NCBI GenBank assembly: GCA_000531095.1
Contig: HG799463.1
Location: forward strand, 246,671 to 310,670
Length of the DNA: 64,000 nt
Source of the DNA: Gemmata massiliana
GTDB taxonomy: Bacteria; Planctomycetota; Planctomycetia; Gemmatales; Gemmataceae
Direction of reading: 5' to 3'
The notes under the pieces were generated by a model. The model was given only the letters and a program-made list of their open reading frames with translations. It was not told the DNA's origin and searched no databases. This document shows, piece by piece, positions 1 to 64,000 of the stretch. Position numbers and translations under genes: made by a program. How positions within the stretch are numbered: position 1 is the stretch's first letter; every line of letters begins with the position of its first letter.

Positions 1-330
1 CCCGGCCCGAATCACCTTGACGGCCACGGCCCGGCGCAACGGAGCGGTCTGATCGGCCGCCCAGACCGTGCCCATACCGCCCTCGCCAACGATTTCGCGC
101 AGGCGGTACCGGTCGGCCAGTACGGTACCCGTGGCGCCCACAGGCCCGGCCGCCCAGCTTTCGGCGGGCGCATCTTTGAGGACCAGCGACGGGCGATCGG
201 TCAGCGCGTCGAGTTGTGCCTGACAGGTCGAACAAACGTCGATGTGGTCGGTCGCCGCTGCCAACGACGGCGGGTCCAGTCGGCCGGTCAGGAAGTCGCG
301 AAGCCCCTGCTCCCCCAAACAGCCGGTCAT
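1..330 (-). CDS. Ser/Thr protein kinase with N-terminal zinc-type motif (partial, runs off left edge)
   Basis: Only the first 110 residues are inside the window. They start with MTGCLGEQGL and contain an H-x3-C-x2-C motif (HIDVCSTC, about residues 29-36), the pattern of anti-sigma zinc fingers (zf-HC2). A protein kinase domain then begins at about residue 72 with a glycine loop (VGEGGMGTVW) and the ATP-binding lysine in VAVKVI. The remainder of the domain is beyond the edge. The ATG overlaps the TGA of the sigma factor gene upstream (ATGA, 327-330), so translation of the two is probably coupled. A signalling role tied to that sigma factor is inferred; the zinc motif makes a direct anti-sigma contact conceivable. 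The kinase assignment is firm; the regulatory role is not shown by sequence. Confidence 0.85.
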   Translation of the reverse strand, partial: MTGCLGEQGLRDFLTGRLDPPSLAAATDHIDVCSTCQAQLDALTDRPSLVLKDAPAESWAAGPVGATGTVLADRYRLREIVGEGGMGTVWAADQTAPLRRAVAVKVIRAG

Positions 331-929
331 AGCTCTTCCTCGGACGCGCGGACGAACTCCTGGAGCATGGCCTGAACCTTACTCTTGGCGACGAACACCG
401 CGCCGACGTTCATCCCGAGCCGGTTCGCGGCTTCGGTCCCCTTCAGCCCCTCGACAGCGGTCAGCACGAACGCCTGCCAGGTGCGCCCCTCGACCCGCGC
501 ACGAACCTGTTCGTATGCCCGCTCCAGTAGTTCGTGATCGAAGGCCGCCAGGAGCCGCTGATCCAGGTCGTCGCGGGCCGCGACCTGGTCCAGCACGTTG
601 AGCGCCGCCGACCCGCCGGCCCCGGCACGGGCGCCGACGCGGTAGAAGTCGCTCCAGGCGTGCCGCGCCAGTGTCTTGAGCCAGGCGCGGAACCGCCTAG
701 ACGGGTCGTACTGGAAGTCGCGCAGTTTTTGGGTGAGCTGTAGGAGGACGTTTTGGGTCACGTCGGCGGCGTCGGCTTCTTGCAGGCCCCAGTGCCGGCA
801 CCAGGCGGATATCTGTGGCCCGTAGCGTGCCACGAATTGGTCCCACGCCGCCGGATCGTCCGGGGTGTGTTGCAGCCTGAAAAGTAGGCTGGCGCGCGTC
901 CGCAGTTGAGAGCCTTCGCTGTCCGTCAT
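327..929 (-). CDS. ECF-type RNA polymerase sigma factor
   Basis: A 200-residue sigma-70 family protein of extracytoplasmic-function type. Region 2 lies around residues 30-95, with DAADVTQNVLLQL matching the usual core-binding helix and FRAWLKTLARHAW following it. Region 4 near the C-terminus reads EGLKGTEAANRLGMNVGAVFVAKSKV, the helix-turn-helix that reads the -35 element. I chose the ATG at 929 (MTDSEGSQ); an upstream in-frame start at 971 would add only 14 low-complexity residues. The stop overlaps the start of the downstream kinase. The pair fits the planctomycete arrangement in which an ECF sigma factor is encoded with a Ser/Thr kinase that presumably controls it. Target promoters cannot be inferred. 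Confidence 0.9.
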   Translation of the reverse strand: MTDSEGSQLRTRASLLFRLQHTPDDPAAWDQFVARYGPQISAWCRHWGLQEADAADVTQNVLLQLTQKLRDFQYDPSRRFRAWLKTLARHAWSDFYRVGARAGAGGSAALNVLDQVAARDDLDQRLLAAFDHELLERAYEQVRARVEGRTWQAFVLTAVEGLKGTEAANRLGMNVGAVFVAKSKVQAMLQEFVRASEEEL

Positions 930-1149
930 ATGGGGTGAGGGCAGTGTAAGCGGGTGGCCCGGCAGGGGCAATCCTCACGAAAACCCGGCGCGGCCCATCA
1001 ACTCAGCGGCGCGGCCGGTAGCACGAGGAGACACCGGGCTTCGCCACGTCTTGATGACCGTGCCGGTTACCGGGGTTACAACACCTACGGTGGGCGGGAG
1101 CGTTATTACAGGAGTCGACAGGATCGGGGCGATTGAGTTCTCGACGGAA

Positions 1150-2330
1150 TGGAAGCGCCACTGGTACCGTGCGGTAGCCCAACCGCGGCATATGCCTGGA
1201 GAAGTAGCCCAACAATTTCTCCGCCGCCTTCTGACGACCCGCCCGTTCCTCCGGTTTCTCGACGGCCAACAGTTCGGCCACCCACGCGCACACACCCGAC
1301 CAACCGTCCTTCAGCAGCAATTCTCGCCCCCGCTCGAATGCCGTCGTTGCCTCCGGCGTGCCCTCACCGAAGATCGCCTGAGCACAACAATCGCTCGCTG
1401 GCGCGGTAAATGTCCAACGTCTGGGTGCAACCCGGTAACACCCGCTCGACACTCTTCCAGATCCAACTCGCACCGTCGCCCCGCGCCTGCACCGCCGCGA
1501 ACGCGGTCGCGCCCAGGTGCCGCAGGGACGGCCCCCAACTCCTGCGGAACACCTTGCTCGCGGCGATCATCGCGAACGACACGACGGCACTCGCCTCCGG
1601 CAACCGGTCGTCCTGCCACTGGGGGGGGGTATCGCCGGCGCGCCGGTCTCCCGCTTCGAGATCACGGCGATCTTCAGGTCCGTCCAGCCCTTCTCGCGGG
1701 TGTTCATCTTGCCCGCGTCGATCGCCAACTCCACCTCACCCTCGGCTCGGCGGAACGTCCCGGCGGTGACGCCATCTTCCGGCTGGAACGCCACCATCGC
1801 CCGCCCGTGCAACGCCACCAACGCGCGCAAGGTTTCGGGGGCGACGCGCGCACCCAGCATCTGGCGCAGGTGCTCGCTGCTCTTGGCGAACGACATGTCC
1901 GCCGCCGGTCGGCAGCACTGCTTCGGGACGACTCGGCTGAACCGGTGGTTCAGGCCGATCAGGGCATCGGCCGCATAGAACTCTTCCGCCCCGCAGCGGC
2001 ATTGCCAGTACCGCCGCTTCAGGCTCAGAACACCCACGGTCGTCACGAACTGGCGGAACTTGGCCCCGCGGTTCTCTTTGGCTTGCCCACAAGGGCAGGT
2101 GCGGATCGGCGCCCCCTTTTTTGGCGACCTCGATCCGGCCGCCCACCGCCTCCGCCAGAACCTGCCTGCACAGGTCGCGGCCCTTGTCGATCGCGGCCGC
2201 CTCGCAAGCGTCAAGCACGGTGCCGTCGGGGGGCGGACAAGGCGAGGGCCTGCAACTCCTCATGGAGGGCAAGTAGGCGGCGAACAAGCGCTTCGCTGGT
2301 AGCGGGGATTTCGATGGTTATGGTGCCAGC
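1150..2330 (-). pseudogene. ISKra4-family transposase remnant, multiply frameshifted
   Basis: Transposase sequence is spread over all three minus-strand frames. In order: LVRRLLALHEELQALAL near 2260-2300; CEAAAIDKGRDLCRQVLAEA near 2150-2200; a zinc-like CPCGQA and CRCGAEEF segment with GWTDLKIAVISKRETG at about 1640-2110; LPEASAVVSFAMIAASKV near 1530-1600; and FGEGTPEATTAFERGRELL at 1180-1385. Changes of frame fall in homopolymers (C run near 2225, A6 near 2117, a 9-base C run at 1621-1629) and near 1390. The C-terminal part with the last catalytic acid is missing, so the element is dead and truncated at its 3' end. I could not define terminal inverted repeats or a target-site duplication. 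Confidence 0.8.
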
Positions 2331-2490
2331 CACTGAACATCCGGTTCGGGAATGGATTCACCCTCTTACCCAAATTACCCCATCGCCACCAGAGAAGTTG
2401 GCTACACCCGAGCGCCTCAATTGAGGTTGACGCAGTCCACGCGCGAAGTCATATCCCCTGCCCAAGCCAGTCTGAGTACCCGCAGAGGGC

Positions 2491-2982
2491 ATGCGAATGA
2501 TTCGCGTGGGGGCGTTGATGAGCGCATTAGCTTTTGGAGCGGTCGCGTGGGCCGACCCACCCGCGGCAGCTCCGTCGAGCGATCAAGACAAGGTGCAGGG
2601 CTACTGGAAGCCGCTCCAGTGCGATTACGAGGGCAAGGCCATGATGCCCACGGACATCATGAAGCAGGTCACTGTTGTGTTCGATAAGGACCAATACCAC
2701 CTGTATTTCAAGGACTCGAAGCTTGATAAGGACGGGAAGCCGATCATCTTCCGGCTCGCTCTCGCGAGCATTCAGTTCGACCCGAGCACGACGCCGAAAT
2801 CGATCACGTTCGAGTTCGCCGAAGGCCCGCTGAAGGGCAAAAAGAGCCACGGCATCTACGAACTGGCCGGGAACCAACTGAAAATGTGCTACTGCACGAC
2901 GGACAAGCCGAAGCCCACGAAATTCGAGTCCCCGGCCAACAGCGGGCACTTCCTCGAAACGTGGGCGCGCCAGGTGAAGTGA
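2491..2982 (+). CDS. Secreted TIGR03067-family protein
   Basis: A 163-residue protein with an N-terminal signal peptide (hydrophobic stretch LMSALAFGAVAWA, cleavage likely after AWA). The mature part fits the TIGR03067 family seen repeatedly in Gemmata-like planctomycetes: an opening VQGYWKPLQ, a central FDKDQYHLYFK strand, then FDPSTTPKSITFEF and GIYELAGNQLKMCY, ending in ESPANSGHFLETWAR. These proteins are probably small beta-rich extracytoplasmic domains of unknown function. Start at 2491; an ATG six bases on is also possible. The next gene begins 78 bases downstream on the same strand and is also a small secreted protein, so they may be co-transcribed. Confidence 0.8.
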   Translation: MRMIRVGALMSALAFGAVAWADPPAAAPSSDQDKVQGYWKPLQCDYEGKAMMPTDIMKQVTVVFDKDQYHLYFKDSKLDKDGKPIIFRLALASIQFDPSTTPKSITFEFAEGPLKGKKSHGIYELAGNQLKMCYCTTDKPKPTKFESPANSGHFLETWARQVK

Positions 2983-3060
2983 GGAAGTAAGTTTGGGCTG
3001 GCAGCGTCCGCTGCCTCGCGGGAAAATACCTCCGGTTCGCACAGACCCAGGAGGTACGCG

Positions 3061-3561
3061 ATGAACCCCGTGCTGAAGATGTTTGCCGCGGTCGCACTGG
3101 TATTGGTACCGACCGCCGGCGTACTGGTGCAGGCGGCGCCGGCCAAAGACGGCGACCCGGCACTGACCGGCACCGTGTGGAAGGGCAAGCTCACGCAAAA
3201 GGGCGAGTTCAAGGGAACGGGTGGCGGGCCACCCGAGTTCGATTGCGAACTCACAATCACCAAGCGCGACGGCGAAAAATTCGAGGCCGATCTCGCCGAG
3301 AAGACCGACGAACTGAAGGTCACGTACCTCGTCCGCGGAACGATCGCCCTCGTGGACAAGAGCAACAAGGACAAGGGCTACAAGATCGAGTTCGAGTCGA
3401 TCGGCTCGAAGGACGTCGAGAACACCGAGGCGATTACCAAGATCCCGTACACGGGAACGGTCAAGGACAAGAAGATCAAGGGCACCTGGAAGTACCCGGC
3501 GAACGAAGACGGGACCACACTCGAAGGCGCCTTCGAGTTCGAGCTGACGAAGAAAGACTAA
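3061..3561 (+). CDS. Small secreted protein, unknown function
   Basis: A 166-residue protein with a clear signal peptide (MNPVLKMFAAVALVLVPTAG, cleavage probably near VQAA-AP). The mature part is lysine- and acid-rich with alternating beta-strand pattern (TVWKGKLTQKGEF, FDCELTITKRDGEKFEADL, YTGTVKDKKIKGTWKYP, FEFELTKKD). It resembles secreted lipocalin-like or beta-barrel domains common in planctomycetes, but I do not recognise a named family. An AGGAGG ribosome binding site lies about 6 bases before the ATG at 3061. Hairpins after the stop probably end the transcript. Confidence 0.75.
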   Translation: MNPVLKMFAAVALVLVPTAGVLVQAAPAKDGDPALTGTVWKGKLTQKGEFKGTGGGPPEFDCELTITKRDGEKFEADLAEKTDELKVTYLVRGTIALVDKSNKDKGYKIEFESIGSKDVENTEAITKIPYTGTVKDKKIKGTWKYPANEDGTTLEGAFEFELTKKD

Positions 3562-3595
3562 ACCTTCTCTAGATTGGCTGCGTTAGCACGCTCTT

Positions 3596-3684
3596 GAGCA
3601 CAGGCAGAAAGCCTGTGCTCTTCGTGTTTATTGCTCGTGGCACAGGCCTCTGGAACGCCTCCACAGGCCAGAGGCCTGTGCCAC
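3596..3684. terminator. Two stacked hairpins between convergent genes
   Basis: A 10-base perfect stem (3596-3605 with 3611-3620, loop AGAAA) is followed by a 17-base perfect stem (3637-3653 with 3668-3684). The site separates the plus-strand secreted protein (stop 3561) from the minus-strand amidohydrolase (stop 3712), so it probably serves as a bidirectional terminator. The second stem shares its core with a hairpin at 21572-21626, suggesting a repeat family. Confidence 0.6.
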
Positions 3685-3711
3685 CAAACCACGAACCAGC
3701 CCCACTCAACT

Positions 3712-5373
3712 TCACTTCCGCTCGAAGACCACTTTTCCGCCAACGACCGTGAGCAGAACCTTCGTATCGGCGATCTTGTCCTTCTCGGCGGGTGCGAAGA
3801 TATCGCGAGAGAGGAGAACAAAGTCGGCCAACTTGCCGACCCAGATGCTCCCGCGATCCTTCTCCTGAAACCCCGCGAACGCGCTCCCGAGCGTGTACGC
3901 TTCAACCGCCTCAGCGACGGTGATCCGCTGTTCCGGATACCACCCGTTCGGGTGCTTGCCGTCGATCGTGCGCCGGTTCACCGCCGCGTCGATACCGGGC
4001 AGCGGATCGATCGGCGCCACCGGCCAGTCCGAACCGAACGCCAGTTTCGCTCCCGAACCGAGCAGCGAGCGGTAGGCATACGAACTGGCACACCGCTTCG
4101 CGCCGATGCGCCCCTCGGCCCAGCGCCCGTCGTCGATCACGTGATACGGCTGCATCGAGGCTATCACGCTCAGGTCTTTGAAGCGCTTGTAGTCTTCCGA
4201 ACGGAGGTGCTGTGCGTGCTCGATGCGGAACCGGCGATCCTTCGCGCCGTTTTGCTTCGCCACGTCAGCGAACAGGTCGAGTAGCACCGCGTTAGCCTGA
4301 TCCCCGATCGCATGAACGCACACGTTCATGCCCGCCGCATCCGCGCCCCGGATGTAACTCCGCATCGTGTCCGGTTCGGTAACGTAGACACCGGTGACCT
4401 TCGCGTCCGTTTCATACGGCGCAAACATCTTCGCGGTGCTACTCCCGAGCGACCCGTCCATGAACCCCTTTACGCCGCCGATGCGCACGAAATCGTTGCC
4501 GAAGTCGGCGGTCGCGCCGGTGTTCGCGAGTTCCTTATAAAGTGCGATCGGCCACCGCAAATCGATGCGGCACGTGAGTTTCCCCTCGCGCGCGAGTCGC
4601 TGGTAAATGCGAAAGAGCTTGCGCCGCGTTTCGGGCGCGCTCCCGTCGAGGTCTTGAACGCTTGTCACGCCCACTTCGGCCGCGGCCTTCTGCGCTGTGA
4701 GCACGGCTTCGAGGATCTCCGCATCGCCGGGGTCCGGAATGAGCCGGTCCACGAGTGCCATCGCGTTGTCTTTGAGAATACCCGAGGGCGTCTTCCCGTC
4801 CGCGAGGCGGTAGATCACTCCACCGGGCGGGTCTTTGGTGTCGGCCGTGATCCCGGCGAGCTTGAGCGCCGCGGAGTTCGCAAGCCCCATGTGCCCGTCG
4901 TACCGGTTGATGAAGACGGGACGGTCCTTCACGAACTTGTCGACGGTTGCAGCAGTGGGCAACGCGCCTTTGAACGTGCGATCGTGGTCCCACTGCCCGC
5001 CCACGATCCAGCGCTCACGCGGGGTGTTCTTATCGAAGGCTGCCAGTCGCTTACCGAACTCCTCTTCGTCCTTCGCGTCCTTGAGATCGACCTGAGAGAG
5101 CGATTGCCCACCGGACAAAAAGTGCAAGTGACTGTCGTAGAACCCGGGAACGAGTCGCCCGCCCTTTAGGTCAATGAGCGTCGTACTCGCGCCCGCAAGT
5201 GCCTTCACTTCGGCGTCCGTACCCACTTTCACGATGCGATCGCGCCACACCGCAACCGCTTGCACCTCCGGCTGCTTGGCGTCGCCGGTCCACACTTTGC
5301 CGTTGTGAACGATGAGGTCCGCTGCAATTGGTGGCTCTGCCGCGGGTGTGAGCAGGAGCAGAAGGGTGAGCAT
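3712..5373 (-). CDS. Secreted amidohydrolase, YtcJ-like (amidohydrolase_3 family)
   Basis: A 553-residue metal-dependent hydrolase. It starts with a short signal peptide (MLTLLLLLTPAAEPP) followed by the amidohydrolase entry strand ADLIVHNGKVWTGD. The metal-binding HxH is in YDSHLHFLSGG (about residue 82). A conserved GVTSVQDLDG lies mid-protein, VCVHAIGDQA carries another histidine, the strand ending RRFRIEHAQHL another, and the catalytic aspartate is in FGSDWPVAP. The C-terminal AYTLGSAFAGFQEKDRGSI matches the usual YtcJ-type ending. The substrate cannot be predicted; relatives act on N-substituted amides and cyclic imides. It stands alone on this strand. Confidence 0.85.
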   Translation of the reverse strand: MLTLLLLLTPAAEPPIAADLIVHNGKVWTGDAKQPEVQAVAVWRDRIVKVGTDAEVKALAGASTTLIDLKGGRLVPGFYDSHLHFLSGGQSLSQVDLKDAKDEEEFGKRLAAFDKNTPRERWIVGGQWDHDRTFKGALPTAATVDKFVKDRPVFINRYDGHMGLANSAALKLAGITADTKDPPGGVIYRLADGKTPSGILKDNAMALVDRLIPDPGDAEILEAVLTAQKAAAEVGVTSVQDLDGSAPETRRKLFRIYQRLAREGKLTCRIDLRWPIALYKELANTGATADFGNDFVRIGGVKGFMDGSLGSSTAKMFAPYETDAKVTGVYVTEPDTMRSYIRGADAAGMNVCVHAIGDQANAVLLDLFADVAKQNGAKDRRFRIEHAQHLRSEDYKRFKDLSVIASMQPYHVIDDGRWAEGRIGAKRCASSYAYRSLLGSGAKLAFGSDWPVAPIDPLPGIDAAVNRRTIDGKHPNGWYPEQRITVAEAVEAYTLGSAFAGFQEKDRGSIWVGKLADFVLLSRDIFAPAEKDKIADTKVLLTVVGGKVVFERK

Positions 5374-5393
5374 TGAGGGTACTCAAGAAGCAA

Positions 5394-5661
5394 AAGAGCC
5401 GCGGATCACGCAGATAACGCGGATCAAAACAAAAGACGGGAACGGAATTTAAGCCCCGATAGGGGCGTAGGCGAGTAGCCCAGGGTGGAGCAACGCGCAA
5501 CCCTGGGCGGGGTTGTCGTCGGGAGCGCGCCGTCTCAGAACACCGGGGTTTGCGGGAGCCCGCCAGGGGTTGCGCTCGCCTGCGCCCCTATCGGGGCTTA
5601 AATCCGGCCTTCTGATCTCTTTCGTGTCTGATCCGCGTTATCTGCGTGATCCGCGGCTCTT
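5394..5661. repeat. Composite nested inverted-repeat element, copy 1
   Basis: The outer arms are 33-base perfect inverted repeats (5394-5426 and 5629-5661). Inside are 26-base arms with one mismatch (5450-5475 and 5575-5600). The centre holds a module at about 5477-5508 that recurs almost exactly at 7445-7477. No coding sequence is visible. The element fills the gap between the amidohydrolase start and the oxidoreductase stop. It looks like a non-autonomous repeat or a large folded intergenic RNA. Confidence 0.75.
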
Positions 5662-5688
5662 CTTTTCGGCTTTTCTCCCCGACTTCGC

Positions 5689-7140
5689 CTACACCTTGTC
5701 CGGCACGGTGAACGGCGCGCGGTACTTTCGCGTCAGGAGCGCGTTGGCTTCCGAGTCCTTGGAGAACGTTTCGGTCTTCGCGTCGAAGTCGAGTTTGCGG
5801 CCGGCGAAGAAGTTCTTGCCGTCGAACTTGATCCCGCTGTCCTTGAGGTGCTCGGCCATGCGTTCCAGCGCGTCTGTGCCGGACTCGTTACCCACAATCT
5901 TGCCGAGCTTCGGGTCGTAGCTCGATGCTTTACCCAGGCGGTAGCTGATGTTCCCCAGGTGGCACAGGCCGGCGGAGACGTGCCCCACTTCGATGTCCGC
6001 GTGGAGCTTCGCGGTGTCGCGGCTGCGAACGCAGTCGATGAAGTTCGTGAAGTGGTCCCCGCCGAGTTTCACGTCCGACGCCACCTTCGGGATCGGCTGC
6101 CCCTCGTCCTTCCCCTTCGGGTAGAACTTGGTGCCCGCGACGACGCCCTCCTCGAAGTGCAGAATGTTCCCAACCGTCTGCCCCCGGAACGCCGGCGACT
6201 TCAGCCCGCGCGTCTCGAAGATCAGTTGCGTTTCGCCATAATCGAATACGCTCACGAGTGCGTTGGGCGTTTCGGCCTGGTCGTTGTTCGCGTAGCGCCC
6301 GCCGAAGCTGACGACCGACTTCGGCCACGTCGCGCCGGGAATGAGCCAGCGGGCCTTGTCCATCTCGTGAACGCCCTGGTTCCCCGCGTCGCCGTTGCCG
6401 AACGCCCAGAACCAGTGCCAGCGGTAGTGGACGAGGTTCTCGTGGTACAGTTGCTCCTGCGCCGGCCCGAGCCAGATGTTGAAATCGAGGTCCGCGGGCG
6501 GGGCCTTTGTGGGCTTGGTGCCGATGTCGCCGCGGGTGCTCCCCCCGGTCCCACCGTCCTTGTAACACAGCCCGCGCGACACGAGCAGCTTGCCGAGTTT
6601 CCCGGACTTGGCAAGCGCCGCGAGGTCGGCCCATCCCTGCGAACTGCGGTTCTGAGTACCGTGCTGGACGACCCGCTTGTGCTTGCGGGCCATTTCGACC
6701 GCGATCCGGCCCTCGTGGATGTTGTGCGAACACGGTTTCTCGACGTAGACGTCCTTGCCCGCTTCGCACGCCCAGATGGTCATCAGCGCGTGCCAGTGAT
6801 TCGGCGTGGCAATGGAAACGGCGTTGAGGTCTTTGTCTTCCAGGGCTTTGCGAACGTCCTGAAGGCACGGCGCGGCGGGGCGCTCCTTGCGGGCAATTTG
6901 GTCCAGGCGCTTCTGGTAAGTGCGCTTGTCCGGGTCCACGAGGTACGCAATCTCGACGTTCTTCATGCCAAGATAAGCACCGACGTGCGACTCGCCGCGC
7001 CCGTTCAGGCCCGCGACCGCGATCCGGATGCGGTCGTTTGCTCCCATCACGCGGGCGGACGATTTCGTCCCGGCGATGGTGATGGTAGCGGCCGTGGCGA
7101 GCGACGTTTGAAGGAACCTTCGGCGCGAAACGCGAGTCAT
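5689..7140 (-). CDS. Gfo/Idh/MocA-family oxidoreductase with Tat signal
   Basis: A 483-residue NAD(P)-dependent oxidoreductase. The N-terminus has a twin-arginine signal (VSRRRFLQTSLATAATITIAG), pointing to export of the folded protein to the periplasm, as is common for this family in planctomycetes. The Rossmann fold begins at RIRIAVAGLNGRGESH. The family motif EKP is in DVYVEKPCSHNIHEG. A middle segment with NIWLGPAQ, RWHWFWAFGNGDAGNQGVHEMD and SFGGRYANND is typical of the planctomycete subgroup. The ATG at 7140 directly precedes the Tat signal; an upstream extension to 7287 is low complexity and rejected. It is monocistronic and flanked by composite repeats on both sides. The substrate, probably a sugar, is unknown. 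Confidence 0.88.
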   Translation of the reverse strand: MTRVSRRRFLQTSLATAATITIAGTKSSARVMGANDRIRIAVAGLNGRGESHVGAYLGMKNVEIAYLVDPDKRTYQKRLDQIARKERPAAPCLQDVRKALEDKDLNAVSIATPNHWHALMTIWACEAGKDVYVEKPCSHNIHEGRIAVEMARKHKRVVQHGTQNRSSQGWADLAALAKSGKLGKLLVSRGLCYKDGGTGGSTRGDIGTKPTKAPPADLDFNIWLGPAQEQLYHENLVHYRWHWFWAFGNGDAGNQGVHEMDKARWLIPGATWPKSVVSFGGRYANNDQAETPNALVSVFDYGETQLIFETRGLKSPAFRGQTVGNILHFEEGVVAGTKFYPKGKDEGQPIPKVASDVKLGGDHFTNFIDCVRSRDTAKLHADIEVGHVSAGLCHLGNISYRLGKASSYDPKLGKIVGNESGTDALERMAEHLKDSGIKFDGKNFFAGRKLDFDAKTETFSKDSEANALLTRKYRAPFTVPDKV

Positions 7141-7240
7141 GGATTGGCTCCGGCAGCGTGGTGGGAGGGGCGGGTACGATGAACCATACCCGCCGCTCGC
7201 GCCCGGAGCAAACGCGATCTTCACAGGTTGAGAGGCACGG

Positions 7241-7530
7241 ATTGGCCACAAAAAGGCACAAAGGGCACAAAAGAAAACAGAAAGCAAAGCGCAAGTTTGG
7301 CTTTAGCCCCGTAGGGGCGTAGGCGAGTAGCCAGGGGTGAAGCGAGCCACGCGAGCGCAACCCCTGGCGGGCTCCCACAAACCCGATGTTGAGGCAGCGC
7401 GCGCATCGCGGCAGTGCTCTCATCGTGGCATCGTGGCAGAGCGTAGCCCAGGGTGGAGCAACGCGCAACCCTGGGCTACGCTCTGCCGCCCCTACGGGGC
7501 TAAAACCCTTCGTGCCTTTTTGTGGCCAAT
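7241..7530. repeat. Composite nested inverted-repeat element, copy 2
   Basis: The outer arms are 19-base perfect inverted repeats (7241-7259 and 7512-7530). Inside are 17-base perfect arms (7302-7318 and 7488-7504), then an 18-base perfect hairpin (7437-7454 and 7468-7485). Its core module matches copy 1 at 5477-5508. The 7545-7580 stretch just outside repeats part of the outer arm of copy 1. The whole 7141-7690 gap is this element plus flanks; no gene is visible. Confidence 0.75.
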
Positions 7531-7690
7531 TCGCCTTCTTGCTCTGATCGGCGTGATCCGCGTTATCTGCGGTTCATTTTCACTCTTTGCCAGCCCACAA
7601 AAACCGTTTGCGAGCGATTCCCGTTTCGGGTAAACTTCTGACACCTACCGAACGGTCCGGCCCTCCTCCCAACTCCCCCCGGAGTTTCAC

Positions 7691-9160
7691 ATGCTGGTCA
7701 TTCCCGGTTCAGCGGCGAAGAGCGATTGTGATGGCGTGACGCGCCGCGATTTACTCCGCGTGGGCGGGTCCGGGGTTCTCGGGCTTACTCTCGGCGACCT
7801 CTTCTCGCTCCAAAAGGCCAGCGCGAACAACACCAAGGGCGACGCCGGAAACGGCCCGGGCTTCGGCAAAGCGAAGAGTGTCATCTTCATCTACTTGCAG
7901 GGCGGGCCGAGTCACCTCGACTTGTGGGATCCGAAGGACAACGTTCCGGACAAGGTGAAGAGCGTCTTCAAGCACCAGCAGACGAAGCTGACCGGCACGC
8001 ACGTCACGGAGCTGCTGCCGAAGATCGCGACCGTGCTCGACAAGACCACACTGATGCGCGCGGTGAGCTACACGCCCTACGGTCTGTTCAACCACACCGC
8101 GGCCATTTACCAGATGCACACGGGCTACACCACCGACAAGGTGAGCGCGTCCGGGCAGCTGGAACCGCCCAGCCCGAAGGACTTCCCCACGCTCGGCTCC
8201 AACATCATCAAGATGAAGCCGCCGACCGTGCCGATGCTGCCCTTCGTAATGATGCCGCGGCCCCTGCAAGAGTCGAACGTCGTGGGCAAGGGCGGCAGCG
8301 CGGGGTTCCTGGGTAAGGGGTACGACCCGTACCTTCTCTACCCGCCCGGCGACGACATGGACATGGCGAAGATGGACCGCATCCGCACCGACGACCTGAA
8401 GCTCCGCGAGGAACTCACGCCGGTCCGGATGGAGCGCCGAGCCACGCTCCGCGAGACCATCAGCAAGGGTATGCCGGAAGTAGAAGCGGCGGTCGCGAAG
8501 CACGACCTCGACGAATACTACGGCAAGGCACTCGGGCTGGTCGTGAGCGGACGCGCGAAGAAGGCGTTCGAGTTGACCGAAGAGAAGGCCGAACTCCGGG
8601 AGAAGTACGGCAAGAACACGTTCGGCCAGAGCCTGCTCCTGGCCCGCCGGCTCGTCGAGGCCGGCACCCGGTTCGTCGAGGTCGTGTGGCCGAAGGTCGC
8701 GAACAGCGACAACCACTCGTGGGACGTCCACACGGGCCTGTCCACGCGAATGAAGACACAGGCGGCCCCGATGCTCGATAGCGGGCTCTCGACGCTGATT
8801 ACCGACCTCGACGAGCGCGGGCTGCTGAAGGAAACGCTCGTGGTGTGCGTGGGCGAGTTCGGCCGCAGCCCGCAGCGCGGGGTCAGCACCTCGGGCAACC
8901 AGAACAACGACGACGGCCGCGACCACTGGCCGTACTGCTACACCGGCGTCATCGCCGGCGCGGGTGTCAAGCGCGGGTACGTTCACGGGAAGAGCGACAA
9001 GACCGCCAGCGCCCCGGTCGAAGGCGCGATTCACCCGACGGAACTGCTCGCGACGATCTACCACTCGGTCGGCATCAAGCCGGACACGATCGTGTACAAC
9101 CACCTGAACCAGCCGCGCGAACTGGTGAAGGGCGAGGTCGTCAGCGGCCTGTTGAGCTAA
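7691..9160 (+). CDS. DUF1501 domain protein (Tat-type signal)
   Basis: A 489-residue DUF1501 protein, a family distantly related to sulfatases and alkaline phosphatases. The N-terminus has a Tat-like signal with [19 protein letters not shown]. Family motifs: [85 protein letters not shown] and a C-terminal [10 protein letters not shown]. In planctomycetes the gene usually sits next to a DUF1549/DUF1553 cytochrome gene; none is present here. Its biochemical role is unknown. A rho-independent-like hairpin follows the stop. Confidence 0.9.
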
Positions 9161-9186
9161 CCATACCCTCGGCAGTAACAAAAGAA

Positions 9187-9210
9187 ACCCGCGCCCAGTG
9201 GGGCGCGGGT
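9187..9210 (+). terminator. Hairpin terminator after the DUF1501 gene
   Basis: A 10-base perfect stem (9187-9196 with 9201-9210, loop AGTG) sits 26 bases after the DUF1501 stop, ahead of convergent tsaD. There is no strong T-run on either side. Confidence 0.6.
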
Positions 9211-9274
9211 CAGTTCTGATTCACAAGTCTCCGAACACTTCACCACGGGATGTGCGAGCACTCCCATCACCGCA

Positions 9275-10296
9275 TCACAGCCAGTTCGGGTCGGCGTCTA
9301 GGTCCGCGGGGGCGAACTCCTTTCGCTTCCATTTCTCCACAGCGAGCGCGGCCATTGCCGCGTTGTCCGTGCAAAGGTTGAGCGGCGGAATGACCAGTTC
9401 CGCCCCTCCTTGGCACACATCGCTTCTAACGCAGCCCGGAGCGGCTTGTTCGCGCTCACCCCGCCGCCCACCGCGAGTCGCGTTAGGCCGGTTTTGCGCA
9501 GAGCTTGCTTGCACTTCATCGTGAGAACATCGACCACTGCGGCCTGAAAACTCGCGGCGAGATCCGCACGCTTTTGGCCCGGTCCGGGGGGCGTGGACCT
9601 CTTCACGTCCTGTCCGTGGCACGCATAGAGCACCGCCGTCTTCAGCCCGCTGAAGCTGAACTCTAACCGCCCGTCGTCGATGAACGCGCGAGGGAAGTGG
9701 TGGGCTTTCGGGTTACCGGTCGCGGCCTCGCGCTCGACCGCTGGCCCGCCCGGGAAGCCCAAACCCAGAATCGCCGCGACCTTGTCGAACGCCTCGCCCG
9801 CCGCGTCGTCGCGTGTGCCGCCTAACAGTTCGAGTGACAACGCCGTATCGCAGCGAAACAGTGCCGTGTGCCCCCCACTCACGACCAGCCCCAAACAGGG
9901 GAAGATGTCGCGGTTGGCCGCGAGCCGGCACGCGAAGATGTGACTCGCGACGTGGTTTACTGCGATGAGAGGAACCCCCAGACCGAACGCGAACGCCTTC
10001 GCCGCGCTCACACCCACGAGCAGCGCGCCGACCAATCCGGGCGTATTGTGGACCGCCACGCAGCCGATGTCTTTGAGCGAGACGTTCGCTTGCACGAGTG
10101 CTTCGTTCACAACGGGAAGCAGGTTCCGGAGGTGCGCGCGGGACGCGATTTCGGGAACCACCCCGCCGAACCGGGCGTGCAGGTCCGTTTGCGACGCGAC
10201 CACGCTCGACAGAACCTGTAGTTCGTCCGTGAACACCGCCGCGGCCGTTTCGTCGCAGGACGTTTCCAGAGCCAGAAAGTGTGTCATGGGGTTCAT
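9275..10296 (-). CDS. tsaD: tRNA N6-adenosine threonylcarbamoyltransferase, apparent frameshift near the C-terminus
   Basis: TsaD transfers the threonylcarbamoyl group to A37 of ANN-reading tRNAs. The N-terminus has FLALETSCDETAAAV, the metal ligands H115 and H119 in NHVASHIFA, VVSGGHTALF, and GEAFDKVAAILGLGFPGGP. After AMCAKEG the annotated frame turns into arginine-rich nonsense, while the next frame gives AELVIPPLNLCTDNAAMA and runs to NWL-stop at 9275. The break is at 9402-9409 in a short G run (minus sense) and equals one missing base. The shifted part contains the conserved DN metal ligand, so the uncorrected protein would be inactive. Because tsaD is normally essential, sequencing error is likely. 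The start is 10296, or 10287 (MTHFLALE). It lies 30 bases downstream of a kinase gene. Confidence 0.9.
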
Positions 10297-10326
10297 AGTA
10301 GCGGGCGCGCCCGATGGCGCCCGGCA

Positions 10327-12084
10327 CTACGCCCCACGAACCAGCGTTTGCGTCTGTTCGGTTGTAACCGCGGGCGGAGGGGTTTCGATCAGCGTGCCCG
10401 GCTCCCACCACTCGGTGGCCCGGGCCGCGTTCCAGTCCGCGCTACAGGCACAAGCCGCGAGTGCGGCTTCCAACTCCCGAGCGCTCTGGAACCGGTCGGC
10501 CGGGTCTTTCGCCAGACACTTCGCCACGATCGCCGCGAGATCGGTCGGTATGTCGCTCCGTACCGTCGACAAGTTTGGCGCGGGTTGAGTCAGGTGGGCG
10601 GCGAGCAACTTCCCCACGCTCGTGCCTTCAAAGGGCGGGTGGCCGGCCAGGATGAAGAACGCGACGGCCCCGAGGCTGTAAATGTCGCCGCGCGGGTCCA
10701 CGCTCTCACCCGCGGCCTGTTCGGGGCACATGTACGACGGCGTTCCGAGTACCGTACCGGCCCGCGTGATCTTCACGTCCGTTTCCGACCCGTGGTCCTG
10801 AACGAGTCCAAAATCGAGGAGCTTGGCGACGTCGCGCTGCCCCCCGAGCGTGGCCACGAGGATGTTGCTCGGCTTCAGGTCGCGGTGAACCATCCCGTTC
10901 GCGTGCGCCTCGGTCAGCGCGCCGCACAACTGGCGCAACAGGTACACGGCCCGTCCCGGCGCCAGCGGCCCGCGGTCCTTGACCAGCCGGTCAAGGGTCG
11001 GCCCTTCGAGGTACTCCATCACATAGTAGAAACTGCCGTCGTCGCTGCGCCCGTAGTCGTAAATGCGGACCGTGTTGAAGTGCGTCAGCGTCGTCACGGC
11101 CCGCACCTCGCGCTCGAACCGAGCCGCGGTCGCGGCTTCGGTCGCGAGTTCGGCGCGCACGAACTTCATCGCGCACGGGCGCTTGAGGAGCCGGTGCTCC
11201 GCGAGCCACACGTCGCCCATCCCGCCCGCGCCCAGCTTCTTGCGGAGCGTGTACGCGCCCAGTTGCTTCGCCTCACGGACCGCGTCGAACACCTGCCTTT
11301 GCAGGGCGCTCGACCGCGTCGCACAGAACACCGCGATCACCCCGGCCATAAACAGCGGGACCGCGGTCGCGGGGAGCAACCGCGGTAGGGCGGGGCACAC
11401 CGCGGGGTTCAGCGCAATAGCCAGAGCAGTCGCAACGATCGGGACGAGAATGAGGAGCCCGGTACCAATCAGGCTGCGCCGCCGAGTGTTCGGGATCAAC
11501 ACGCCGTAAAAGATAACGGCGAACACGATCGGGTAGTTCGTCATTACGGCGTCGAAGCGGTAAACGATGTCCGGGTACCGCGGGTCCACCGATTCGGCGG
11601 GCGTCGCGTTCAACACGGCGAACCGAGCGGTCCCGCCGGTCAAACCGATCATTGCGAACTGGCTCACTTCGACCGTTCGTAGAGCAGAAAGGGCCGCGTC
11701 CGGGTTCCGCAACAGGAACACCAACCCGGCGATGCTCTGTCCGAACGCGAGGAGCGGGAGACCGATGGCCCACCGCCCTAAACCGCCCTCGGAAGGCATC
11801 ACCGCAATCCCGGTGACGCCGAAAAGCGTAATCAGCCCCGTCGCGATCCCGATCGCCCCGTGCGTAACGAGCAGGCGCTTGTAGAGCAGTTGGCGCGTCT
11901 CTTCCACGAAGCCCGCGGACCCGGTCGAGGTCGCGCGCGGGAGCGTGATCCCGGTTTTGGGGCCGGATTCGCTCGGGCGCACGAGCGTCTCCTGGTGGGT
12001 GCTCGGTGCTTCGCGCACGATCGTAGCGCCGGGCGTGTCCGCGGCGACCGGGCGATCAGCGGTGAGGTCCGAAAGGTCCGGCAT
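10327..12084 (-). CDS. Ser/Thr protein kinase with N-terminal multi-span membrane domain
   Basis: A 585-residue protein starting MPDLSDLTAD (ATG at 12084; upstream extension rejected). Residues 1-65 are polar and probably cytosolic. About six hydrophobic segments follow between residues 71 and 254 (for example 72-95, 105-125, 184-199, 206-226, 240-254). The kinase domain spans roughly residues 277-530: glycine loop LGAGGMGDVW, K307, HRDLKPSN at 400-407, DFG at 424-426, and GTPSYMCPEQ. All catalytic residues are present. The order is unusual: most bacterial receptor kinases have the kinase first and the sensor outside. The membrane part resembles MASE-like sensor regions only in general layout. 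tsaD follows 30 bases downstream on the same strand and may be co-transcribed. Confidence 0.9.
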   Translation of the reverse strand: MPDLSDLTADRPVAADTPGATIVREAPSTHQETLVRPSESGPKTGITLPRATSTGSAGFVEETRQLLYKRLLVTHGAIGIATGLITLFGVTGIAVMPSEGGLGRWAIGLPLLAFGQSIAGLVFLLRNPDAALSALRTVEVSQFAMIGLTGGTARFAVLNATPAESVDPRYPDIVYRFDAVMTNYPIVFAVIFYGVLIPNTRRRSLIGTGLLILVPIVATALAIALNPAVCPALPRLLPATAVPLFMAGVIAVFCATRSSALQRQVFDAVREAKQLGAYTLRKKLGAGGMGDVWLAEHRLLKRPCAMKFVRAELATEAATAARFEREVRAVTTLTHFNTVRIYDYGRSDDGSFYYVMEYLEGPTLDRLVKDRGPLAPGRAVYLLRQLCGALTEAHANGMVHRDLKPSNILVATLGGQRDVAKLLDFGLVQDHGSETDVKITRAGTVLGTPSYMCPEQAAGESVDPRGDIYSLGAVAFFILAGHPPFEGTSVGKLLAAHLTQPAPNLSTVRSDIPTDLAAIVAKCLAKDPADRFQSARELEAALAACACSADWNAARATEWWEPGTLIETPPPAVTTEQTQTLVRGA

Positions 12085-12493
12085 GGCGGCTCGAAAAACA
12101 CTTTTTGGGAGGAACTCGGCGCCCGAGCCTGTACTGTTCGGTTTGCGGGTGCTTGCTTCTGTGGCTGCTTTCCGCGAGCACAGAAAATAATCAAAAGGCG
12201 CGACCGTATCGGGGCGCGGGACACTACACCCTAGCACCACTTCGGGCGCGCAGAGTCATTCCGTCACTCGCGTTGAAGCCGATCTGTTACCAAACCCGGT
12301 TGCGTTGTCCGCCGAGATTACGACGTTAAGAGCTGGCGCCGGTGTGCCACCAGCACGATACCTACCTGAGCCGGGCGCGTGAAATTGCAGTGATTCGCGA
12401 GAAATGGTCGCGCGAGGCCATTCTGGGCTGGCCTGGCCCAATTCCGCTTCTCTGATTTCGTGCCGTGCTTGAAAAATCTGCTCGCAGCCTACC
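12085..12493. other. Intergenic region without a recognisable gene
   Basis: About 410 bases lie between the start of the membrane kinase (12084) and the stop of the next minus-strand gene (12494). Short open frames here have no family features. The promoter of the kinase must lie in the 12085-12250 part, but I could not identify clear -35/-10 boxes. Confidence 0.5.
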
Positions 12494-13000
12494 CTACTTC
12501 GCGAACCGCGCCGACGCGAGTAATTCATCGAACGCTTTGAGCTGTTTTTCGACCGCGTCGACCGGGCCACTCATGCGGAAGAACCACGTCCCCTCGTCGC
12601 GCTCGACCGCGACGGCCACGATCCGCTGTGCCGGCTCGTCGGTTCCCGTAGCATCGAACCGGTGCCCCGCACTCCCACCCACTTTGACCGGACGGACGGC
12701 CTTCTTGACACCCTCCGCGTCGAGCGGTTCGAGCTTGAGTTGGCCGCGCCAGCGGTTGACATTGTCTTTCAGGCTCCCACTGCCCCGAAGCACGACAGAC
12801 CGGACCGTATTGTCTTTGTCACCGACCTCGAATCGGGCGGCCACATTAAGTGACTCGTCACCGTCTTTCAGCTTGAGTTCGGTCCACCCCTTCGGGGTGG
12901 CGATCGTAATCGGTTTGGGTTTCGGTTCGTCCGCCTGTGCAAGCGGTACGCAGACGATGAGGAAGAGCAGAAGCAGAAGCGGGTACATCGTGTTCGACAT
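12494..13000 (-). CDS. Small secreted protein, unknown function
   Basis: A 168-residue protein with a signal peptide (MYPLLLLLFLIVCVPLAQA, cleavage before DEP). The mature domain opens ITIATPKGWTELKLKDG and carries NVNRWRGQLKLEPLD, a pattern I associate with a family of secreted planctomycete proteins (about 150-200 residues) of unknown role. ATG at 13000 (MSNTMYP) is preferred; a frame open up to 13222 lacks signal features. The gene lies 98 bases after the stop of the kinase-FGE gene on the same strand, so it may be the last gene of that operon. Confidence 0.7.
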   Translation of the reverse strand: MSNTMYPLLLLLFLIVCVPLAQADEPKPKPITIATPKGWTELKLKDGDESLNVAARFEVGDKDNTVRSVVLRGSGSLKDNVNRWRGQLKLEPLDAEGVKKAVRPVKVGGSAGHRFDATGTDEPAQRIVAVAVERDEGTWFFRMSGPVDAVEKQLKAFDELLASARFAK

Positions 13001-13097
13001 GCGCCGGCCCTCGCGATGGTATTCGCACGATGATACCCGCTCGCGGCCGGGGCAACCAGCGAGCACGTGTGCGTACCAAGGGACGGCGCCGCCCCCG

Positions 13098-15260
13098 TTA
13101 TTTGGGGACGAGCACCACGCGGAAGCCCACGTCGTAGTAGCGGAGGTCGGGGGGCACGTAGTGCCGGAACGCGGAGCGGCAGAACTCGGGCGCCCAGTAC
13201 CACGATCCGCCGCGGAGCACACGGCTGGCGCCCGCGCCGCCCGACGGATCGTTCATCGGGCTGTTCTTGTAGTAATTCGGATCGTAGCTGTCCTGGCACC
13301 ACTCCCAGGCGTTGCCGTGCATGTCGTAGAGGCCCCATGCGTTCGACTTCAGCCGCGCCACGCGGTTCGTCCGGTTCAAGGTGCCCTCACCGCGCGTACT
13401 GTTCTTGTCGTACCAGGCGTAGTGCTCCAACTGGTCGTCGTCGTCACCGAAGCAGTACCGCGCCCCCGATTTCCCGGCCCGGCAACAATACTCCCACTCG
13501 GCTTCCGTGGGCAAACGGTACGTCTTTCCCTCCTTCGCGCTCAGCCACGTGCAGAAATCCACGGCGTTGTACCAGGACACGTATGTCACCGGGCAATTGT
13601 CGGGCTCGTCCAAACCGGGAACCTTCCAACCCTCGTCGCCCGCGCTGTACCCTTTCTCCTCTACGAACCGGCGGAACTGCCCGGCCGTGACCTCCGTGGC
13701 GCCCATGTAAAACGACCGCGCGATCGCGACTTCGTGCGCCGGTGCTTCGGCCGGCAGGCGCTCCTCCTCGAACTTCCCTTCGTGCTTCTTGCGCAGCGCC
13801 TGGAACTTGGTGCTCCCCTCCGCGAACTCGTTGAGGCACCGGTCCACTTCTTCCGCGGGCGACCCCATCCGGAATCGGCCCAACGGAATGCGCTTGAACT
13901 TCATCCCCAGCGTGTTGGTGAACTCGGGCGGATTCGGGTTCGGCGGGCCGTCGCCCTCCGCGCCGTTCTTCACCGAGTCGGACGCGGCGCGCGGGCGCTG
14001 CAGCCAGTGCGTCAGGCCGGTGCTCTCGGCGAGAGCCAGTGCGAAAACGGAGAGCAAGAGGGCCGCGACCACAACCCATTTCCGCCGGCCGGAGCGCCCG
14101 AGCGCGGACCGACTCCGGCGGGGCCGCGCGCCCTCGGATGGTGCGCCATCGGCGAGGGCTGCGGCCACTTCTCCGGCCGACTGGAACCGGTCGTCCGGGT
14201 TCTTCGCGTGCAACTTGGCGATCACGTCCGCGAGCCACTGGGGGGCTTCGGGGACCACGTCCCGGACCGGCCGCGGGGCGTCCTCGATCACCCGCTTCAG
14301 GACCGCGAACGTGGCCGCGGCGCGGAACGGCGGGCGGCCCGTGGCCAGGGTGTACAACACGCTCCCGAGGCTGAACAGGTCGGCCCGGTGGTCGAGGGGC
14401 TCGCCCCGCGCCTGTTCCGGGGCCATGTACAACGGGGTACCGGCAACGACCCCGCTCTGCGAGATGCTCGCGTCGTCGGCCGCGCGCGCCAGCCCGAAGT
14501 CGGTGATCTTCGCCCGCTCTTGAGGGCCGGCTTCGATGAGCACGTTGCCGGGCGTCACGTCCCGGTGAATAAGCCCGGTGGCGTGGGCCGCGGCCAGCCC
14601 CTCGGCCATTTGCCGGCCGAAGCGCACGATCTCCGATTCTTCAAGGGGTCCGGTGCGATCAAGGCGCTGTTGGAGCGTCTCGCCCGGGATGTACTCCATC
14701 ACGAGGTACGGTAGCGGGCGCTCCTCAATGACGTAGATCTGAACGACGTTCTCGTGGCGGACCTGCGCGAACGATCGGGCCTCGCGCAAGAACCGCTTGC
14801 GGGCCGGTGAAGTGGCGGCGAGCGCCGGGGCGAGCACCTTGAGCGCGACCACGCGGTGGAGCACATCGTCGAACGCCCGGAAGACGATCCCGAACCCGCC
14901 CCTGCCGAGGATCTGGAGCACCTCGTAGTGCCCGATCCGGCCGAGTGAATCGGTCCGTGTGGGGGGAAGCAAGAAACTCAGGTCGCAGGGCTCTTCGGCA
15001 GCCGGGCTCTTGTCGGTACCGCCGCCCCGATTGGCGACCCGGGTCACGAGCGAATCCGCGTCCACCGGGAGGCGCCCGTCCCCCATTTGCGCGCCGATCG
15101 GCTCGTCCAGGAACGCGCCCTCTTTGAAGTGCGCGGCCAGCAGCTCTTCCACCTGTTGGCGGAACACCGCGTCCCCGCGACACGTGCGCTCCAGGTACTC
15201 GCCGCGCGCGCCCGGGTCGGCCAAATCGAGGGCCGCCAGGAAGACCTCTTCTTCCGTCAT
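13098..15260 (-). CDS. Ser/Thr kinase fused to an FGE-sulfatase (SUMF1-like) domain
   Basis: A 720-residue protein. Residues 1-105 are a soluble N-terminal region (MTEEEVFLAALDLADP) typical of planctomycete kinases. The kinase domain (about 110-375) has LGRGGFGIVF, VVALKVLAP, HRDVTPGNVL, ITDFGLARA and GTPLYMAPEQ. The catalytic-loop lysine of HRDLKPxN is replaced by threonine. A membrane segment (WVVVAALLLSVFALALA) near residue 405 puts the C-terminal part outside the cytosol. The outer part is an FGE-sulfatase domain: LGRFRMGSP, YMGATEVTAGQF, RLPTEAEWEYCCRAG, GNAWEWCQD and VLRGGSWYW. In such fusions this domain is thought to bind a ligand. The ECF sigma gene starts 38 bases upstream. Confidence 0.92.
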   Translation of the reverse strand: MTEEEVFLAALDLADPGARGEYLERTCRGDAVFRQQVEELLAAHFKEGAFLDEPIGAQMGDGRLPVDADSLVTRVANRGGGTDKSPAAEEPCDLSFLLPPTRTDSLGRIGHYEVLQILGRGGFGIVFRAFDDVLHRVVALKVLAPALAATSPARKRFLREARSFAQVRHENVVQIYVIEERPLPYLVMEYIPGETLQQRLDRTGPLEESEIVRFGRQMAEGLAAAHATGLIHRDVTPGNVLIEAGPQERAKITDFGLARAADDASISQSGVVAGTPLYMAPEQARGEPLDHRADLFSLGSVLYTLATGRPPFRAAATFAVLKRVIEDAPRPVRDVVPEAPQWLADVIAKLHAKNPDDRFQSAGEVAAALADGAPSEGARPRRSRSALGRSGRRKWVVVAALLLSVFALALAESTGLTHWLQRPRAASDSVKNGAEGDGPPNPNPPEFTNTLGMKFKRIPLGRFRMGSPAEEVDRCLNEFAEGSTKFQALRKKHEGKFEEERLPAEAPAHEVAIARSFYMGATEVTAGQFRRFVEEKGYSAGDEGWKVPGLDEPDNCPVTYVSWYNAVDFCTWLSAKEGKTYRLPTEAEWEYCCRAGKSGARYCFGDDDDQLEHYAWYDKNSTRGEGTLNRTNRVARLKSNAWGLYDMHGNAWEWCQDSYDPNYYKNSPMNDPSGGAGASRVLRGGSWYWAPEFCRSAFRHYVPPDLRYYDVGFRVVLVPK

Positions 15261-15297
15261 GTCGGGAACCCTTCCAAGGTGCCGGCGCTCCGGGACG

Positions 15298-15906
15298 TTA
15301 ATCAATGCGAGATCCCGGCCCGGTCTCGGCCACCGTCGGTTCCACTTTTTCGTGCGCGCCCTCAACAGCGCGGCGGAGCCAAGCCCGAGCGTAGGCCCAG
15401 TGCCGCCCGGCCGTGCGTTCCGACAGGTCGAGTGCAGACGCGGCTTCGGCGAGGCTGAGCCCTGCAAAATAGCGGAGCTTCACGAGATTGGCTTTGAGCG
15501 GGTCCACCGCTTCCAGTCGGCTCAGGGCCTCATCCAGGGCGAGCAAATCCTCGCGCGGTTCGGGCACAAGGGCCGCTTCCGGGTCAAGCGCCTGACGCTG
15601 CATCGCCCCGCCGTGCCGGGCAGCGGCCTTTTTTCGGGCGCCGTCGATGAGAATGCGCCGCATGGACTCGGCAGCAGCGGCGAAGAAGTGTCCGCGGTGG
15701 TCCCACTGGTCGTGCCCAGCAGCGACGAGCCGGAGGTACGCTTCATGAACGAGAGCCGTCGGCTGAAGCGTTTGGCCGGGCGGCTCAGCGGCTAACCGGG
15801 CGACGGCGAGCCGTCGCAGTTCGTCATAAACCAGGGGTAACAACTGCGCCGCAGCGCGCGGGTCGCCCCAATCCGTCGCGCTGATAATGTGCGTGTCCTT
15901 GGCCAT
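15298..15906 (-). CDS. ECF sigma factor, TIGR02999-like (planctomycete type)
   Basis: A 202-residue ECF sigma factor. It carries the signature of the planctomycete TIGR02999 group: LLPLVYDELRRLAV, TLQPTALVHEAYLRLV, HFFAAAAESMRRILIDGARKK, and C-terminal LSLAEAASALDLSERTAGRHWAYARAWLRR (region 4 helix-turn-helix). ATG at 15906 (MAKDTHII) is preferred over 15933. It precedes the kinase-FGE gene by 37 bases in the same direction, so the two are probably co-transcribed and the kinase probably controls the sigma factor. Confidence 0.92.
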   Translation of the reverse strand: MAKDTHIISATDWGDPRAAAQLLPLVYDELRRLAVARLAAEPPGQTLQPTALVHEAYLRLVAAGHDQWDHRGHFFAAAAESMRRILIDGARKKAAARHGGAMQRQALDPEAALVPEPREDLLALDEALSRLEAVDPLKANLVKLRYFAGLSLAEAASALDLSERTAGRHWAYARAWLRRAVEGAHEKVEPTVAETGPGSRID

Positions 15907-16226
15907 TTCTTTATCGGGCGCGGGTGATCTCATACCAGATCGTGCGGAATACTCGGTTTCTGAGGCCAGTCTTGCAGGCTAATGCGCGACAAACACGAAA
16001 CGCTCCGCTCCCATAGGAGCGGCTGTAGAAAACAGCGACAAAAGTAGGGAAATTCTATCCGGGTCCGGATGTGAGGACACGAACGAGTTCGAGGAAATTG
16101 ACGTGAGCCGGCAGCGAATAGACACGCTTTGAATCGATTTGTTAGCGCCCCGTAATCGTCCGATCCCGTTCGCACTGGCCCGCACGTTATCGCACGGGCC
16201 AGTGCGAACGGGATCGGACGACGCTG
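15907..16226. terminator. Intergenic region with a 26-base-arm inverted repeat (acs terminator)
   Basis: A perfect inverted repeat with 26-base arms (16157-16182 and 16195-16220) lies immediately after the acs stop at 16227, well placed to end acs transcription. A second, short perfect hairpin (7-base arms, loop CATA) is at about 16006-16023. The rest should hold the promoter of the sigma factor gene, not individually recognisable. No gene seen. Confidence 0.75.
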
Positions 16227-18176
16227 TTACTCGTCGTCCTCGCGCAGTTTCGCGAGCACGTTAAGGTCTTCGAGCGTGGTCGCGTCGCCGGTAGATTGCC
16301 GACCAGCGGCGATGTCACGCAGGAACCGGCGCATGATTTTGCCGCTCCGCGTCTTCGGCAGGGAGTCCGTGAACCGGACGTCGTCCGGGCGGGCCAGCGC
16401 GCCGATGTTGTGGACCACGTGGGCCTTCAGTTCGGCCTTCAGCTCGTCGGTCGGGGCCACGCCCTGCTTTAGCGTGACGAAGCACACGATCCCTTCGCCC
16501 TTCAGGTCGTCCGGCTTCCCGACCACCGCGGCCTCGGCCACTTTTGGGTGGTGAACCAGCGCGCTCTCGACCTCCATCGTGCTGAGCCGGTGCCCGCTCA
16601 CGTTCAGCACGTCGTCCACGCGGCCCATCACCCAGATGTAGCCGTCCTCGTCACGGCGCGCGCCGTCCGCGGTGAAATAAATGTTGGGGTAATGGCTCCA
16701 GTACGTGGACTTGTAGCGCTCGTCGTCCCCGTAGATGGTGCGCATCATGCTCGGCCACGGGCGCTTCACCACGAGGAACCCGCCCGCGTTCGCGGGTACC
16801 GGGTGCCCCTGCTTGTCAACGACTTCGGCGGCGATGCCCGGGAGCGGTTTCGTCGCGCTGCCGGGCTTGGTCGGGATCGCGCCGGGGAGCGGCGAAATCA
16901 TGATCGCGCCGGTTTCCGTCTGCCACCACGTGTCCACGATCGGGCACCGCCCGCCGCCGATCACGTTGTGGTACCACATCCACGCTTCCGGGTTGATCGG
17001 CTCGCCCACGCTGCCGAGCAACCGGAGCGACGACAGGTCGTGCCCCTTCGGGTGCTGGTCGCCCCACTTGATGAACGCGCGGATCGCGGTCGGGGCCGTG
17101 TAGAAGATCGTCACCCGGTACTTCGCGATGATCTCCCAGAACCGGTCCTCGCGCGGCTGGTTCGGGGCGCCCTCGTACATCACGACCGTGCTGCCGTTGC
17201 ACAGCGGACCGTACACGATGTAGCTGTGCCCGGTGATCCACCCCACGTCCGCCGTGCACCAGTAAACGTCGTCGTCCTTGATGTCGAAGACCCACTTGTG
17301 CGTGAGCGACGCGCCCAGTAGGTACCCGCCGGTCGTGTGGAGCACGCCCTTCGGCTTCCCGGTGCTGCCGGAGGTGTAGAGGATGAACAGCGGGTGCTCG
17401 CTGTCCAGCGGTTCGGCCGGGCACTCGGCGCTCGCGCCGGCCACCAGGTCGTGCCACCACACGTCGCGCCCGGCCTTCATCTCGACCGCGGTGTTACAGC
17501 GATTGAACACCACGCACTTCTCGACCGACGGCGACTTTTCGAGGGCCGCGTCCACGTTCGCCTTCAGCGGCACCACTTTTCCGCGGCGCCAGCCGCCATC
17601 GGCGGTAATCACGAGCTTCGACTTCGCGTCGTTGTTGCGGTCCGCGACCGCATCCGCGGAGAACCCGCCGAAGACGACCGAGTGCATCGCGCCGATCCGG
17701 GCGCAGGCGAGCATCGCGACCGCCGCTTCGGGGATCATCGGCATGTAGATCGTGACGCGGTCGCCCTTCTCCACGCCCAACGATTTCAGTGCGTTCGCGA
17801 ATTTGCACACTTCGCGCAGGAGTTGCTGGTACGTCAGCGTGCGGGAATCGCCGGGTTCCCCCTCCCACACGAGCGCGGCCTTGTTCCCGCGCCCGGCCGC
17901 AACGTGCCGGTCGAGGCAGTTGTCGCTCGCGTTGAGCTGCCCGCCGACGAACCACTTCGCGTGCGGAACGTTGCTCCAATCGAGCACCGTGTCCCACGGC
18001 TTGGTCCAGTGAAGGGAATTGGCTTGCTCGGCCCAGAACCCGTCCGGGTCGCGTTCGGCCCACTCCGCGAGCCGGTCGCGCTCGGTCGCGTTCACGGTGG
18101 TGCGTGCGACGAACTCGGCGGACGGAGGAAACTGCCGCGTTTCCTTCAGCACGCTGGTGATGTTTTTATCGCTCAT
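16227..18176 (-). CDS. acs: Acetyl-CoA synthetase
   Basis: A 649-residue AMP-forming acetyl-CoA synthetase, the length usual for Acs. It activates acetate to acetyl-AMP and then acetyl-CoA in the cytosol. Visible motifs: [16 protein letters not shown] at the N-terminus, [21 protein letters not shown], the AMP-binding P-loop [52 protein letters not shown], and the C-terminal acetylation-site motif [17 protein letters not shown] with its catalytic lysine. The start at 18176 (MSDKNITS) is most likely; an ATG at 18188 adds four residues. It is transcribed divergently from the AguB-like gene, with about 110 bases between. Confidence 0.96.
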
Positions 18177-18297
18177 GGTCGGATCCATGCGGGGAGGGTA
18201 AGTCGGCCGGGACCGGTGCTCAACGGTACTTGCGGGGCCGTTGGCATCGGTATAACAAGCTGCGGGTGAAGTACCAAGGACTATGGGCGCCGGACTT

Positions 18298-19173
18298 ATG
18301 GACCATTTCACAATCGCCGCGGTACAGATGAAAATCGCGCCAGACCGCGAATCGAACCTGGCGAAAGCCGAGGCCGCGATCGCCGAGGCCGCGAAACAGG
18401 GCGCGCAAGTGGTGTGCCTGCCGGAACTGTTCACCGGATACTACTTCTGCCAGAAGGAAGACATCGCGCTCTTTGATCTGGCGGAACCGATCCCGGGGCC
18501 GAGCGAGGACCGACTCGGCGCGGCGGCGAAGAAAAACAAGGTCGTAGTGGTCGGCTCGCTGTTCGAGAAGCGGATGCCGGGGGTGTACCACAACACCGCC
18601 ACCGTCCACGACGCGACCGGGAACCTGCTCGGGCTGTACCGGAAGATGCACATCCCGGACGACCCACTGTTCCTCGAAAAGTTCTACTTCACGCCGGGCG
18701 ACCTCGGGTTCAAGGTGTTCCCCACCGCGGCAGCGAAGGTCGGCACGTTGGTGTGCTGGGACCAGTGGTACCCCGAAGCGGCCCGGCTCACGGCCCTCCA
18801 GGGCGCGGAAGTGATCTTCTACCCCACTGCGATCGGCTGGCACCCGCGCGAAAAGGCAGAATTCGGCGAAGCGCAGCATTCCGCATGGGAAACGAGCATG
18901 CGCGGCCACGCGATCGCCAACGGTACTTACGTATGTGCGGTGAACCGCGTGGGGCACGAGGTCATCGTCGGCGAGGGGTTGGAGTTCTGGGGCGGGTCGT
19001 TCGTGAGCGACCCGTTCGGCCGCATTCTGAAGAAGGGCAGCACGAACAAGGAAGAAATCCTGGTCGTGAAGTGCGACCGCAAACTCATGGAAGACGTGCG
19101 CCGGAACTGGCCGTTCTTCCGCGACCGGCGCATTGATGCTTACGGGAGCATTACCAAGCGCGTCGCCGATTAA
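18298..19173 (+). CDS. aguB: Carbon-nitrogen hydrolase, N-carbamoylputrescine amidase type
   Basis: A 291-residue nitrilase-superfamily enzyme. The Glu-Lys-Cys triad is visible in [20 protein letters not shown] and [13 protein letters not shown]. The FTGYYFCQ and [10 protein letters not shown] segments match N-carbamoylputrescine amidases, which release putrescine, CO2 and ammonia in the agmatine route. No agmatine deiminase or arginine decarboxylase gene is adjacent, so substrate assignment rests on similarity. An ATG at 18283 would add five residues; both starts have weak purine-rich upstream sites. The next gene starts 43 bases after the stop in the same direction. Confidence 0.85.
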
Positions 19174-19216
19174 GTCACCTCTCTTGCGCCCGTTCACCTT
19201 TCGGAGTTCTCACACG

Positions 19217-21466
19217 ATGCACGCTCGTCTCCTCTCCTGTTTCGTTCTGTGCGCCGTTACCGGCGGCGCACTCGGGGCCGACTGGAAACCGGCCCCAACC
19301 CCGCTCATGACCAAGTGGGGCAAGGAAGTGAAACCCGATAGCGCGTGGCAGGAGTACCCGCGCCCGCAAATGGTGCGAAAGAACTGGCTGAACCTCAACG
19401 GGTTGTGGGACTACGCGATCACCAAGAAGGACGCGCCCAAGCCCGAAAAGTGGGACGGCCAGATCCTGGTACCGTTCTGCGCCGAATCATCGCTATCGGG
19501 GGTCGGCAAGAGCGTCAGCAAGGATCAGAACCTGTGGTACCACCGCACGGTCGAAGTTCCCGCCGGGTGGAAGGGCCAGCGCGTGCTGCTGCACTTCGAC
19601 GCCGTCGACTGGGAATCCACGGTTTTCGTCAACGGCACGGAACTCGTCACCCACAAGGGCGGGAACGACCCGTTCTCGGTGGACATCACCGACGCGCTGA
19701 AGGACGGAAAGGGTGAACTCGTCGTGCGTGTGTGGGATCCGACCGATTCCGGCGCGCAACCGCGTGGCAAACAGCAAGCGAAACCCGAAGGGATCTGGTA
19801 CACGCCGGTCACCGGGATCTGGCAAACGGTGTGGCTCGAACCGGTGGCAAGTGACACCTACGTCAAATCGATCCGCGTGACCCCGGATGTGGATAAAGGC
19901 GAAGTCGAATTCATCGTCGATGTCGTCGGCAACGCCAATGCCGTTCTGATTGGGTTCAAAGACGGAAACTTCAGCGGCAAACCCGGCCAGCCCATTCGCT
20001 GCAAGTTGGAGAACCCGAAGCTCTGGACCCCCGACTCTCCACACCTTTACGACGTTCAAATTAACCTTACTTCGCCGGACCGGGACAGCGCTTCAGCGGA
20101 CACCGTTTCGACCTACTTCGCGATGCGGAAAATCTCGACCGCAAAAGACGACAAGGGCGTGATGCGCCTGATGCTGAACAACAAACCGATGTTCCAGGTC
20201 GGGCCGCTCGACCAGGGGTGGTGGCCGGACGGGTTGCTCACCCCGCCGTCCGACGCGGCGATGAAGTACGACATCGAAGTGCTGAAGAAAATCGGCTTCA
20301 ACATGCTCCGCAAGCACATCAAGGTGGAGCCGTCGCGCTACTACTACCACTGCGACAAGCTCGGGATGCTGGTGTGGCAGGACATGCCGAGCGGGGGCGT
20401 GCCGTCGCGCGGGCAACTCATTCCGCCGGACGCCAAAGAAGACGCCAAGTTCACCGACCCAGAAAAGAAGCAGTTCCGCGTGGAACTGAAAGCGATGATG
20501 GACCACCTGAAGTTCTTCCCGTGCATCGTGGTGTGGGTGCCGTTCAACGAGGGTTGGGGACAGCACGACACCAACGACGTCCTCAAGTGGGTGAAGGACT
20601 ACGACCGCACGCGCCTCGTGAACGGTCCGAGCGGGTGGGTGGACCGCGGGTTCGGTGACATGAAGGACGCGCACATCTACCCCGGCCCGGGGATGTTCCC
20701 CACGATGCCGGACCGCGTGAGTGTGCTCGGCGAGTTCGGCGGACTGGGCCTGCCCCTCAAGGGGCACTTGTGGAAGGACACGGATAACTGGGGCTACCGC
20801 ACCTTCAAAACCACTGAAGAGCTGCGTGAGAACTACCGGTTGCTCGTGCGCCGGCTGCACCCGCTCGTCGGCAAGGGGCTGAGCGCGGCCGTGTACACCC
20901 AGACGACGGACGTGGAAGTGGAAGTGAACGGGCTAATGACCTACGACCGCGAGGTCATCAAGTTCGACGTGGCCGAGACCGCGAAGTGGCACAAGGCGCT
21001 GTTCGGCCCGGCGCCCGAGTACCGCGAACTCGTCCCGACGTCCGAAACAGTCGCCCAGAAGTGGCGCTTCACGACCACCAAGCCCGCGGCCGGTTGGGAG
21101 AAGTCCGACTTCGACGCCGCAAAGTGGACCGAGGCCGACGGCGGGTTCGGGACGCAGGGCACGCCGGGCGCGGTCGTGCGCACCGAGTGGAAGACCGCCG
21201 ACATCTGGGTCCGGCGCGGCTTCGAGCTAGCGGAGGCCCCGACGGGCGATGTCGTGCTCCGGATGCACCACGACGAAGACGCAGAGGTGTACATCAACGG
21301 CGTTCTCGCGCTCAAAGTGACCGACTGGACGTCGGGCTACACGGAGTTCTTCCTGACCGCAGAAGGTCGGAAGGCACTCAAGAAGGGCGCGAACGTGATT
21401 GCCATCCACTGCAAGCAGACCCGCGGCGGTCAGTACATCGACGCGGGTTTACAGGAGTTGAAGTAG
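19217..21466 (+). CDS. Secreted glycoside hydrolase family 2 protein (beta-galactosidase-like)
   Basis: A 749-residue protein with a signal peptide (MHARLLSCFVLCAVTGGALG). Domains in order: sugar-binding jelly roll (NLNGLWDYAI, about residues 55-215, with VPFCAESSLSGVG), immunoglobulin-like linker, and the TIM barrel with RKHIKVEPSRYYYHCD. The acid/base glutamate is in VWVPFNEGWGQHD and the probable nucleophile glutamate is in VSVLGEFGGLGLP. A C-terminal domain (SDFDAAKWTEADGGFG, RMHHDEDAEVYINGV) looks like a second jelly-roll carbohydrate-binding module. It probably removes beta-linked sugars from extracellular glycans. ATG at 19217 is chosen since the signal peptide starts there. Confidence 0.88.
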   Translation: MHARLLSCFVLCAVTGGALGADWKPAPTPLMTKWGKEVKPDSAWQEYPRPQMVRKNWLNLNGLWDYAITKKDAPKPEKWDGQILVPFCAESSLSGVGKSVSKDQNLWYHRTVEVPAGWKGQRVLLHFDAVDWESTVFVNGTELVTHKGGNDPFSVDITDALKDGKGELVVRVWDPTDSGAQPRGKQQAKPEGIWYTPVTGIWQTVWLEPVASDTYVKSIRVTPDVDKGEVEFIVDVVGNANAVLIGFKDGNFSGKPGQPIRCKLENPKLWTPDSPHLYDVQINLTSPDRDSASADTVSTYFAMRKISTAKDDKGVMRLMLNNKPMFQVGPLDQGWWPDGLLTPPSDAAMKYDIEVLKKIGFNMLRKHIKVEPSRYYYHCDKLGMLVWQDMPSGGVPSRGQLIPPDAKEDAKFTDPEKKQFRVELKAMMDHLKFFPCIVVWVPFNEGWGQHDTNDVLKWVKDYDRTRLVNGPSGWVDRGFGDMKDAHIYPGPGMFPTMPDRVSVLGEFGGLGLPLKGHLWKDTDNWGYRTFKTTEELRENYRLLVRRLHPLVGKGLSAAVYTQTTDVEVEVNGLMTYDREVIKFDVAETAKWHKALFGPAPEYRELVPTSETVAQKWRFTTTKPAAGWEKSDFDAAKWTEADGGFGTQGTPGAVVRTEWKTADIWVRRGFELAEAPTGDVVLRMHHDEDAEVYINGVLALKVTDWTSGYTEFFLTAEGRKALKKGANVIAIHCKQTRGGQYIDAGLQELK

Positions 21467-21477
21467 GCGAGCGGCGG

Positions 21478-21626
21478 GCGAACCCCGCCCACCAGGGCGG
21501 TGGGTCTTGCACGTAGCAAATGCACCCACCGCCCTGGCGAGCGGGGTTCGCTCAATCACTAATTTGGTTCGGTGGCCCGGGCCTCTGGCCTGGGAAACGC
21601 CTCCCCAGGCCAGAGGCCCGGGCCAC
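21478..21626. terminator. Two long hairpins between convergent genes
   Basis: The first inverted repeat has arms at about 21478-21505 and 21523-21551, with small internal mismatches. The second has 23-base perfect arms (21572-21594 and 21604-21626). They lie between the GH2 stop (21466) and the dadA-like stop (21659) and probably terminate both. The second stem has the same core as the hairpin at 3637-3684. Confidence 0.65.
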
Positions 21627-21658
21627 AATCAGATAACACCAGCACCCAACACCGCAAC

Positions 21659-22900
21659 TCAGCGATTCAACCGGTACGGCGTCGGGTCGATGTGCGGCTT
21701 ACCGCCGCCCACCAGTTCGCTGACGAGTTTCCCGGTTGCGGGGGCCATTGAGAGCCCGAGCATGTTGTGCCCGGCCGCGATCATCACGTTGCTCGCGACG
21801 GGCGCGCGATCGATGACGGGCAGCCCGTCGGACGTCATGGGGCGCCAGCCCCACCACTCCTCTTGCACCGGCTCTGCGAGCGGGTCTCGCAGGTACAGCT
21901 TCGCGGCATCCGTGAGCAGTGCCAGCCGCGACCGGTTCAGCGAATCGTCGTACCCGGAGAACTCCATCGTCGAGCCGAGCCGGTACCCGCTCGCGAACGG
22001 CGTGACCGCGACGCGGTGTTCCTCGAATATGAGCGGGTGCGTCGGGCACAGTGCCGGGCGCGGCATCGTCAGCGAGTACCCCTTACCGGGCTGGATCGGC
22101 ACCCGGCACCCGAGCGCCGCGTTGAGTTGAGGGGTCCACGCGCCCGTCGCGATCACGAACTGGTCGCCGGGAACGTCCCCGGTCGAAGTTTTGAGCGCGG
22201 TCGCGACGCCGTTCGCCGTCGCGAGGCCGGTCATCGCGCAGTTTTCGCGGATCTCCACTCCCAGCGCCAACAGCACGCGCTTGAGTTCGCTCATCAGGCG
22301 GTCGGGCCGCAGGTGCGCATCGGATTCGTACAGGTAACCACCCGCCATGCCAGGCTTAAGGGCCGGTTCGAGTGCTGCGAGTTCGGTCGAATCGAACCGG
22401 CGCGCGGGCATCGAGAACTCGCGGCGCAACAGCTCGTCGGTGTGCGCGTAGTGCTCGAAGTGTTTCGGCGTCTGGAAGACGAACAGCAGCCCCTTCGACT
22501 CCCACTCGCACTCGATGCGCTCGGCCGCGATGAGTTCGTCGAACAGCGCACGCGACGAATTGAGCAGCGCCTGAATCGCGCGCCCCGCGGCCATCATGTC
22601 GCGCGTGTTGCACTTCCGGGCGAAGCCGAGGAACCAGCCGAGGTTCGCGAGCGCCACGCCCGGGCGAACCTTAAGGGGCGAGTTCCGCTGAAAGAGAGTC
22701 TTGAGAGTGGACGTGATCGCCCCGGGCGCGGCGAACGGCAGAACGTGACTGGGGCACACGTACCCGCAGTTGGCGTGCGAGCACCCGGCCCCGAACCGCT
22801 GGCGATCCACGATCGTGACCGCGTGCCCGGTCTTCGCCAGGTGGTATGCGGAACACGCACCCACCACTCCCCCGCCCACAACCACGACGCGCTTCGTCAT
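21659..22900 (-). CDS. dadA: FAD-dependent D-amino-acid dehydrogenase (DadA-like)
   Basis: A 413-residue DAO-family flavoprotein. The FAD-binding motif opens the protein (VVVVGGGVVGACSAYHLAKTGHAVTIVDR). It is followed by GAGCSHANCGYVCPSHVLPFAAPG, which is typical of DadA, then ATGAWTPQLNAALG and a C-terminal GHNMLGLSMAPATGKLVSELV flavin loop. It oxidatively deaminates D-amino acids to 2-oxo acids, giving electrons to the respiratory chain at the inner membrane face. No alanine racemase is nearby, so physiological pairing is unknown. It starts about 107 bases after the stop of the sialate esterase gene on the same strand, with a hairpin between, suggesting separate transcripts. Confidence 0.85.
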   Translation of the reverse strand: MTKRVVVVGGGVVGACSAYHLAKTGHAVTIVDRQRFGAGCSHANCGYVCPSHVLPFAAPGAITSTLKTLFQRNSPLKVRPGVALANLGWFLGFARKCNTRDMMAAGRAIQALLNSSRALFDELIAAERIECEWESKGLLFVFQTPKHFEHYAHTDELLRREFSMPARRFDSTELAALEPALKPGMAGGYLYESDAHLRPDRLMSELKRVLLALGVEIRENCAMTGLATANGVATALKTSTGDVPGDQFVIATGAWTPQLNAALGCRVPIQPGKGYSLTMPRPALCPTHPLIFEEHRVAVTPFASGYRLGSTMEFSGYDDSLNRSRLALLTDAAKLYLRDPLAEPVQEEWWGWRPMTSDGLPVIDRAPVASNVMIAAGHNMLGLSMAPATGKLVSELVGGGKPHIDPTPYRLNR

Positions 22901-22915
22901 GCGATCTCCCTAAAA

Positions 22916-23002
22916 GGCGAACGGCCGGCACGGGCCGACCGATCGAGCGCGAGGGGCACTGGTGCCCACCTCTCACTAACCGGCGCGCGCCGGCCGTTCG
23001 CC
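22916..23002 (-). terminator. Inverted repeat after the sialate esterase gene
   Basis: 13-base perfect arms (22916-22928 and 22990-23002) enclose GC-rich sequence with further pairing potential. It begins right after the esterase stop (23008, minus strand) and lies before the dadA-like ATG, so it is probably the esterase terminator. Confidence 0.55.
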
Positions 23003-23007
23003 CGGAC

Positions 23008-24618
23008 TCACTGTTTCGGCTTGGGCTGCGTGGTGTACGGCGCGTCGTCCGTGCGGAACGGCGAGGCCGGCAGCCCCTCTTTGTTAAACAGGTTCAGGGT
23101 CGGTTTGGCGAAGTTTACCCACCCGTAGCGCACCGCGACCGGTTCCGCAACCGCTTCGCTGGTGAGAACGACGGTGTCGTCCTTGATGGCAGCCTTCGCC
23201 GGGTGGAACTTCCCGTCCTTGCCCGCGACCGTGAAGCCCACGAGGTCGCCGTTCTTCGCGACCAGCCCGCCGCCCACGTGCGTGAACGTCAGCGTCGCGG
23301 TGTTGCTCGCGAACTTCGCTTCCTTGAGCATCGGGCCGTAATATTCGATCTTCCTGCCGTACTCGATGCCCAGCGCCGCGAGCGCGAGCCGCTCACCGAC
23401 CGGTCCCTTCGGCTTCGGGTGGATGTCGCCCTCGTTGCCAATGTCGGTGATGACCGCGATCCCGGTCTTCGGCAGGGTCTTGGCCGTGTACAGTTGGGCG
23501 TCGCGGAGTTCAGCGTAGGTGACTGCGTTCGCGTTACCGTTACCGAACGGCGCGAGTTGAACGAGCATGAACGGCAGGTCGCAGTTGTACCGCGCGCGCC
23601 AGTCCTTAATCATCGTCGGGAACAGCGTGCGGTACTCGTAAGCCCGCCCCGTATTCGATTCGCCCTGGTACCAGATCGCGCCCTTCGTTTTGAAGTTCAG
23701 GATCGGGAAGATCATCGCGTTGTACAGCGTGCCGGGTGTGTGCGGCCCCAGATCGAGCGGCTTCTCGCCGGGTTTGGCCGGCTCCTTCGGGACCGGCTTG
23801 CCAGCAGCCTTGGCTTTGTCCGCGGCTTCTTTCCATACTGCCAGTGCTTTTTCGTAAACCTCCAGTGCCTTCTTCTGGTCGTACTCGTCGTAGGTCTTGA
23901 CAATGGACCGGGCGCGATCGGCGTAATACTTCAAGCTCGGTTCAGCGTCGAGCGCTTCGAGGCTCGTCCACGCTTCGGCCGGGGTGCCGCCCCACGACGA
24001 GTGGATCAGCCCGACGGGAACACCGAGTTCCTTCTGGAGCTTCTGGCCGAAGTGGTATGCGACCGCGGAGAACCCGCCGATCGTGTCCGCCGAACTCACG
24101 TCCCACTTCGTGAGGTGTCCGAGGTCGTCCTGATTGGTGATCGGGCGCGGCGCGGTCCGCTTCTTGACGGTGAACAGGCGCAGGTCCGGGTTCGTCGCGC
24201 CCTCTTTCACCTTGGCCGGGTCTTCGCTGATGTTCACGGACCATTCCATGTTGGACTGGCCGGAGCAGACCCACACCTCGCCCACCGCGACGTTCTTGAA
24301 CGCGACTTCGTTGTTGCCCTTTACGGTGAGGGCGTAGCCGGTGCCGGCCTTCTGCGCCGGAATCTTGACGGCCCATTTACCGTCCTTGTCCGCGGTCACT
24401 TTCGTGGTGGTCGCGCTCGCCTCGTTCGCGGTCTTTCGCGCCAGCGACACGGTAACCGACTCGCCCGCGTCGGCCTTACCCCAAACGACGATATCCGTGC
24501 CCTGTTGGAGCACCACGTTGTCGGAAAAGATCGGGTGCGGTTTCACATCGGCGCGGGCGGTACCCAGCGCCAGCACGCTCACCGATACGGCGAGCAGTAC
24601 GGCCTTGAACGGACGCAT
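23008..24618 (-). CDS. Sialate O-acetylesterase (SGNH/GDSL-like, secreted)
   Basis: A 536-residue secreted esterase. The signal peptide is MRPFKAVLLAVSVSVLALGTARA. An N-terminal beta domain (FSDNVVLQQGTDIVVWGKADAGE) is characteristic of the family. The catalytic serine is in VCSGQSNMEWSVN; later blocks include LIHSSWGGTPAEAW, GAIWYQGESNTGRAYEY and the Asp/His block ITDIGNEGDIHPKPKGPVGERLA. It probably removes O-acetyl groups from sialic acids or other acetylated sugars outside the cytosol. A lysine/proline-rich insert near residues 275-325 (KAKAAGKPVPKEPAKPG) is unusual and may be a flexible loop. Confidence 0.88.
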   Translation of the reverse strand: MRPFKAVLLAVSVSVLALGTARADVKPHPIFSDNVVLQQGTDIVVWGKADAGESVTVSLARKTANEASATTTKVTADKDGKWAVKIPAQKAGTGYALTVKGNNEVAFKNVAVGEVWVCSGQSNMEWSVNISEDPAKVKEGATNPDLRLFTVKKRTAPRPITNQDDLGHLTKWDVSSADTIGGFSAVAYHFGQKLQKELGVPVGLIHSSWGGTPAEAWTSLEALDAEPSLKYYADRARSIVKTYDEYDQKKALEVYEKALAVWKEAADKAKAAGKPVPKEPAKPGEKPLDLGPHTPGTLYNAMIFPILNFKTKGAIWYQGESNTGRAYEYRTLFPTMIKDWRARYNCDLPFMLVQLAPFGNGNANAVTYAELRDAQLYTAKTLPKTGIAVITDIGNEGDIHPKPKGPVGERLALAALGIEYGRKIEYYGPMLKEAKFASNTATLTFTHVGGGLVAKNGDLVGFTVAGKDGKFHPAKAAIKDDTVVLTSEAVAEPVAVRYGWVNFAKPTLNLFNKEGLPASPFRTDDAPYTTQPKPKQ

Positions 24619-24731
24619 GGAGAGGGCTCCAAGTGTATAAGTGGGAACGCGAATGGTAGGCGGAAGACAAAGTAAACTGCGGCCCGGCGAAAGGCAACGG
24701 AGCACTTACGAGTTTGCGCGGCGCGAGAATG

Positions 24732-26105
24732 TTACGACCCGAACAGATCAAGGACCGGCTTCCCGGCGCTCACGGCCCGCGTGAACCCGTCGGACCCGAG
24801 CTTCGTTTCCGGAGCCACGTCGAGCGCGTGGAACAGCGTCGCGCCGAAATCTTCGGGGCTCACCGGGTTGTCTTTCACATACGCGGCGATCCTGTCGGAC
24901 GCACCGTACACCGCTCCACCGCGAACTCCCGCGCCCGCGAGCAGCGCCGAGTAGCACGCCGGCCAGTGGTCGCGTCCCTCGCCACTCACACGCGGCGTGC
25001 GGCCGAACTCACCCACCAGCACCACGAGCGTCGTTTCCAATAGCCCACGGTCTTCCAGATCGCCGAGCAGTGCGGACACGGCTTCGTCCACACGCGGAAG
25101 TGCCCAACTCAGCCCGAACGCAGTGGAGCCAAAGATGCTGCCGAGGCCCGGCCCCGTACCGTGCATGTCCCACGTTTGCACGTTGCGAAACGCCTCGCCC
25201 GGCGGAAGCCCGGTCCACGCGGTCACGCTGACGAGCCGCGTGCCTGCTTCGATGAGTCTGCGTGCCAGGAGTAAGTTCTGCCCGAGCGGGTGGCGCCCGT
25301 AACGGTCCCGCATGCGTGCGGATTCGCGGTCGAGATCGAACGCCACACGAGCCTCGGGACCGGTGAGCAGGTCGACCGCCTTTTCGCGGTACTTCTCCAT
25401 GTTCGCAGCGTCCGCCCCGCCCGCGGGCTGAGTGGATTCGACGCGCGAGAGGAGCTTCTGCCGATCGAGCAGCCGGGGTGTCGGAACGTCGGCAGGCGGG
25501 TCGAACGACCTCACCTTGAAGCCCGGCGCGGACGGGTTATCGAGATCGGTACCGACACGCAACGGCGCGTAAGCCGCCCCGAGGAAGCCGCCCGTGAGGT
25601 AACGCGGTTGCACGTCGCCGGCTATGTTCTGCAACCACACGTAAGGCGGGACGTTTCTGGTCGGCGGGCACAGTTTCGCGACGACCGAACCGTAATACGG
25701 GGTGCTCTCGGCGGGGCGCGAGTGGCCCGTCATACAGACGTGCATTCCGCCGTCGTGATTGGGGTCGCCGTGGGTCATCGACCGCACGAGGCAGTACCGG
25801 TTGGCGAGCCGCGCCAAGCGCGGGAGGTGTTCGCAGATCCGCACGCCCGGAACGACGGTCGCGATCGGTTTGAAGGCCCCACAAATCTCCGCGGGCGCGT
25901 CCGGCTTCATGTCGAAGCTATCGATCTGGCTGCACCCGCCGTACTGCACGATGAAGATGCACGACTTCGGTTTTCCGCGACGCGGACCGCTACCACCTCC
26001 TGGTGACGCGCGCAAGAGTTCCGGTAACCCCAACCCAAGAACACTAATCCCGCCGAGTTGGAGGAGTTGGCGGCGATTGGGAGGCGTGTGGGGGCTGAAT
26101 TTCAT
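24732..26105 (-). CDS. DUF1501 domain protein
   Basis: A 457-residue DUF1501 protein. The N-terminus (RRQLLQLGGISVLGLGLPELLRA) is a Tat-like signal. Family blocks: SCIFIVQYGGCSQIDSFDMKPDAP, YCLVRSMTHGDPNHDGGMH, GQNLLLARRLIEAGTRLVSVT, LVVLVGEFGRTPRVSGEGRDHWPACYSALLAGAGVRGG and FHALDVAPET. The ATG at 26105 is chosen over 26159 because it directly precedes the signal. No DUF1549/DUF1553 partner is adjacent; the gene upstream on the same strand is a glycerol facilitator. Confidence 0.9.
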   Translation of the reverse strand: MKFSPHTPPNRRQLLQLGGISVLGLGLPELLRASPGGGSGPRRGKPKSCIFIVQYGGCSQIDSFDMKPDAPAEICGAFKPIATVVPGVRICEHLPRLARLANRYCLVRSMTHGDPNHDGGMHVCMTGHSRPAESTPYYGSVVAKLCPPTRNVPPYVWLQNIAGDVQPRYLTGGFLGAAYAPLRVGTDLDNPSAPGFKVRSFDPPADVPTPRLLDRQKLLSRVESTQPAGGADAANMEKYREKAVDLLTGPEARVAFDLDRESARMRDRYGRHPLGQNLLLARRLIEAGTRLVSVTAWTGLPPGEAFRNVQTWDMHGTGPGLGSIFGSTAFGLSWALPRVDEAVSALLGDLEDRGLLETTLVVLVGEFGRTPRVSGEGRDHWPACYSALLAGAGVRGGAVYGASDRIAAYVKDNPVSPEDFGATLFHALDVAPETKLGSDGFTRAVSAGKPVLDLFGS

Positions 26106-26189
26106 GGCGGGTACCCACGAATTCGGCGGATTGTGAGGCAGGACTTTTGAGCATACCACAACCGCCCGCCGACCCGAGCGCGGATTCTG

Positions 26190-26906
26190 CTACGCGCTCA
26201 CCACTAACTTCGCCGCCGCCAGTGCCCCGGCCGCAGCCCCAACGAACGGTCCGACGATCGGCACCCAGGCGTAACCCCAATCGGACCCACCCTTCCCCGC
26301 AATGGGCAGAACCGCGTGCGCAAGGCGCGGACCGAGGTCGCGGGCCGGGTTGATCGCGTACCCGGTCGTGGCGCCGAGGCTGAGGCCGATTCCCCACACG
26401 AGCGCGCCGCCGAGCGGGGCCGCCAGCGCGCCGTTGATGCCCTTTTCCACAACGGCCGTGCCGACGAAGACCAACACGAATGTCGCGAGTGCTTCGCCGA
26501 AAACGTTTGCGGGAAAGTGGCGAATCGCGGGCGCGGTGCAATAACACGCGCGCTTCAGTTCGGGATCGGGCGTTTCGGCCCAGTGCGGGAAGTAGTGCAG
26601 CCAGACGAGTGTCGCCCCCACGAACCCACCCGCGACTTCGGCGGCGACGAGCATCAGAGCCTTGTCAACTTGGAGACCAGCGGTGAGAACCGCCGCCAGC
26701 GGTCCGACCGGGTTGATGTAGCCCGGCGCGCCGATCGCCTTCGCGGTGTACACTCCGGCCATCACCGCGAAAGCCCAACCCGCAGTAATCGCCATCCACC
26801 CGGCATTCTGGGCCTTCGATTTGTTCAGCAGAGCACCCGCAACGACCCCGTTGCCGAGCAGAATCAGAACCGCCGTACCAACGAACTCGCCAAGCACGTC
26901 GTTCAC
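26190..26906 (-). CDS. glpF: MIP-family channel, glycerol-facilitator-like
   Basis: A 238-residue inner-membrane channel with six hydrophobic spans and two half-helix loops. The second loop is canonical and glycerol-type (INPARDLGPR, with aspartate after NPAR). The first loop reads INPVGPLAA, so the usual NPA alanine is valine and the VT that normally follows is absent. The opening VLGEFVGTAVLILLGNGVVAG is typical of GlpF. Glycerol or small polyol diffusion is the likely function. glpD is in the window but 20 kb away. Confidence 0.85.
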   Translation of the reverse strand: MNDVLGEFVGTAVLILLGNGVVAGALLNKSKAQNAGWMAITAGWAFAVMAGVYTAKAIGAPGYINPVGPLAAVLTAGLQVDKALMLVAAEVAGGFVGATLVWLHYFPHWAETPDPELKRACYCTAPAIRHFPANVFGEALATFVLVFVGTAVVEKGINGALAAPLGGALVWGIGLSLGATTGYAINPARDLGPRLAHAVLPIAGKGGSDWGYAWVPIVGPFVGAAAGALAAAKLVVSA

Positions 26907-26977
26907 GAGGCACCCCGGGAGAGATTTACGAGTCCCGAAGCGTACCCGCGCACGCGCCCGTGTGCCACGCGCAGGGG

Positions 26978-28399
26978 TTAAGAATTTCCTCTTTCGGCCG
27001 CAGCTCGCATCGCGCTCCAGGCCGCTTCCACGTCCGCGCGCTCGGTCGTGATCGAACCCACCGACACGCGGACGATCCAGCGCCCCGCGAGGACCGCGGG
27101 CGTGAGGTAGGCGGCACCAGAAGCGTTCACGCGCTCCACCCAGTCGCGCGTGTGGGCGTCGAGCGCTTCACCGGAAAGTCCCGGCGGTTCGTGAACCAAA
27201 CACACTGTTTGAAGCGGCACCGGGGCCACCACGCGCCAGTTCGAGGTGCGCGACACTTCTCCCGCGAGCCACGCGGCGTTCGCGATGTCGCGCCGGAGCC
27301 GCGCCTGTAACCCGGACACCCCCTCGGCGCGAATGAGGCACCACAGTTTGAGTGCGCGAAACCGACGCCCGAGTGCGATTCCCCAATCGCGGTAGTTCGG
27401 TGCCTTGCCATCTGCCTGCGTGCGCAGGTAGCTCGGGCTCGTGGACATTACTCGAATGAGGTGCTCGGTGTCGCGAACGTAGAACAGCGAGCAATCGAAC
27501 ACCGCGCCGAACCACTTGTGCGGGTTCAACACGAGCGAATCTGCCCCTTCGATCCCGGCCCACATCCCTCGACACTCGGGGAGAATCATCGCGGAGCCGG
27601 CCATTGCCGCGTCGACGTGAACCCAGATCCGGTGTCGCGCGGCAATTTCCGTGATCGCCCCCACCGGGTCGAGCGCGGTCGACGCCGTAGTGCCCGTCGT
27701 AGCGACCACCGCACACGGCACCTTCCCCGCGTCGAGGTCCGCGCGGACCGCCGCGTCGAGTGCATCGGGGCGCATCGCAAACGCATCATCGACGGGAACG
27801 GCGCGGACGTTGTCGCGCCCGAACCCCGCGAGCAGGGCGGCTTTCTCCACGGAACTGTGGCTCTGCGTTGAAACGTAGACTACCAACGGCTTCGGTTCGC
27901 CCTGCAATCCCCCGCGCACGAGCGAAAAGTGACTCGCACGCTCGCGCGCGCAGAGCAGCGCGAGTAGGGTCGAAGTAGACGCGGTGTCCTGAATCACCCC
28001 CGACCACGCGGTCGAAAGACCGACCATCTGGCGCATCCAGTCGCACGCCAGTTCTTCCAGTTCGGTAAGTGCGGGGCTGGATTGCCAATTCAACCCGAGT
28101 TGTCCCAAGCCCGTACTGAGGAAATCGCCGAGCACACTCGCCAGTTCCGCGTTCGAGGGGAAGTACCCGAAGAACCGCGGGTGCTGCCAGTGCGTGAGCC
28201 CGGGAAGGAGGATCGTGTTAAGGTCAGCAAGTACCGCGTCGAACGGTTCGGCGGCGGCGGGTGGTTCGGTCGGCAGTTGCGCTCGAATCGCCCCCGGTTC
28301 GGTGGTCGCTCGCACCGGGCGGGTCGCAATCGTAGCACGATAGTCCGCAATAAAATCGATCAAACGGTGACCATATTCGCGAAACTCGTCAGGAGTCAT
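26978..28399 (-). CDS. PLP-dependent decarboxylase, aromatic-L-amino-acid decarboxylase type
   Basis: A 473-residue group II PLP decarboxylase. It begins MTPDEFREYGHRLIDFIADY. Motifs: LTHWQHPRFFGYFPSNA, VIQDTASTSTLLALLCARE, H181 in STQSHSSVEKA which stacks on the cofactor, D263 in VHVDAAMAGSA, and the Schiff-base lysine K295 in LNPHKWFGAVFDCS. The C-terminal YLRTQADGKAPNYRDWGIALGRRFRALKLW is the usual AADC block. It decarboxylates an aromatic amino acid (Phe, Tyr, Trp or DOPA); which one cannot be read from sequence. The MLE-like gene upstream lies 137 bases away on the same strand. Confidence 0.9.
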   Translation of the reverse strand: MTPDEFREYGHRLIDFIADYRATIATRPVRATTEPGAIRAQLPTEPPAAAEPFDAVLADLNTILLPGLTHWQHPRFFGYFPSNAELASVLGDFLSTGLGQLGLNWQSSPALTELEELACDWMRQMVGLSTAWSGVIQDTASTSTLLALLCARERASHFSLVRGGLQGEPKPLVVYVSTQSHSSVEKAALLAGFGRDNVRAVPVDDAFAMRPDALDAAVRADLDAGKVPCAVVATTGTTASTALDPVGAITEIAARHRIWVHVDAAMAGSAMILPECRGMWAGIEGADSLVLNPHKWFGAVFDCSLFYVRDTEHLIRVMSTSPSYLRTQADGKAPNYRDWGIALGRRFRALKLWCLIRAEGVSGLQARLRRDIANAAWLAGEVSRTSNWRVVAPVPLQTVCLVHEPPGLSGEALDAHTRDWVERVNASGAAYLTPAVLAGRWIVRVSVGSITTERADVEAAWSAMRAAAERGNS

Positions 28400-28535
28400 C
28401 GATACCTCAGTGAACAGCGAAGGGCATTCTTCCCATCTTGCGGTGCGGGAAGCGCATATTTTCTGCGCGTGGTACAGTTCCGGCCCGTACCGCGAGCAAA
28501 AAATACCCGCCTTCAACACACCGCAATGAAGCCCA

Positions 28536-29651
28536 TCAGTTCACGCGGAACCGTGCAAGGGCAGTTTCATCGAGTTCCACGCCCAGTCCGGGACCGTCCG
28601 GAACCTTCGCGTGTGGCGGGCCGAGGTCGAGCGGGCGCGTAATGATCTCGCCGTCGTGGTAGAACGGGCCGATGGTGTCGGCCGGGAACGTGTCGCAGTC
28701 CACTTCCGGGAACGCGGCAGCGACGTGCAGCATCGCCGCGGTGCCGATGCCAAGTTCCAGATTGCTCCCGATCGTGCAGCGAAGCCCGGCCGCCTTCGCG
28801 ACCGCAATGATTTCGGCCGTGCCCGCGATCCCGCCGTGCTTGCCCGGGTACACGCTGAAAATATCGGCGGCCCGGTGAACACTCAGTAGCCACGCATCTT
28901 GGAGCGTGAAAACGCTCTCGTCCGCCATGATGGGCGTGGTCGTGTCGCGACGGAGTTCCGCGAGAGCGGCCGGATCGCCCGCGGGAATGGGCTGCTCCGC
29001 GAGCAGGAGGTCCAGGTCCGCGAGCGCACGAAGGCAGTATTTCGCCTGCTGAATCGTCCAGCCACAATTGGAATCGATTGTGACCGGAATGTGGCGCGGG
29101 GTCACTTCGCGCACGGCCCGCACGCGGGCGATGTCGGTTTCCGGATCGAGTCCGGTCTTCACCTTCACGCACGACACGCCGAGCGCAAGGTGCTGCTCGG
29201 CCATCGCACGCGAACCGGGGACGTCGCGCGCCCACACGACGAGTTTGATGCGCACCCGGTCGCGGACCTTTCCCCCTAAGAGTTGGTACACCGGGACGTT
29301 CGCAGACTTGCCCGCGATGTCCCACAGCGCCATTTCCACCGCGGACTTCGTGAACGGGTTCAGTTTGATGATGAAGTCCATCGCCCGGCGCGCGGCCGTG
29401 ATGTCGCGCGGATCGGTGCCGACGAGTTGCGGCGCGATGTACTCTTCGATTACCGCGACCGTCCCGCGCTGCGTCTCGCCGGACCACAGACCGGAAATGG
29501 TCGCTTCACCAAGCCCCACGATCCCCGCGTCGGTGTGAACCTTCACGATTACGTAGGGCGACGTAACGTGTTCCCCGTGTGCGGTCTTCGCGGTCATGCC
29601 CTTTTTCAGTGGAACGCAGACCGGAATCGCTTCAATGCGAACAATCTTCAT
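28536..29651 (-). CDS. Enolase-superfamily enzyme, muconate-lactonizing / mandelate racemase type
   Basis: A 371-residue enolase-superfamily protein. The N-terminal capping domain opens MKIVRIEAIPVCVPLKK. The barrel carries the K-x-K acid/base motif (K163, K165 in CVKVKTG), metal ligands D193 (TIDSNCGW), E219 (LLAEQPIP) and D244 (MADES), and a second-side lysine in YPGKHGG. This set fits the MLE subgroup: cycloisomerases, dipeptide epimerases and o-succinylbenzoate synthases. The downstream neighbours (a decarboxylase) do not settle the substrate. The ATG at 29651 gives a full-length N-terminus. Confidence 0.85.
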   Translation of the reverse strand: MKIVRIEAIPVCVPLKKGMTAKTAHGEHVTSPYVIVKVHTDAGIVGLGEATISGLWSGETQRGTVAVIEEYIAPQLVGTDPRDITAARRAMDFIIKLNPFTKSAVEMALWDIAGKSANVPVYQLLGGKVRDRVRIKLVVWARDVPGSRAMAEQHLALGVSCVKVKTGLDPETDIARVRAVREVTPRHIPVTIDSNCGWTIQQAKYCLRALADLDLLLAEQPIPAGDPAALAELRRDTTTPIMADESVFTLQDAWLLSVHRAADIFSVYPGKHGGIAGTAEIIAVAKAAGLRCTIGSNLELGIGTAAMLHVAAAFPEVDCDTFPADTIGPFYHDGEIITRPLDLGPPHAKVPDGPGLGVELDETALARFRVN

Positions 29652-29706
29652 GAAGTGCTCTCGTGTCGGGTGATTCGAGGATGAGTTCTGGAACTGCCGC
29701 GAATAC

Positions 29707-31085
29707 TCACTTCTTCAGGGCCTTTGCAATTGCCTCGTTCATTCGCTTCTCGCTCCCCGGGTTCACCCAGCACCAGTCACCCAAGTTGCTGTCATTTTCC
29801 TTCCAGGCGCGTTCGATCGGGATGTACCCCGGGCCGCACTCGCCGTACCCCGCGACCAACACGAAATCACCGGGCCGAGCTTTCTGTGCAGCGAGCTGGA
29901 ACTCGACGTAGCTCTCCGCCGGCAACAGCGCGAGCGCAGCACTGCCGAAGTCGAGTACGGGCAGGTCAATTGGTTTGCCCGCGTCACAGCGTTTCTTCCA
30001 ACTCAGCCCGAGCGCGGCGAGGCACTGCCCGAACGGTTTCGGGTCGTCAGTCAGACGCTTCATGAGTGCCTTTTCCGAGAACCCCTCGGATGTGCGTGCC
30101 TCCAGAAAGATCGACATTGAGCGGAAAGCCACCTCTTTCACCGCGGTCTTTTTCGTCACCTTCCACGCGGTAGCCATCGCAGAATAAATGCGATCGCCGA
30201 GCACTTCACGGTTGGCCGGGTCGCCGTCGTTGTACTTGCCCGCGGTCACGTTCCCGCCGCACCCGCTCGCGTACATCTGGAACACGCCCGGGGTATCGGC
30301 TTGGCGCCTCTTACGAGCCATTCCGACGAAGTCCGCGGTCACCCCGCCTTCCCGTAGTAGCTCATCGGGTGCGTCGCATAGGCCGAAAGCCCGCACAGCG
30401 GCGTATCGCCGTTCCAGAAGCTGAGCGTCTTCAGCAACGGGTCGATGGTCCCCTCTTCGCCCGCGCGCACTTTCGGGTCGCGGCTCGCGGACGTACGGTT
30501 GTACTGCACCTTCCCGCTCTCATCGAGGTAGCGCCGGTTCGACGCGACCTTCTCCACCTTCGCCTCGCCCGTCCCGATGTGCGTGACGGGGCGTGCGGTC
30601 TTCAGGCACGTTTTGGCCGCGTCCGCGACGCGCGAAACAGCTTTCTCCAGAAATGCGAGGTCACAAATCGCACCTCTAGCCTTATGTTTTTCGAGCAACT
30701 GCTGGGCTTCGAGGTCCACAATCGGTGCGTCATGCTGGTGCAGCGCGCAGAGCATCACGCGGACCGGTTCGGTCCCCACGGCTTTGGCGACCGCATTACG
30801 GAAGAGGTCATAAGCCCCGTTCCGGATCTCGCACCAATCGAGCGCCACGAACACGACCGGTTTCCCCGCCCCACTCAGCACGAACCCGTGTGCGAGCAGT
30901 GGATCGACGATTTCCTTGGCCGGCGCAATGCCACCGCCCATACACGGGTGACCAATCGGGATGGTCACTTCCGCGTCGAAAGTCGCGAGCGTGAGTTTGG
31001 GTTCGGCTGCCCGAACCGGTGCGAACGGGGAACCGACCGTTAAGGCAATGGCTGCGCCCATTGCGTCGCGTCGAGTTGGGTTCAT
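29707..31085 (-). CDS. Neutral/alkaline ceramidase-like secreted protein, one apparent frameshift
   Basis: The N-terminal two thirds (start 31085, MNPTRRDAM, signal-like GAAIALTVGSPFAPVRA) end at a stop just after SAYATHPMSYYGKAG. The next frame continues with GGVTADFVGMARKRRQ, FQMYASGCGGNVTAGKYNDG and LPAESYVEFQLAAQ, and ends at 29707. The two parts fit together with one extra base in the G run at 30342-30353, giving a protein of about 459 residues. Family features are CALHQHDAPIVD, a histidine-containing metal site, and THPMSYYG; they match the ceramidase / DUF alkaline-ceramidase superfamily also encoded at 57877-59274. Activity in the uncorrected sequence is doubtful. It is divergent from the TIGR02996 gene, about 55 bases apart. 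Confidence 0.75.
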
Positions 31086-31140
31086 GGCGGGCCTCGTGGT
31101 ATGCTGGTGTGCGGACACGAGTGTACTCGGAGTTCCGCGC

Positions 31141-31734
31141 GTGTTCACGATCGAGGACAAATCGTTTCTTCGCACCATCCTCGCGAACCCGTCCGACCTG
31201 ACCGCGTGGCTCGTTTACGCCGACTGGCTCGACGAACACGACAACCCGCTCCACGCCGAATTTCTCCGGCTGGAGGTGCGCCGCGGGCAGCTCCGCAACA
31301 CGCAGCTCGAGTGGTACACTGTGGAAGCGCGGCTCCGGGAGCTCCGGGCCGAGATTGACCCGAAATGGGTCGCGGTCTTCGACCGGCCGGCGATAGAAAA
31401 CTGCGAAAGTGCGTTCACGTTCAAGTGCCCCAAACAGTGGGAGAACCTGAAGCCCGTCGACACCCCGGCGGTCCGGTACTGTGGAGCCTGCCAGAAGAAC
31501 GTGTACTTTTGCCACACCTTGCCCGAAGCGCAAGACCATGCGCGATTGGGGAACTGTGTTGCGGTTCAACTCGACGTACTGCGCTACCCTGGAGATTTGG
31601 CCTTCCGACGCCAGGTACTCGAAATGCTTGCGGAACAGTTCCCACCTGATGACGGAATGGTGATGGGGATGATTAATTTCGGAGAACCGGAACCCGAACC
31701 AAGGCCGCGCAGACCCTGGTGGAAATTCTGGTAG
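31141..31734 (+). CDS. TIGR02996-domain protein with C-terminal cysteine cluster
   Basis: A 197-residue protein, typical of Gemmata-type genomes. The N-terminal TIGR02996 motif is clear: [37 protein letters not shown]. The C-terminal half has [10 protein letters not shown], then [14 protein letters not shown] and LGNCVAVQ, a set of cysteines and a histidine that could bind one zinc ion. The end is rich in Pro/Arg and Glu ([16 protein letters not shown]). I chose the GTG at 31141, which has GGAG eight bases upstream and sits where the domain normally starts; an ATG at 31084 would add 19 residues and overlap the divergent gene. Function unknown. Confidence 0.8.
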
Positions 31735-32000
31735 CCGGTCCCGGCAGCGCATTCGGTCGACCGGCTCTTGTTCCTGTCGAGCGCGAAAGACCTTCTTCGG
31801 ACACCACGAATCAGCGAATCGGGGTCGCTCCGGGTTCCGGTCGCGGTATTGGGCGGGGAACGCCCCGGAAGGCGCTCGCCGCCCGTCGGCGGGTTCCTAG
31901 CATATCCGCGAACCGGTCTGCGGGCCGGTACGTAACACACTTGGCACCCCGTTATCGGATCGCGCCGCCCTTTTATTGGCCGGCCCCCGGAGACCGCCTA

Positions 32001-33020
32001 ATGGCCGAAGACGTTGTCGTCGAGACCCGCAGCCTGACGAAAGTGTACCGCGACTTCTGGGGTCGCAAGAAAAAGACCGCGCTCAACGCCCTCGACCTCA
32101 AAATCCACAAGGGCGAAATCTTCGGCCTCCTCGGACCCAACGGGTCCGGCAAAACCACCACAATCAAACTGCTCCTCGGCCTCCTGTTCCCCACAAGCGG
32201 CGACGCCTTCGTGTTCGGCGAACCGGCCGCCAAGGTCGAAAAGAACGAGCGCATCGGCTACCTACCGGAAGAGTCCTACCTGTACCGGTTCCTCAACGCC
32301 GAAGAAACCCTCGACTTCTACGGCCGGCTCTTCAACATCGACCCGGACACCCGCAAGCGCCGGGCGGCCGAACTCATCGAGCGCGTCGGGCTGGGCGCCG
32401 ACAAGAAGCGCATCCTGAAGGAATACTCGAAGGGCATGCGCCAGCGCATCGGACTGGCCCAGGCGCTCATCAACGACCCGGAACTCGTGATCCTCGACGA
32501 GCCGACGTCCGGCCTCGACCCGCTCGGTACGCGGTGGATGAAGGACCTCATCCTCGACCTGAAGGCCCGGGGCAAAACCGTCCTGATGTGTTCGCACCGG
32601 CTCGAAGACGTGCAGGACGTGTGCGGGCGCATCGCCATTCTGTACAACGGCGACCTCCAAACGCTCGGCAAAGTGTCCACGCTCGTCGAGGACGCGGTGC
32701 GGCTCGAGGTTCGTGCTAGCGGGGTCAAAGAGTCGCCGGAACTGAAAGCGGACCTGGAAGCCGTGTTCAAGAAGCACGGCGGCTCGATCGAAACGGTCGG
32801 GCACCCGTCCAGCACCCTGGAAGAATTGTTCTTGCGGGTCATCGAAGAATCGCGCGCCCGCCCGGGTCGGCGCTACCTGCCGCCCGAAGAGGCGCCCCGT
32901 AGCGCGGCGGCCCCGAGTGCGGCGCCGGCCGCGACCGCACCCGCGGCGGCCCCGGCTTCTCCGCCGCCCGCGCAACAGCAGCAACAAAATCAGGGCAAGA
33001 AGAACAAGAAAAAGCGCTGA
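32001..33020 (+). CDS. ABC transporter ATP-binding protein
   Basis: A 339-residue ABC ATPase. Walker A is GPNGSGKTT (lysine 51), the signature is [16 protein letters not shown], Walker [14 protein letters not shown], and the switch histidine is in MCSHRLEDV. It belongs to the ABC-2 exporter type (ABCA / DRR-like). After residue about 290 the protein ends in a long Ala/Pro tail, a Q run and a basic end (GKKNKKKR), which is unusual for the family. The permease starts 157 bases downstream on the same strand. The start at 32001 begins [16 protein letters not shown]. Confidence 0.92.
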
Positions 33021-33177
33021 GCCCCGAGTCGGGGTCGGAAACGTATCCGTGAGCGGTCGCCGGACCGCGCGCCCGTTGTTTCACGAGCTTTTTGGCCCCT
33101 TCATGAGTCATGAGGGCCACCGGTACTCGCCAGCGGCGCAGTCGCTGGCCCCCACAGGGTTCTCAAGGGCTCCCCCG

Positions 33178-35457
33178 ATGTCGTCGGCGCTGTTCGGGAT
33201 TCTGCAACTGGACCGGGGCGACCCCTACGGGTACGCACAGGTGACGGGGCTGCTCCAGGCGTGGCTCCAGGACGCGGGCGGGTTCGCGGCCATCGGTTTG
33301 GTCGTGTACCTCATCTACGCCCTGAGCACGCCCACGGACAAGTCCGAGTCCGAGCGGCTCCGCGTGCCGGTGTCCAAGTGGATGCTGGTGACGGGCGCTA
33401 TCAGCCTCGTCTGTTACGTGGTCCTGCTCGTGCTCATGGTCCTGAACCGCGGGGCCCAGCCCGTGGTCCCGGTCCCGACCACGGGCGAAGCGGTCCGGGC
33501 CGAGCCCCCGGTGGTGCACCGGGAACTGCAACCGATGGTCATGATGATCGCGGGGCTGTTCGCGCTGCTCGGGTTGGGCGAACCGTTCGCCCGGGATCTG
33601 TTCAAGACCCTCCGGCGCAACGTGTCGTTCAACGCCTCGGGCGCGATCCGGTTCTGGGGCGCCCTCAAGGCCTATTCGGGCGAGCTCCTCACCCGGAACC
33701 GCGTCATCGCCCTGATCGGCGCGCTGGGCACCTACGCGGTAATCGGGGCGGTCCTGTTCGCCGTCGGGGTTCCGCGCCTCACGGCCATCTGGACGTGGCT
33801 CCTCGCCGTGGGCGCCGGGGTGTTCCTCGCGGCCCTCGCGCTGCTCATGCTGTTCGAGGCCGAGGGCCCGGTGTGGGCCATCGCGAAGCTCAGTTTCAAG
33901 GAAGCCGTCCGGAGCCAGTTGCTCTGGGTGTTCCTCATCGTCCTGCTCCCGTTCCTGTTCCCGGCCCAGTGGTTCATGCCGATCAAGCCGGCGGACGAGC
34001 TGCGCACCACGACCGCGCTCATCACGGTCTTCATGAGCGTCCTGGTCCTGTTCCCGGCCGCGCTGCTCGCGGCGTTCGGCATCCCCAACGACATCAAGAA
34101 CCTGAACATCTTCACCGTCGTGTCGAAGCCGGTGGAGCGCATCGAGATCGTGCTGGGCCGGTTCATCGGGTACACGGCCCTCATGACGCTCGCGCTCCTG
34201 GCGCTGACCGGGGTGAGCGTGGTGCTCATCACCAACACGTCGATCTCGGAGAAGGCCCGCGAGGAGACGTACAAGGCCCGCGTGCCGCACCGCGGGAAGC
34301 TCGAGTTCAAGAGCCTCCGGGCCGAGGACCGGCAGGAGAAAAAGGACTTCGAGGGCACCAACGTGGGCCGCGAGTTCGACTACCGCCGGTACATCGCCGG
34401 GCACGAGAAGTCCCCGCAGCGGGCCATCTGGAAGTTCGCGAGCGTGCCGGCCGAAATGGAGCGCCCCGAAGGGGACAAGGTGCCCGTCGAGTTCACGTTC
34501 GACGTGTTCCGCATGACCAAGGGCGAGCAGGACAAGGGCGTGATGGTCAACTTCACGCTCGTCACGCAGAACGCCCCGCTGCGCCAGCCGACCAAGGACG
34601 AGGGGGCCGAGTGGCAGTGGGTGGACACGGCCCGCCGGGACCAGTACCTGGCCCGCGCCGAGGAGTACCGGCGCCAGGGGTTCCAGGTCGACCGCGCCCA
34701 GCCCGGCGACCCGGCGTGGGCCAAGGTGAACGAACTCGCCGAGGAGTTCGGGTTCTTCGAGTACAAGGGCAAGCCGGTCTTCGACTACGCCGTCATGGGG
34801 ATCGAGGTGCCCGCCGGGCTGTTCCGCAACGCGAACGGCGCGAAGGCCCCGCCCGGCAAGGACGAGAAGGGCGAGCCGCTCCCGCGCCTCACGATCCAGG
34901 TGAAGTGCGAGAGCGAGGGGCAACTCCTGGGCATGGCCGAGCCGGACCTGTACCTGCTCCGGAACGAGATGCCCTACGCGGTCAACTTCTTCAAGGGCAC
35001 GGTCGGGCTGTGGTGCCGGCTGTGCATCGTGATCGGGATCGCGACCGCCCTGAGCACGTACCTGAGCGGCATCCTCGCGTTCCTGGGGACCGCGCTCATC
35101 TACGTCACCGGGTTCTTCACGGACCACCTGAGCGACCTGGCCACCGGGCGGAACATCGGCGGCCCGTTCCAGAGCATGTCGCAGATCGTGAAGGCGGAGC
35201 AGTCCACGACCCCCGCGTCCGACACGGCCTACACCCGCACGCTCCTGCTCGGCGACAAGTTCGCCGCGTGGGTCTACCGGCGGATCCAGAACGTGATCCC
35301 GGACATCGACTCGTTCAGTTGGGGGCACTTCGTCTCCGAGGGGTTCAACATCAACACCGAGTACCTCGTGGTGAACGTGCTGGTCACCTTCGGGTACCTG
35401 ATCCCCTGGGTGATCGTGGCGTACTACCTCATGAAGTCCCGAGAAGTTGCCGCGTAA
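33178..35457 (+). CDS. ABC transporter permease with large extracytoplasmic insert
   Basis: A 759-residue integral membrane protein. Hydrophobic spans are at about 37-52, 68-90, 120-135, 175-197, 205-226, 249-264, 278-302 and 330-352, then a soluble section from about 355 to 605, then spans near 605-625, 630-646 and 730-752. The soluble section has a beta-rich acid/base mix (VPVEFTFDVFRMTKGEQ, QWVDTARRDQYLARAEEY) and is likely outside the cytosol. It is paired with the upstream ATPase and the downstream anchored protein. Exported substrate unknown. The ATG at 33178 is chosen as the first ATG directly before the hydrophobic part; an in-frame ATG at 33103 is less likely. Confidence 0.8.
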   Translation: MSSALFGILQLDRGDPYGYAQVTGLLQAWLQDAGGFAAIGLVVYLIYALSTPTDKSESERLRVPVSKWMLVTGAISLVCYVVLLVLMVLNRGAQPVVPVPTTGEAVRAEPPVVHRELQPMVMMIAGLFALLGLGEPFARDLFKTLRRNVSFNASGAIRFWGALKAYSGELLTRNRVIALIGALGTYAVIGAVLFAVGVPRLTAIWTWLLAVGAGVFLAALALLMLFEAEGPVWAIAKLSFKEAVRSQLLWVFLIVLLPFLFPAQWFMPIKPADELRTTTALITVFMSVLVLFPAALLAAFGIPNDIKNLNIFTVVSKPVERIEIVLGRFIGYTALMTLALLALTGVSVVLITNTSISEKAREETYKARVPHRGKLEFKSLRAEDRQEKKDFEGTNVGREFDYRRYIAGHEKSPQRAIWKFASVPAEMERPEGDKVPVEFTFDVFRMTKGEQDKGVMVNFTLVTQNAPLRQPTKDEGAEWQWVDTARRDQYLARAEEYRRQGFQVDRAQPGDPAWAKVNELAEEFGFFEYKGKPVFDYAVMGIEVPAGLFRNANGAKAPPGKDEKGEPLPRLTIQVKCESEGQLLGMAEPDLYLLRNEMPYAVNFFKGTVGLWCRLCIVIGIATALSTYLSGILAFLGTALIYVTGFFTDHLSDLATGRNIGGPFQSMSQIVKAEQSTTPASDTAYTRTLLLGDKFAAWVYRRIQNVIPDIDSFSWGHFVSEGFNINTEYLVVNVLVTFGYLIPWVIVAYYLMKSREVAA

Positions 35458-35538
35458 GGGCGCGCCGCGCCCGGCACTCACACGGGCCGGGCGCGGACCT
35501 GGGTTCCGAACACCGAACACCGAGCACCGAACACGACT

Positions 35539-37544
35539 ATGAACCCCCTGCAACGGGCCGCGATCGTCCGCAAGACGACCTACCTCGGCGCGATCCTCGT
35601 GCTGTTCACGCTCAGCATGATCTGGCGGGGCGCGATCCCGGTCCCGTTGAGCGGGTCGAGCGGGCCGTTCCGGTGGGCCGCGGGCCACACCATCCAGGCC
35701 CAAGCGCGGAACCTGGACGTGTGGGAACTGGACCCGCAGGAGGGCGAGGCCGAGATCACGGGCAGCGCGCTGCGGCTCACCCTCACGGGCAGCCGCGGGC
35801 TCGCGGTTTCCGCGCTGTGGCTCTCGGCCATCGACAAACAGAAGCGCAACGACTTCCACGAGTTCGAGCAGCGGGTCATGATGGTGACCAAGTTGCAACC
35901 GAACTTCATCACGCCGTGGATCTTCCAGAGCTGGAACATCGCGTACAACGTGTCGGTCGAGATGCACGGCAGCGGCGACATGTACTTCTACATCGTCCGC
36001 GGCATCCAGTTGCTCGCGGAGGGCGAGCGCCACAACAAGCGGTCCCCGGACATCCGGTACCAGATCGCGTTCTACTACCAGAACAAGTTCGGCGTGTCCG
36101 ACCAGGTGGAGACGCTGCGGTGCCTGTTCGACCTGAGCTGCATCCCGCCGAGCCAGCGGAACCCCAAACAGTTCGAGGACCCGGAAACCGGGCGGATCAA
36201 CTACGCGAAGTTCCAAGAGTTCTGTGAAAAGCACCCCCACCTCGTCCGGCGCCTCCGCGGGGAGGACCTGCGGTACACGGACAAGCGCGCGAAGGAGAAG
36301 CTGCGCCGCGGCACGCCCAAGGAAGTGGTCGACTTCCTGAAGACCAACTGGGAGGTGCCCTCCCGGTACCGCCCCAACTACCTGAAGGAACTGACCGACG
36401 ACCTGGCGGAAACCGAGAACCAGTTCCCGGCCCTGCCCCCGCAGTTCAACGAGGGCCCGGACGAGGCGAACCCGACGTCCGGCACCGCCGACGACCGCGC
36501 CCCCGGGCTGGGGTACTTCACCGGGTTCAAGGCGGCCCGGGCCTGGTTCAGCTACTCGCTCCTGTTGCTCCCGCCGCCGCTGAAGGACGCGCAGGGGCTC
36601 CCGGTCCCCGGCCCCACGCCGGCCCCCGGCACCTTCGACCACGACCCGGCGAAGCACCGGGTTCCGCGCCTCCCGATGATGGTCATCTTCCGCCAGGGGG
36701 CCCCCGCGCCCAGAGCTACCAGGCGGAAATGGAGCAAAAGGAAGGGTGGTTCGACGAGGAGGGGTGGCAGATCGACGACCCGAGCGACCAGCCGTCGAAG
36801 TGGTGGTTCCCGGACAACCCCGACCGCCCGACCCAACCGCGGGGCGTGGTCGTCGGCACGGGCCGCGCCTGGTCGCTCGAGGAGTGGCGCAAGGCCGCCG
36901 AAATGTGGGACCGTCACGGACGGGATTACGGCCTCGTGTTCGCTCAGGGGCGCCGCGAAACCCTGGAGAACCGGCGCGGCGACCCGGGCTCCCTCCCCAA
37001 CGACCCGACCCCGGAACAACTCACGGACCCGGTTCTCCGCGAACGGTACCTCGCCAAGGTCGCGCTCGAGTATTACGGCTCGAACCGGAGCGTCACGAAC
37101 TTCCCGTACTTCCTCGCGTCCGCCCAGGCCGAAGCGAAGTCGCTGACCGTCAGGGCCCGGAAGACGCTCTGGAAGGCGGAACAGGCCCGGAAGATCAGCA
37201 ACCCGCCGCTCGCCATCCGGCTCTACAAAGAGGGGTTGGGGTTGTGGAAGCAAGTTCTTACTGAGAACAAGGACTTCCTCCGGCCGGAGCGGTCCGACCG
37301 GACCGAAGAGGAAACGGCCGAGTACGATTTGGCGTACCTGCGCCTTCTGGTTCAGGACGACGAGCGGGTGCGCAAGCGGGCCAACGAACAGGTCCACGCG
37401 GCCCAGGCCGTGGTCCCGTTCCTGACGCTCCCGTTCCAGACCGAGGCCCTCGCGCCGGGACAAGTGGCGGTCGCCGACCCCCTGTGGACCACGGCGAACC
37501 GCGAGGAGATCAAGTGGTACGTCGTTGTGTACGTCAGACGATGA
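35539..37544 (+). CDS. Membrane-anchored partner of the ABC module, apparent frameshift
   Basis: The first part (35539-about 36700) starts MNPLQRAAIVRKTTYLGAIL, with one hydrophobic anchor at residues 15-29, then a long helical soluble region with tetratricopeptide-like spacing (YQIAFYYQNKFGVSDQVETL). After MMVIFRQG the reading frame breaks; the second part (QAEMEQKEGWFDEEGW to VVVYVRR, stop 37544) lies in the next frame. One missing base in the G5/C5 run at 36696-36705 would join them into about 668 residues. I do not recognise a named family, but position directly after the permease indicates a component of the same transporter. The end shares ATGA with a small downstream open frame. Confidence 0.7.
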
Positions 37545-37795
37545 AAGAATCCGTGCGGTCGAAGCAGGGGGTGTCGCGGAAGCCGCAACAGCAGGCCCCG
37601 GCCCCCGGCCCGGGCGGTCCCGGCGCGCCGCCGATGGGTCGCCCGAGCCCCCGGGTGGGCCGCCCCCGGGCCAGTAGGCGCGGACCGATCGCCCTAAACG
37701 CGCCCGCTGACGGGTCCAAAAGCAGCACCAACCGGGCCGCGGGGGCACCCCGCGGCCCGCGGTTCGTACAACAGCCTCCTCGTTGCTCCTTCTAA
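37541..37795 (+). CDS. Small Pro/Arg-rich open frame overlapping the ABC-module gene
   Basis: An 84-residue frame whose ATG overlaps the stop of the preceding gene (ATGA, 37541-37544). The protein is disordered and basic (KQGVSRKPQQQAPAPG, GRPRASRRGPIAL). It has the low-complexity character of tails on neighbouring proteins, such as the ATPase tail. It could be a true small protein made by translational coupling, or the detached C-terminus of the preceding protein after a second frame error. No family recognised. Confidence 0.35.
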   Translation: MKESVRSKQGVSRKPQQQAPAPGPGGPGAPPMGRPSPRVGRPRASRRGPIALNAPADGSKSSTNRAAGAPRGPRFVQQPPRCSF

Positions 37796-37817
37796 CTTGC
37801 GCCCACACTGACAATCA

Positions 37818-38570
37818 ATGAACCGCACCGCTCTCGCCGTTCTCGCCCACCCCGATGATGCCGAGTTCCTCTGCGCCGGTACGCTCGCTCGATTGAAGAA
37901 GGAACACGGCTGGACGATCCACGTCGCGACGATGACCCCCGGCGACTGCGGGTCCGCGGAGCACGGCCCGGAGGAGATCGCCCGCATCCGGCGCGCGGAG
38001 GGGCGGGCCGCGGCCGAGGCCATTGGTGCGACCTACCACTGCCTCGAAGAGCGCGACCTGCGCGTGATCTACACCGAGAGCGCGCTCGAAAAAGTGACGC
38101 GCCTCATTAACGCGGTCGCGGCGCAAGTGGTGCTCACGCACAGCCCGGACGACTACCACCTCGACCACGAGCAGACGAGCAAGATCGTGCGCGCCGCGAC
38201 GTTCGCGGCCCCGATCCCGAACTTCCTGCACGGGCGGCACTTGCACCCGCCGATCGCGCACATCCCGCACCTGTACTACTGCGACCCGCTCGAGGGGAGC
38301 GACGCCTTCGGGCGCCCGATCGTCCCGGGGTTCCGCATCGACATCAGCGCGGTGATCGGGGACAAGGCGCGGATGCTGGAGTGCCACGAGAGCCAGCGCG
38401 CCTGGCTCCGGGCGCACCACGGGGTCGACAACCTGGTGGACTCGATGCGCGAGTGGGGCGCGGCCCAGGGCGCGCACGCGGGCGTGGCCTTCGCCGAGGG
38501 CTTCCGCCAGCACCTCGGGCACAGTTACCCCCGGACGAACGTCCTCGCGGAGCTGCTCGGAACCGTCTGA
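37818..38570 (+). CDS. LmbE / PIG-L family N-acetylglucosaminyl deacetylase-like protein
   Basis: A 250-residue zinc-dependent deacetylase. The family motif AHPDDAEF is at residues 10-17, followed by TMTPGDCGSAEHGPEEIARIRRAEGRAAAEAIG. The second metal-site block is THSPDDYHLDHEQT (about residues 108-121). This family removes acetyl groups from N-acetylglucosaminyl lipids or thiol precursors such as GlcNAc-malate (BshB type); the actual substrate is not evident. It starts 22 bases after the small open frame. Confidence 0.88.
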   Translation: MNRTALAVLAHPDDAEFLCAGTLARLKKEHGWTIHVATMTPGDCGSAEHGPEEIARIRRAEGRAAAEAIGATYHCLEERDLRVIYTESALEKVTRLINAVAAQVVLTHSPDDYHLDHEQTSKIVRAATFAAPIPNFLHGRHLHPPIAHIPHLYYCDPLEGSDAFGRPIVPGFRIDISAVIGDKARMLECHESQRAWLRAHHGVDNLVDSMREWGAAQGAHAGVAFAEGFRQHLGHSYPRTNVLAELLGTV

Positions 38571-38785
38571 CGCTCACCGGAGCGGGTGACACCGGGCGCG
38601 GTCTTCACGTTATCGCGGTTTTTCGTGGCGATTCGTTCCTTGACGCGCCCCGAACCGGCCCGTAATCATGACCATCTGAACGCCTCTTCAGGCGCGCCCG
38701 GCCGGTCGCGCGAACCCACTCGGCCACTGGACCGTCTCGACTCCGGCTGCCGGAGCCGCCCCGCTGTCCCCAGGACGCTCGCAAC

Positions 38786-41700
38786 ATGACCCCGTCCGAC
38801 CCGACGACCAACGTGCCCGCCGACTCTTCCGCCCCCGCCACCGACGCAGCACCGACGCAGCCGACCGAAGAACCGGTCGCGCCGGCCGAAAGCTCCACCG
38901 CCCCGCCGGTCGAGAGCACTGCGCCCGCGGAGCCGACGGCCGAGGGCGCGGCACCCGCGGAAGCGTCGAACCCGCACGCACATCGGGGTCGGGCTGTACC
39001 AGCACGACGTGAAGCCGGAAGTTCCTGACGGAATCGCTCGCGTAATAACTTCGTATCGCGCAGGATCTGCAGATCCGCAAGGCGCAGGTCGAGGCCGTCG
39101 TTCAACTGCTCGACGACGAGAACACGGTCCCGTTCATCACGCGCTACCGCAAGGAGCGCACCGGCGGGCTGAACGAGGACGTCATCCGGCGCATCCAGGA
39201 CCGCGTCACGAACCTGCGGGCGCTCACCGACCGCAAGCGCACGATCCTCAAGAGTATCGCGTTCCAGGGGAAACTGAACGACGCCCTCACCCAGGCCATT
39301 CTCGCGGCCGAGGCCCCCAAGCGCCTCGAAGACCTGTACCTGCCGTTCAAGCCCAAGAAGAAGTCGCTCGCGACCGAGGCCCGTGAAAAGGGCCTGGGGC
39401 CGCTCGCCGAGGCGATCTTCAACCGCGACCCGGCCGTCGACAAACTGGACGAGGTCGTTCAGGGGCTGGTCGAGCCGGACAAGTGGCTGCTGAACACCGA
39501 CGACGTGATGGCCGGCGTCCGGAACATCCTCGCCGACATGGTCGCGGACTTCGCCGAGGTGCGCGGGCCGCTGCGGGCGTTCTCCTGGGACACCGGCGTC
39601 CTCGTCTCGATCCGGGGCGAGAGCGTCCCCGAGAGCAAGGGCAAGGAGTACGAGCCGTACTTCGACTTCCGCGAACCGGTCAAGGACATCCCGCCGCACC
39701 GCGTGCTCGCGATCAACCGCGGTGAGAAGGCCGGCGTCCTGAAGGTCCGCATCGACACCGACCCGGCGATGGGCCTGGAGATCACGACCTACCACCTCGG
39801 GCTCGCGGACCACCCGCACCGGGGGCTGATGCTCGAAGTCGCCAAGGACGCGCTCGAGCGCCTGCTCAAGCCGAGCCTCGAGCGCGAAATCCGCCGCGAA
39901 CTCACCGACCGCGCCCAGGAGCACGCGGTCATGGTGTTCGCGAAGAACCTCCGGAGCCTGCTGCTCCAGCCGCCGCTGCGCGGCCGCAAGGTGCTCGCGG
40001 TGGACCCCGGCATCCGCACCGGGTGCAAACTCGCGGTGCTGGACGAGACCGGCAAACTGCTCGAAGACGCGGTGATCTACCCGCACGGCCAGAAGAAGAA
40101 CGCGACCGACGCCAAGCGGAAGATGGAGCAGCTCGTCCGCAAGTACCAGCTCTCCGTCGTCGCGATCGGGAACGGGACCGGGTGCCGCGACACAGAACAG
40201 CTCGTCGCGGACCTGATCTCCGACCTCGCGGACCGGCGCCTGAACCCCGTACCAGACGCGCCGCAAGCGTCCACACTCGCTCCGGAAGCGCCGGTCGTAG
40301 CGCCGACGCCGCAAGAGCCGGTGCTCGCGCCGGTCGTGACGGCCGTGCCCGCGGCGATCTCGCTCGACTCCGGCGCGCCCGTGGTGCCGACCGAGGCGGT
40401 GACGCTCTCGACCGAAGCACCGGCCGCGCTCGTTCCGGCGGAAACGACCACCACACACCCCGAAGCAGCGCCGGCCCCGAGTGAAACGCTGACGACCGGT
40501 GCCCCCGAGACCGCGTCGGTTCCCGTGGCCCCGGCCGCACCCGCGGTCCCGCCCCCGCCGCCGATCTCGCTCGAAGGGCTGCCCGACGCGCCGGAAGACC
40601 TCGCCTACGTCATCGTCATCGAGGCGGGCGCGAGCGACTACTCGGCCAGCCCGGTGGCCCGGGAAGAGTTCCCCGACCTGGACGCGACCACGCGCGGCAC
40701 CATCAGCATCGGGCGCCGGCTCCAGGATCCGCTCGCGGAGCTGGTGAAGATCGACCCGCAGCACATCGGGGTCGGGCTGTACCAGCACGACGTGAAGCCG
40801 AAGTTCCTGAAGGAATCGCTCGAGGGCGTGATCGAGTCGAGCGTGAACCAGGTCGGTGTGGATCTGAACACCGCGAGCGTGCCGCTCCTGCGCCACGTGT
40901 CCGGGCTGAACCAGTTGGTGGCGCGCGAGATCGTCACCTACCGCGAGAAGCAGGGCGCGTTCGCCAACCGCGAACAGCTCCTCCAGGTGCCCGGGCTGGG
41001 CGAAAAGCGGTTCACCCAGGCCGCCGGGTTCCTCAAACTGCCCGACGGCCCGGATCCGCTCGACAGCACGTGGATTCACCCGGAAAGCTACCCGCTCGCG
41101 CGGCAGGTGCTCTCGGACTTCGGGCTTACGCCCGCGGACCTGCGCGACAAGGCCAAGGTCGAGGAGCTCCGCGCCAAACTCAACGGCGCGAACCTGGCCG
41201 AGATCGCGGGTAAGCTGAACGTCGGCGAACCGACGCTCGACGACATCTTCGCCTCGCTCGCGCGCCCCGGGCGCGACCCGCGTGAGGATCTGCCCCCGCC
41301 GATCTTCAAGACGGGCGTGCTGCGCCTCGAAGACATCACGCAGGGCATGGAGCTGAAGGGTACCGTGCTGAACGTGGTGCCGTTCGGGGCGTTCGTGGAC
41401 ATCGGGCTGAAGGAGAGCGGCCTGGTTCACATCAGCCAGATGGCGAACCGCTACATCAAGAGCCCCTACGATGTGGTTTCGGTCGGCGACGTCGTCACGG
41501 TGTGGGTGATGGACGTGAAGGCCGGCGAGAAGAAGATCTCGCTGTCGATGATCCCGCCGGGCCAGGAACGGCGCCCGCAAGAGCGCGGCCCGGCCCGCGG
41601 CGGTCACGCGCCCCGCGAGCAGCGCGCGGAACGGCCCCAACAGAGCGCCCGCCCCGCCCCGCAAGAACAGCGCGAGCGCCCGCCGCAGCCGGCGCGCGAC

Positions 41701-42063
41701 GATCGCGGTGGGAACCGGGGCGGCTACCCGCAACGCGGCGGCTTCCAACCGCGCCAGGGGCAGGGGCAAGGCGGCGGTCGGTTCAACCGCGGTCCGGCCC
41801 CGGCGAACACGAACCCGCCCGCGAGCGCGCAACCCGCGGAACCGGTTCAACCGCTGCCGCCCAAGAAGCCGAGCAAGCCGAAGCCGCTGCCGAACCTGAC
41901 GCCCGAAAAGAAGGCCGGCAAAGCCGCGCTGAACACCTTCGGCGAACTGCTCGCGTTCTTCAAACCCGTCGAACCGGAGGCCCCGAAGGTCGAAGAGCCG
42001 AAGCCCGAAGCGAAGGCCGAGGAGCCGAAGCCCGAAGAGCCCAAGACCGAAGGCCAGAGCTAA
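38786..42063 (+). CDS. tex: Tex-family transcription accessory / S1 RNA-binding protein with damaged 5' end
   Basis: Tex is a cytosolic nucleic-acid-binding protein. The Tex core is continuous in one frame from about 39052 to 42063: IAQDLQIRKAQVEAVV, VPFITRYRKERTGG, the YqgF RNase-H-like domain (LAVDPGIRTGCKLAVLD), HhH motifs (VNQVGVDLNTASVPLL, QVPGLGEKRF) and the S1 domain (GTVLNVVPFGAFVDIGLKESGL). The ATG at 38786 starts a Pro/Ala/Thr-rich tail in another frame that stops at 39028. The core frame has two in-frame TAA codons at 39043-39048 and no ATG/GTG/TTG before about 39502. The junction carries a copy of internal tex sequence. A roughly 110-residue Pro/Ala/Thr insert splits the YqgF domain (from 40250), and the C-terminus is an RGG/QG-rich tail. 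Confidence 0.85.
38978..39041 (+). repeat. Partial copy of an internal tex segment
   Basis: This stretch matches 40761-40823 (in tex) with one inserted base and a few substitutions; the first 40 bases are identical. In the source it encodes HIGVGLYQHDVKPKFLKESLE. Here it separates the Pro/Ala-rich N-terminal tail from the Tex core and changes frame. Confidence 0.8.
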
Positions 42064-42326
42064 TTGCTGACTCGTGTTCCCCCGTGGTATCATCGAAGAG
42101 GACATTTGCTTCTTCGGGCGGTACCGCGGGGGAAGTTGGTAGCCGAATTGTTCCTCCCCTCGCTGAATTAAACCGCAAAACACGTTCTCTCGTTTCGAGT
42201 TCCCTTCCCGCGGCCGATCGCCCGTACAATATCTTCACACCCCGCACTCGTTTCGTTGGTGCGGAACGCTCGTAACAGTATCGCCGCCCCGCGCGGGCCA
42301 CGCACCCCGCGACCGAGGACATAGAA

Positions 42327-44387
42327 ATGGCCGAGCAACAAGACAGCCCGCCCCCCAACGGTTCGCAACAGCCCGCGCCCAAGCGGACCAACCCGCTGCT
42401 CCCCGGCGGGTGGATCGCGCTCATCGTGCTCGGGGTCATCGCGTTCGCGTTCCTCGCGTTCAAGAACAACTACCGCGAGATCGATTACTCCCGGTTCCGC
42501 GAGCTGATGAACGCGGGCCAACTGAAGTCCGTCACCCTGGTCGGTACCGACCGGGCCGAGGGCGAGGTCCGCGACCCGAACTCCGAACTCGCCAAAAAGC
42601 TCGAACTGGGCAAGACCGGCCGGTTCGCGGTGCTGCTCCCGCACAGCAACGACCAGCGCACGCTCACCGCGGACATCGAAAAGGCGGACCAAGAGGTCAT
42701 CAAGAAGGCGCCGGCCGAGAGCCAGCCGGTGCCGGTCGTCATCAACCGGCGCGAGGAGCCGACCCCGTGGCTCGGGCCGCTCCTCCTGCAGTTGCTGATC
42801 GTGTGCGGCATCATCACCGTGTTCGTCGTGTTCTTCCTGCCGAAGCTCCGCGACCCGATGGGCGGCGGGTTCATCAACAACTACATCCGCAGCCCTGCGA
42901 AGCGGTACGAGAAGGGCAAGGGGCGCGTCACGTTCGACGACGTGGCGGGTATGGAGTCGGCGAAGCGCGAGCTGACCGAGATGGTGGAGTACCTGAAGGA
43001 CCCGGGCAAGTTCACCCGCATCGGGGCGACGGTGCCCAAGGGCGCGCTGCTCGTCGGCCCGCCCGGAACCGGCAAGACGCTGCTCGCGAAGGCCGTGGCC
43101 GGTGAAGCGAACGTGCCGTTCTTCGCCATCAGCGGCAGCGAGTTCATTCAGATGTTCGTGGGGGTCGGGGCGAGCCGCGTGCGGGACATGTTCCGCACCG
43201 CGAAAGAGCACTCGCCGTGCGTGATCTTCATCGACGAAATCGACGCCGTGGGCCGGATGCGCGGCGCCGGGTACGGCGGCGGGTCCGACGAGCGGGAACA
43301 AACGCTCAACCAGATCTTGTCCGAAATGGACGGGTTCCAGCCGACGGAAACGGTCATCGTGATGGCCGCGACCAACCGCCCGGACGTGCTCGACGCCGCC
43401 CTGCTCCGCCCGGGGCGCTTCGACCGGCACATCACCGTGGACCGCCCGACCTGGAAGGGCCGGTTGGAAATCCTGAAGGTCCACACGCGCAACAAGCCGC
43501 TCTCGGACCTCGTGGACCTGGAGCGCGTGGCGCGCGGGATGGTCGGGATGAGCGGCGCGGAACTGAAGAACCTGTGCAACGAGGCCGCGCTTTTGGCCGT
43601 GCGCTCGGGCCGGAACAAGATCGAGCAGGTGGACTTCGACCGCGCGGCCGACCGGGTGCGGCTCGGGAGCCAGCGCGAGGAACCGTTCTCGCACGACGAG
43701 AAGCGCCGGACCGCGTACCACGAGGCCGGGCACGCGCTCTGCGCGTTCCTCATGCCGTCGGCGATGCACGCCCTCGACCGCGTGTCGATCATCCCGCGCG
43801 GCCGGACGGGGGGCGTTACCCTGTTCCAGCAAGACGAGGAGCGCGTGGACCACTCGCAGAGCGAGCTGAACGCGATGCTCGTGATGACGATGGGCGGGCG
43901 CGCGGCCGACAAGCTCGTGCTCGGCGAGCCGCTCTCCGGGGCGGTCGGCGACCTGAAGCAGGCGACCCGGATCGCGCGCGTGATGGTGACGCAGTTCGGG
44001 ATGAGCGACCGCGTCGGCCCGGTGTACCACCAGCAGGGCGAGGAGCACGTCTTCCTGGGCAAGGAGATCGTGGAGTCGCGGGCGTACAGCGAGGGCACGG
44101 CGCGGCTCATCGACGAAGAGATCCAGCGCATCCTGATCGACGCCGAGGCCCGGGCACAGGATCTCGTGCGCACCCACCGCGACAAGCTCGACGTGATCGC
44201 GGACGCGCTCCTGATGCACGAAGAGATCGACCGCACGGAGGTCGAGAAGCTGATGTCCGGGGTGCCGCTCGCGGAACTGCGCCCGGAAGCGCCCAAGGCG
44301 GTGCCCCCGGCCCCCGTTCCGCAGCCCGAACCCGCTCCGAAGCCCGAAGCCCCGCCCAAACCGGGGCTGGCGTTCGGGGGTGCGTAA
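42327..44387 (+). CDS. ftsH: ATP-dependent zinc metalloprotease FtsH
   Basis: A 686-residue inner-membrane AAA+ protease. Two membrane segments ([17 protein letters not shown] near residues 29-45 and [20 protein letters not shown] near 150-171) flank a periplasmic part. The AAA domain has Walker A GPPGTGKT (about residue 244), Walker [13 protein letters not shown] and the SRH region [20 protein letters not shown]. The pore motif appears as [11 protein letters not shown]. The protease site is YHEAGHALC (HExxH at about residue 464), with the third zinc ligand in the later GGRAADKLV region. It degrades unassembled membrane proteins and regulators. The C-terminus is a Pro/Ala/Glu tail. It begins 263 bases after tex. 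Confidence 0.96.
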
Positions 44388-44392
44388 AGTAA

Positions 44393-44468
44393 CTTCACCA
44401 GTCCGTAAAGACGCGCGGTTCGCCAGGAAATTTCCTGGCGAACCGCGCGTCTTTACGGACTGGTGAAG
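44393..44468. terminator. 76-base perfect palindrome between convergent ftsH and thioredoxin-like gene
   Basis: Arms 44393-44430 and 44431-44468 are perfect 38-base reverse complements with no loop. The site starts 5 bases after the ftsH stop and ends 6 bases before the thioredoxin-like stop, so it should fold in both transcripts as a bidirectional terminator. The inner AAATTT gives the hairpin tip. Confidence 0.85.
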
Positions 44469-44474
44469 CATCTA

Positions 44475-45023
44475 CTACTTCTTGTCGTCCTTCTTTTCCT
44501 TCTTCGGTCCCGCGTCCTTCAACTCTTTGATCAGGTCCACGACCTCGGCGTCGGTCAGTTTCGGCAGCGCGGCCCGCAGCGCCTTCTCGTAGTGGGCCAC
44601 TTCACTCGGCTCGTAGGGGAACCCGACGTTCTGCTTCTTCCCCTTCTCTTCCGCGAACGAATCGGACAGCACCTTGCCCTCGGCCGACAGGAAGACCCAC
44701 ACCGGCACGCCGCCCGGTTCGGGCGCGTACTTCTCGTACAATTTCTCCCCACCCGGGTTGTCCACCACGTCCACTTTCACGAACACCACGTGCGGGGCCA
44801 GCGCCTTCGCGACCGCGGGGCGGGCGTTGAACTTGTCCAGGTACTTGCACCACCCGCACGTCGGCGAGCCGAACGCCAGGAACACGGCTTTGCCGTCCTT
44901 CTTCGCAGCGGCCAGTGCCTCGGCCAGCACGTCGGCCGCGGGCGGCCCCTTCGGTTTGGGGTCTTCGGCCCGAACCGCGCTGGGAACCAGAGCGAACACC
45001 GAAACGAGCAACACGCGAATCAT
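44475..45023 (-). CDS. Secreted thioredoxin-fold protein (CxxC)
   Basis: A 182-residue protein with a signal peptide (MIRVLLVSVFALVPSAVRA). The thioredoxin fold has KAVFLAFGSPTCGWCKYLDKF with the redox pair CGWC at about residues 56-59, then VVFVKVDVVDNPGG and a cis-proline strand GGVPVWVFLSAEGKVL. This set fits periplasmic thioredoxin-like or DsbD-gamma-like proteins that reduce or exchange disulfides. A lysine-rich C-terminal tail (GPKKEKKDDKK) is unusual for an exported protein. It is convergent with ftsH across the palindrome. Confidence 0.85.
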   Translation of the reverse strand: MIRVLLVSVFALVPSAVRAEDPKPKGPPAADVLAEALAAAKKDGKAVFLAFGSPTCGWCKYLDKFNARPAVAKALAPHVVFVKVDVVDNPGGEKLYEKYAPEPGGVPVWVFLSAEGKVLSDSFAEEKGKKQNVGFPYEPSEVAHYEKALRAALPKLTDAEVVDLIKELKDAGPKKEKKDDKK

Positions 45024-45524
45024 GAAGCGCTCCTCAAAATGGGGGCAGCGGCGGACCGATTATCACCGCCCCGCGTTCGGAACACAACGACCCACTCCCC
45101 GGCAAGAAAGTACCCACCCGCGAGCCGCGCTGAGAGTAAGCCTTACAATCGGGGAGCGCCCGCAACGCCTCTTGAAATGCTCGATCGCCCTGAAATTCCA
45201 GGTATTTGTAACGTCCCGGTTCTTGCACGTTTTGTTTGGCACGTCGGCTGCTTTACATCGTGCGACGAACACGAGTCGGGCCGAACTTCCCCCCGGCCCA
45301 CCCCACACACCTGACCGCACTTCACCCAACCTATCAACGAAAGCCGGCGACTTCGGTCGCCGGCTTCTTCTTTTTTCTGGGCGCCGGCCCGCATTCCGTC
45401 ACCAAACCGCGATCCGATCCGGGGCCACAAAAACATCCCATTTCGGGATCACAAAAGGCATCGTCCCGCGAACCGTTATCCGCTACAAAACATGATTCAT
45501 CCCCTCTCTCGCTGGAGTCACTCA
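45024..45524. other. Intergenic region, candidate small RNA or leader
   Basis: About 500 bases without a recognised gene. It contains the promoter of the thioredoxin-like gene on the minus strand. On the plus strand it ends in a strong intrinsic terminator (45341-45376). No coding frame of any family precedes that terminator, so it may end a non-coding RNA or attenuate the gene that follows. Confidence 0.5.
45341..45376 (+). terminator. Intrinsic terminator, plus strand, with UUCG loop
   Basis: A 10-base perfect stem (45341-45350 with 45357-45366) closed by a CUUCGG loop, followed by CTTC and a run of six T. This is the clearest rho-independent terminator in the window. No protein gene ends before it. 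Confidence 0.85.
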
Positions 45525-45944
45525 ATGGGAAAGAAGTCCAAGAAAGAAGCCCCCAAACCCGAGGAACCCAAGAAGGAAGCACCGAAGCCCGAAGCGGTGA
45601 AGAAGGAAGCACCCAAGTCCGAACCGCCGAAAAAGGAGCTCTCGAAAGCGGAAGTACTGAAAAACGCGATGGCAAAGGCCAAGGGCAAGGGCATCACGCC
45701 ACTCAACAAGCCCGCCGAGGTCGTCCCGCCCCCGGCCGTGAAGGAACTGCCCGCGCCGCCCAAACCGGTGGTCCCAGAGGTCAAGAAGAAGCGGAAGCGC
45801 TTCGTGCGCGAGAAGCAAGAGAAGCGCGTCGAACCGACGGGTCCGGCGCTCCCGCCGCGGAGCAGTAAGGTGAACGCCAAGCTGATGACCAAGGGTCTGG
45901 CGCTCCCGCCGCAAGACGACGCGACCGGTCCGAAGCCGCGTTAG
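45525..45944 (+). CDS. Small Lys/Pro-rich basic protein, unknown function
   Basis: A 139-residue protein from MGKKSKKEAPKPEEPKK. The first 50 residues are KKEAPKxE-type repeats; the middle has LSKAEVLKNAMAKAKGKGITPL, and the end is rich in K/R (EVKKKRKRFVREKQEKR) with NAKLMTKGLALPP. High charge and repeats suggest a disordered nucleic-acid- or protein-binding role. No family recognised. The ATG at 45525 is preferred over 45492; the upstream part is not basic and not conserved in style. Confidence 0.6.
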   Translation: MGKKSKKEAPKPEEPKKEAPKPEAVKKEAPKSEPPKKELSKAEVLKNAMAKAKGKGITPLNKPAEVVPPPAVKELPAPPKPVVPEVKKKRKRFVREKQEKRVEPTGPALPPRSSKVNAKLMTKGLALPPQDDATGPKPR

Positions 45945-46089
45945 TGCCGTTCACACCCGCTTCTCTCAGCTCGATCAGCCAATCGCCCGTATGGGCCGGT
46001 ACGTTCCGAATTTCGCGAACAGAACCCGGCCCTACATTTCTCCACAGCTCCCAAACGCTCGCATTTCGCTACCCGTTCGAGAGACTGTA

Positions 46090-47571
46090 ATGCCAAACGA
46101 GGCTCCCACGAGCGACCGGCTCAAAGCTCTCGGCGACGGTCGGTTAGACGTGCTCGTGATCGGGGGCGGAATCGTCGGAGCGGGCGTCGCCCGGGATGCG
46201 GCGGCACGCGGACTAAAAACGCTGCTGGTCGAACAAGCCGACTTCGCCTCGGGCACCAGCAGCCGGTCGTCGCGCCTGTTACACGGTGGGCTTCGGTATT
46301 TGGCTCAAGGGCGCATCGGCCTCGTGCGCGAGGCGAGCACCGAGAAAATGCTCCTGAGCCGCCTGGCCCCGCACTTGTGCTCGCCTCTACCGTTCGTGTT
46401 CCCGGCGTGGCGCGGATCCGGTTGGTCGCGTTGGAAGTTGTCCCTCGGGGTCCGCATTTACGACCTGCTGTGCGGCGGACACAACCTCGGGCGCTCATCA
46501 ACGCTCGGACCAGAAGCAGTGCGCGAGCAAATTCCCGGGCTTCGCGCTACTGGGTTGAACGGCGCGGTGCGGTACTTCGATGCCCTCACGAACGATTCCC
46601 GCCTCGTCCTCGACACCCTACGATCCGCGGTAGGGGCGGGAGCGAGCGTGATGAATTACACGACCTACGTGTCCGGCGAGTTGATTGACGGCGCATGGCG
46701 GTGCGTGGTTCAAGATCGCTTGAACGGGGCGCGCGCCGATGTGCAAGCACGCACAATCGTCAACGCGACCGGTGCCTGGGCACCCGGGCTGCCTCACAGT
46801 GAAGTCCGGCTCCGGCTCACCAAGGGCATCCACCTCGTCGTCGACCGCACGCGGCTCCCGGTGAGCGATGCGGTCGTGCTCCCCGAGGGGGACCGCATCC
46901 TGTTTGTAATTCCGTGGGGCGAGCGCGTCATCCTGGGAACCACGGACACGGACTACTCCGAAGACCCGGGCGCGGTTCGCACCGAAGCAGTTGACATCGA
47001 ATACGTACTTCGAGTTGTGAACGGCGCGTTCCCCGAAGCCCGCATCACTCCCGGGGACGTGATCGCGACCTGGGCCGGTGTGCGCCCGCTCGTGGCCCCG
47101 GCCAAGTCCCGACCCGGTGCCCCATCAGACACGTCGCGCGGGCACGCGATCCGAATGGCCGAGCCGGGGTGGTTCGATGTGGTTGGGGGAAAATTGACCA
47201 CGTACCGGCTCATGGGCGAGCAGACAGTCGATCAAGTGGGCCGGTTCCTGGGTATGCGGTTGCCGCGCTCGCTCACGGCCAAAGTGCCGCTTGCTCGCCC
47301 GGAGCACAGCGGCGTGCTCCCGCCGCCGGTCGATCCGGGCGCCGTTCGAGACTGTTGCCAAAACGAGTGGGCGGTTCACCTGGACGACGTGTTGGTCCGG
47401 CGCACGTCCTGGCTCTACTACCACCCCGACCGCACCGCCCTCGTTACGCAGGTCACTGGCTGGATGGGCGACAGCCTCGGCTGGGATGCGACGCGCCGGG
47501 TGGCCGAAATCGATCGCTTGCGGGACGTGACCGAGTTCCCGCTCGCGACCGGTGCCTCAACAGGTCCGTGA
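46090..47571 (+). CDS. glpD: Glycerol-3-phosphate dehydrogenase (FAD)
   Basis: A 493-residue FAD-dependent glycerol-3-phosphate dehydrogenase at the inner membrane, oxidising glycerol-3-phosphate to dihydroxyacetone phosphate. Motifs: LDVLVIGGGIVGAGVARDAAARG (FAD), FASGTSSRSSRLLHGGLRYL, RYFDALTNDSRLVLDTL, VNATGAWA, LTKGIHLVVDR, LGTTDTDYSEDP and a C-terminal FDVVGGKLTTYR. The ATG at 46090 (MPNEAPTSD) is chosen. It ends 10 bases before the convergent FAH-family stop. Confidence 0.92.
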   Translation: MPNEAPTSDRLKALGDGRLDVLVIGGGIVGAGVARDAAARGLKTLLVEQADFASGTSSRSSRLLHGGLRYLAQGRIGLVREASTEKMLLSRLAPHLCSPLPFVFPAWRGSGWSRWKLSLGVRIYDLLCGGHNLGRSSTLGPEAVREQIPGLRATGLNGAVRYFDALTNDSRLVLDTLRSAVGAGASVMNYTTYVSGELIDGAWRCVVQDRLNGARADVQARTIVNATGAWAPGLPHSEVRLRLTKGIHLVVDRTRLPVSDAVVLPEGDRILFVIPWGERVILGTTDTDYSEDPGAVRTEAVDIEYVLRVVNGAFPEARITPGDVIATWAGVRPLVAPAKSRPGAPSDTSRGHAIRMAEPGWFDVVGGKLTTYRLMGEQTVDQVGRFLGMRLPRSLTAKVPLARPEHSGVLPPPVDPGAVRDCCQNEWAVHLDDVLVRRTSWLYYHPDRTALVTQVTGWMGDSLGWDATRRVAEIDRLRDVTEFPLATGASTGP

Positions 47572-47580
47572 TACCACTCC

Positions 47581-48435
47581 TCACGCGACCGGGTTTTGCA
47601 GCGTGCCGATGCCACTGATGGTGATGTTCACGTCGTCGCCCGACTGGAGCGTGAACTCGTCGGGCGGAACGATCCCGGTGCCGGTGAGCAGAATGGCACC
47701 GTTCGGGAACTCGTTCTCCTTGAACAGCCACTCCGCGAGGCTCTCGACGGTGCGGGCCATTTGTGCGAGCGTCGTCGTCCCCTCGAACGCGACCTTCTTC
47801 GCCCGCATAATGCGCAGTCGGATTTCCACCACGGGGAGTTCCGGCATGTGGCCGACGGGCGTGATGAGCGGCCCGATCGAGCACGAGCCCTTGTAAATTT
47901 TCGCTTGCGGCAGGTACAGCGGGTTCTCGCCCTCGATGTCGCGCGAGCTCATGTCGTTACCGACCGTGTACCCGACGATCTTCCCCGCGGGCGAAATGAC
48001 CAGCGCGAGTTCCGGCTCGGGGACGCTCCAGGTCGCGTCGCTGCGAATACGTACCGGTTGCCCCGGGTGAACGACCCGCGCCGGGGTCGCTTTGAGGAAC
48101 AGTTCGGGGCGCGGGGCGGAGTAGACCTTGTCATAGAACTGTGCCGCGCCCACCGATTCCTCTTCGCGGGCGATCTTGCTCCGCTTGTAGGTGACGCCGG
48201 CGGCCCACACTTCCTGTTGGTCGATTGGTGCGCGGAACGTTGTGCCTTCGAGCCGGTCGGCGGTGGCCAGCGAGTCGAGCAGTTCGCTGGCGGTCTTGAC
48301 CGGGTCCGGGGTGTTGAGCAGGTCCGCGAGTGTCTTGATCGCGTGGTTGCGCCCCATATCGAGCGGGCGCGCCAGCCCGTGCTCGACCACCACAACCGTC
48401 TCCTGGCCCGCGCGCCGCACCTTACCGAATTGCAT
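47581..48435 (-). CDS. Fumarylacetoacetate hydrolase (FAH) family protein
   Basis: A 284-residue FAH-fold protein. The family blocks are QQEVWAAGVTYKRSKIAREEE, PRPELFLKATPARVVHPGQ, WSVPEPELALVISP with the metal-binding acids, YTVGNDMSSRDIEGENPLYLPQAKIYKGS, and GAILLTGTGIVPPDEFTL. The KIYKGSCSIGP stretch is typical of the group including sugar-acid dehydratases (2-keto-3-deoxy-arabinonate type) and fumarylpyruvate hydrolases. Exact reaction unknown. It is followed, on the same strand, by unrelated Gemmata-type genes upstream. Confidence 0.85.
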   Translation of the reverse strand: MQFGKVRRAGQETVVVVEHGLARPLDMGRNHAIKTLADLLNTPDPVKTASELLDSLATADRLEGTTFRAPIDQQEVWAAGVTYKRSKIAREEESVGAAQFYDKVYSAPRPELFLKATPARVVHPGQPVRIRSDATWSVPEPELALVISPAGKIVGYTVGNDMSSRDIEGENPLYLPQAKIYKGSCSIGPLITPVGHMPELPVVEIRLRIMRAKKVAFEGTTTLAQMARTVESLAEWLFKENEFPNGAILLTGTGIVPPDEFTLQSGDDVNITISGIGTLQNPVA

Positions 48436-48495
48436 GACCGAACTCCAACGGAAGAGGATTCGTGCTGTCGTTGTATGAGCGGAATCGCGCCCGGT

Positions 48496-49227
48496 TCACT
48501 CTTTACCCAGCACGAGATCGACGACCCAGCACCCGCGCACGTGGAGCGCAAGGGGATCGCGGCAGTGATTCAGGATCATTTCGTTATCACAGCCCGCGTC
48601 TTGAAGGGCGTCGGCGAGAACCGGCAGCGTGCCAAAGTCGCGCGCCGCGTACATCCGCTCGGCGAGGGCCAGCGCTGTATTCGTGCGCCACTCGGGCGAG
48701 AACCTCACGGGTCGAAACGGGTTCCCAAAGATGTCGCGGAGTGTGTGGCACATTTCGCCCGCGAGGATTTGAGTTCCTCCCGCATCGAGCTTCATACGGA
48801 AGGCCAATGCGTCCCGCGTCTGGGCAAGCATCCCGTTGTAGAAACCGTTCGCGGCCGCGCTCCAGGCGACGTGAGTCGCAATGACCGCGGATATACTCGT
48901 CGCACGGACGTGGTCGATGTGAGGCGCAGACGCCGCAAACAGGTTCTCGCGCGCCATTTGTGCTTCACACCGGGCCGCGTAAGCGTCCGAGATCGCATCG
49001 TTAAATTGGGTCAGTGTCGCCAAATTGACCGCGTGGAGTTCCGCAATTTCGATCACGCGCCGGCTGCGCTCATCGGTGACTGCCGGCCACGCGAACCGAC
49101 AACAACTGAAAGCGAAGAAGCGCAATTTACGAGCGTCGGTCGGGCGCTGTAAACGTCGATTGAGGCGGGCCAGAACCCAAAGTAGGCGGAGGGGACGACT
49201 TACCGTCAACCAGGTCTGTTCGTCCAT
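48496..49227 (-). CDS. Gemmata-type conserved protein (TIGR02996-associated style)
   Basis: A 243-residue protein. It has features I associate with a large lineage-specific family in Gemmata-like genomes: an N-terminal TWLTVSRPLRLLWVL, a Cys-rich ARKLRFFAFSCCRFAWPAVTDERSRRVIEIAE, then alanine-rich helices, and an ending block RDIFGNPFRPVRFSPEWRT, LPVLADALQDAGCDNEMILNHC and HVRGCWVVDLVLGKE. Function unknown; the two ends are the conserved part. The stop of this gene is 61 bases upstream of the FAH gene's ATG, and its own start lies 4 bases from the DUF1501 stop, so the three may form one operon. Confidence 0.8.
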   Translation of the reverse strand: MDEQTWLTVSRPLRLLWVLARLNRRLQRPTDARKLRFFAFSCCRFAWPAVTDERSRRVIEIAELHAVNLATLTQFNDAISDAYAARCEAQMARENLFAASAPHIDHVRATSISAVIATHVAWSAAANGFYNGMLAQTRDALAFRMKLDAGGTQILAGEMCHTLRDIFGNPFRPVRFSPEWRTNTALALAERMYAARDFGTLPVLADALQDAGCDNEMILNHCRDPLALHVRGCWVVDLVLGKE

Positions 49228-49230
49228 CCG

Positions 49231-50622
49231 TCACCCCAGAATCGGCTTCACCGGTTCACCGCGGCAGATCGCGAGCGGGCGCCCGAGACCGTCCTGAATC
49301 TCGGTATCAAGCGGGATGCCCAATGAATGGTAGATCGTGGCGTGCAGATCTTGCGGCAGCACGCGCCCGTCCTTCGGGTAGGCCGCTAGCTTGTCGCTGG
49401 AGCCATACACAGTCCCGCCGCGCACCCCGCCCCCAGCGAGCGCGACCGAGAAGCACGGTCCCCAGTGGTCGCGCCCCCCTGCCCCGTTGATTTTCGGCGT
49501 GCGCCCGAACTCGGCCACCCACACCACGAGCGTGTCTTCGAGCATCCCGCGGTCCGACAGGTCTTCGAGTAGGGCACTGTACGCAGTGTCGAGCACCGGC
49601 ATCAATTTGCGCACGCCCTCGGAGTTGTTGGTGTGCGTGTCCCAGTGCCCGTTGTTCGGCGCGTTCGCGACCCGCGTCCAGTTCACGCGGATCAGCGGTA
49701 TCCCGGACTCGACCATTCGGCGCGCGAGCAGGCACGATTGCCCGAACCGGGAGCGCCCGTAACGGTCGCGGGTCTTCACGCTCTCGGCGTCGAGGTCGAA
49801 CGCCTTGCGCGCCGCGGGGGACGAAATCATCTCGAAGGCGCGTTGCGTGTGGGCGCCGGCCCCGTCCGGTGCCGTGTGCCGATGAGCGACAGCCTGTCCC
49901 AGAGCTTCGAGTAATCCCTTACGCTGGTCGAAGCGCGTGCTCGGCACTTCGGGAGGAAGCGACAGCCCCGGCACTTCAAACGTCCCCAGCTCGGGCGCGC
50001 AGGTGATGAGCCACGGGTCGGCCCCGCGCCCGAGGAACCCGCCGTCCTGACCGGGCCACGTGAGGTTGCCGTCGTTCGCGCTCTGTTCCGGGAGCGTGAC
50101 GGCCGCGGGGAGCGTACAGTGCGGTTGCAGCAGCTTCCGCACCACGCCCCCGATACTCGGCCAGTCGTTGGGGGCGCCCGGCTTGGCGTTTTCCACCTGC
50201 ATCGGCTGGTGCGGGTAGCCGGTGGTCATGTAGTAGCCACTGGCACTGTGGGCGTTGTCGTTGGTCTGACACGCCCGCAGAACCGCGATCTTCTCCGTGA
50301 GGCGGCTCGTCTTCACCATTGTCTCGCCGACAAAGAGTCCGGGCGTCGCGGTGCGGATCACGCCCATGTCCCCACGCGCCTCCGCGGGCGCATCCGGTTT
50401 CGGATCCCACGTCTCCTGTTGTGGCGGCGCGCCACCCAAGAACAGCAGAATCACGCTCCTCTTCTTGGGCGGCGCGGAGCGCGAACGGCTCGCCCCTTCA
50501 CGGGCGTGGAGCAGGTTCGGGAGCGTCAGGCCGAAGGCGCCGAGCGAGCCGATGGTGAGTGCTTCGCGGCGCGACGGACCGTCACAGAGACGGGTGGAAC
50601 GGGGCGCGGGGAGTGAGAGCAT
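49231..50622 (-). CDS. DUF1501 domain protein
   Basis: A 463-residue DUF1501 protein starting MLSLPAPRSTRLCDGPSRREALTIGSLG, with a Tat-like signal. Family blocks: SVILLFLGGAPPQQETWDPKPDAP, IAVLRACQTNDNAHSASGYYM, FGQSCLLARRMVESGIPLIRVNW, LVVWVAEFGRTPKINGAGGRDHWGPCFSVALAGGGVRGG and YHSLGIPLDTE. The frame is open far upstream (to 51015) and runs into the C-terminal frame of the LEPR protein, see findings. It is the third DUF1501 gene here without a DUF1549/DUF1553 partner. Confidence 0.9.
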   Translation of the reverse strand: MLSLPAPRSTRLCDGPSRREALTIGSLGAFGLTLPNLLHAREGASRSRSAPPKKRSVILLFLGGAPPQQETWDPKPDAPAEARGDMGVIRTATPGLFVGETMVKTSRLTEKIAVLRACQTNDNAHSASGYYMTTGYPHQPMQVENAKPGAPNDWPSIGGVVRKLLQPHCTLPAAVTLPEQSANDGNLTWPGQDGGFLGRGADPWLITCAPELGTFEVPGLSLPPEVPSTRFDQRKGLLEALGQAVAHRHTAPDGAGAHTQRAFEMISSPAARKAFDLDAESVKTRDRYGRSRFGQSCLLARRMVESGIPLIRVNWTRVANAPNNGHWDTHTNNSEGVRKLMPVLDTAYSALLEDLSDRGMLEDTLVVWVAEFGRTPKINGAGGRDHWGPCFSVALAGGGVRGGTVYGSSDKLAAYPKDGRVLPQDLHATIYHSLGIPLDTEIQDGLGRPLAICRGEPVKPILG

Positions 50623-50746
50623 CAAAAACTCGCGCGGTGGGAGGGTTGCGAGTGCGGTCGGTGGGTGGTGAATAGAGTATGCCGCAAGGTGCCCCAAAGG
50701 TGAAGCGGAAACTGCCGACACGAAGGTGCGAGAGTGGGCCGCGGAC

Positions 50747-52278
50747 TCAGCACCCAGTTTGGCGACGACCTTGCTCTTGAGGTTCTCGGCCCCTCCCAGC
50801 CACACGCCGTCCGGGATGTCGAGCAGAGCCGGGGTGCTCACGTCCAGAAGTCGGCCCTCGATCTGGTACTCCAACCCGCCGCTCGCGGAGCGCGCCCAGG
50901 TGAGGGGCCTTGCCCTCGCCCAGTTTGGAAACCCACTCCGGCAGCGGTTCCGTATCGAGCGTCCCCTTCCACGTCTCGCCCTGTGACGCGCCGCCGATGG
51001 TCGCCTCGACCTCAATGACCTTGTCGCCGACGAACGGTCCGGGGTCGATGGGCTCGGTCCGGTACGTGGCGCCGTCGGCTTGGCGGGTGGCGACGAACAC
51101 CTGACCGCCGATGCTCACCGTGACCCGGGGTTTGAGCGCGGCGAGGGAGTCGGAGAGAACGGCGGCGTAGGTCTGATCGATCGGATTGAACCGGAGCTGG
51201 GGGTCGGAGCCGGAGAAGAACCGGCCGATGACCGTGTCGGCACTACCGGTCCCATCGTATTTCGCGGTGAACGAACTGATCGCCGGGGTGTACGCGATCG
51301 AACGAGTGTTGTTGGACCGATTTTCGCCCGCGAGGCCACCGGAGTTGACCTCGTAGAGCAACTGTGTCGCGTCTGGTGGCGGCGCACCGATCGAGACGAC
51401 GTACTCGGAGTGCGGCCCTTCCCCCGGTCCATCGCCAGCCCGGCCCCCAGAAGCCCCGCGCTAATCTTCTTCCCGGTCCGGTCGGCCCAGAAAAGGTTGT
51501 ACGTCCAACTCTGACCCGCGGGCGGAGCGGGGAGGGCCTCGCTATTGGTGTAGCTCAGATTCACGCCCCCCTTCACCGCGTCCCACGCGAGTGACGTGGG
51601 CGACACGTCGCGCGCGAGCGGTTGGATCGTGAGATCGGCCCGGAGCGTGGCCCCGGCCTCGAGTATCGTCGGTTGCCCTTGGCTTTGAATGGCCTGGCCC
51701 CGTGCCCCGATGACCAGGGTGACGAACGAGCCGATCGTCTCCCCTTTGAGCACCCAAGTGGAATCGACCGTCGTGCCGGGGTTGACAAAATCCCCGACGA
51801 AATCGCCCGATGCCGACCCGCTCAGGAACGCGGCCCCGACGTCCGGGCCGGTGTTCTTGGACGTCGTGGTCCCCGTCAGTGCGAGGGCGATATTGACCGG
51901 ATCCCCGATATTCTCGCCCCCGCTCGGGTCGATGCGGTAGATGAGGCGCAGGGTCACGCCCGCCGTACTGAAGGCGAAAATCTTACCGTAGTCGGGGTTC
52001 ACGCTCGCGCGCGCGGACACCTTCACCGTTCCGTTCGGCTGCACGTCACGGTCAATGCGTGCCTCGGCGTTCCGGGTCAGCGCCGTGCCGGGCACGGTGC
52101 TGGTCACGACATTTTGCGGCTCGAACCTCGGCCCGGTCCCGTCCGGAGCGGGCGAGGAGACGGCCTGCGCGGTGGACAAGGGGTCGAGGTACTCGTCGTA
52201 GAGCGTGAGGACCGCGGGGACTTCGCGGGGCTCCAGGACTTCGAGGCCGAGCTTGGGCTGAGTCGTCCGGAATGGCAT
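50747..52278 (-). CDS. LEPR-type surface-anchored protein, two apparent frameshifts
   Basis: It starts MPFRTTQPKLGLEVLEPREVPAV; the LEPREVPAV stretch is the motif found at the N-terminus of many exported Gemmata-like proteins. The first frame (to about 51430) is beta-rich (VVTSTVPGTALTRN, LRLIYRIDPSGGENIG). After LAMDRG the frame breaks at a 5-base G run (51421-51425). The next frame carries GEGPHSEYVVSIGAPPPD and YEVNSGGLAGEN, continuing to EPLPEWVSKLGEGK. A second break near 50903-50912 moves to a third frame (SASGGLEYQIEGRLLDVS, DIPDGVWLGGAENLKSK), which has no stop before the DUF1501 start. The protein is probably a secreted or cell-surface beta protein of unknown function. Confidence 0.65.
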
Positions 52279-52511
52279 GGCGTTGGTGTGGTTGTAATGT
52301 GTCTCGGGGCGCGCAGGCCCGAAAGAACGGGCCGCGTTCCAGCGGCTCGGACCGCCGGAACCGGTTCCGCATCCGCGGCCTCTCGCACAGATGCGGCGCG
52401 AGCGCGGAACCGGACAAAAAAATTGTGGCCCCGCGGTCCGCGCGATGCACTGCTGCTCTCCCGCCTCGCGCCGTGCCGGCTGGACACGTTTACTGACCGA
52501 GGTGCCCGCTC

Positions 52512-53072
52512 GTGTCACCCGACGCACCCGTCGGGGATCGGTTCGCAGAAATGCTCGAGGTCTGCCGCCGATTCCTCCTGTCCATTGCCAACGCCGAGTT
52601 ACCCGACCGGCTCCGCCCCAAGGGGGGCGCGAGCGATCTGGTGCAAAACACGCTCGCGGCCGCGCACGAGGCGCGCCACCAGTTCACCGGCCGGACGGTG
52701 GGTGAGTTGCGCGCGTGGCTGCGGGCCATTCTGGTCAACGAATTGGCCGGGTTCCGCCGCCGGTACCTCGGGACCGCCGCGCGGAGCGCGCGCCTGAAAC
52801 GTCCGCTCTCGGCCGCGGCGGGGTGCACCGCCCACGGCGCTTCGCCCGCCCCGAACCCCGCGGACGAGTCCCACCACCTCTCGGCCCTCGTGGACCGCCT
52901 TCCGGGCGACCTTCGGGAGGCCGTCCGCCTGCGGATCCAGGAGGAGCTCCCGTTCGCGGTTGTCGGACAGCGACTCGGTCGGACGGAAGAGGCCGCCCGC
53001 AAATTGTTCACCCAGGCCCTCGCGGCCCTCCGGGAGATGGTCGCTAGAACAGGCGGGCGCGAGAGCACATGA
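52512..53072 (+). CDS. ECF-type sigma factor
   Basis: A 186-residue sigma factor. Region 2 has KGGASDLVQNTLAAAHEARHQF and ELRAWLRAILVNELAGFRRRYL; region 4 has LPFAVVGQRLGRTEEAARKLFTQALAALREM. The start is a GTG at 52512 with GAGGTG seven bases upstream; the protein begins MSPDAPVGDRF. Its stop overlaps the ATG of the kinase-WD40 gene (ATGA, 53069-53072). The LEPR gene diverges from it. Confidence 0.88.
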   Translation: MSPDAPVGDRFAEMLEVCRRFLLSIANAELPDRLRPKGGASDLVQNTLAAAHEARHQFTGRTVGELRAWLRAILVNELAGFRRRYLGTAARSARLKRPLSAAAGCTAHGASPAPNPADESHHLSALVDRLPGDLREAVRLRIQEELPFAVVGQRLGRTEEAARKLFTQALAALREMVARTGGREST

Positions 53073-56000
53073 GCGGCCCCCACGAACCGCTTCCGAACGC
53101 ACCCCTCTCGCCCCGGCACGCGGCCGAGTTAGCGGCCCTGCTCTGCGGCCTCGACCGTCTCGACCCGATCTTGGCCCTCCCCACGCACCCATCGCTCGCG
53201 GACCCGCCCCTGCCCTTCGGGCGGTACCGATTGCGGGCCCGACTCGGCGCCGGGGCGCACGGCATCGCCCTGCTCGCCGACGACCCGGCGCTGGGCCGCT
53301 CGGTCGTGGTGAAGGTGCCCCAGCCCGCGGTCCTGGCCGACCCGCCGGCGCGCGAACGGTTCGCCCGCGAGGCCCGGGCCGCCGCGCGCCTCGAGCACCC
53401 GGGCGTCGTCCCGGTGTTGGAGGCCGACGAGGAAGGCGGTCTGCCCTACTTGGTCGTCGGGTACGTGCCCGGCCCGTCGCTGGCGGTGTGGCTTCGCGCC
53501 CACCCCGGGCCGACCGGGACGCGCCCCGCGGCCCGGCTGATCGCGGCGCTCGCCGCCGCCGTCCAGCACGCCCACGAACGCGGGGTCCTGCACTGCGACC
53601 TGGCCCCGGCGAACGTCCTGCTCGCCCCGGTTGCGGGCGCCTCGCCCGAATCCCTCGCGGCCTTTGCCCCGGCGGTCGCCGACTTCGGGCTCGCCCGACC
53701 GGTACTAGAAGACCCGGCGCTGAGCCGCACCTTCTGGGTCGCGGGGACGCCGTTGTACATGGCCCCGGAGCAGGCCCGCGGGGACCGCCGCGCCCTGACC
53801 GCCCGCACCGATGTCTATGCCCTCGGGGCCGTACTGTACGAGTTGCTCACCGGCGGTCCGCCGTTCCCGCCGGAGGCCGGCGACGCGGTTCTCGCCCGCG
53901 CGCTCCGCGATTCACCCGCGCGGCCGCGGGATCTGAACCCGACGATCCCTCGGGATTTGGACGCCGTGTGCCTCAAGTGCCTGGAGAAGGATCCGGCCCG
54001 GCGGTACCCATCGGCCGCCGCCCTGTACGACGACCTGTCCAACTATCTGGCCGGGCGCGCGACCCAGGCTCGGCCGATCGGCCCGCTGAGGGCCGCGGCC
54101 CGGTGGGTGCGACGGCACCAGTTCCTCTCCGGCGCGATCGGCCTGGCCACGGTCGCGTGGGCGGCGATCCCGGCCCTCGTGGTCGGTTACTCGAACCGGC
54201 TGACGACCGAGGCCGCCAACCGGCGTATGGCGGAGGCCGAGGCCGAGGCCGCCGGGCGGAAGGGGCGCGAGCACGCGTTCTACGCGACCTTGGAGCGGGT
54301 GCGCCAGCGCCGGGCCGACGATCCCTACTCCGGGTGGGGCACCGAGTCCCTGACCGACCTGAGGGGATTGACGGTCGCGCCCCCGGACGACGCGCTGCCC
54401 GACCTGCGGTCCGAGGCCGCCGCGGCCCTGGCCGCCGTCGACCTGCGGCCGGTCCGCACGGCGGGTGAGGGCTTCTCGGCGTACGCCCCGGTGTTCTCCC
54501 CGGACGGCACCGCGCTGGCCGTGTGTGGCTGGCACTGGGAAGAAGGAACCCGCCAGGGGCACGTTCGGCTGCTCGATCCGGCCACCGGGCACCAGATTCG
54601 GGAACTGGCTTTCCCCATTGACCCGGCTTGGTCCGCTCGTGCGGGCACCGCCGACGGCTGTCGGTCGATCGCCTTCAGTCCGGACGGTCGGTGGCTCGTC
54701 GCCGGCACCCGGGGCGGACAACTGGTCCGCTGGGATCTGACCGCTCGCGCCCCCGAGCCGGTCCCCTGGGCCGCTCACACCGGGGACCACACCGACCCGC
54801 GCCGCGTCTGGGTGCTGGCCCTCGCTTTCGCGGCCGACGGTGGAACGCTGTACTCGTCCACCCGGGATTCGACACGGGCGTGGAACGTGCGGAACGGGTG
54901 GCAGCCGTTGGGGGGGCGCCGGGATTACATCGTCCCGAGCGGGTCCGCGGTCCTGGGGGGCTCGTTCCCTGTTATGCAGGTCCGGGACCAATTGGGCCGG
55001 GAACTGTGCCGGATCGACCCGCGGGGGGCCGTCGAACCAACGGCGGTACAAGGGGAAGAGATCTTCGCCACAACCCGGGACGGGCGCTTGGCCGCGGCGG
55101 TGGTCCTGCCCGATGTCACACTCAATCTCATTGCGACCGACCCGGGGGCGAAACCCTCGCCGCTGCGGTCCCCGGACCGGCCCCGGGACGAGCGGCTCGC
55201 CATCACGTCCATCGGGTTTAACCCCGACGGCGCGCTCCTGGCAACAGCCGAGGAGCACGCCCGGCGCCTCAAGCTCTGGGACGTGTCCGGCGGGCAACTG
55301 CTCGTTGATCGGGCCGTGGGCGGGGGGAGCGGGCGGTTCGCGTTCGCGCCCGATGGTCGGCACCTCGCGGTTACGGAGGACCACCGAACGGTCCTCTACG
55401 AGGTCACAGGGCGGGTACGCGAGGCGGTCGCCATCGGGCCCCGGCGGTGGGCCCAGGCGGTCGCCGTTCGCCCGGACTCTCGCGCCCTCGTCGCGGTGAG
55501 CGACGACGCGTGGCGGAACGTAGAGTTGAGCACGTGGGACGTCCTCCCGGGCCGTCTTCCGACGGGGACGGGTTACCGCGACGTCGGCTTTCGCGGGGCG
55601 CGGATGCCGGTCGCAGCGGCCACACCGAGCGGAACCCGGTTCGCCTTTACCACGGCCCGCGCCGGCGCCGGGGCGGCCGGTACGAACGGCGACCGATTAG
55701 AATTCAGCAACGGGGCCGCGGTCGAATGCGAAGGCATTGCCGACCTGCGGTTCGCACCGGACGGGCGGCTGTGGGCGGCCGACGGGCACCGGATCCGCGT
55801 TTGGACCGCACCGCAATGGACCGAGGAGTGCCCACTGGAAAACGCCCCGGTCGATCGATCAGGCGGGGTCGTGTTCCGGGCGGTTGCCCCGGGGAACACG
55901 GTATCGGTCGCGGGTCGCAGGGACGGGCGGGTGTACGTTCTGCGAGCCAGCGGCCCGGTCCATTCCGTGCCCCCCCCGTTCAACTCGGCCGTGACGGCGT

Positions 56001-56371
56001 TGAGGCTCTCCGCCGACGAAAAGCGCGTTCTCGTTGGCGGAGAACGGGGAGAATTGTGCCTACTCGAAGCGAGCGGGCGGCTCGTTACTCTGCTCCGCGG
56101 CGCCCACAGGGACGAAGTAACGACGGTAATGTTCGGGCCGGGCGGGTGGCTCGTCACCGGGTCCGCGGACCGGACCATTAAGCTGTGGGACGCCGGGTTG
56201 AAGCCGGTGCTGACGCTTTGGTTCGGTGGGGCGGTACAGCAAGCCTGTCTGAGTTCCGACGGCCAGCTCCTGACGGTCCTGGTGCGCGGTGAGCGCGGGG
56301 TACGGCGGTGGCGATTGGACCATTTGACTGCGGCCTTGGCCGACCTCGGCCTGCCGCCCGGGTGGCCATAA
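53069..56371 (+). CDS. Ser/Thr kinase-like protein with C-terminal WD40 repeats
   Basis: An 1100-residue protein. The kinase domain (about residues 52-330) has LGAGAHGIALLADD, lysine 82 in VVVKVPQP, HCDLAPANVLL at 175-185 in place of HRDLKPxN, ADFGLAR at 204-210, and GTPLYMAPEQ. The arginine and lysine of the catalytic loop are changed. A membrane segment lies at about 355-377 (FLSGAIGLATVAWAAIPALVV). The outer part carries WD40-like units: VFSPDGTALAV, IAFSPDGRWLVAG, GFNPDGALLATAEEH with KLWDV, and GWLVTGSADRTIKLWDAG. A beta-propeller sensor outside and a kinase inside is the likely layout. Translation is coupled to the sigma factor gene. Confidence 0.9.
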   Translation: MSGPHEPLPNAPLSPRHAAELAALLCGLDRLDPILALPTHPSLADPPLPFGRYRLRARLGAGAHGIALLADDPALGRSVVVKVPQPAVLADPPARERFAREARAAARLEHPGVVPVLEADEEGGLPYLVVGYVPGPSLAVWLRAHPGPTGTRPAARLIAALAAAVQHAHERGVLHCDLAPANVLLAPVAGASPESLAAFAPAVADFGLARPVLEDPALSRTFWVAGTPLYMAPEQARGDRRALTARTDVYALGAVLYELLTGGPPFPPEAGDAVLARALRDSPARPRDLNPTIPRDLDAVCLKCLEKDPARRYPSAAALYDDLSNYLAGRATQARPIGPLRAAARWVRRHQFLSGAIGLATVAWAAIPALVVGYSNRLTTEAANRRMAEAEAEAAGRKGREHAFYATLERVRQRRADDPYSGWGTESLTDLRGLTVAPPDDALPDLRSEAAAALAAVDLRPVRTAGEGFSAYAPVFSPDGTALAVCGWHWEEGTRQGHVRLLDPATGHQIRELAFPIDPAWSARAGTADGCRSIAFSPDGRWLVAGTRGGQLVRWDLTARAPEPVPWAAHTGDHTDPRRVWVLALAFAADGGTLYSSTRDSTRAWNVRNGWQPLGGRRDYIVPSGSAVLGGSFPVMQVRDQLGRELCRIDPRGAVEPTAVQGEEIFATTRDGRLAAAVVLPDVTLNLIATDPGAKPSPLRSPDRPRDERLAITSIGFNPDGALLATAEEHARRLKLWDVSGGQLLVDRAVGGGSGRFAFAPDGRHLAVTEDHRTVLYEVTGRVREAVAIGPRRWAQAVAVRPDSRALVAVSDDAWRNVELSTWDVLPGRLPTGTGYRDVGFRGARMPVAAATPSGTRFAFTTARAGAGAAGTNGDRLEFSNGAAVECEGIADLRFAPDGRLWAADGHRIRVWTAPQWTEECPLENAPVDRSGGVVFRAVAPGNTVSVAGRRDGRVYVLRASGPVHSVPPPFNSAVTALRLSADEKRVLVGGERGELCLLEASGRLVTLLRGAHRDEVTTVMFGPGGWLVTGSADRTIKLWDAGLKPVLTLWFGGAVQQACLSSDGQLLTVLVRGERGVRRWRLDHLTAALADLGLPPGWP

Positions 56372-56581
56372 GATTAAATTCGACTGATACCGATTACGGG
56401 ACCGTCCGCGGTGAAGTAGCGTGAGGTTACTGAAGCTCTCCCGGCCTTCGCCCACGGGCGGCCGCCATGATTCTACCACCCGAGGCACACGATCCGGTGC
56501 AGGTTCTGGCGGCGCACGTCACCACCCCACTACCAACATGCTGTTTGGCGCGTGCCCGGGCGATGACGCCTGCGCTCCGGT
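56372..56581. other. Intergenic region after the kinase-WD40 gene
   Basis: No gene recognised. The sequence is GC-rich and not clearly folded into a terminator. It borders the start of a decayed region. Confidence 0.4.
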
Positions 56582-57690
56582 TCACGGATTTGGGCAGCCG
56601 CTCCGCGGTGTCCCGGGCACGCAGCATTTGAGCAGGTGCGCGCCGGGCGGGCGCTCTTCTTGATCGCTCACGCTTCGGCCCCTGTTGCGGGCTCGGCGCA
56701 GCCGAACATCTGCCGCAATTTGCTCGCGGCCCGTTGGTAGGCTATCGCCGCCCGGACGGGTGACACGCCGAGGCGCAGGCCCACGGTGCCCGTTAGCTTT
56801 CGTCGCCCGCCGTACACCGCGTGGCTCTGCTCCACGAGGTAGCCGCGCACCCGGCAAGCCCCGGTGCACTGCGCGCGGTGGCACCATGTGGCGGAGCTGG
56901 TTCGGGTGCCAGTGCGGAGCCCCGGCCTTTTTAGCCGCCCGCTGAACCGCATGGGCGTATGTGGTGGGCCGGAACTCGTTCCCGGGCGCCCGCAACGGAT
57001 CGTTCTTGCGCCGGTCCTACTGCGACGGCTGAACGGTACTTTTGCGCTTGGCCCGCCTTGCCCCGAAGCGCTCCGCGCGCGCTTCGGCGGGGCTGAAGAG
57101 TGTGGCTTCGGGATCGACCGCGCATCCCGCGACCGTTTCCACCGGCCGCTTCAGATCGCGGAGCAGTGCGGCGTCCCGCTCCCGGCCGGCTTCTTGGTAC
57201 GCATCAGCCATTACCAGCCGGGCGGTGTCGCCGGAGATCTCGAAACCGATCGGGGGCGCGCCGGTGCGGAGCTGGAATCCGACCAGTGCGGCTTGGGCCT
57301 TCGGCCCGATCAGAACGGGGCGCGGGCGGTCGTGGTGGGCGGTCTTGTGGTGGCGCGGCCTGTGCGCCCACACGTCACCGGCCCGATCCACCTCGCACAA
57401 CCGCAAGAGACAAACCGCACCGGGCCGCGTTTCCGTCAGGAACTGAACCTCCACCATCGCGCGCAGGTGCGTGTCGAGAAATGGCAGTGTGGCGACGACA
57501 CGAGCGCGCTCAACAGTCGTTATCGGTTCCGTTTCCCGCGGGGCGCTCCGCGCGCCCCACCGCAGTCCCGCGAGCGTGCGGAGCGCTTCGTACCCGGCGC
57601 GGCGATTAATGACCTTTCGGGAGACGTTCGCTTCGACCTTTCGGCGGCGCACCTCGGGCCGAACGAGGTGGCAGACGCGGTCCCGGACCG
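56582..57690 (-). pseudogene. Tyrosine recombinase (integrase) remnant
   Basis: A planctomycete-type site-specific integrase, 5' truncated. Recognisable: VRDRVCHLVRPEV, ALRTLAGLRWGARSAPRETEP, LRAMVEVQFLTETRPGAVCLLRLCEVD, WAHRPRHHKTAHHDRPRPVLIGPKAQAAL and PEATLFSPAEARAERFG. The frame then meets an in-frame TAG at 57017 (after VQPSQ) but goes on with RKNDPLRAPGNEF, YAHAVQRAAKKAGAPHWHPNQLRH, the R-H part of the catalytic set. After this it decays by frameshift and the catalytic tyrosine is not visible. No attachment site or target duplication recognised. It marks a former mobile element. Confidence 0.8.
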
Positions 57691-57813
57691 TTCGTGAACC
57701 GGCTTGAGACTGAGCCCTTAGCTGAACGGTTGACGCGCGATGAGGCTTGACGTTCGGAGATGAGGTGCGCGAGTGCTGGGGCGAACTCGGTGCGATCTAC
57801 GAGTTGAGAGGCT

Positions 57814-57837
57814 CGGCGCGCGTCTCAACGCGCGCCG
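57814..57837 (-). terminator. Hairpin after the ceramidase-like gene
   Basis: A perfect 10-base stem (57814-57823 with 57828-57837, loop CTCA) lies about 40 bases after the stop of the minus-strand gene at 57877. It has no T-run. Confidence 0.5.
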
Positions 57838-57876
57838 GCGGGTGCGTTACTAACGGTATGGGTAGCCCAGCGCAGG

Positions 57877-59274
57877 CTATTTCTTGCCGGCCTTGAACTG
57901 CGTGCGCAGTTGTTCGAGAGCCGCGCCGACCAGCTTCTCGCCGCTGCCCTCGGCGACCCGGGCGCTGATCACCTCGTAGGCCCCCTGCGGGTACGCGGCC
58001 CGGTTCGGCACGTACCCGACGCTCCCGTTGGCCAGTTCCGCGATCATGGTCTGGCGGAACGGCGACCCGCGCTTGATCTGTAGGCCCAGCTCCACGAAGA
58101 TCTCACCCGGCAGGCTGACCCACGCGAGGTCGTCCCCGAGCGCGATCACCTGCACCTCCACCGGGTACGGCTTGCCGAGCCGCGCGGACACGTCGATTGC
58201 CTTGAGCGCCTGTACTTGGTCGAGGAACCCCGGGACCGGCTTGGTCCCCTTCTCGAGGTCCGCGAGAACCTTCTTCGCGGCCATGACCTGGTCCGCGGTC
58301 ACCGGCGGGAGCTCGAGTTCGACCGTCGCCCGGGACGCGCGCAGCGGGCCGTCGGTCGGTTTCAGGGCGTCGAACGTGCGCAGCACCTCGGCCGCGAGCC
58401 GGGTTCCGATGCGGGCCGCCTCACCGTGCCCCTTCTGGGCCTTGTCATTACCCACGTTGATGTGGTTCACGTCGCCGCAGGTTCCGGTGGTGAACACCGT
58501 GACCACGTCGTCCCCGACCGCCGTACCGAGCGCCTTGGCCAGCGCGTGCGGGTAGTCGGCCGAGTAGTGCGTGCCGCCGACCGTGTCCAGGTGCATCGCG
58601 AAGTTGACGTACACCGCGACCGGCTTCGGGGGCTTCGTGTCGGTCTCGATCAGCACCACGGGAACGGACGGGTCGGTCGGCCCGGCGGGGCGCACGATCT
58701 TGGGGTTCAGTTTGCCCGGGTTCCACCCGACGGTGCCGTCGGCCATGTGGAACCGGCGATTGAACGCGAGCCCGCGCTCGGTGCCGCACCCGAACGACAC
58801 GCGCACAGGTACGCGCGCCGCGTGCGCCTTTTTCACCGCGTCGGCGATCTTGCCGGGCAGCTCGGCGAGGTACGCTTTTACGATCTTCTTGCCGTCCGGG
58901 GGCGCGTCGTGGCGCGGAACCTCGTCCCAGAGCACCGGCCCCGTGTGCGAGTGGGTCGCGGAGATCATCACGTTCTGTCCGGGAATCCCGGTCCGCTCCT
59001 CGATCAGTTTGCGGGCGCCTTCAACCATGTCTCGTGTGGTCAGGAGCAGATCGAGGGACACGAGCGCGACGGCCGTGTCGCCCTTCTCGAAAACGAGCGC
59101 CTTGGCGAACAGCGGGTCGTGGGTGCCCTCGGCCCCGCGGGGCGAGTAGTACCCGGCCAGCGGGCACCCGTTGGGCGGGGTGACGTCGACCGCCGCGGCT
59201 CCCGCGGACAGAGGGCCGGCGAGGGACGGAACGGTGAGCGCGAGTGTGAGTGCGAATGAGAGAAGGAGGCGCAT
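57877..59274 (-). CDS. Neutral/alkaline ceramidase-like secreted hydrolase
   Basis: A 465-residue exported protein with a signal peptide (MRLLLSFALTLALTVPSLAG). Features of the ceramidase-like metallohydrolase superfamily: AAVDVTPPNGCPLAGYYSPRGAEGTHDPLFAKALVFE, MISATHSHTGPVLWDE with conserved histidines, GTERGLAFNRRF, VYVNFAMHLDTVGGTHYSADYP and TTGTCGDVNHINVG. It lacks a clear sequence match to classical ceramidase termini, so lipid cleavage is inferred only. The start at 59274 is chosen by the signal peptide. A homologous but frameshifted gene lies at 29707-31085. Confidence 0.82.
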   Translation of the reverse strand: MRLLLSFALTLALTVPSLAGPLSAGAAAVDVTPPNGCPLAGYYSPRGAEGTHDPLFAKALVFEKGDTAVALVSLDLLLTTRDMVEGARKLIEERTGIPGQNVMISATHSHTGPVLWDEVPRHDAPPDGKKIVKAYLAELPGKIADAVKKAHAARVPVRVSFGCGTERGLAFNRRFHMADGTVGWNPGKLNPKIVRPAGPTDPSVPVVLIETDTKPPKPVAVYVNFAMHLDTVGGTHYSADYPHALAKALGTAVGDDVVTVFTTGTCGDVNHINVGNDKAQKGHGEAARIGTRLAAEVLRTFDALKPTDGPLRASRATVELELPPVTADQVMAAKKVLADLEKGTKPVPGFLDQVQALKAIDVSARLGKPYPVEVQVIALGDDLAWVSLPGEIFVELGLQIKRGSPFRQTMIAELANGSVGYVPNRAAYPQGAYEVISARVAEGSGEKLVGAALEQLRTQFKAGKK

Positions 59275-59651
59275 CAGGTAACTCGGGGGGAATGCAGGGC
59301 GGGGTCGCGGCATTATCCCAGAAATGCGCGCGAGGAAAAGTGCGTGATTGGCTGCAGCCTCGAAGTCGTGGCGCGTAAGATTTGCCCCGCTCGCTTACAA
59401 CGGCGTGTAGTTCTTACGCACACCGAGTAAGAGTTGCGGCCGCGATCCCCACTGCCCAAATTCGCGCGCCACCCCAGCCTCGCACGATGGTGATCGAAGG
59501 CGTGCCGGTTCAGGGATCGCGTGAAAGAAAGCGCCGTTTGCGCACCGAAAGCGCCTCAAGTCGGAGCCACAAAAATCCGCACGGGTTTGTGGCACACGCG
59601 CTGCTGAGGTACGCACATCGCCTCCACCGTCAAAGCCAAGAGGGTCGAGAC
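59275..59651. other. Intergenic region without a recognisable gene
   Basis: About 380 bases upstream of the ceramidase-like gene (whose promoter must be here) and before a small open frame. Open frames in it show no family traits. Confidence 0.4.
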
Positions 59652-59744
59652 ATGCCAGCCATCAGCGCACTAGACCGCGACGAACTGAACCGTCTGGCCG
59701 ACGATGGCTGCCCGCACGGGGGCGATCTCGGCGGTTCCGACTGA
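59652..59744 (+). CDS. Possible 30-residue peptide gene ahead of a terminator
   Basis: A 30-codon frame (MPAISALDRDELNRLADDGCP, ending GGSD) with AGAGGG about 10 bases before the ATG and an intrinsic terminator 42 bases after the stop. Spacing suggests a real short transcript, but the peptide has no known family and could be a remnant or a non-coding RNA. Confidence 0.3.
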   Translation: MPAISALDRDELNRLADDGCPHGGDLGGSD

Positions 59745-59785
59745 ACGCGGAGCGATTACATCTCGTCTCGAATGCGCACTCTCCC

Positions 59786-59816
59786 AAGCCCTGCGGCGTG
59801 ATGTCGCGGGGCTTTT
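59786..59816 (+). terminator. Intrinsic terminator, plus strand
   Basis: A 10-base stem with one G-T type pair (59786-59795 and 59805-59814), loop of about 9, followed by a run of five T. It follows the short open frame at 59652. Confidence 0.7.
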
Positions 59817-59852
59817 TCGTTTGGTTGCTTGCTGTAGTGAAGTTGCACTCAC

Positions 59853-59900
59853 CCGAAGCCTTCGGCCCCCTATCGAGGGCTCTCGATCCGAAGGCTTCGG
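59853..59900 (-). terminator. Inverted repeat after the quinoprotein remnant
   Basis: 13-base perfect arms (59853-59865 and 59888-59900). It lies just past the stop of the minus-strand pseudogene at 59955. Confidence 0.45.
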
Positions 59901-59954
59901 TCTGTGATCGAATTGCATTTCTGGCACCGACCGAGGCGGTGCCCCAGACGAAGT

Positions 59955-60605
59955 TCACTTCGTCGGTAGGCGGAAGCACGCAGCCTCCTGGCCGTTCCGG
60001 ACGTACAGGAAGCCGTGAGCCACAACGGGATGGTTCCAGGTCTTTCCGGTCAGGGCCGGCACCTTCGCCAGTTCGCTGAAGTCGGCCGGGCTCGCCTCCA
60101 CCAGCGCCACCGCCCCGCTTTCTGCCTGCACCAGCAACAGCGCCTGGTTCGCCAGCGCGAACACCTACCCGTGACCGTAGGCCGTGTCCTTCCACACCTG
60201 CTTGCCGTTCGCCAGGTCGACGCAACAGAACCGGCCGTCGTCGAACCCGTAGAAGTGCCCGCCGACGATCACGCCGTCATTGAAGTACGGCCGCGCGCCC
60301 CGCGTGCTCCACACGGTCTTGACGTCCCAGGCGTCGCCCGTCTTTATTACCCGGAGCCGCCGCACCCCCTGGTCCCCACCGACCCCGGTGCCAATTATCA
60401 CGTCCGTGTCCGACAGAACCAGCGGCTGCGTCGCACGGTTCCCGCCCCCGAGGGGCCAGGCGTGTTCCCACAACTCCGCGCCGTCAGTCGGGCGGAAGGA
60501 TTCGAGGCCGTAGTCGGAGTGGGCCGCGAACTGCGCCTCCGACTGTCGGTGGAGGGCCAGGTACGCGGCGCGCAGGGCGATCGGGAGTTCGCTTCCGGTG
60601 CTCAT
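59955..60605 (-). pseudogene. PQQ-like / BamB-like beta-propeller remnant with in-frame stop
   Basis: Fragment of a quinoprotein-like propeller. The first part has AELWEHAWPLGGGNRATQPLVL, RRLRVIKTGDAWDVKTVWSTRGARPYFND and GGHFYGFDDGRFCCVDLANGKQVWK. An in-frame TAG at about 60165-60167 follows AYGHG; the frame then continues with VFALANQALLLVQAESGAVALVE and HPVVAHGFLYVRNGQEAACF to the stop at 59955. The N-terminus lacks a signal peptide and the first propeller blades, so the gene is also truncated. A CAG-to-TAG change would explain the stop. It lies in the same decayed region as the integrase. Confidence 0.75.
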
Positions 60606-60726
60606 AAGGTGCGGTGGCGGGATTCGTGCGTCTACGCACGATCGGAATCGAATAGGGATGCTAGAGATGGGGACCGGCAGATGCTAGTGAGAAAACGGTG
60701 AGAGCGTGCGGCACAAGCGCCCACGA

Positions 60727-60850
60727 TCATCCGTCGAGGCCGTAAGCACGAACCTTGTCGAACAGTTGCCGGCGGCTGATGCCCAGTAACTCGGCCGCGG
60801 AACTGGTCGCGGGGTATTCGAGGCGGGCACCGCGGTCGCCGGCGACTGCC
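60727..60850 (-). pseudogene. C-terminal Fis-type helix-turn-helix remnant
   Basis: The minus strand reads LEYPATSSAAELLGISRRQLFDKVRAYGLDG-stop (60727). This is the HTH_8 (Fis-type) end of sigma-54-dependent NtrC-like regulators. Nothing of the AAA+ part is visible upstream, so it is a fragment. Confidence 0.6.
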
Positions 60851-61766
60851 CCCAATCGGATGACTTGACCCTTCTGGCGGTCAGTTGGCCCGTCGGCGGC
60901 GTGTCACGACGCCAAACCATTCCGTTGTCATTTCAATCAAAATTTCGTTTATAAAATCGAATGTTCGACTTCTTGCGAAATCGGGTACTGCATACGAACG
61001 GTGGCGGATCGGCAGGCCCGAAGTGGGGTGCGTGGATAGAGTTCAGCCTGCCGTAGCAGGCGCGATTGACGTGTTCCGCGTTCGATTCGACAACCTGCGA
61101 CTCGGCAACCAATCCGACAACGGCCCGATCGCTGACTTCTCGTTCAACGCGAACGACCCCATCAATGCGCCCCGGGGCGGGCGAACGGATCGATCCCGGG
61201 GAACGTGCAGGTCCGATGACGGAGTAGTGCACCGTCGCTACAGTCCGGCCCGCTTCGCGGCCAATCACTTCTTCGCGCGCCCCGTCCCGAGCGACTGCAA
61301 AAAGTTGTCTATCCGAAGAGGTGGTTGGTCCGTCGCCAAGAAACCTCGCCCTGGATATCACTTCTATACATGCTAGTTGTGCGGTGCGTGCCCGACAGCA
61401 GTCCCGGCGGCGACCTCGGATGTTGCCGACCCGTCGCTCCGATTACACGGTCCACATCGGTTGCGCGTCTCACTCTCGCAGCGCCCGCCGTTGCCCCTCG
61501 CGTCGTCGGGGTTGAACCCATTGCGCGAGGTCAGTGACTTTTGAATACCGCTCGCGCGGACGGTATATTACGGCGGCGCAAGGTACGCATTGATTGAGGG
61601 CGTTCAGGCAACGATTGGCTGAGATTTTCAGCGCTTCCGCCCCGCGCACCTTGCGCGCCGCCGTAATAGTGGTAAGTCCCAGGTGAGAGGACCGAAATCA
61701 GGAGGGCTGAGCGGGCGGCACGGCGGCGTGTAAGGGAACCCATCTCGACTCGAGTAACCTCCTCCC
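60851..61766. other. Unassigned region with a long inverted repeat
   Basis: No recognised gene in about 900 bases. Open frames on both strands over 60885-61376 are equally plausible by composition and I could not choose one. An inverted repeat (61567-61584 with 61648-61667, one 2-base bulge) lies about 100 bases after the stop of the P-type ATPase gene and may be its terminator or a mobile-element end. Confidence 0.5.
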
Positions 61767-61767
61767 G

Positions 61768-64000
61768 CTACCCGGTTACCCAGCTCTTCCGCACCAGCCA
61801 CGTCTTCACCACCTGCGTGAGCAGGACGTACCCGAACAGGATCAGCGCGAGGAGCGGCCAGTACAGCAGCGGCAGCGGGGCGAACCCGAGCAGAGGGCCG
61901 ACCGGGGAGAACGGCAGGGACGCCCCGACGAGCATCACCGCGATCGTGGACACGATCAGCGGCCAACTGGCCCGGCTCTGGAGGAACGGGATGCGATTCG
62001 TCCGGATGACGTGGATGATCAGTGTCTGCGTCAGCAGCGACTCGACGAACCACGCGGTCTGGAACACCGACGCGTTGGCCGGGTCCCAGCACCCGAAGCC
62101 GTAGAGCATGATGAAGAACGTGACGTAGTCGAAGGCCGAACTGCACGGGCCGATGAACAGGATGTACCGGGTGATCTGGCCGATCGACCACGGGCGCGGT
62201 TTGGCCACCTGCTCCGGGTCCGCGTCGTCGGTCGGGATCGCGACCTGGGAGAAGTCGTACAACAGGTTGTTGGCCAGAACCTGGATCGGGAGCATCGGCA
62301 CGAACGGCAGGAACGCGCTCGCGCCGAGGACGCTGAACATGTTCCCGAAGTTCGAGCTCGCTCCCATCCGGACGTACTTCAGGATGTTGGCGAACACCTT
62401 CCGCCCCTCCCGCACCCCCTCTTCCAGCACCAACAGATCCTTCTCCAGCAGGATCACGTCCGCCGATTCCTTGGCGATGTCGGTCGCGGTGTCCACCGAG
62501 ATGCCCACGTCGGCGCCCCGCAGCGCCGGGGCGTCGTTGATCCCGTCGCCCAGGAACCCGACGGCGTGCCCGGCCCCTTGTAGGCACCGGATCACCCGCT
62601 GCTTGTGGGCCGGGGACAGCCGAGCGAACAGCGTCGCCCGGCCCGCCGCCGCCGCCAACTCCGCGTCGGACATCCCCTCGACCTGATTGCCCACCAGAAC
62701 CGCGTCCGTGGCGATGCCCACGTCTCGGCAGATCTTCCGGCTGACGAGTTCGTTGTCCCCGGTCAGCACCTTGACCGCGACACCGCCCGCCCGGAGCGCG
62801 GCGATCGCGGCACGGGCCGTGTCCTTGGGCGGGTCGAGGAACGCCACGTACCCGCGGAGCGTCAGGTCCCGTTCGTCGTCCTTCGAGTACGCCGGCCGGG
62901 CGTCGAAGTCGCGGTACGCGACCGCGAGCACGCGGAACCCGTCGGCACTGAGCCGGTCGAACTCCTCTTTGAGGTCCGCCCGGAACATCGGGTTGACGGG
63001 CTGAATCTCGCCGTCGAGTTCGAAGTTCGCGCACCGCTCGTAGAGCGCCTCCGGCGCGCCCTTGCAGATCAGCCGGTGCCCGGCCCCGGGCCGTTCGACC
63101 ACGACCGACATCATGCGGCGGGAGAAGTCGAACGGGATCTCGTCGACCTTGGCGTAGTCCGCGAACGACGGGTGCGCGTGGACCTCGGCGTGCGACAGTA
63201 CCGCCCGGTCCATCAGGTTCTTCAGCCCGGTCTGGAAGTGGCTGTTGAGGTACGCGAGGAGCAGCACCTCGTCGTCCTCTTTCAGGGTCACGTCGCAGTG
63301 CTTCTCCAGGACGATCCGGTCCTGGGTCAGGGTGCCGGTCTTGTCCGTACACAGGACGTCCATCGCCCCCAGGTTCTGGATCGCGTTCAGCCGCTTGACG
63401 ATCACCCGTTTACGGGACATCCCGATCGCGCCCTTGGACAGGCACACGGCGACGATCATCGGCAGCATCTCCGGGGTCATTCCGACCGCGACCGCCAGCG
63501 CGAAGAAGAACGCCCCGGCCCAGTCCCCTTTCGTCAGCCCGTTGATGAGGAAGACGGTCGGGACCATGACGAAGATGAAGTAGATCATCAGCCACGTGAA
63601 CCGGGTCACCCCGCGGTCGAAGCTGGTCGGCGGTTGCGGCTCGACGAGGGTGGTGGAGATACCGCCGAGGAAGGTCGTCAGCCCGGTGGCCACGACGACG
63701 GCGGTGGCGGCCCCGCTCTCGACGCTGGTGCCCAGGTAGCAGACGTTCGTCCGTTCGAGCGGCGACCGGCCGGCGGCGTCCTCCCGGGCCGCGAACTTCT
63801 CGACCGGGAACGACTCCCCGGTCAGGCCGCCCTGGGTGACGAACAGGTCTTTGCACGCGAGGAGCCGCACATCGGCCGGGATCATGTCCCCGGCCGCGAG
63901 TTCGACCACGTCCCCCTGCACCAGGTCCGCGACCGGCACCTCGCGCGCCCGCTCGCCGCGGCGAACGGTGGCGTGAACGCTGATCATCGCCCGGAGCTTG
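61768..64000 (-). CDS. mgtA: Magnesium-transporting P-type ATPase (5' end beyond the window)
   Basis: The last 743 or so residues of an MgtA/MgtB-type pump that imports Mg2+ across the inner membrane. Visible in order: VADLVQGDVVELAAGDMIPADVR, GGLTGESFPVEK, membrane spans around WLMIYFIFVMVPTVFLING, the phosphorylation site LCTDKTGTLTQDRIVLEKHCDV, the nucleotide-binding domain ending FDFSRRMMSVVVERPG, the hinge FLGDGINDAPALRGADVGISVDTATD, GASSNFGNMFSVLGASAFLPFVPM, and C-terminal spans. The ASSNFGNM sequence is characteristic of magnesium pumps. About 150 residues at the N-terminus are missing because the gene runs past base 64000. No Mg2+-responsive leader can be inspected. Confidence 0.92.
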   Translation of the reverse strand, partial: KLRAMISVHATVRRGERAREVPVADLVQGDVVELAAGDMIPADVRLLACKDLFVTQGGLTGESFPVEKFAAREDAAGRSPLERTNVCYLGTSVESGAATAVVVATGLTTFLGGISTTLVEPQPPTSFDRGVTRFTWLMIYFIFVMVPTVFLINGLTKGDWAGAFFFALAVAVGMTPEMLPMIVAVCLSKGAIGMSRKRVIVKRLNAIQNLGAMDVLCTDKTGTLTQDRIVLEKHCDVTLKEDDEVLLLAYLNSHFQTGLKNLMDRAVLSHAEVHAHPSFADYAKVDEIPFDFSRRMMSVVVERPGAGHRLICKGAPEALYERCANFELDGEIQPVNPMFRADLKEEFDRLSADGFRVLAVAYRDFDARPAYSKDDERDLTLRGYVAFLDPPKDTARAAIAALRAGGVAVKVLTGDNELVSRKICRDVGIATDAVLVGNQVEGMSDAELAAAAGRATLFARLSPAHKQRVIRCLQGAGHAVGFLGDGINDAPALRGADVGISVDTATDIAKESADVILLEKDLLVLEEGVREGRKVFANILKYVRMGASSNFGNMFSVLGASAFLPFVPMLPIQVLANNLLYDFSQVAIPTDDADPEQVAKPRPWSIGQITRYILFIGPCSSAFDYVTFFIMLYGFGCWDPANASVFQTAWFVESLLTQTLIIHVIRTNRIPFLQSRASWPLIVSTIAVMLVGASLPFSPVGPLLGFAPLPLLYWPLLALILFGYVLLTQVVKTWLVRKSWVTG

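Follow-up and report, generated by a model that had tools for sequence, protein, structure and literature searches.

REPs (repetitive extragenic palindromes) tagged with GTAG have been described in the PVC group by Di Nocera 2013 (PMC3733652), a paper which, in its accessible portion, reports their organisation as dimers, their association with a transposase and their preference for the 3′ ends of genes. The same source places REPs inside palindromes in A. variabilis, T. roseum and H. neapolitanus, with unoccupied target palindromes being common in T. roseum and none found in A. variabilis and H. neapolitanus; REP dimers within palindromes are thus already known since 2013. In the REPINs of Bertels and Rainey 2011 (PMC3116915), an inverted REP doublet forms a non-autonomous unit which is served by a transposase, the RAYT, in trans. 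The Y1 transposases (TnpA) of subclass 1.2, as characterised in the available sections of Quentin 2018 (PMC6006769), have a Y---Q--HH motif, an IS200-like core and a low copy number, occur mostly in Cyanobacteria and Bacteroidetes, and are generally devoid of typical terminal IS200 structures. Y1 enzymes of the IS200/IS605 family act on single strands with hairpin ends (PMC8266576, in the part available). Finally, the family Acido-Lenti-1 (RF01687) is entered by Weinberg 2010 (PMC2864571) as a probable RNA of Acidobacteria and Lentisphaerae, and excerpts of a 2026 paper (PMC13298647) state that little is known of it and suggest gene regulation.

Two nested inverted repeats of Gemmata massiliana, here called elements A and B, resemble the GTAG REPs and REPtrons of PMC3733652 in their GTAG tag, their hairpin, their inverted dimers, their intergenic location, their occurrence at gene 3′ ends and the possession of a Y1 gene flanked by the repeats. 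In contrast to what the accessible text of that paper describes, their unit contains a second small hairpin (M2), the targets form a separate family of 9-bp words, and an empty site is available from related species. With the REPINs (PMC3116915, as far as the text is available) they share the inverted doublet as the unit, the non-autonomy and the presumed supply of the transposase in trans; however, the transposase carries the Y-x3-Q-x2-HH motif of subclass 1.2 and not that of the TnpAREP classes. This enzyme in turn agrees with subclass 1.2 in motif, core and low copy number, but differs from the account available in PMC6006769 in that it is found here in planctomycetes and others, has flanking hairpin repeats and is accompanied by dispersed copies in the genome. 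A and B are probably intergenic elements of two layers, i.e., a mobile, non-autonomous REP dimer driven by a Y1 enzyme inside an older palindrome of 9-bp words, and they look nested because one palindrome sits inside another.

Both elements were found in the window, by which the whole stretch of 64,000 nt analysed is meant (C2:246671-310670 of G000, the 9.27-Mb genome of G. massiliana in 22 contigs). Element A extends over window positions 5394-5661 and element B over 7238-7533, and the following features can be distinguished:

5394-5426, + strand: outer left arm of A, word of 9-bp period CCGCGGATCACGCAGATAACGCGGATCA, older palindrome; 100% complementary to 5629-5661, 68 genome copies
5452-5467, + strand: small hairpin module M2 of A, AGCCCCGATAGGGGCG, like the module beside the Y1 transposase gene
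5475-5508, + strand: GTAG-tagged REP hairpin of A, identical to 7443-7476
5560-5575, − strand: truncated inverted REP of A, half hairpin CCGCCAGGGGTTGCGC (inverted match, read by eye)
5583-5598, − strand: inverted M2 hairpin of A (sequence match)
5629-5661, − strand: outer right arm of A, partner of 5394-5426; palindrome kept at the orthologous site in the genomes G008, G012 and G015
5689-7140, − strand: Gfo/Idh/MocA oxidoreductase gene (PF01408 and PF19051) between A and B, a bystander
7238-7265, + strand: outer left arm of B, word GGCCACAAAAAGGCACAAAGGG; 93% complementary to 7506-7533, matches at other loci
7305-7319, + strand: M2 hairpin of B, AGCCCCGTAGGGGCG, inside an inverted-repeat arm (by eye)
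7327-7368, + strand: left GTAG-tagged REP hairpin of B (by eye; pattern match C2:253997)
7443-7479, − strand: right REP of B, symmetric, GTAG at both ends (inverted match, pattern match)
7447-7501, + strand: match to Rfam RF01687, Acido-Lenti-1 (REP hairpin, GGCTA, spacer, M2 hairpin), 41.6 bits, gathering threshold 37
7487-7501, − strand: inverted M2 hairpin of B (by eye, sequence match)
7506-7533, − strand: outer right arm of B (inverted-repeat comparison)
7545-7571, − strand: extra CGCGGAT word outside B (C2:254215, 3 mismatches; repeat match D1)

The nested long inverted repeats which a preliminary description had reported at both places are present. When the arms were re-measured, the outer pair of A had the 33 nt given there, whereas its inner pair (5447-5475/5575-5603), given as 26 bases, is 29 nt long and 97% complementary; a hairpin of A lies at 5478-5508. 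In B, the outer arms comprise 28 nt and the inner arms (7435-7459/7463-7487) 25 nt at 92%. The common central module, previously put at about 32 bases, comprises 34 nt; a search of the window for its 31-nt core, with up to 3 mismatches allowed, gave two matches, in contrast to none in 100 shuffles. A second stretch common to A and B, in inverted orientation, has 37 nt at 95% (5546-5582/7348-7384). The right-hand REP of A lacks, by eye, both its distal stem and its GTAG. Folding energies lie far beyond those of shuffled sequences (z -16.5 for A folded as RNA, z -10.9 for B folded as DNA), but these extremes are due to the arms and do not demonstrate an RNA.

With respect to the distribution of such units, blast comparisons within the genome gave 97 matches for A and 82 for B, the elements themselves being included and many places being counted on both strands. 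A unit consists of the small hairpin AGCCCCG(n)GGGGCG (M2), GTAG and an imperfect hairpin, and is found inverted on the other side, the whole making up a REP dimer of the REPIN/BIME type: GTAG stands at the foot of the imperfect hairpin, and the inverted doublets are dispersed and extragenic. The pattern of the tagged stem, GTAGCCNRGGGTGRAGC, was matched 94 times in G000 at up to one mismatch, in contrast to 4 times by a reversed control (128 vs 66 at up to two mismatches), and 74 of the 94 were exact among the matches listed. In the fetched stretches, which had been selected for holding pattern matches, there were 99 matches, of which 12 were dropped for want of the partner stem. The remaining 87 GTAG-tagged units occupy 58 sites and make up 23 pairs with GTAG outside, five pairs with GTAG inside, one of these being the flanks of the transposase gene, and 31 single units; the number of the latter, together with the truncated right unit of A, shows many copies to be relics. 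Classification was possible for 57 sites, all of them intergenic (21 in convergent, 32 in tandem and 4 in divergent gaps), the remaining one being at a contig edge, with the gene calls coming from a home-made, codon-usage-based caller which is imperfect and missed the 150-residue Y1 gene itself. Of the intergenic bases in the window, 9% are in convergent and 36% in divergent gaps. Paired units agree better in their flanks within an element than between elements, both over the 30 nt before GTAG (0.825 vs 0.720, 0 of 10,000 permutations) and over the outer 80 nt (0.502 vs 0.438, 148 of 10,000 permutations), a result in keeping with dimers spreading as units or with mutual correction of the arms.

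The oxidoreductase gene, which is neighboured by an amidohydrolase gene (PF07969) on one side and by a gene for a DUF1501 protein (PF07394) on the other, indeed lies between A and B as first noted. However, this bracketing is incidental, because there are 58 such sites round the genome, all of those classified being intergenic, and because A and B are not close copies. That A and B arose together by a recent duplication was rejected, as their similarity ranks only 459th among 1653 site pairs with the common parts masked, and 1193rd unmasked. As a lead only, the two most similar pairs of private spacers among the 1653 each belong to neighbouring sites inverted relative to each other, at distances of 3.4 and 5.4 kb, which might point to local copying; the third most similar pair consists of the transposase's own flanks, the other five near pairs are unremarkable, and overall P is 0.04.

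The profile PF01797 detects three Y1 genes in G000. The one at C2:811037-811486 (93.6 bits, cut-off 23) codes for an IS200/IS605-like protein (NF033573, 70.8 bits, cut-off 55) whose motif YIANQEEHH fits the Y---Q--HH of subclass 1.2; the system would be REPIN-like in its working, yet its transposase is not of the RAYT/TnpAREP type. By eye, an M2-GTAG-REP unit stands inverted against both ends of this gene, with some twelve bases between it and the start or stop (units at C2:810985 and C2:811524, locus L061). Here M2 adjoins the gene, while in A and B it is outermost. Two matches to the transposase were found in G000, and relatives of the protein in the PDB are 2fyx, 2vhg/2vjv and 2xm3, the last being ISDra2. 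A second Y1 gene, on contig C6, is flanked, as judged by eye, by another type of hairpin, CCCAGGGCGTTGCCCTGGG.

Among the named relatives of the transposase of C2:811037-811486, the best three come from Gemmataceae MAGs. Flanks could be tested for 75 of 80 named loci with at least 200 nt on both sides, five having been dropped for short flanks; with 61 distal pairs as control, a flanking inverted repeat exceeds the control maximum at 52 of the 75, and the Y-x3-Q-x2-HH motif is present at 70 of them. A control that looks stricter, made of cross-paired flanks and covering 45 of the 80 loci, was exceeded at its maximum by 11 of 45 and at its 95% point by 34 of 45, but this control is inflated because hairpins are common to several loci. 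In a set of 95 genomes of the family, the transposase was detected in 54 (at E 1e-15). Genomes with the enzyme have higher REP counts (medians 3.5 vs 1.0, Mann-Whitney P 2.8e-5), and the control maximum is exceeded in 25 genomes, 22 of them with the transposase, in contrast to 32 with it among the other 70 (Fisher P 3e-4); both P values are optimistic because the genomes are related. The 32 transposase-bearing genomes (of 54) that stay at or below the control maximum for this REP type may use another one. Conversely, three of the 25 REP-rich genomes lack the transposase (G007, G008 and G101), and the counts in G008 (21 pattern matches, 8 of them exact) would fit a REP family decaying after loss of the enzyme.

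RF01687, which matches half of B, has a consensus made up of a hairpin, GGCUA, a spacer and a small hairpin; read as its reverse complement, this corresponds to M2-spacer-GTAGCC-REP. In an Rfam scan of 60 transposase loci (40 of the 80 named relatives and 20 of 30 loci from the family set), RF01687 was the sole family at its gathering threshold, and 33 of its 37 matches lie within 250 nt of the gene, a zone holding 14.9% of the bases. There are two pairs of duplicate loci (L124/L205 and L126/L208), and the count without L208 is 30 of 34. A match within this distance was found at 17 of the 60 loci, at nine of them on both sides, and none was found there at the other 43; the matches come from planctomycete, verrucomicrobial and acidobacterial records. 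At the genome level, where up to 57 candidates were scored per genome, at least five matches are present in 41 of the 54 family genomes with the transposase vs 8 of the 41 without it, and none of 14 control genomes was positive. G000 has 22 matches at E 0.001. Its commonest REP did not score against RF01687 at any of 20 of its own loci, neither at gathering nor at E 0.5, and of 13 further G000 loci only L237 scored. Other Rfam candidates were rejected, namely symR in the window (26.4 bits vs a cut-off of 61) and RRE and two microRNA matches in G000 loci, none of which reached the cut-off and which were ascribed to long hairpins fitting by chance. The Acido-Lenti-1 family is probably a transposition end: while listed in PMC2864571 as a probable RNA, it appears here as the end of Y1-associated elements. 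No link between Acido-Lenti-1 and a transposase was found in the accessible portions of the literature located by the name of RF01687.

The outer layer has a distribution of its own. The 9-bp-period word of the outer arm of A, CGCGGATNACGCAGATNACGCGGATCA, has its 68 copies in G000 at up to 3 mismatches vs none for a reversed control, and 28 of them have a REP unit no more than 300 bp away, with a chance of 0.45% each. Some of the other 40 stand, by eye, beside a decayed unit, e.g., at L259. Of 25 words located 5′ of a unit, 18 are 38-55 nt from GTAG, so that word and dimer might at times have been copied together. A phylum-wide family of words was rejected, with matches in only 18 of 392 genomes and more than five only in G000 (68) and G149 (62), in a draw that contained no further genome of G000's family. 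Searching the literature for six word strings as printed gave no result.

Comparisons between species are informative for site A. In G008 and G012, whose oxidoreductases are 98% and 97% identical to that of G000, the outer palindrome is kept and the REP dimer is absent, and in G015 (86%) there is a perfect palindrome of changed sequence, again without the dimer. The simplest reading of these comparisons is that the dimer was inserted at A in the lineage of G000; as far as the sequences compared can tell it, the order of events shown is that of palindrome first and REP dimer second. At the position of the loop, G012 has a nested palindrome of a CACAAA word. Among five further congeners, read by eye, G004 and G007 have other palindromes at A, G001 has another unit of the M2-GTAGCC type, and G009 and G016 have no long palindrome. 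The edges of the insertion in comparison with the relatives are not clean by eye, and the target duplication that was looked for at A is not evident. The other copies in the genome, the relatives lacking the inner part at A and a matching transposase locus lend good support to the earlier suggestion of a mobile non-autonomous family. Neither of the two outcomes named beforehand as speaking against it, a lack of further copies and a lack of any structural signal, was obtained.

At B, G012 has a REP dimer with a different M2 and G008 only a remnant. When four more sites, taken from two stretches picked for having two REP sites each, were read by eye in G008 and G012, the six sites gave 12 comparisons, 8 of them without REP, 3 with a decayed remnant (B and C4:951363 in G008, C11:146068 in G012) and 1, B in G012, with a full dimer. 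All 12 show some palindrome by eye, several being of unrelated family, and no excision or transposition product was seen among the sites compared. In G008, the site C4:951363 is a rearrangement breakpoint, where homology ends at the repeat and is followed by DNA which in G000 is located next to the transposase gene (by eye); for a role as recombination substrate, which had also been considered, this is the one example.

In the mechanism proposed, the inner layer would be a non-autonomous single-strand transposon, consisting of an inverted pair of GTAG-tagged REPs with M2 before each and a variable spacer. The Y1 transposase would recognise the hairpins in single-stranded DNA, cut near the foot at GTAG and move the dimer; from the arrangement of the sequences we infer that the dimers are mobilised by this enzyme. 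The outer layer is an older palindrome of 9-bp-period words, a kind also found without REPs, the loop of which received the dimer, as the comparison at A shows, possibly because it is exposed as single strand or because it tolerates insertion. The wider proposition, namely that RF01687 is primarily the ssDNA end of a REP system of subclass 1.2 Y1 enzymes in planctomycetes, verrucomicrobia and acidobacteria and that, in addition, dimers land in the loops of gene-end palindromes, with gene ends swapping palindrome families while usually keeping one, is advanced only tentatively, both halves together having somewhat less than an even chance of holding.

Of the alternatives, one that is rather doubtful sees the elements as devices at the RNA level, i.e., as two-way terminators or stabilisers of mRNA 3′ ends, with gene ends keeping some palindrome whatever its sequence. 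The excess of REP sites in convergent gaps, the scarcity of divergent ones and the purely intergenic location speak for it, as does the palindrome of some kind in every one of the 12 comparisons. In addition, REP-free gaps of 40-900 nt, as delimited by the home-made gene caller, contain a strong palindrome in 6 of 11 cases when convergent, in 10 of 51 when tandem and in 2 of 22 when divergent (convergent vs divergent, P 0.008). Palindromes thus favour gene 3′ ends, which fits termination or mere tolerance alike. However, B itself resides in a divergent gap, the more distant congeners G009 and G016 lack a long palindrome at A by eye, even though G016 has the same neighbour gene, and insertion into tolerant places gives the same distribution; moreover, a mobile element may also terminate transcription. 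The large RNA structures of the preliminary description are possible, given the strong folds and the clustering at gene 3′ ends, but would presuppose transcription.

Improbable is the notion that the outer arms and the inner dimer transpose as a single unit and that sites with words only are deletion products. While the narrow spacing of 18 of the 25 5′-side words from GTAG, with similar sequence in between by eye, would agree with it, the dimer-less state at A is common to three relatives, some REP dimers have no words (by eye), and, again by eye, the position of the loop is taken in G012 by a palindrome of a different word. Quite improbable as well is that template switching during replication makes palindromes and keeps them perfect with no need of a transposase: the arms at A do change and yet match (GATCACGC/GCGTGATC in G000 vs GATTACGC/GCGTAATC in G008, by eye), and those of G015, of other sequence, are perfect too (by eye), but the arms of G012 match imperfectly on inspection, and 58 dispersed sites with one REP sequence as well as the flanks of the transposase would be left unexplained, though such switching may act atop transposition. 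Ordinary MITEs of a DDE-type transposon with terminal inverted repeats, which the long inverted arms and the dispersed copies might recall, are extremely unlikely in view of the unclear edges at A with no evident target duplication, of the Y1/HUH nature of the transposase gene carrying these repeats, and of the GTAG tag with its paired hairpins.

For the two-layer reading of a REP dimer within an older palindrome, the apparently new elements are the identity of Acido-Lenti-1, the association of the repeats with subclass 1.2 in planctomycetes and the empty site at species level, none of which was found in the literature searched; for repetitive extragenic elements in Gemmata no literature was found, and for nested palindromes only unrelated work. 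A catalogued RNA of unknown function thereby gains a mechanistic reading, and a transposase subclass described as generally without terminal hairpins is now attached to a repeat family. The natural empty site at A gives an order of events, from the palindrome to the REP dimer, and it has become testable whether gene ends in these bacteria retain a palindrome of exchangeable sequence.

Among 1653 pairs of REP sites (GTAG-tagged hairpins) in the G. massiliana genome, the highest similarity of private spacers is found in two pairs of neighbours, C4:951363 and C4:954723 (L285), lying 3.4 kb apart, and C11:146068 and C11:151451 (L284), lying 5.4 kb apart. In both pairs, the private spacers are common to the two sites and stand in inverted orientation, hinting at short-range inverted copying. 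In the related genome G008, the homologue of the C4:951363 site is found in two halves about 119 kb apart (L321, G008:C1:1402700, and L320, G008:C1:1283350), one of which abuts DNA that in G. massiliana flanks the Y1 transposase gene at C2:811, a gene for which a genome search of G008 gave no match. This split is likely to be the result of a repeat-mediated rearrangement.

With respect to palindromes in the window, two adjacent long ones of unlike sequence (GCGAACCCCGCCC..., then GTGGCCCGGGCCTCTGGCCTGG...) lie at 21478-21626 between convergent genes, and the former resembles by eye the palindrome of the related genome G012 at the C11:151451 site. A perfect, loopless palindrome of 76 nt (CTTCACCAGTCCGTAAAGACGCGCGGTTCGCCAGGAAA followed by TTTCC...) occupies positions 44393-44468 in a short gap, likewise between convergent genes, and has the top palindrome score of the 11 REP-free convergent gaps examined.

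The 9-bp-period word of the outer arms of element A (5394-5661) has 62 matches in G149, a distant genome of 12.3 Mb from the phylum-wide search, where its own version, CGCGGATTACGCGGATTACGCGGAT, predominates among the matches listed.

In the congener G001 (L102, contig C53), the site orthologous to element A, on the downstream side of the oxidoreductase gene, carries by eye an M2-GTAGCC-hairpin unit of another kind (M2 being a small GC hairpin), which suggests that this site was struck by another REP type. Finally, G. massiliana has a second Y1 transposase gene, in locus L062 (G000:C6:504287-507616), of the same motif type as that at C2:811. It is flanked by a hairpin repeat, CCCAGGGCGTTGCCCTGGG, which by eye is unlike the repeat of the C2:811 gene, suggesting a second transposase/repeat pair in this genome.
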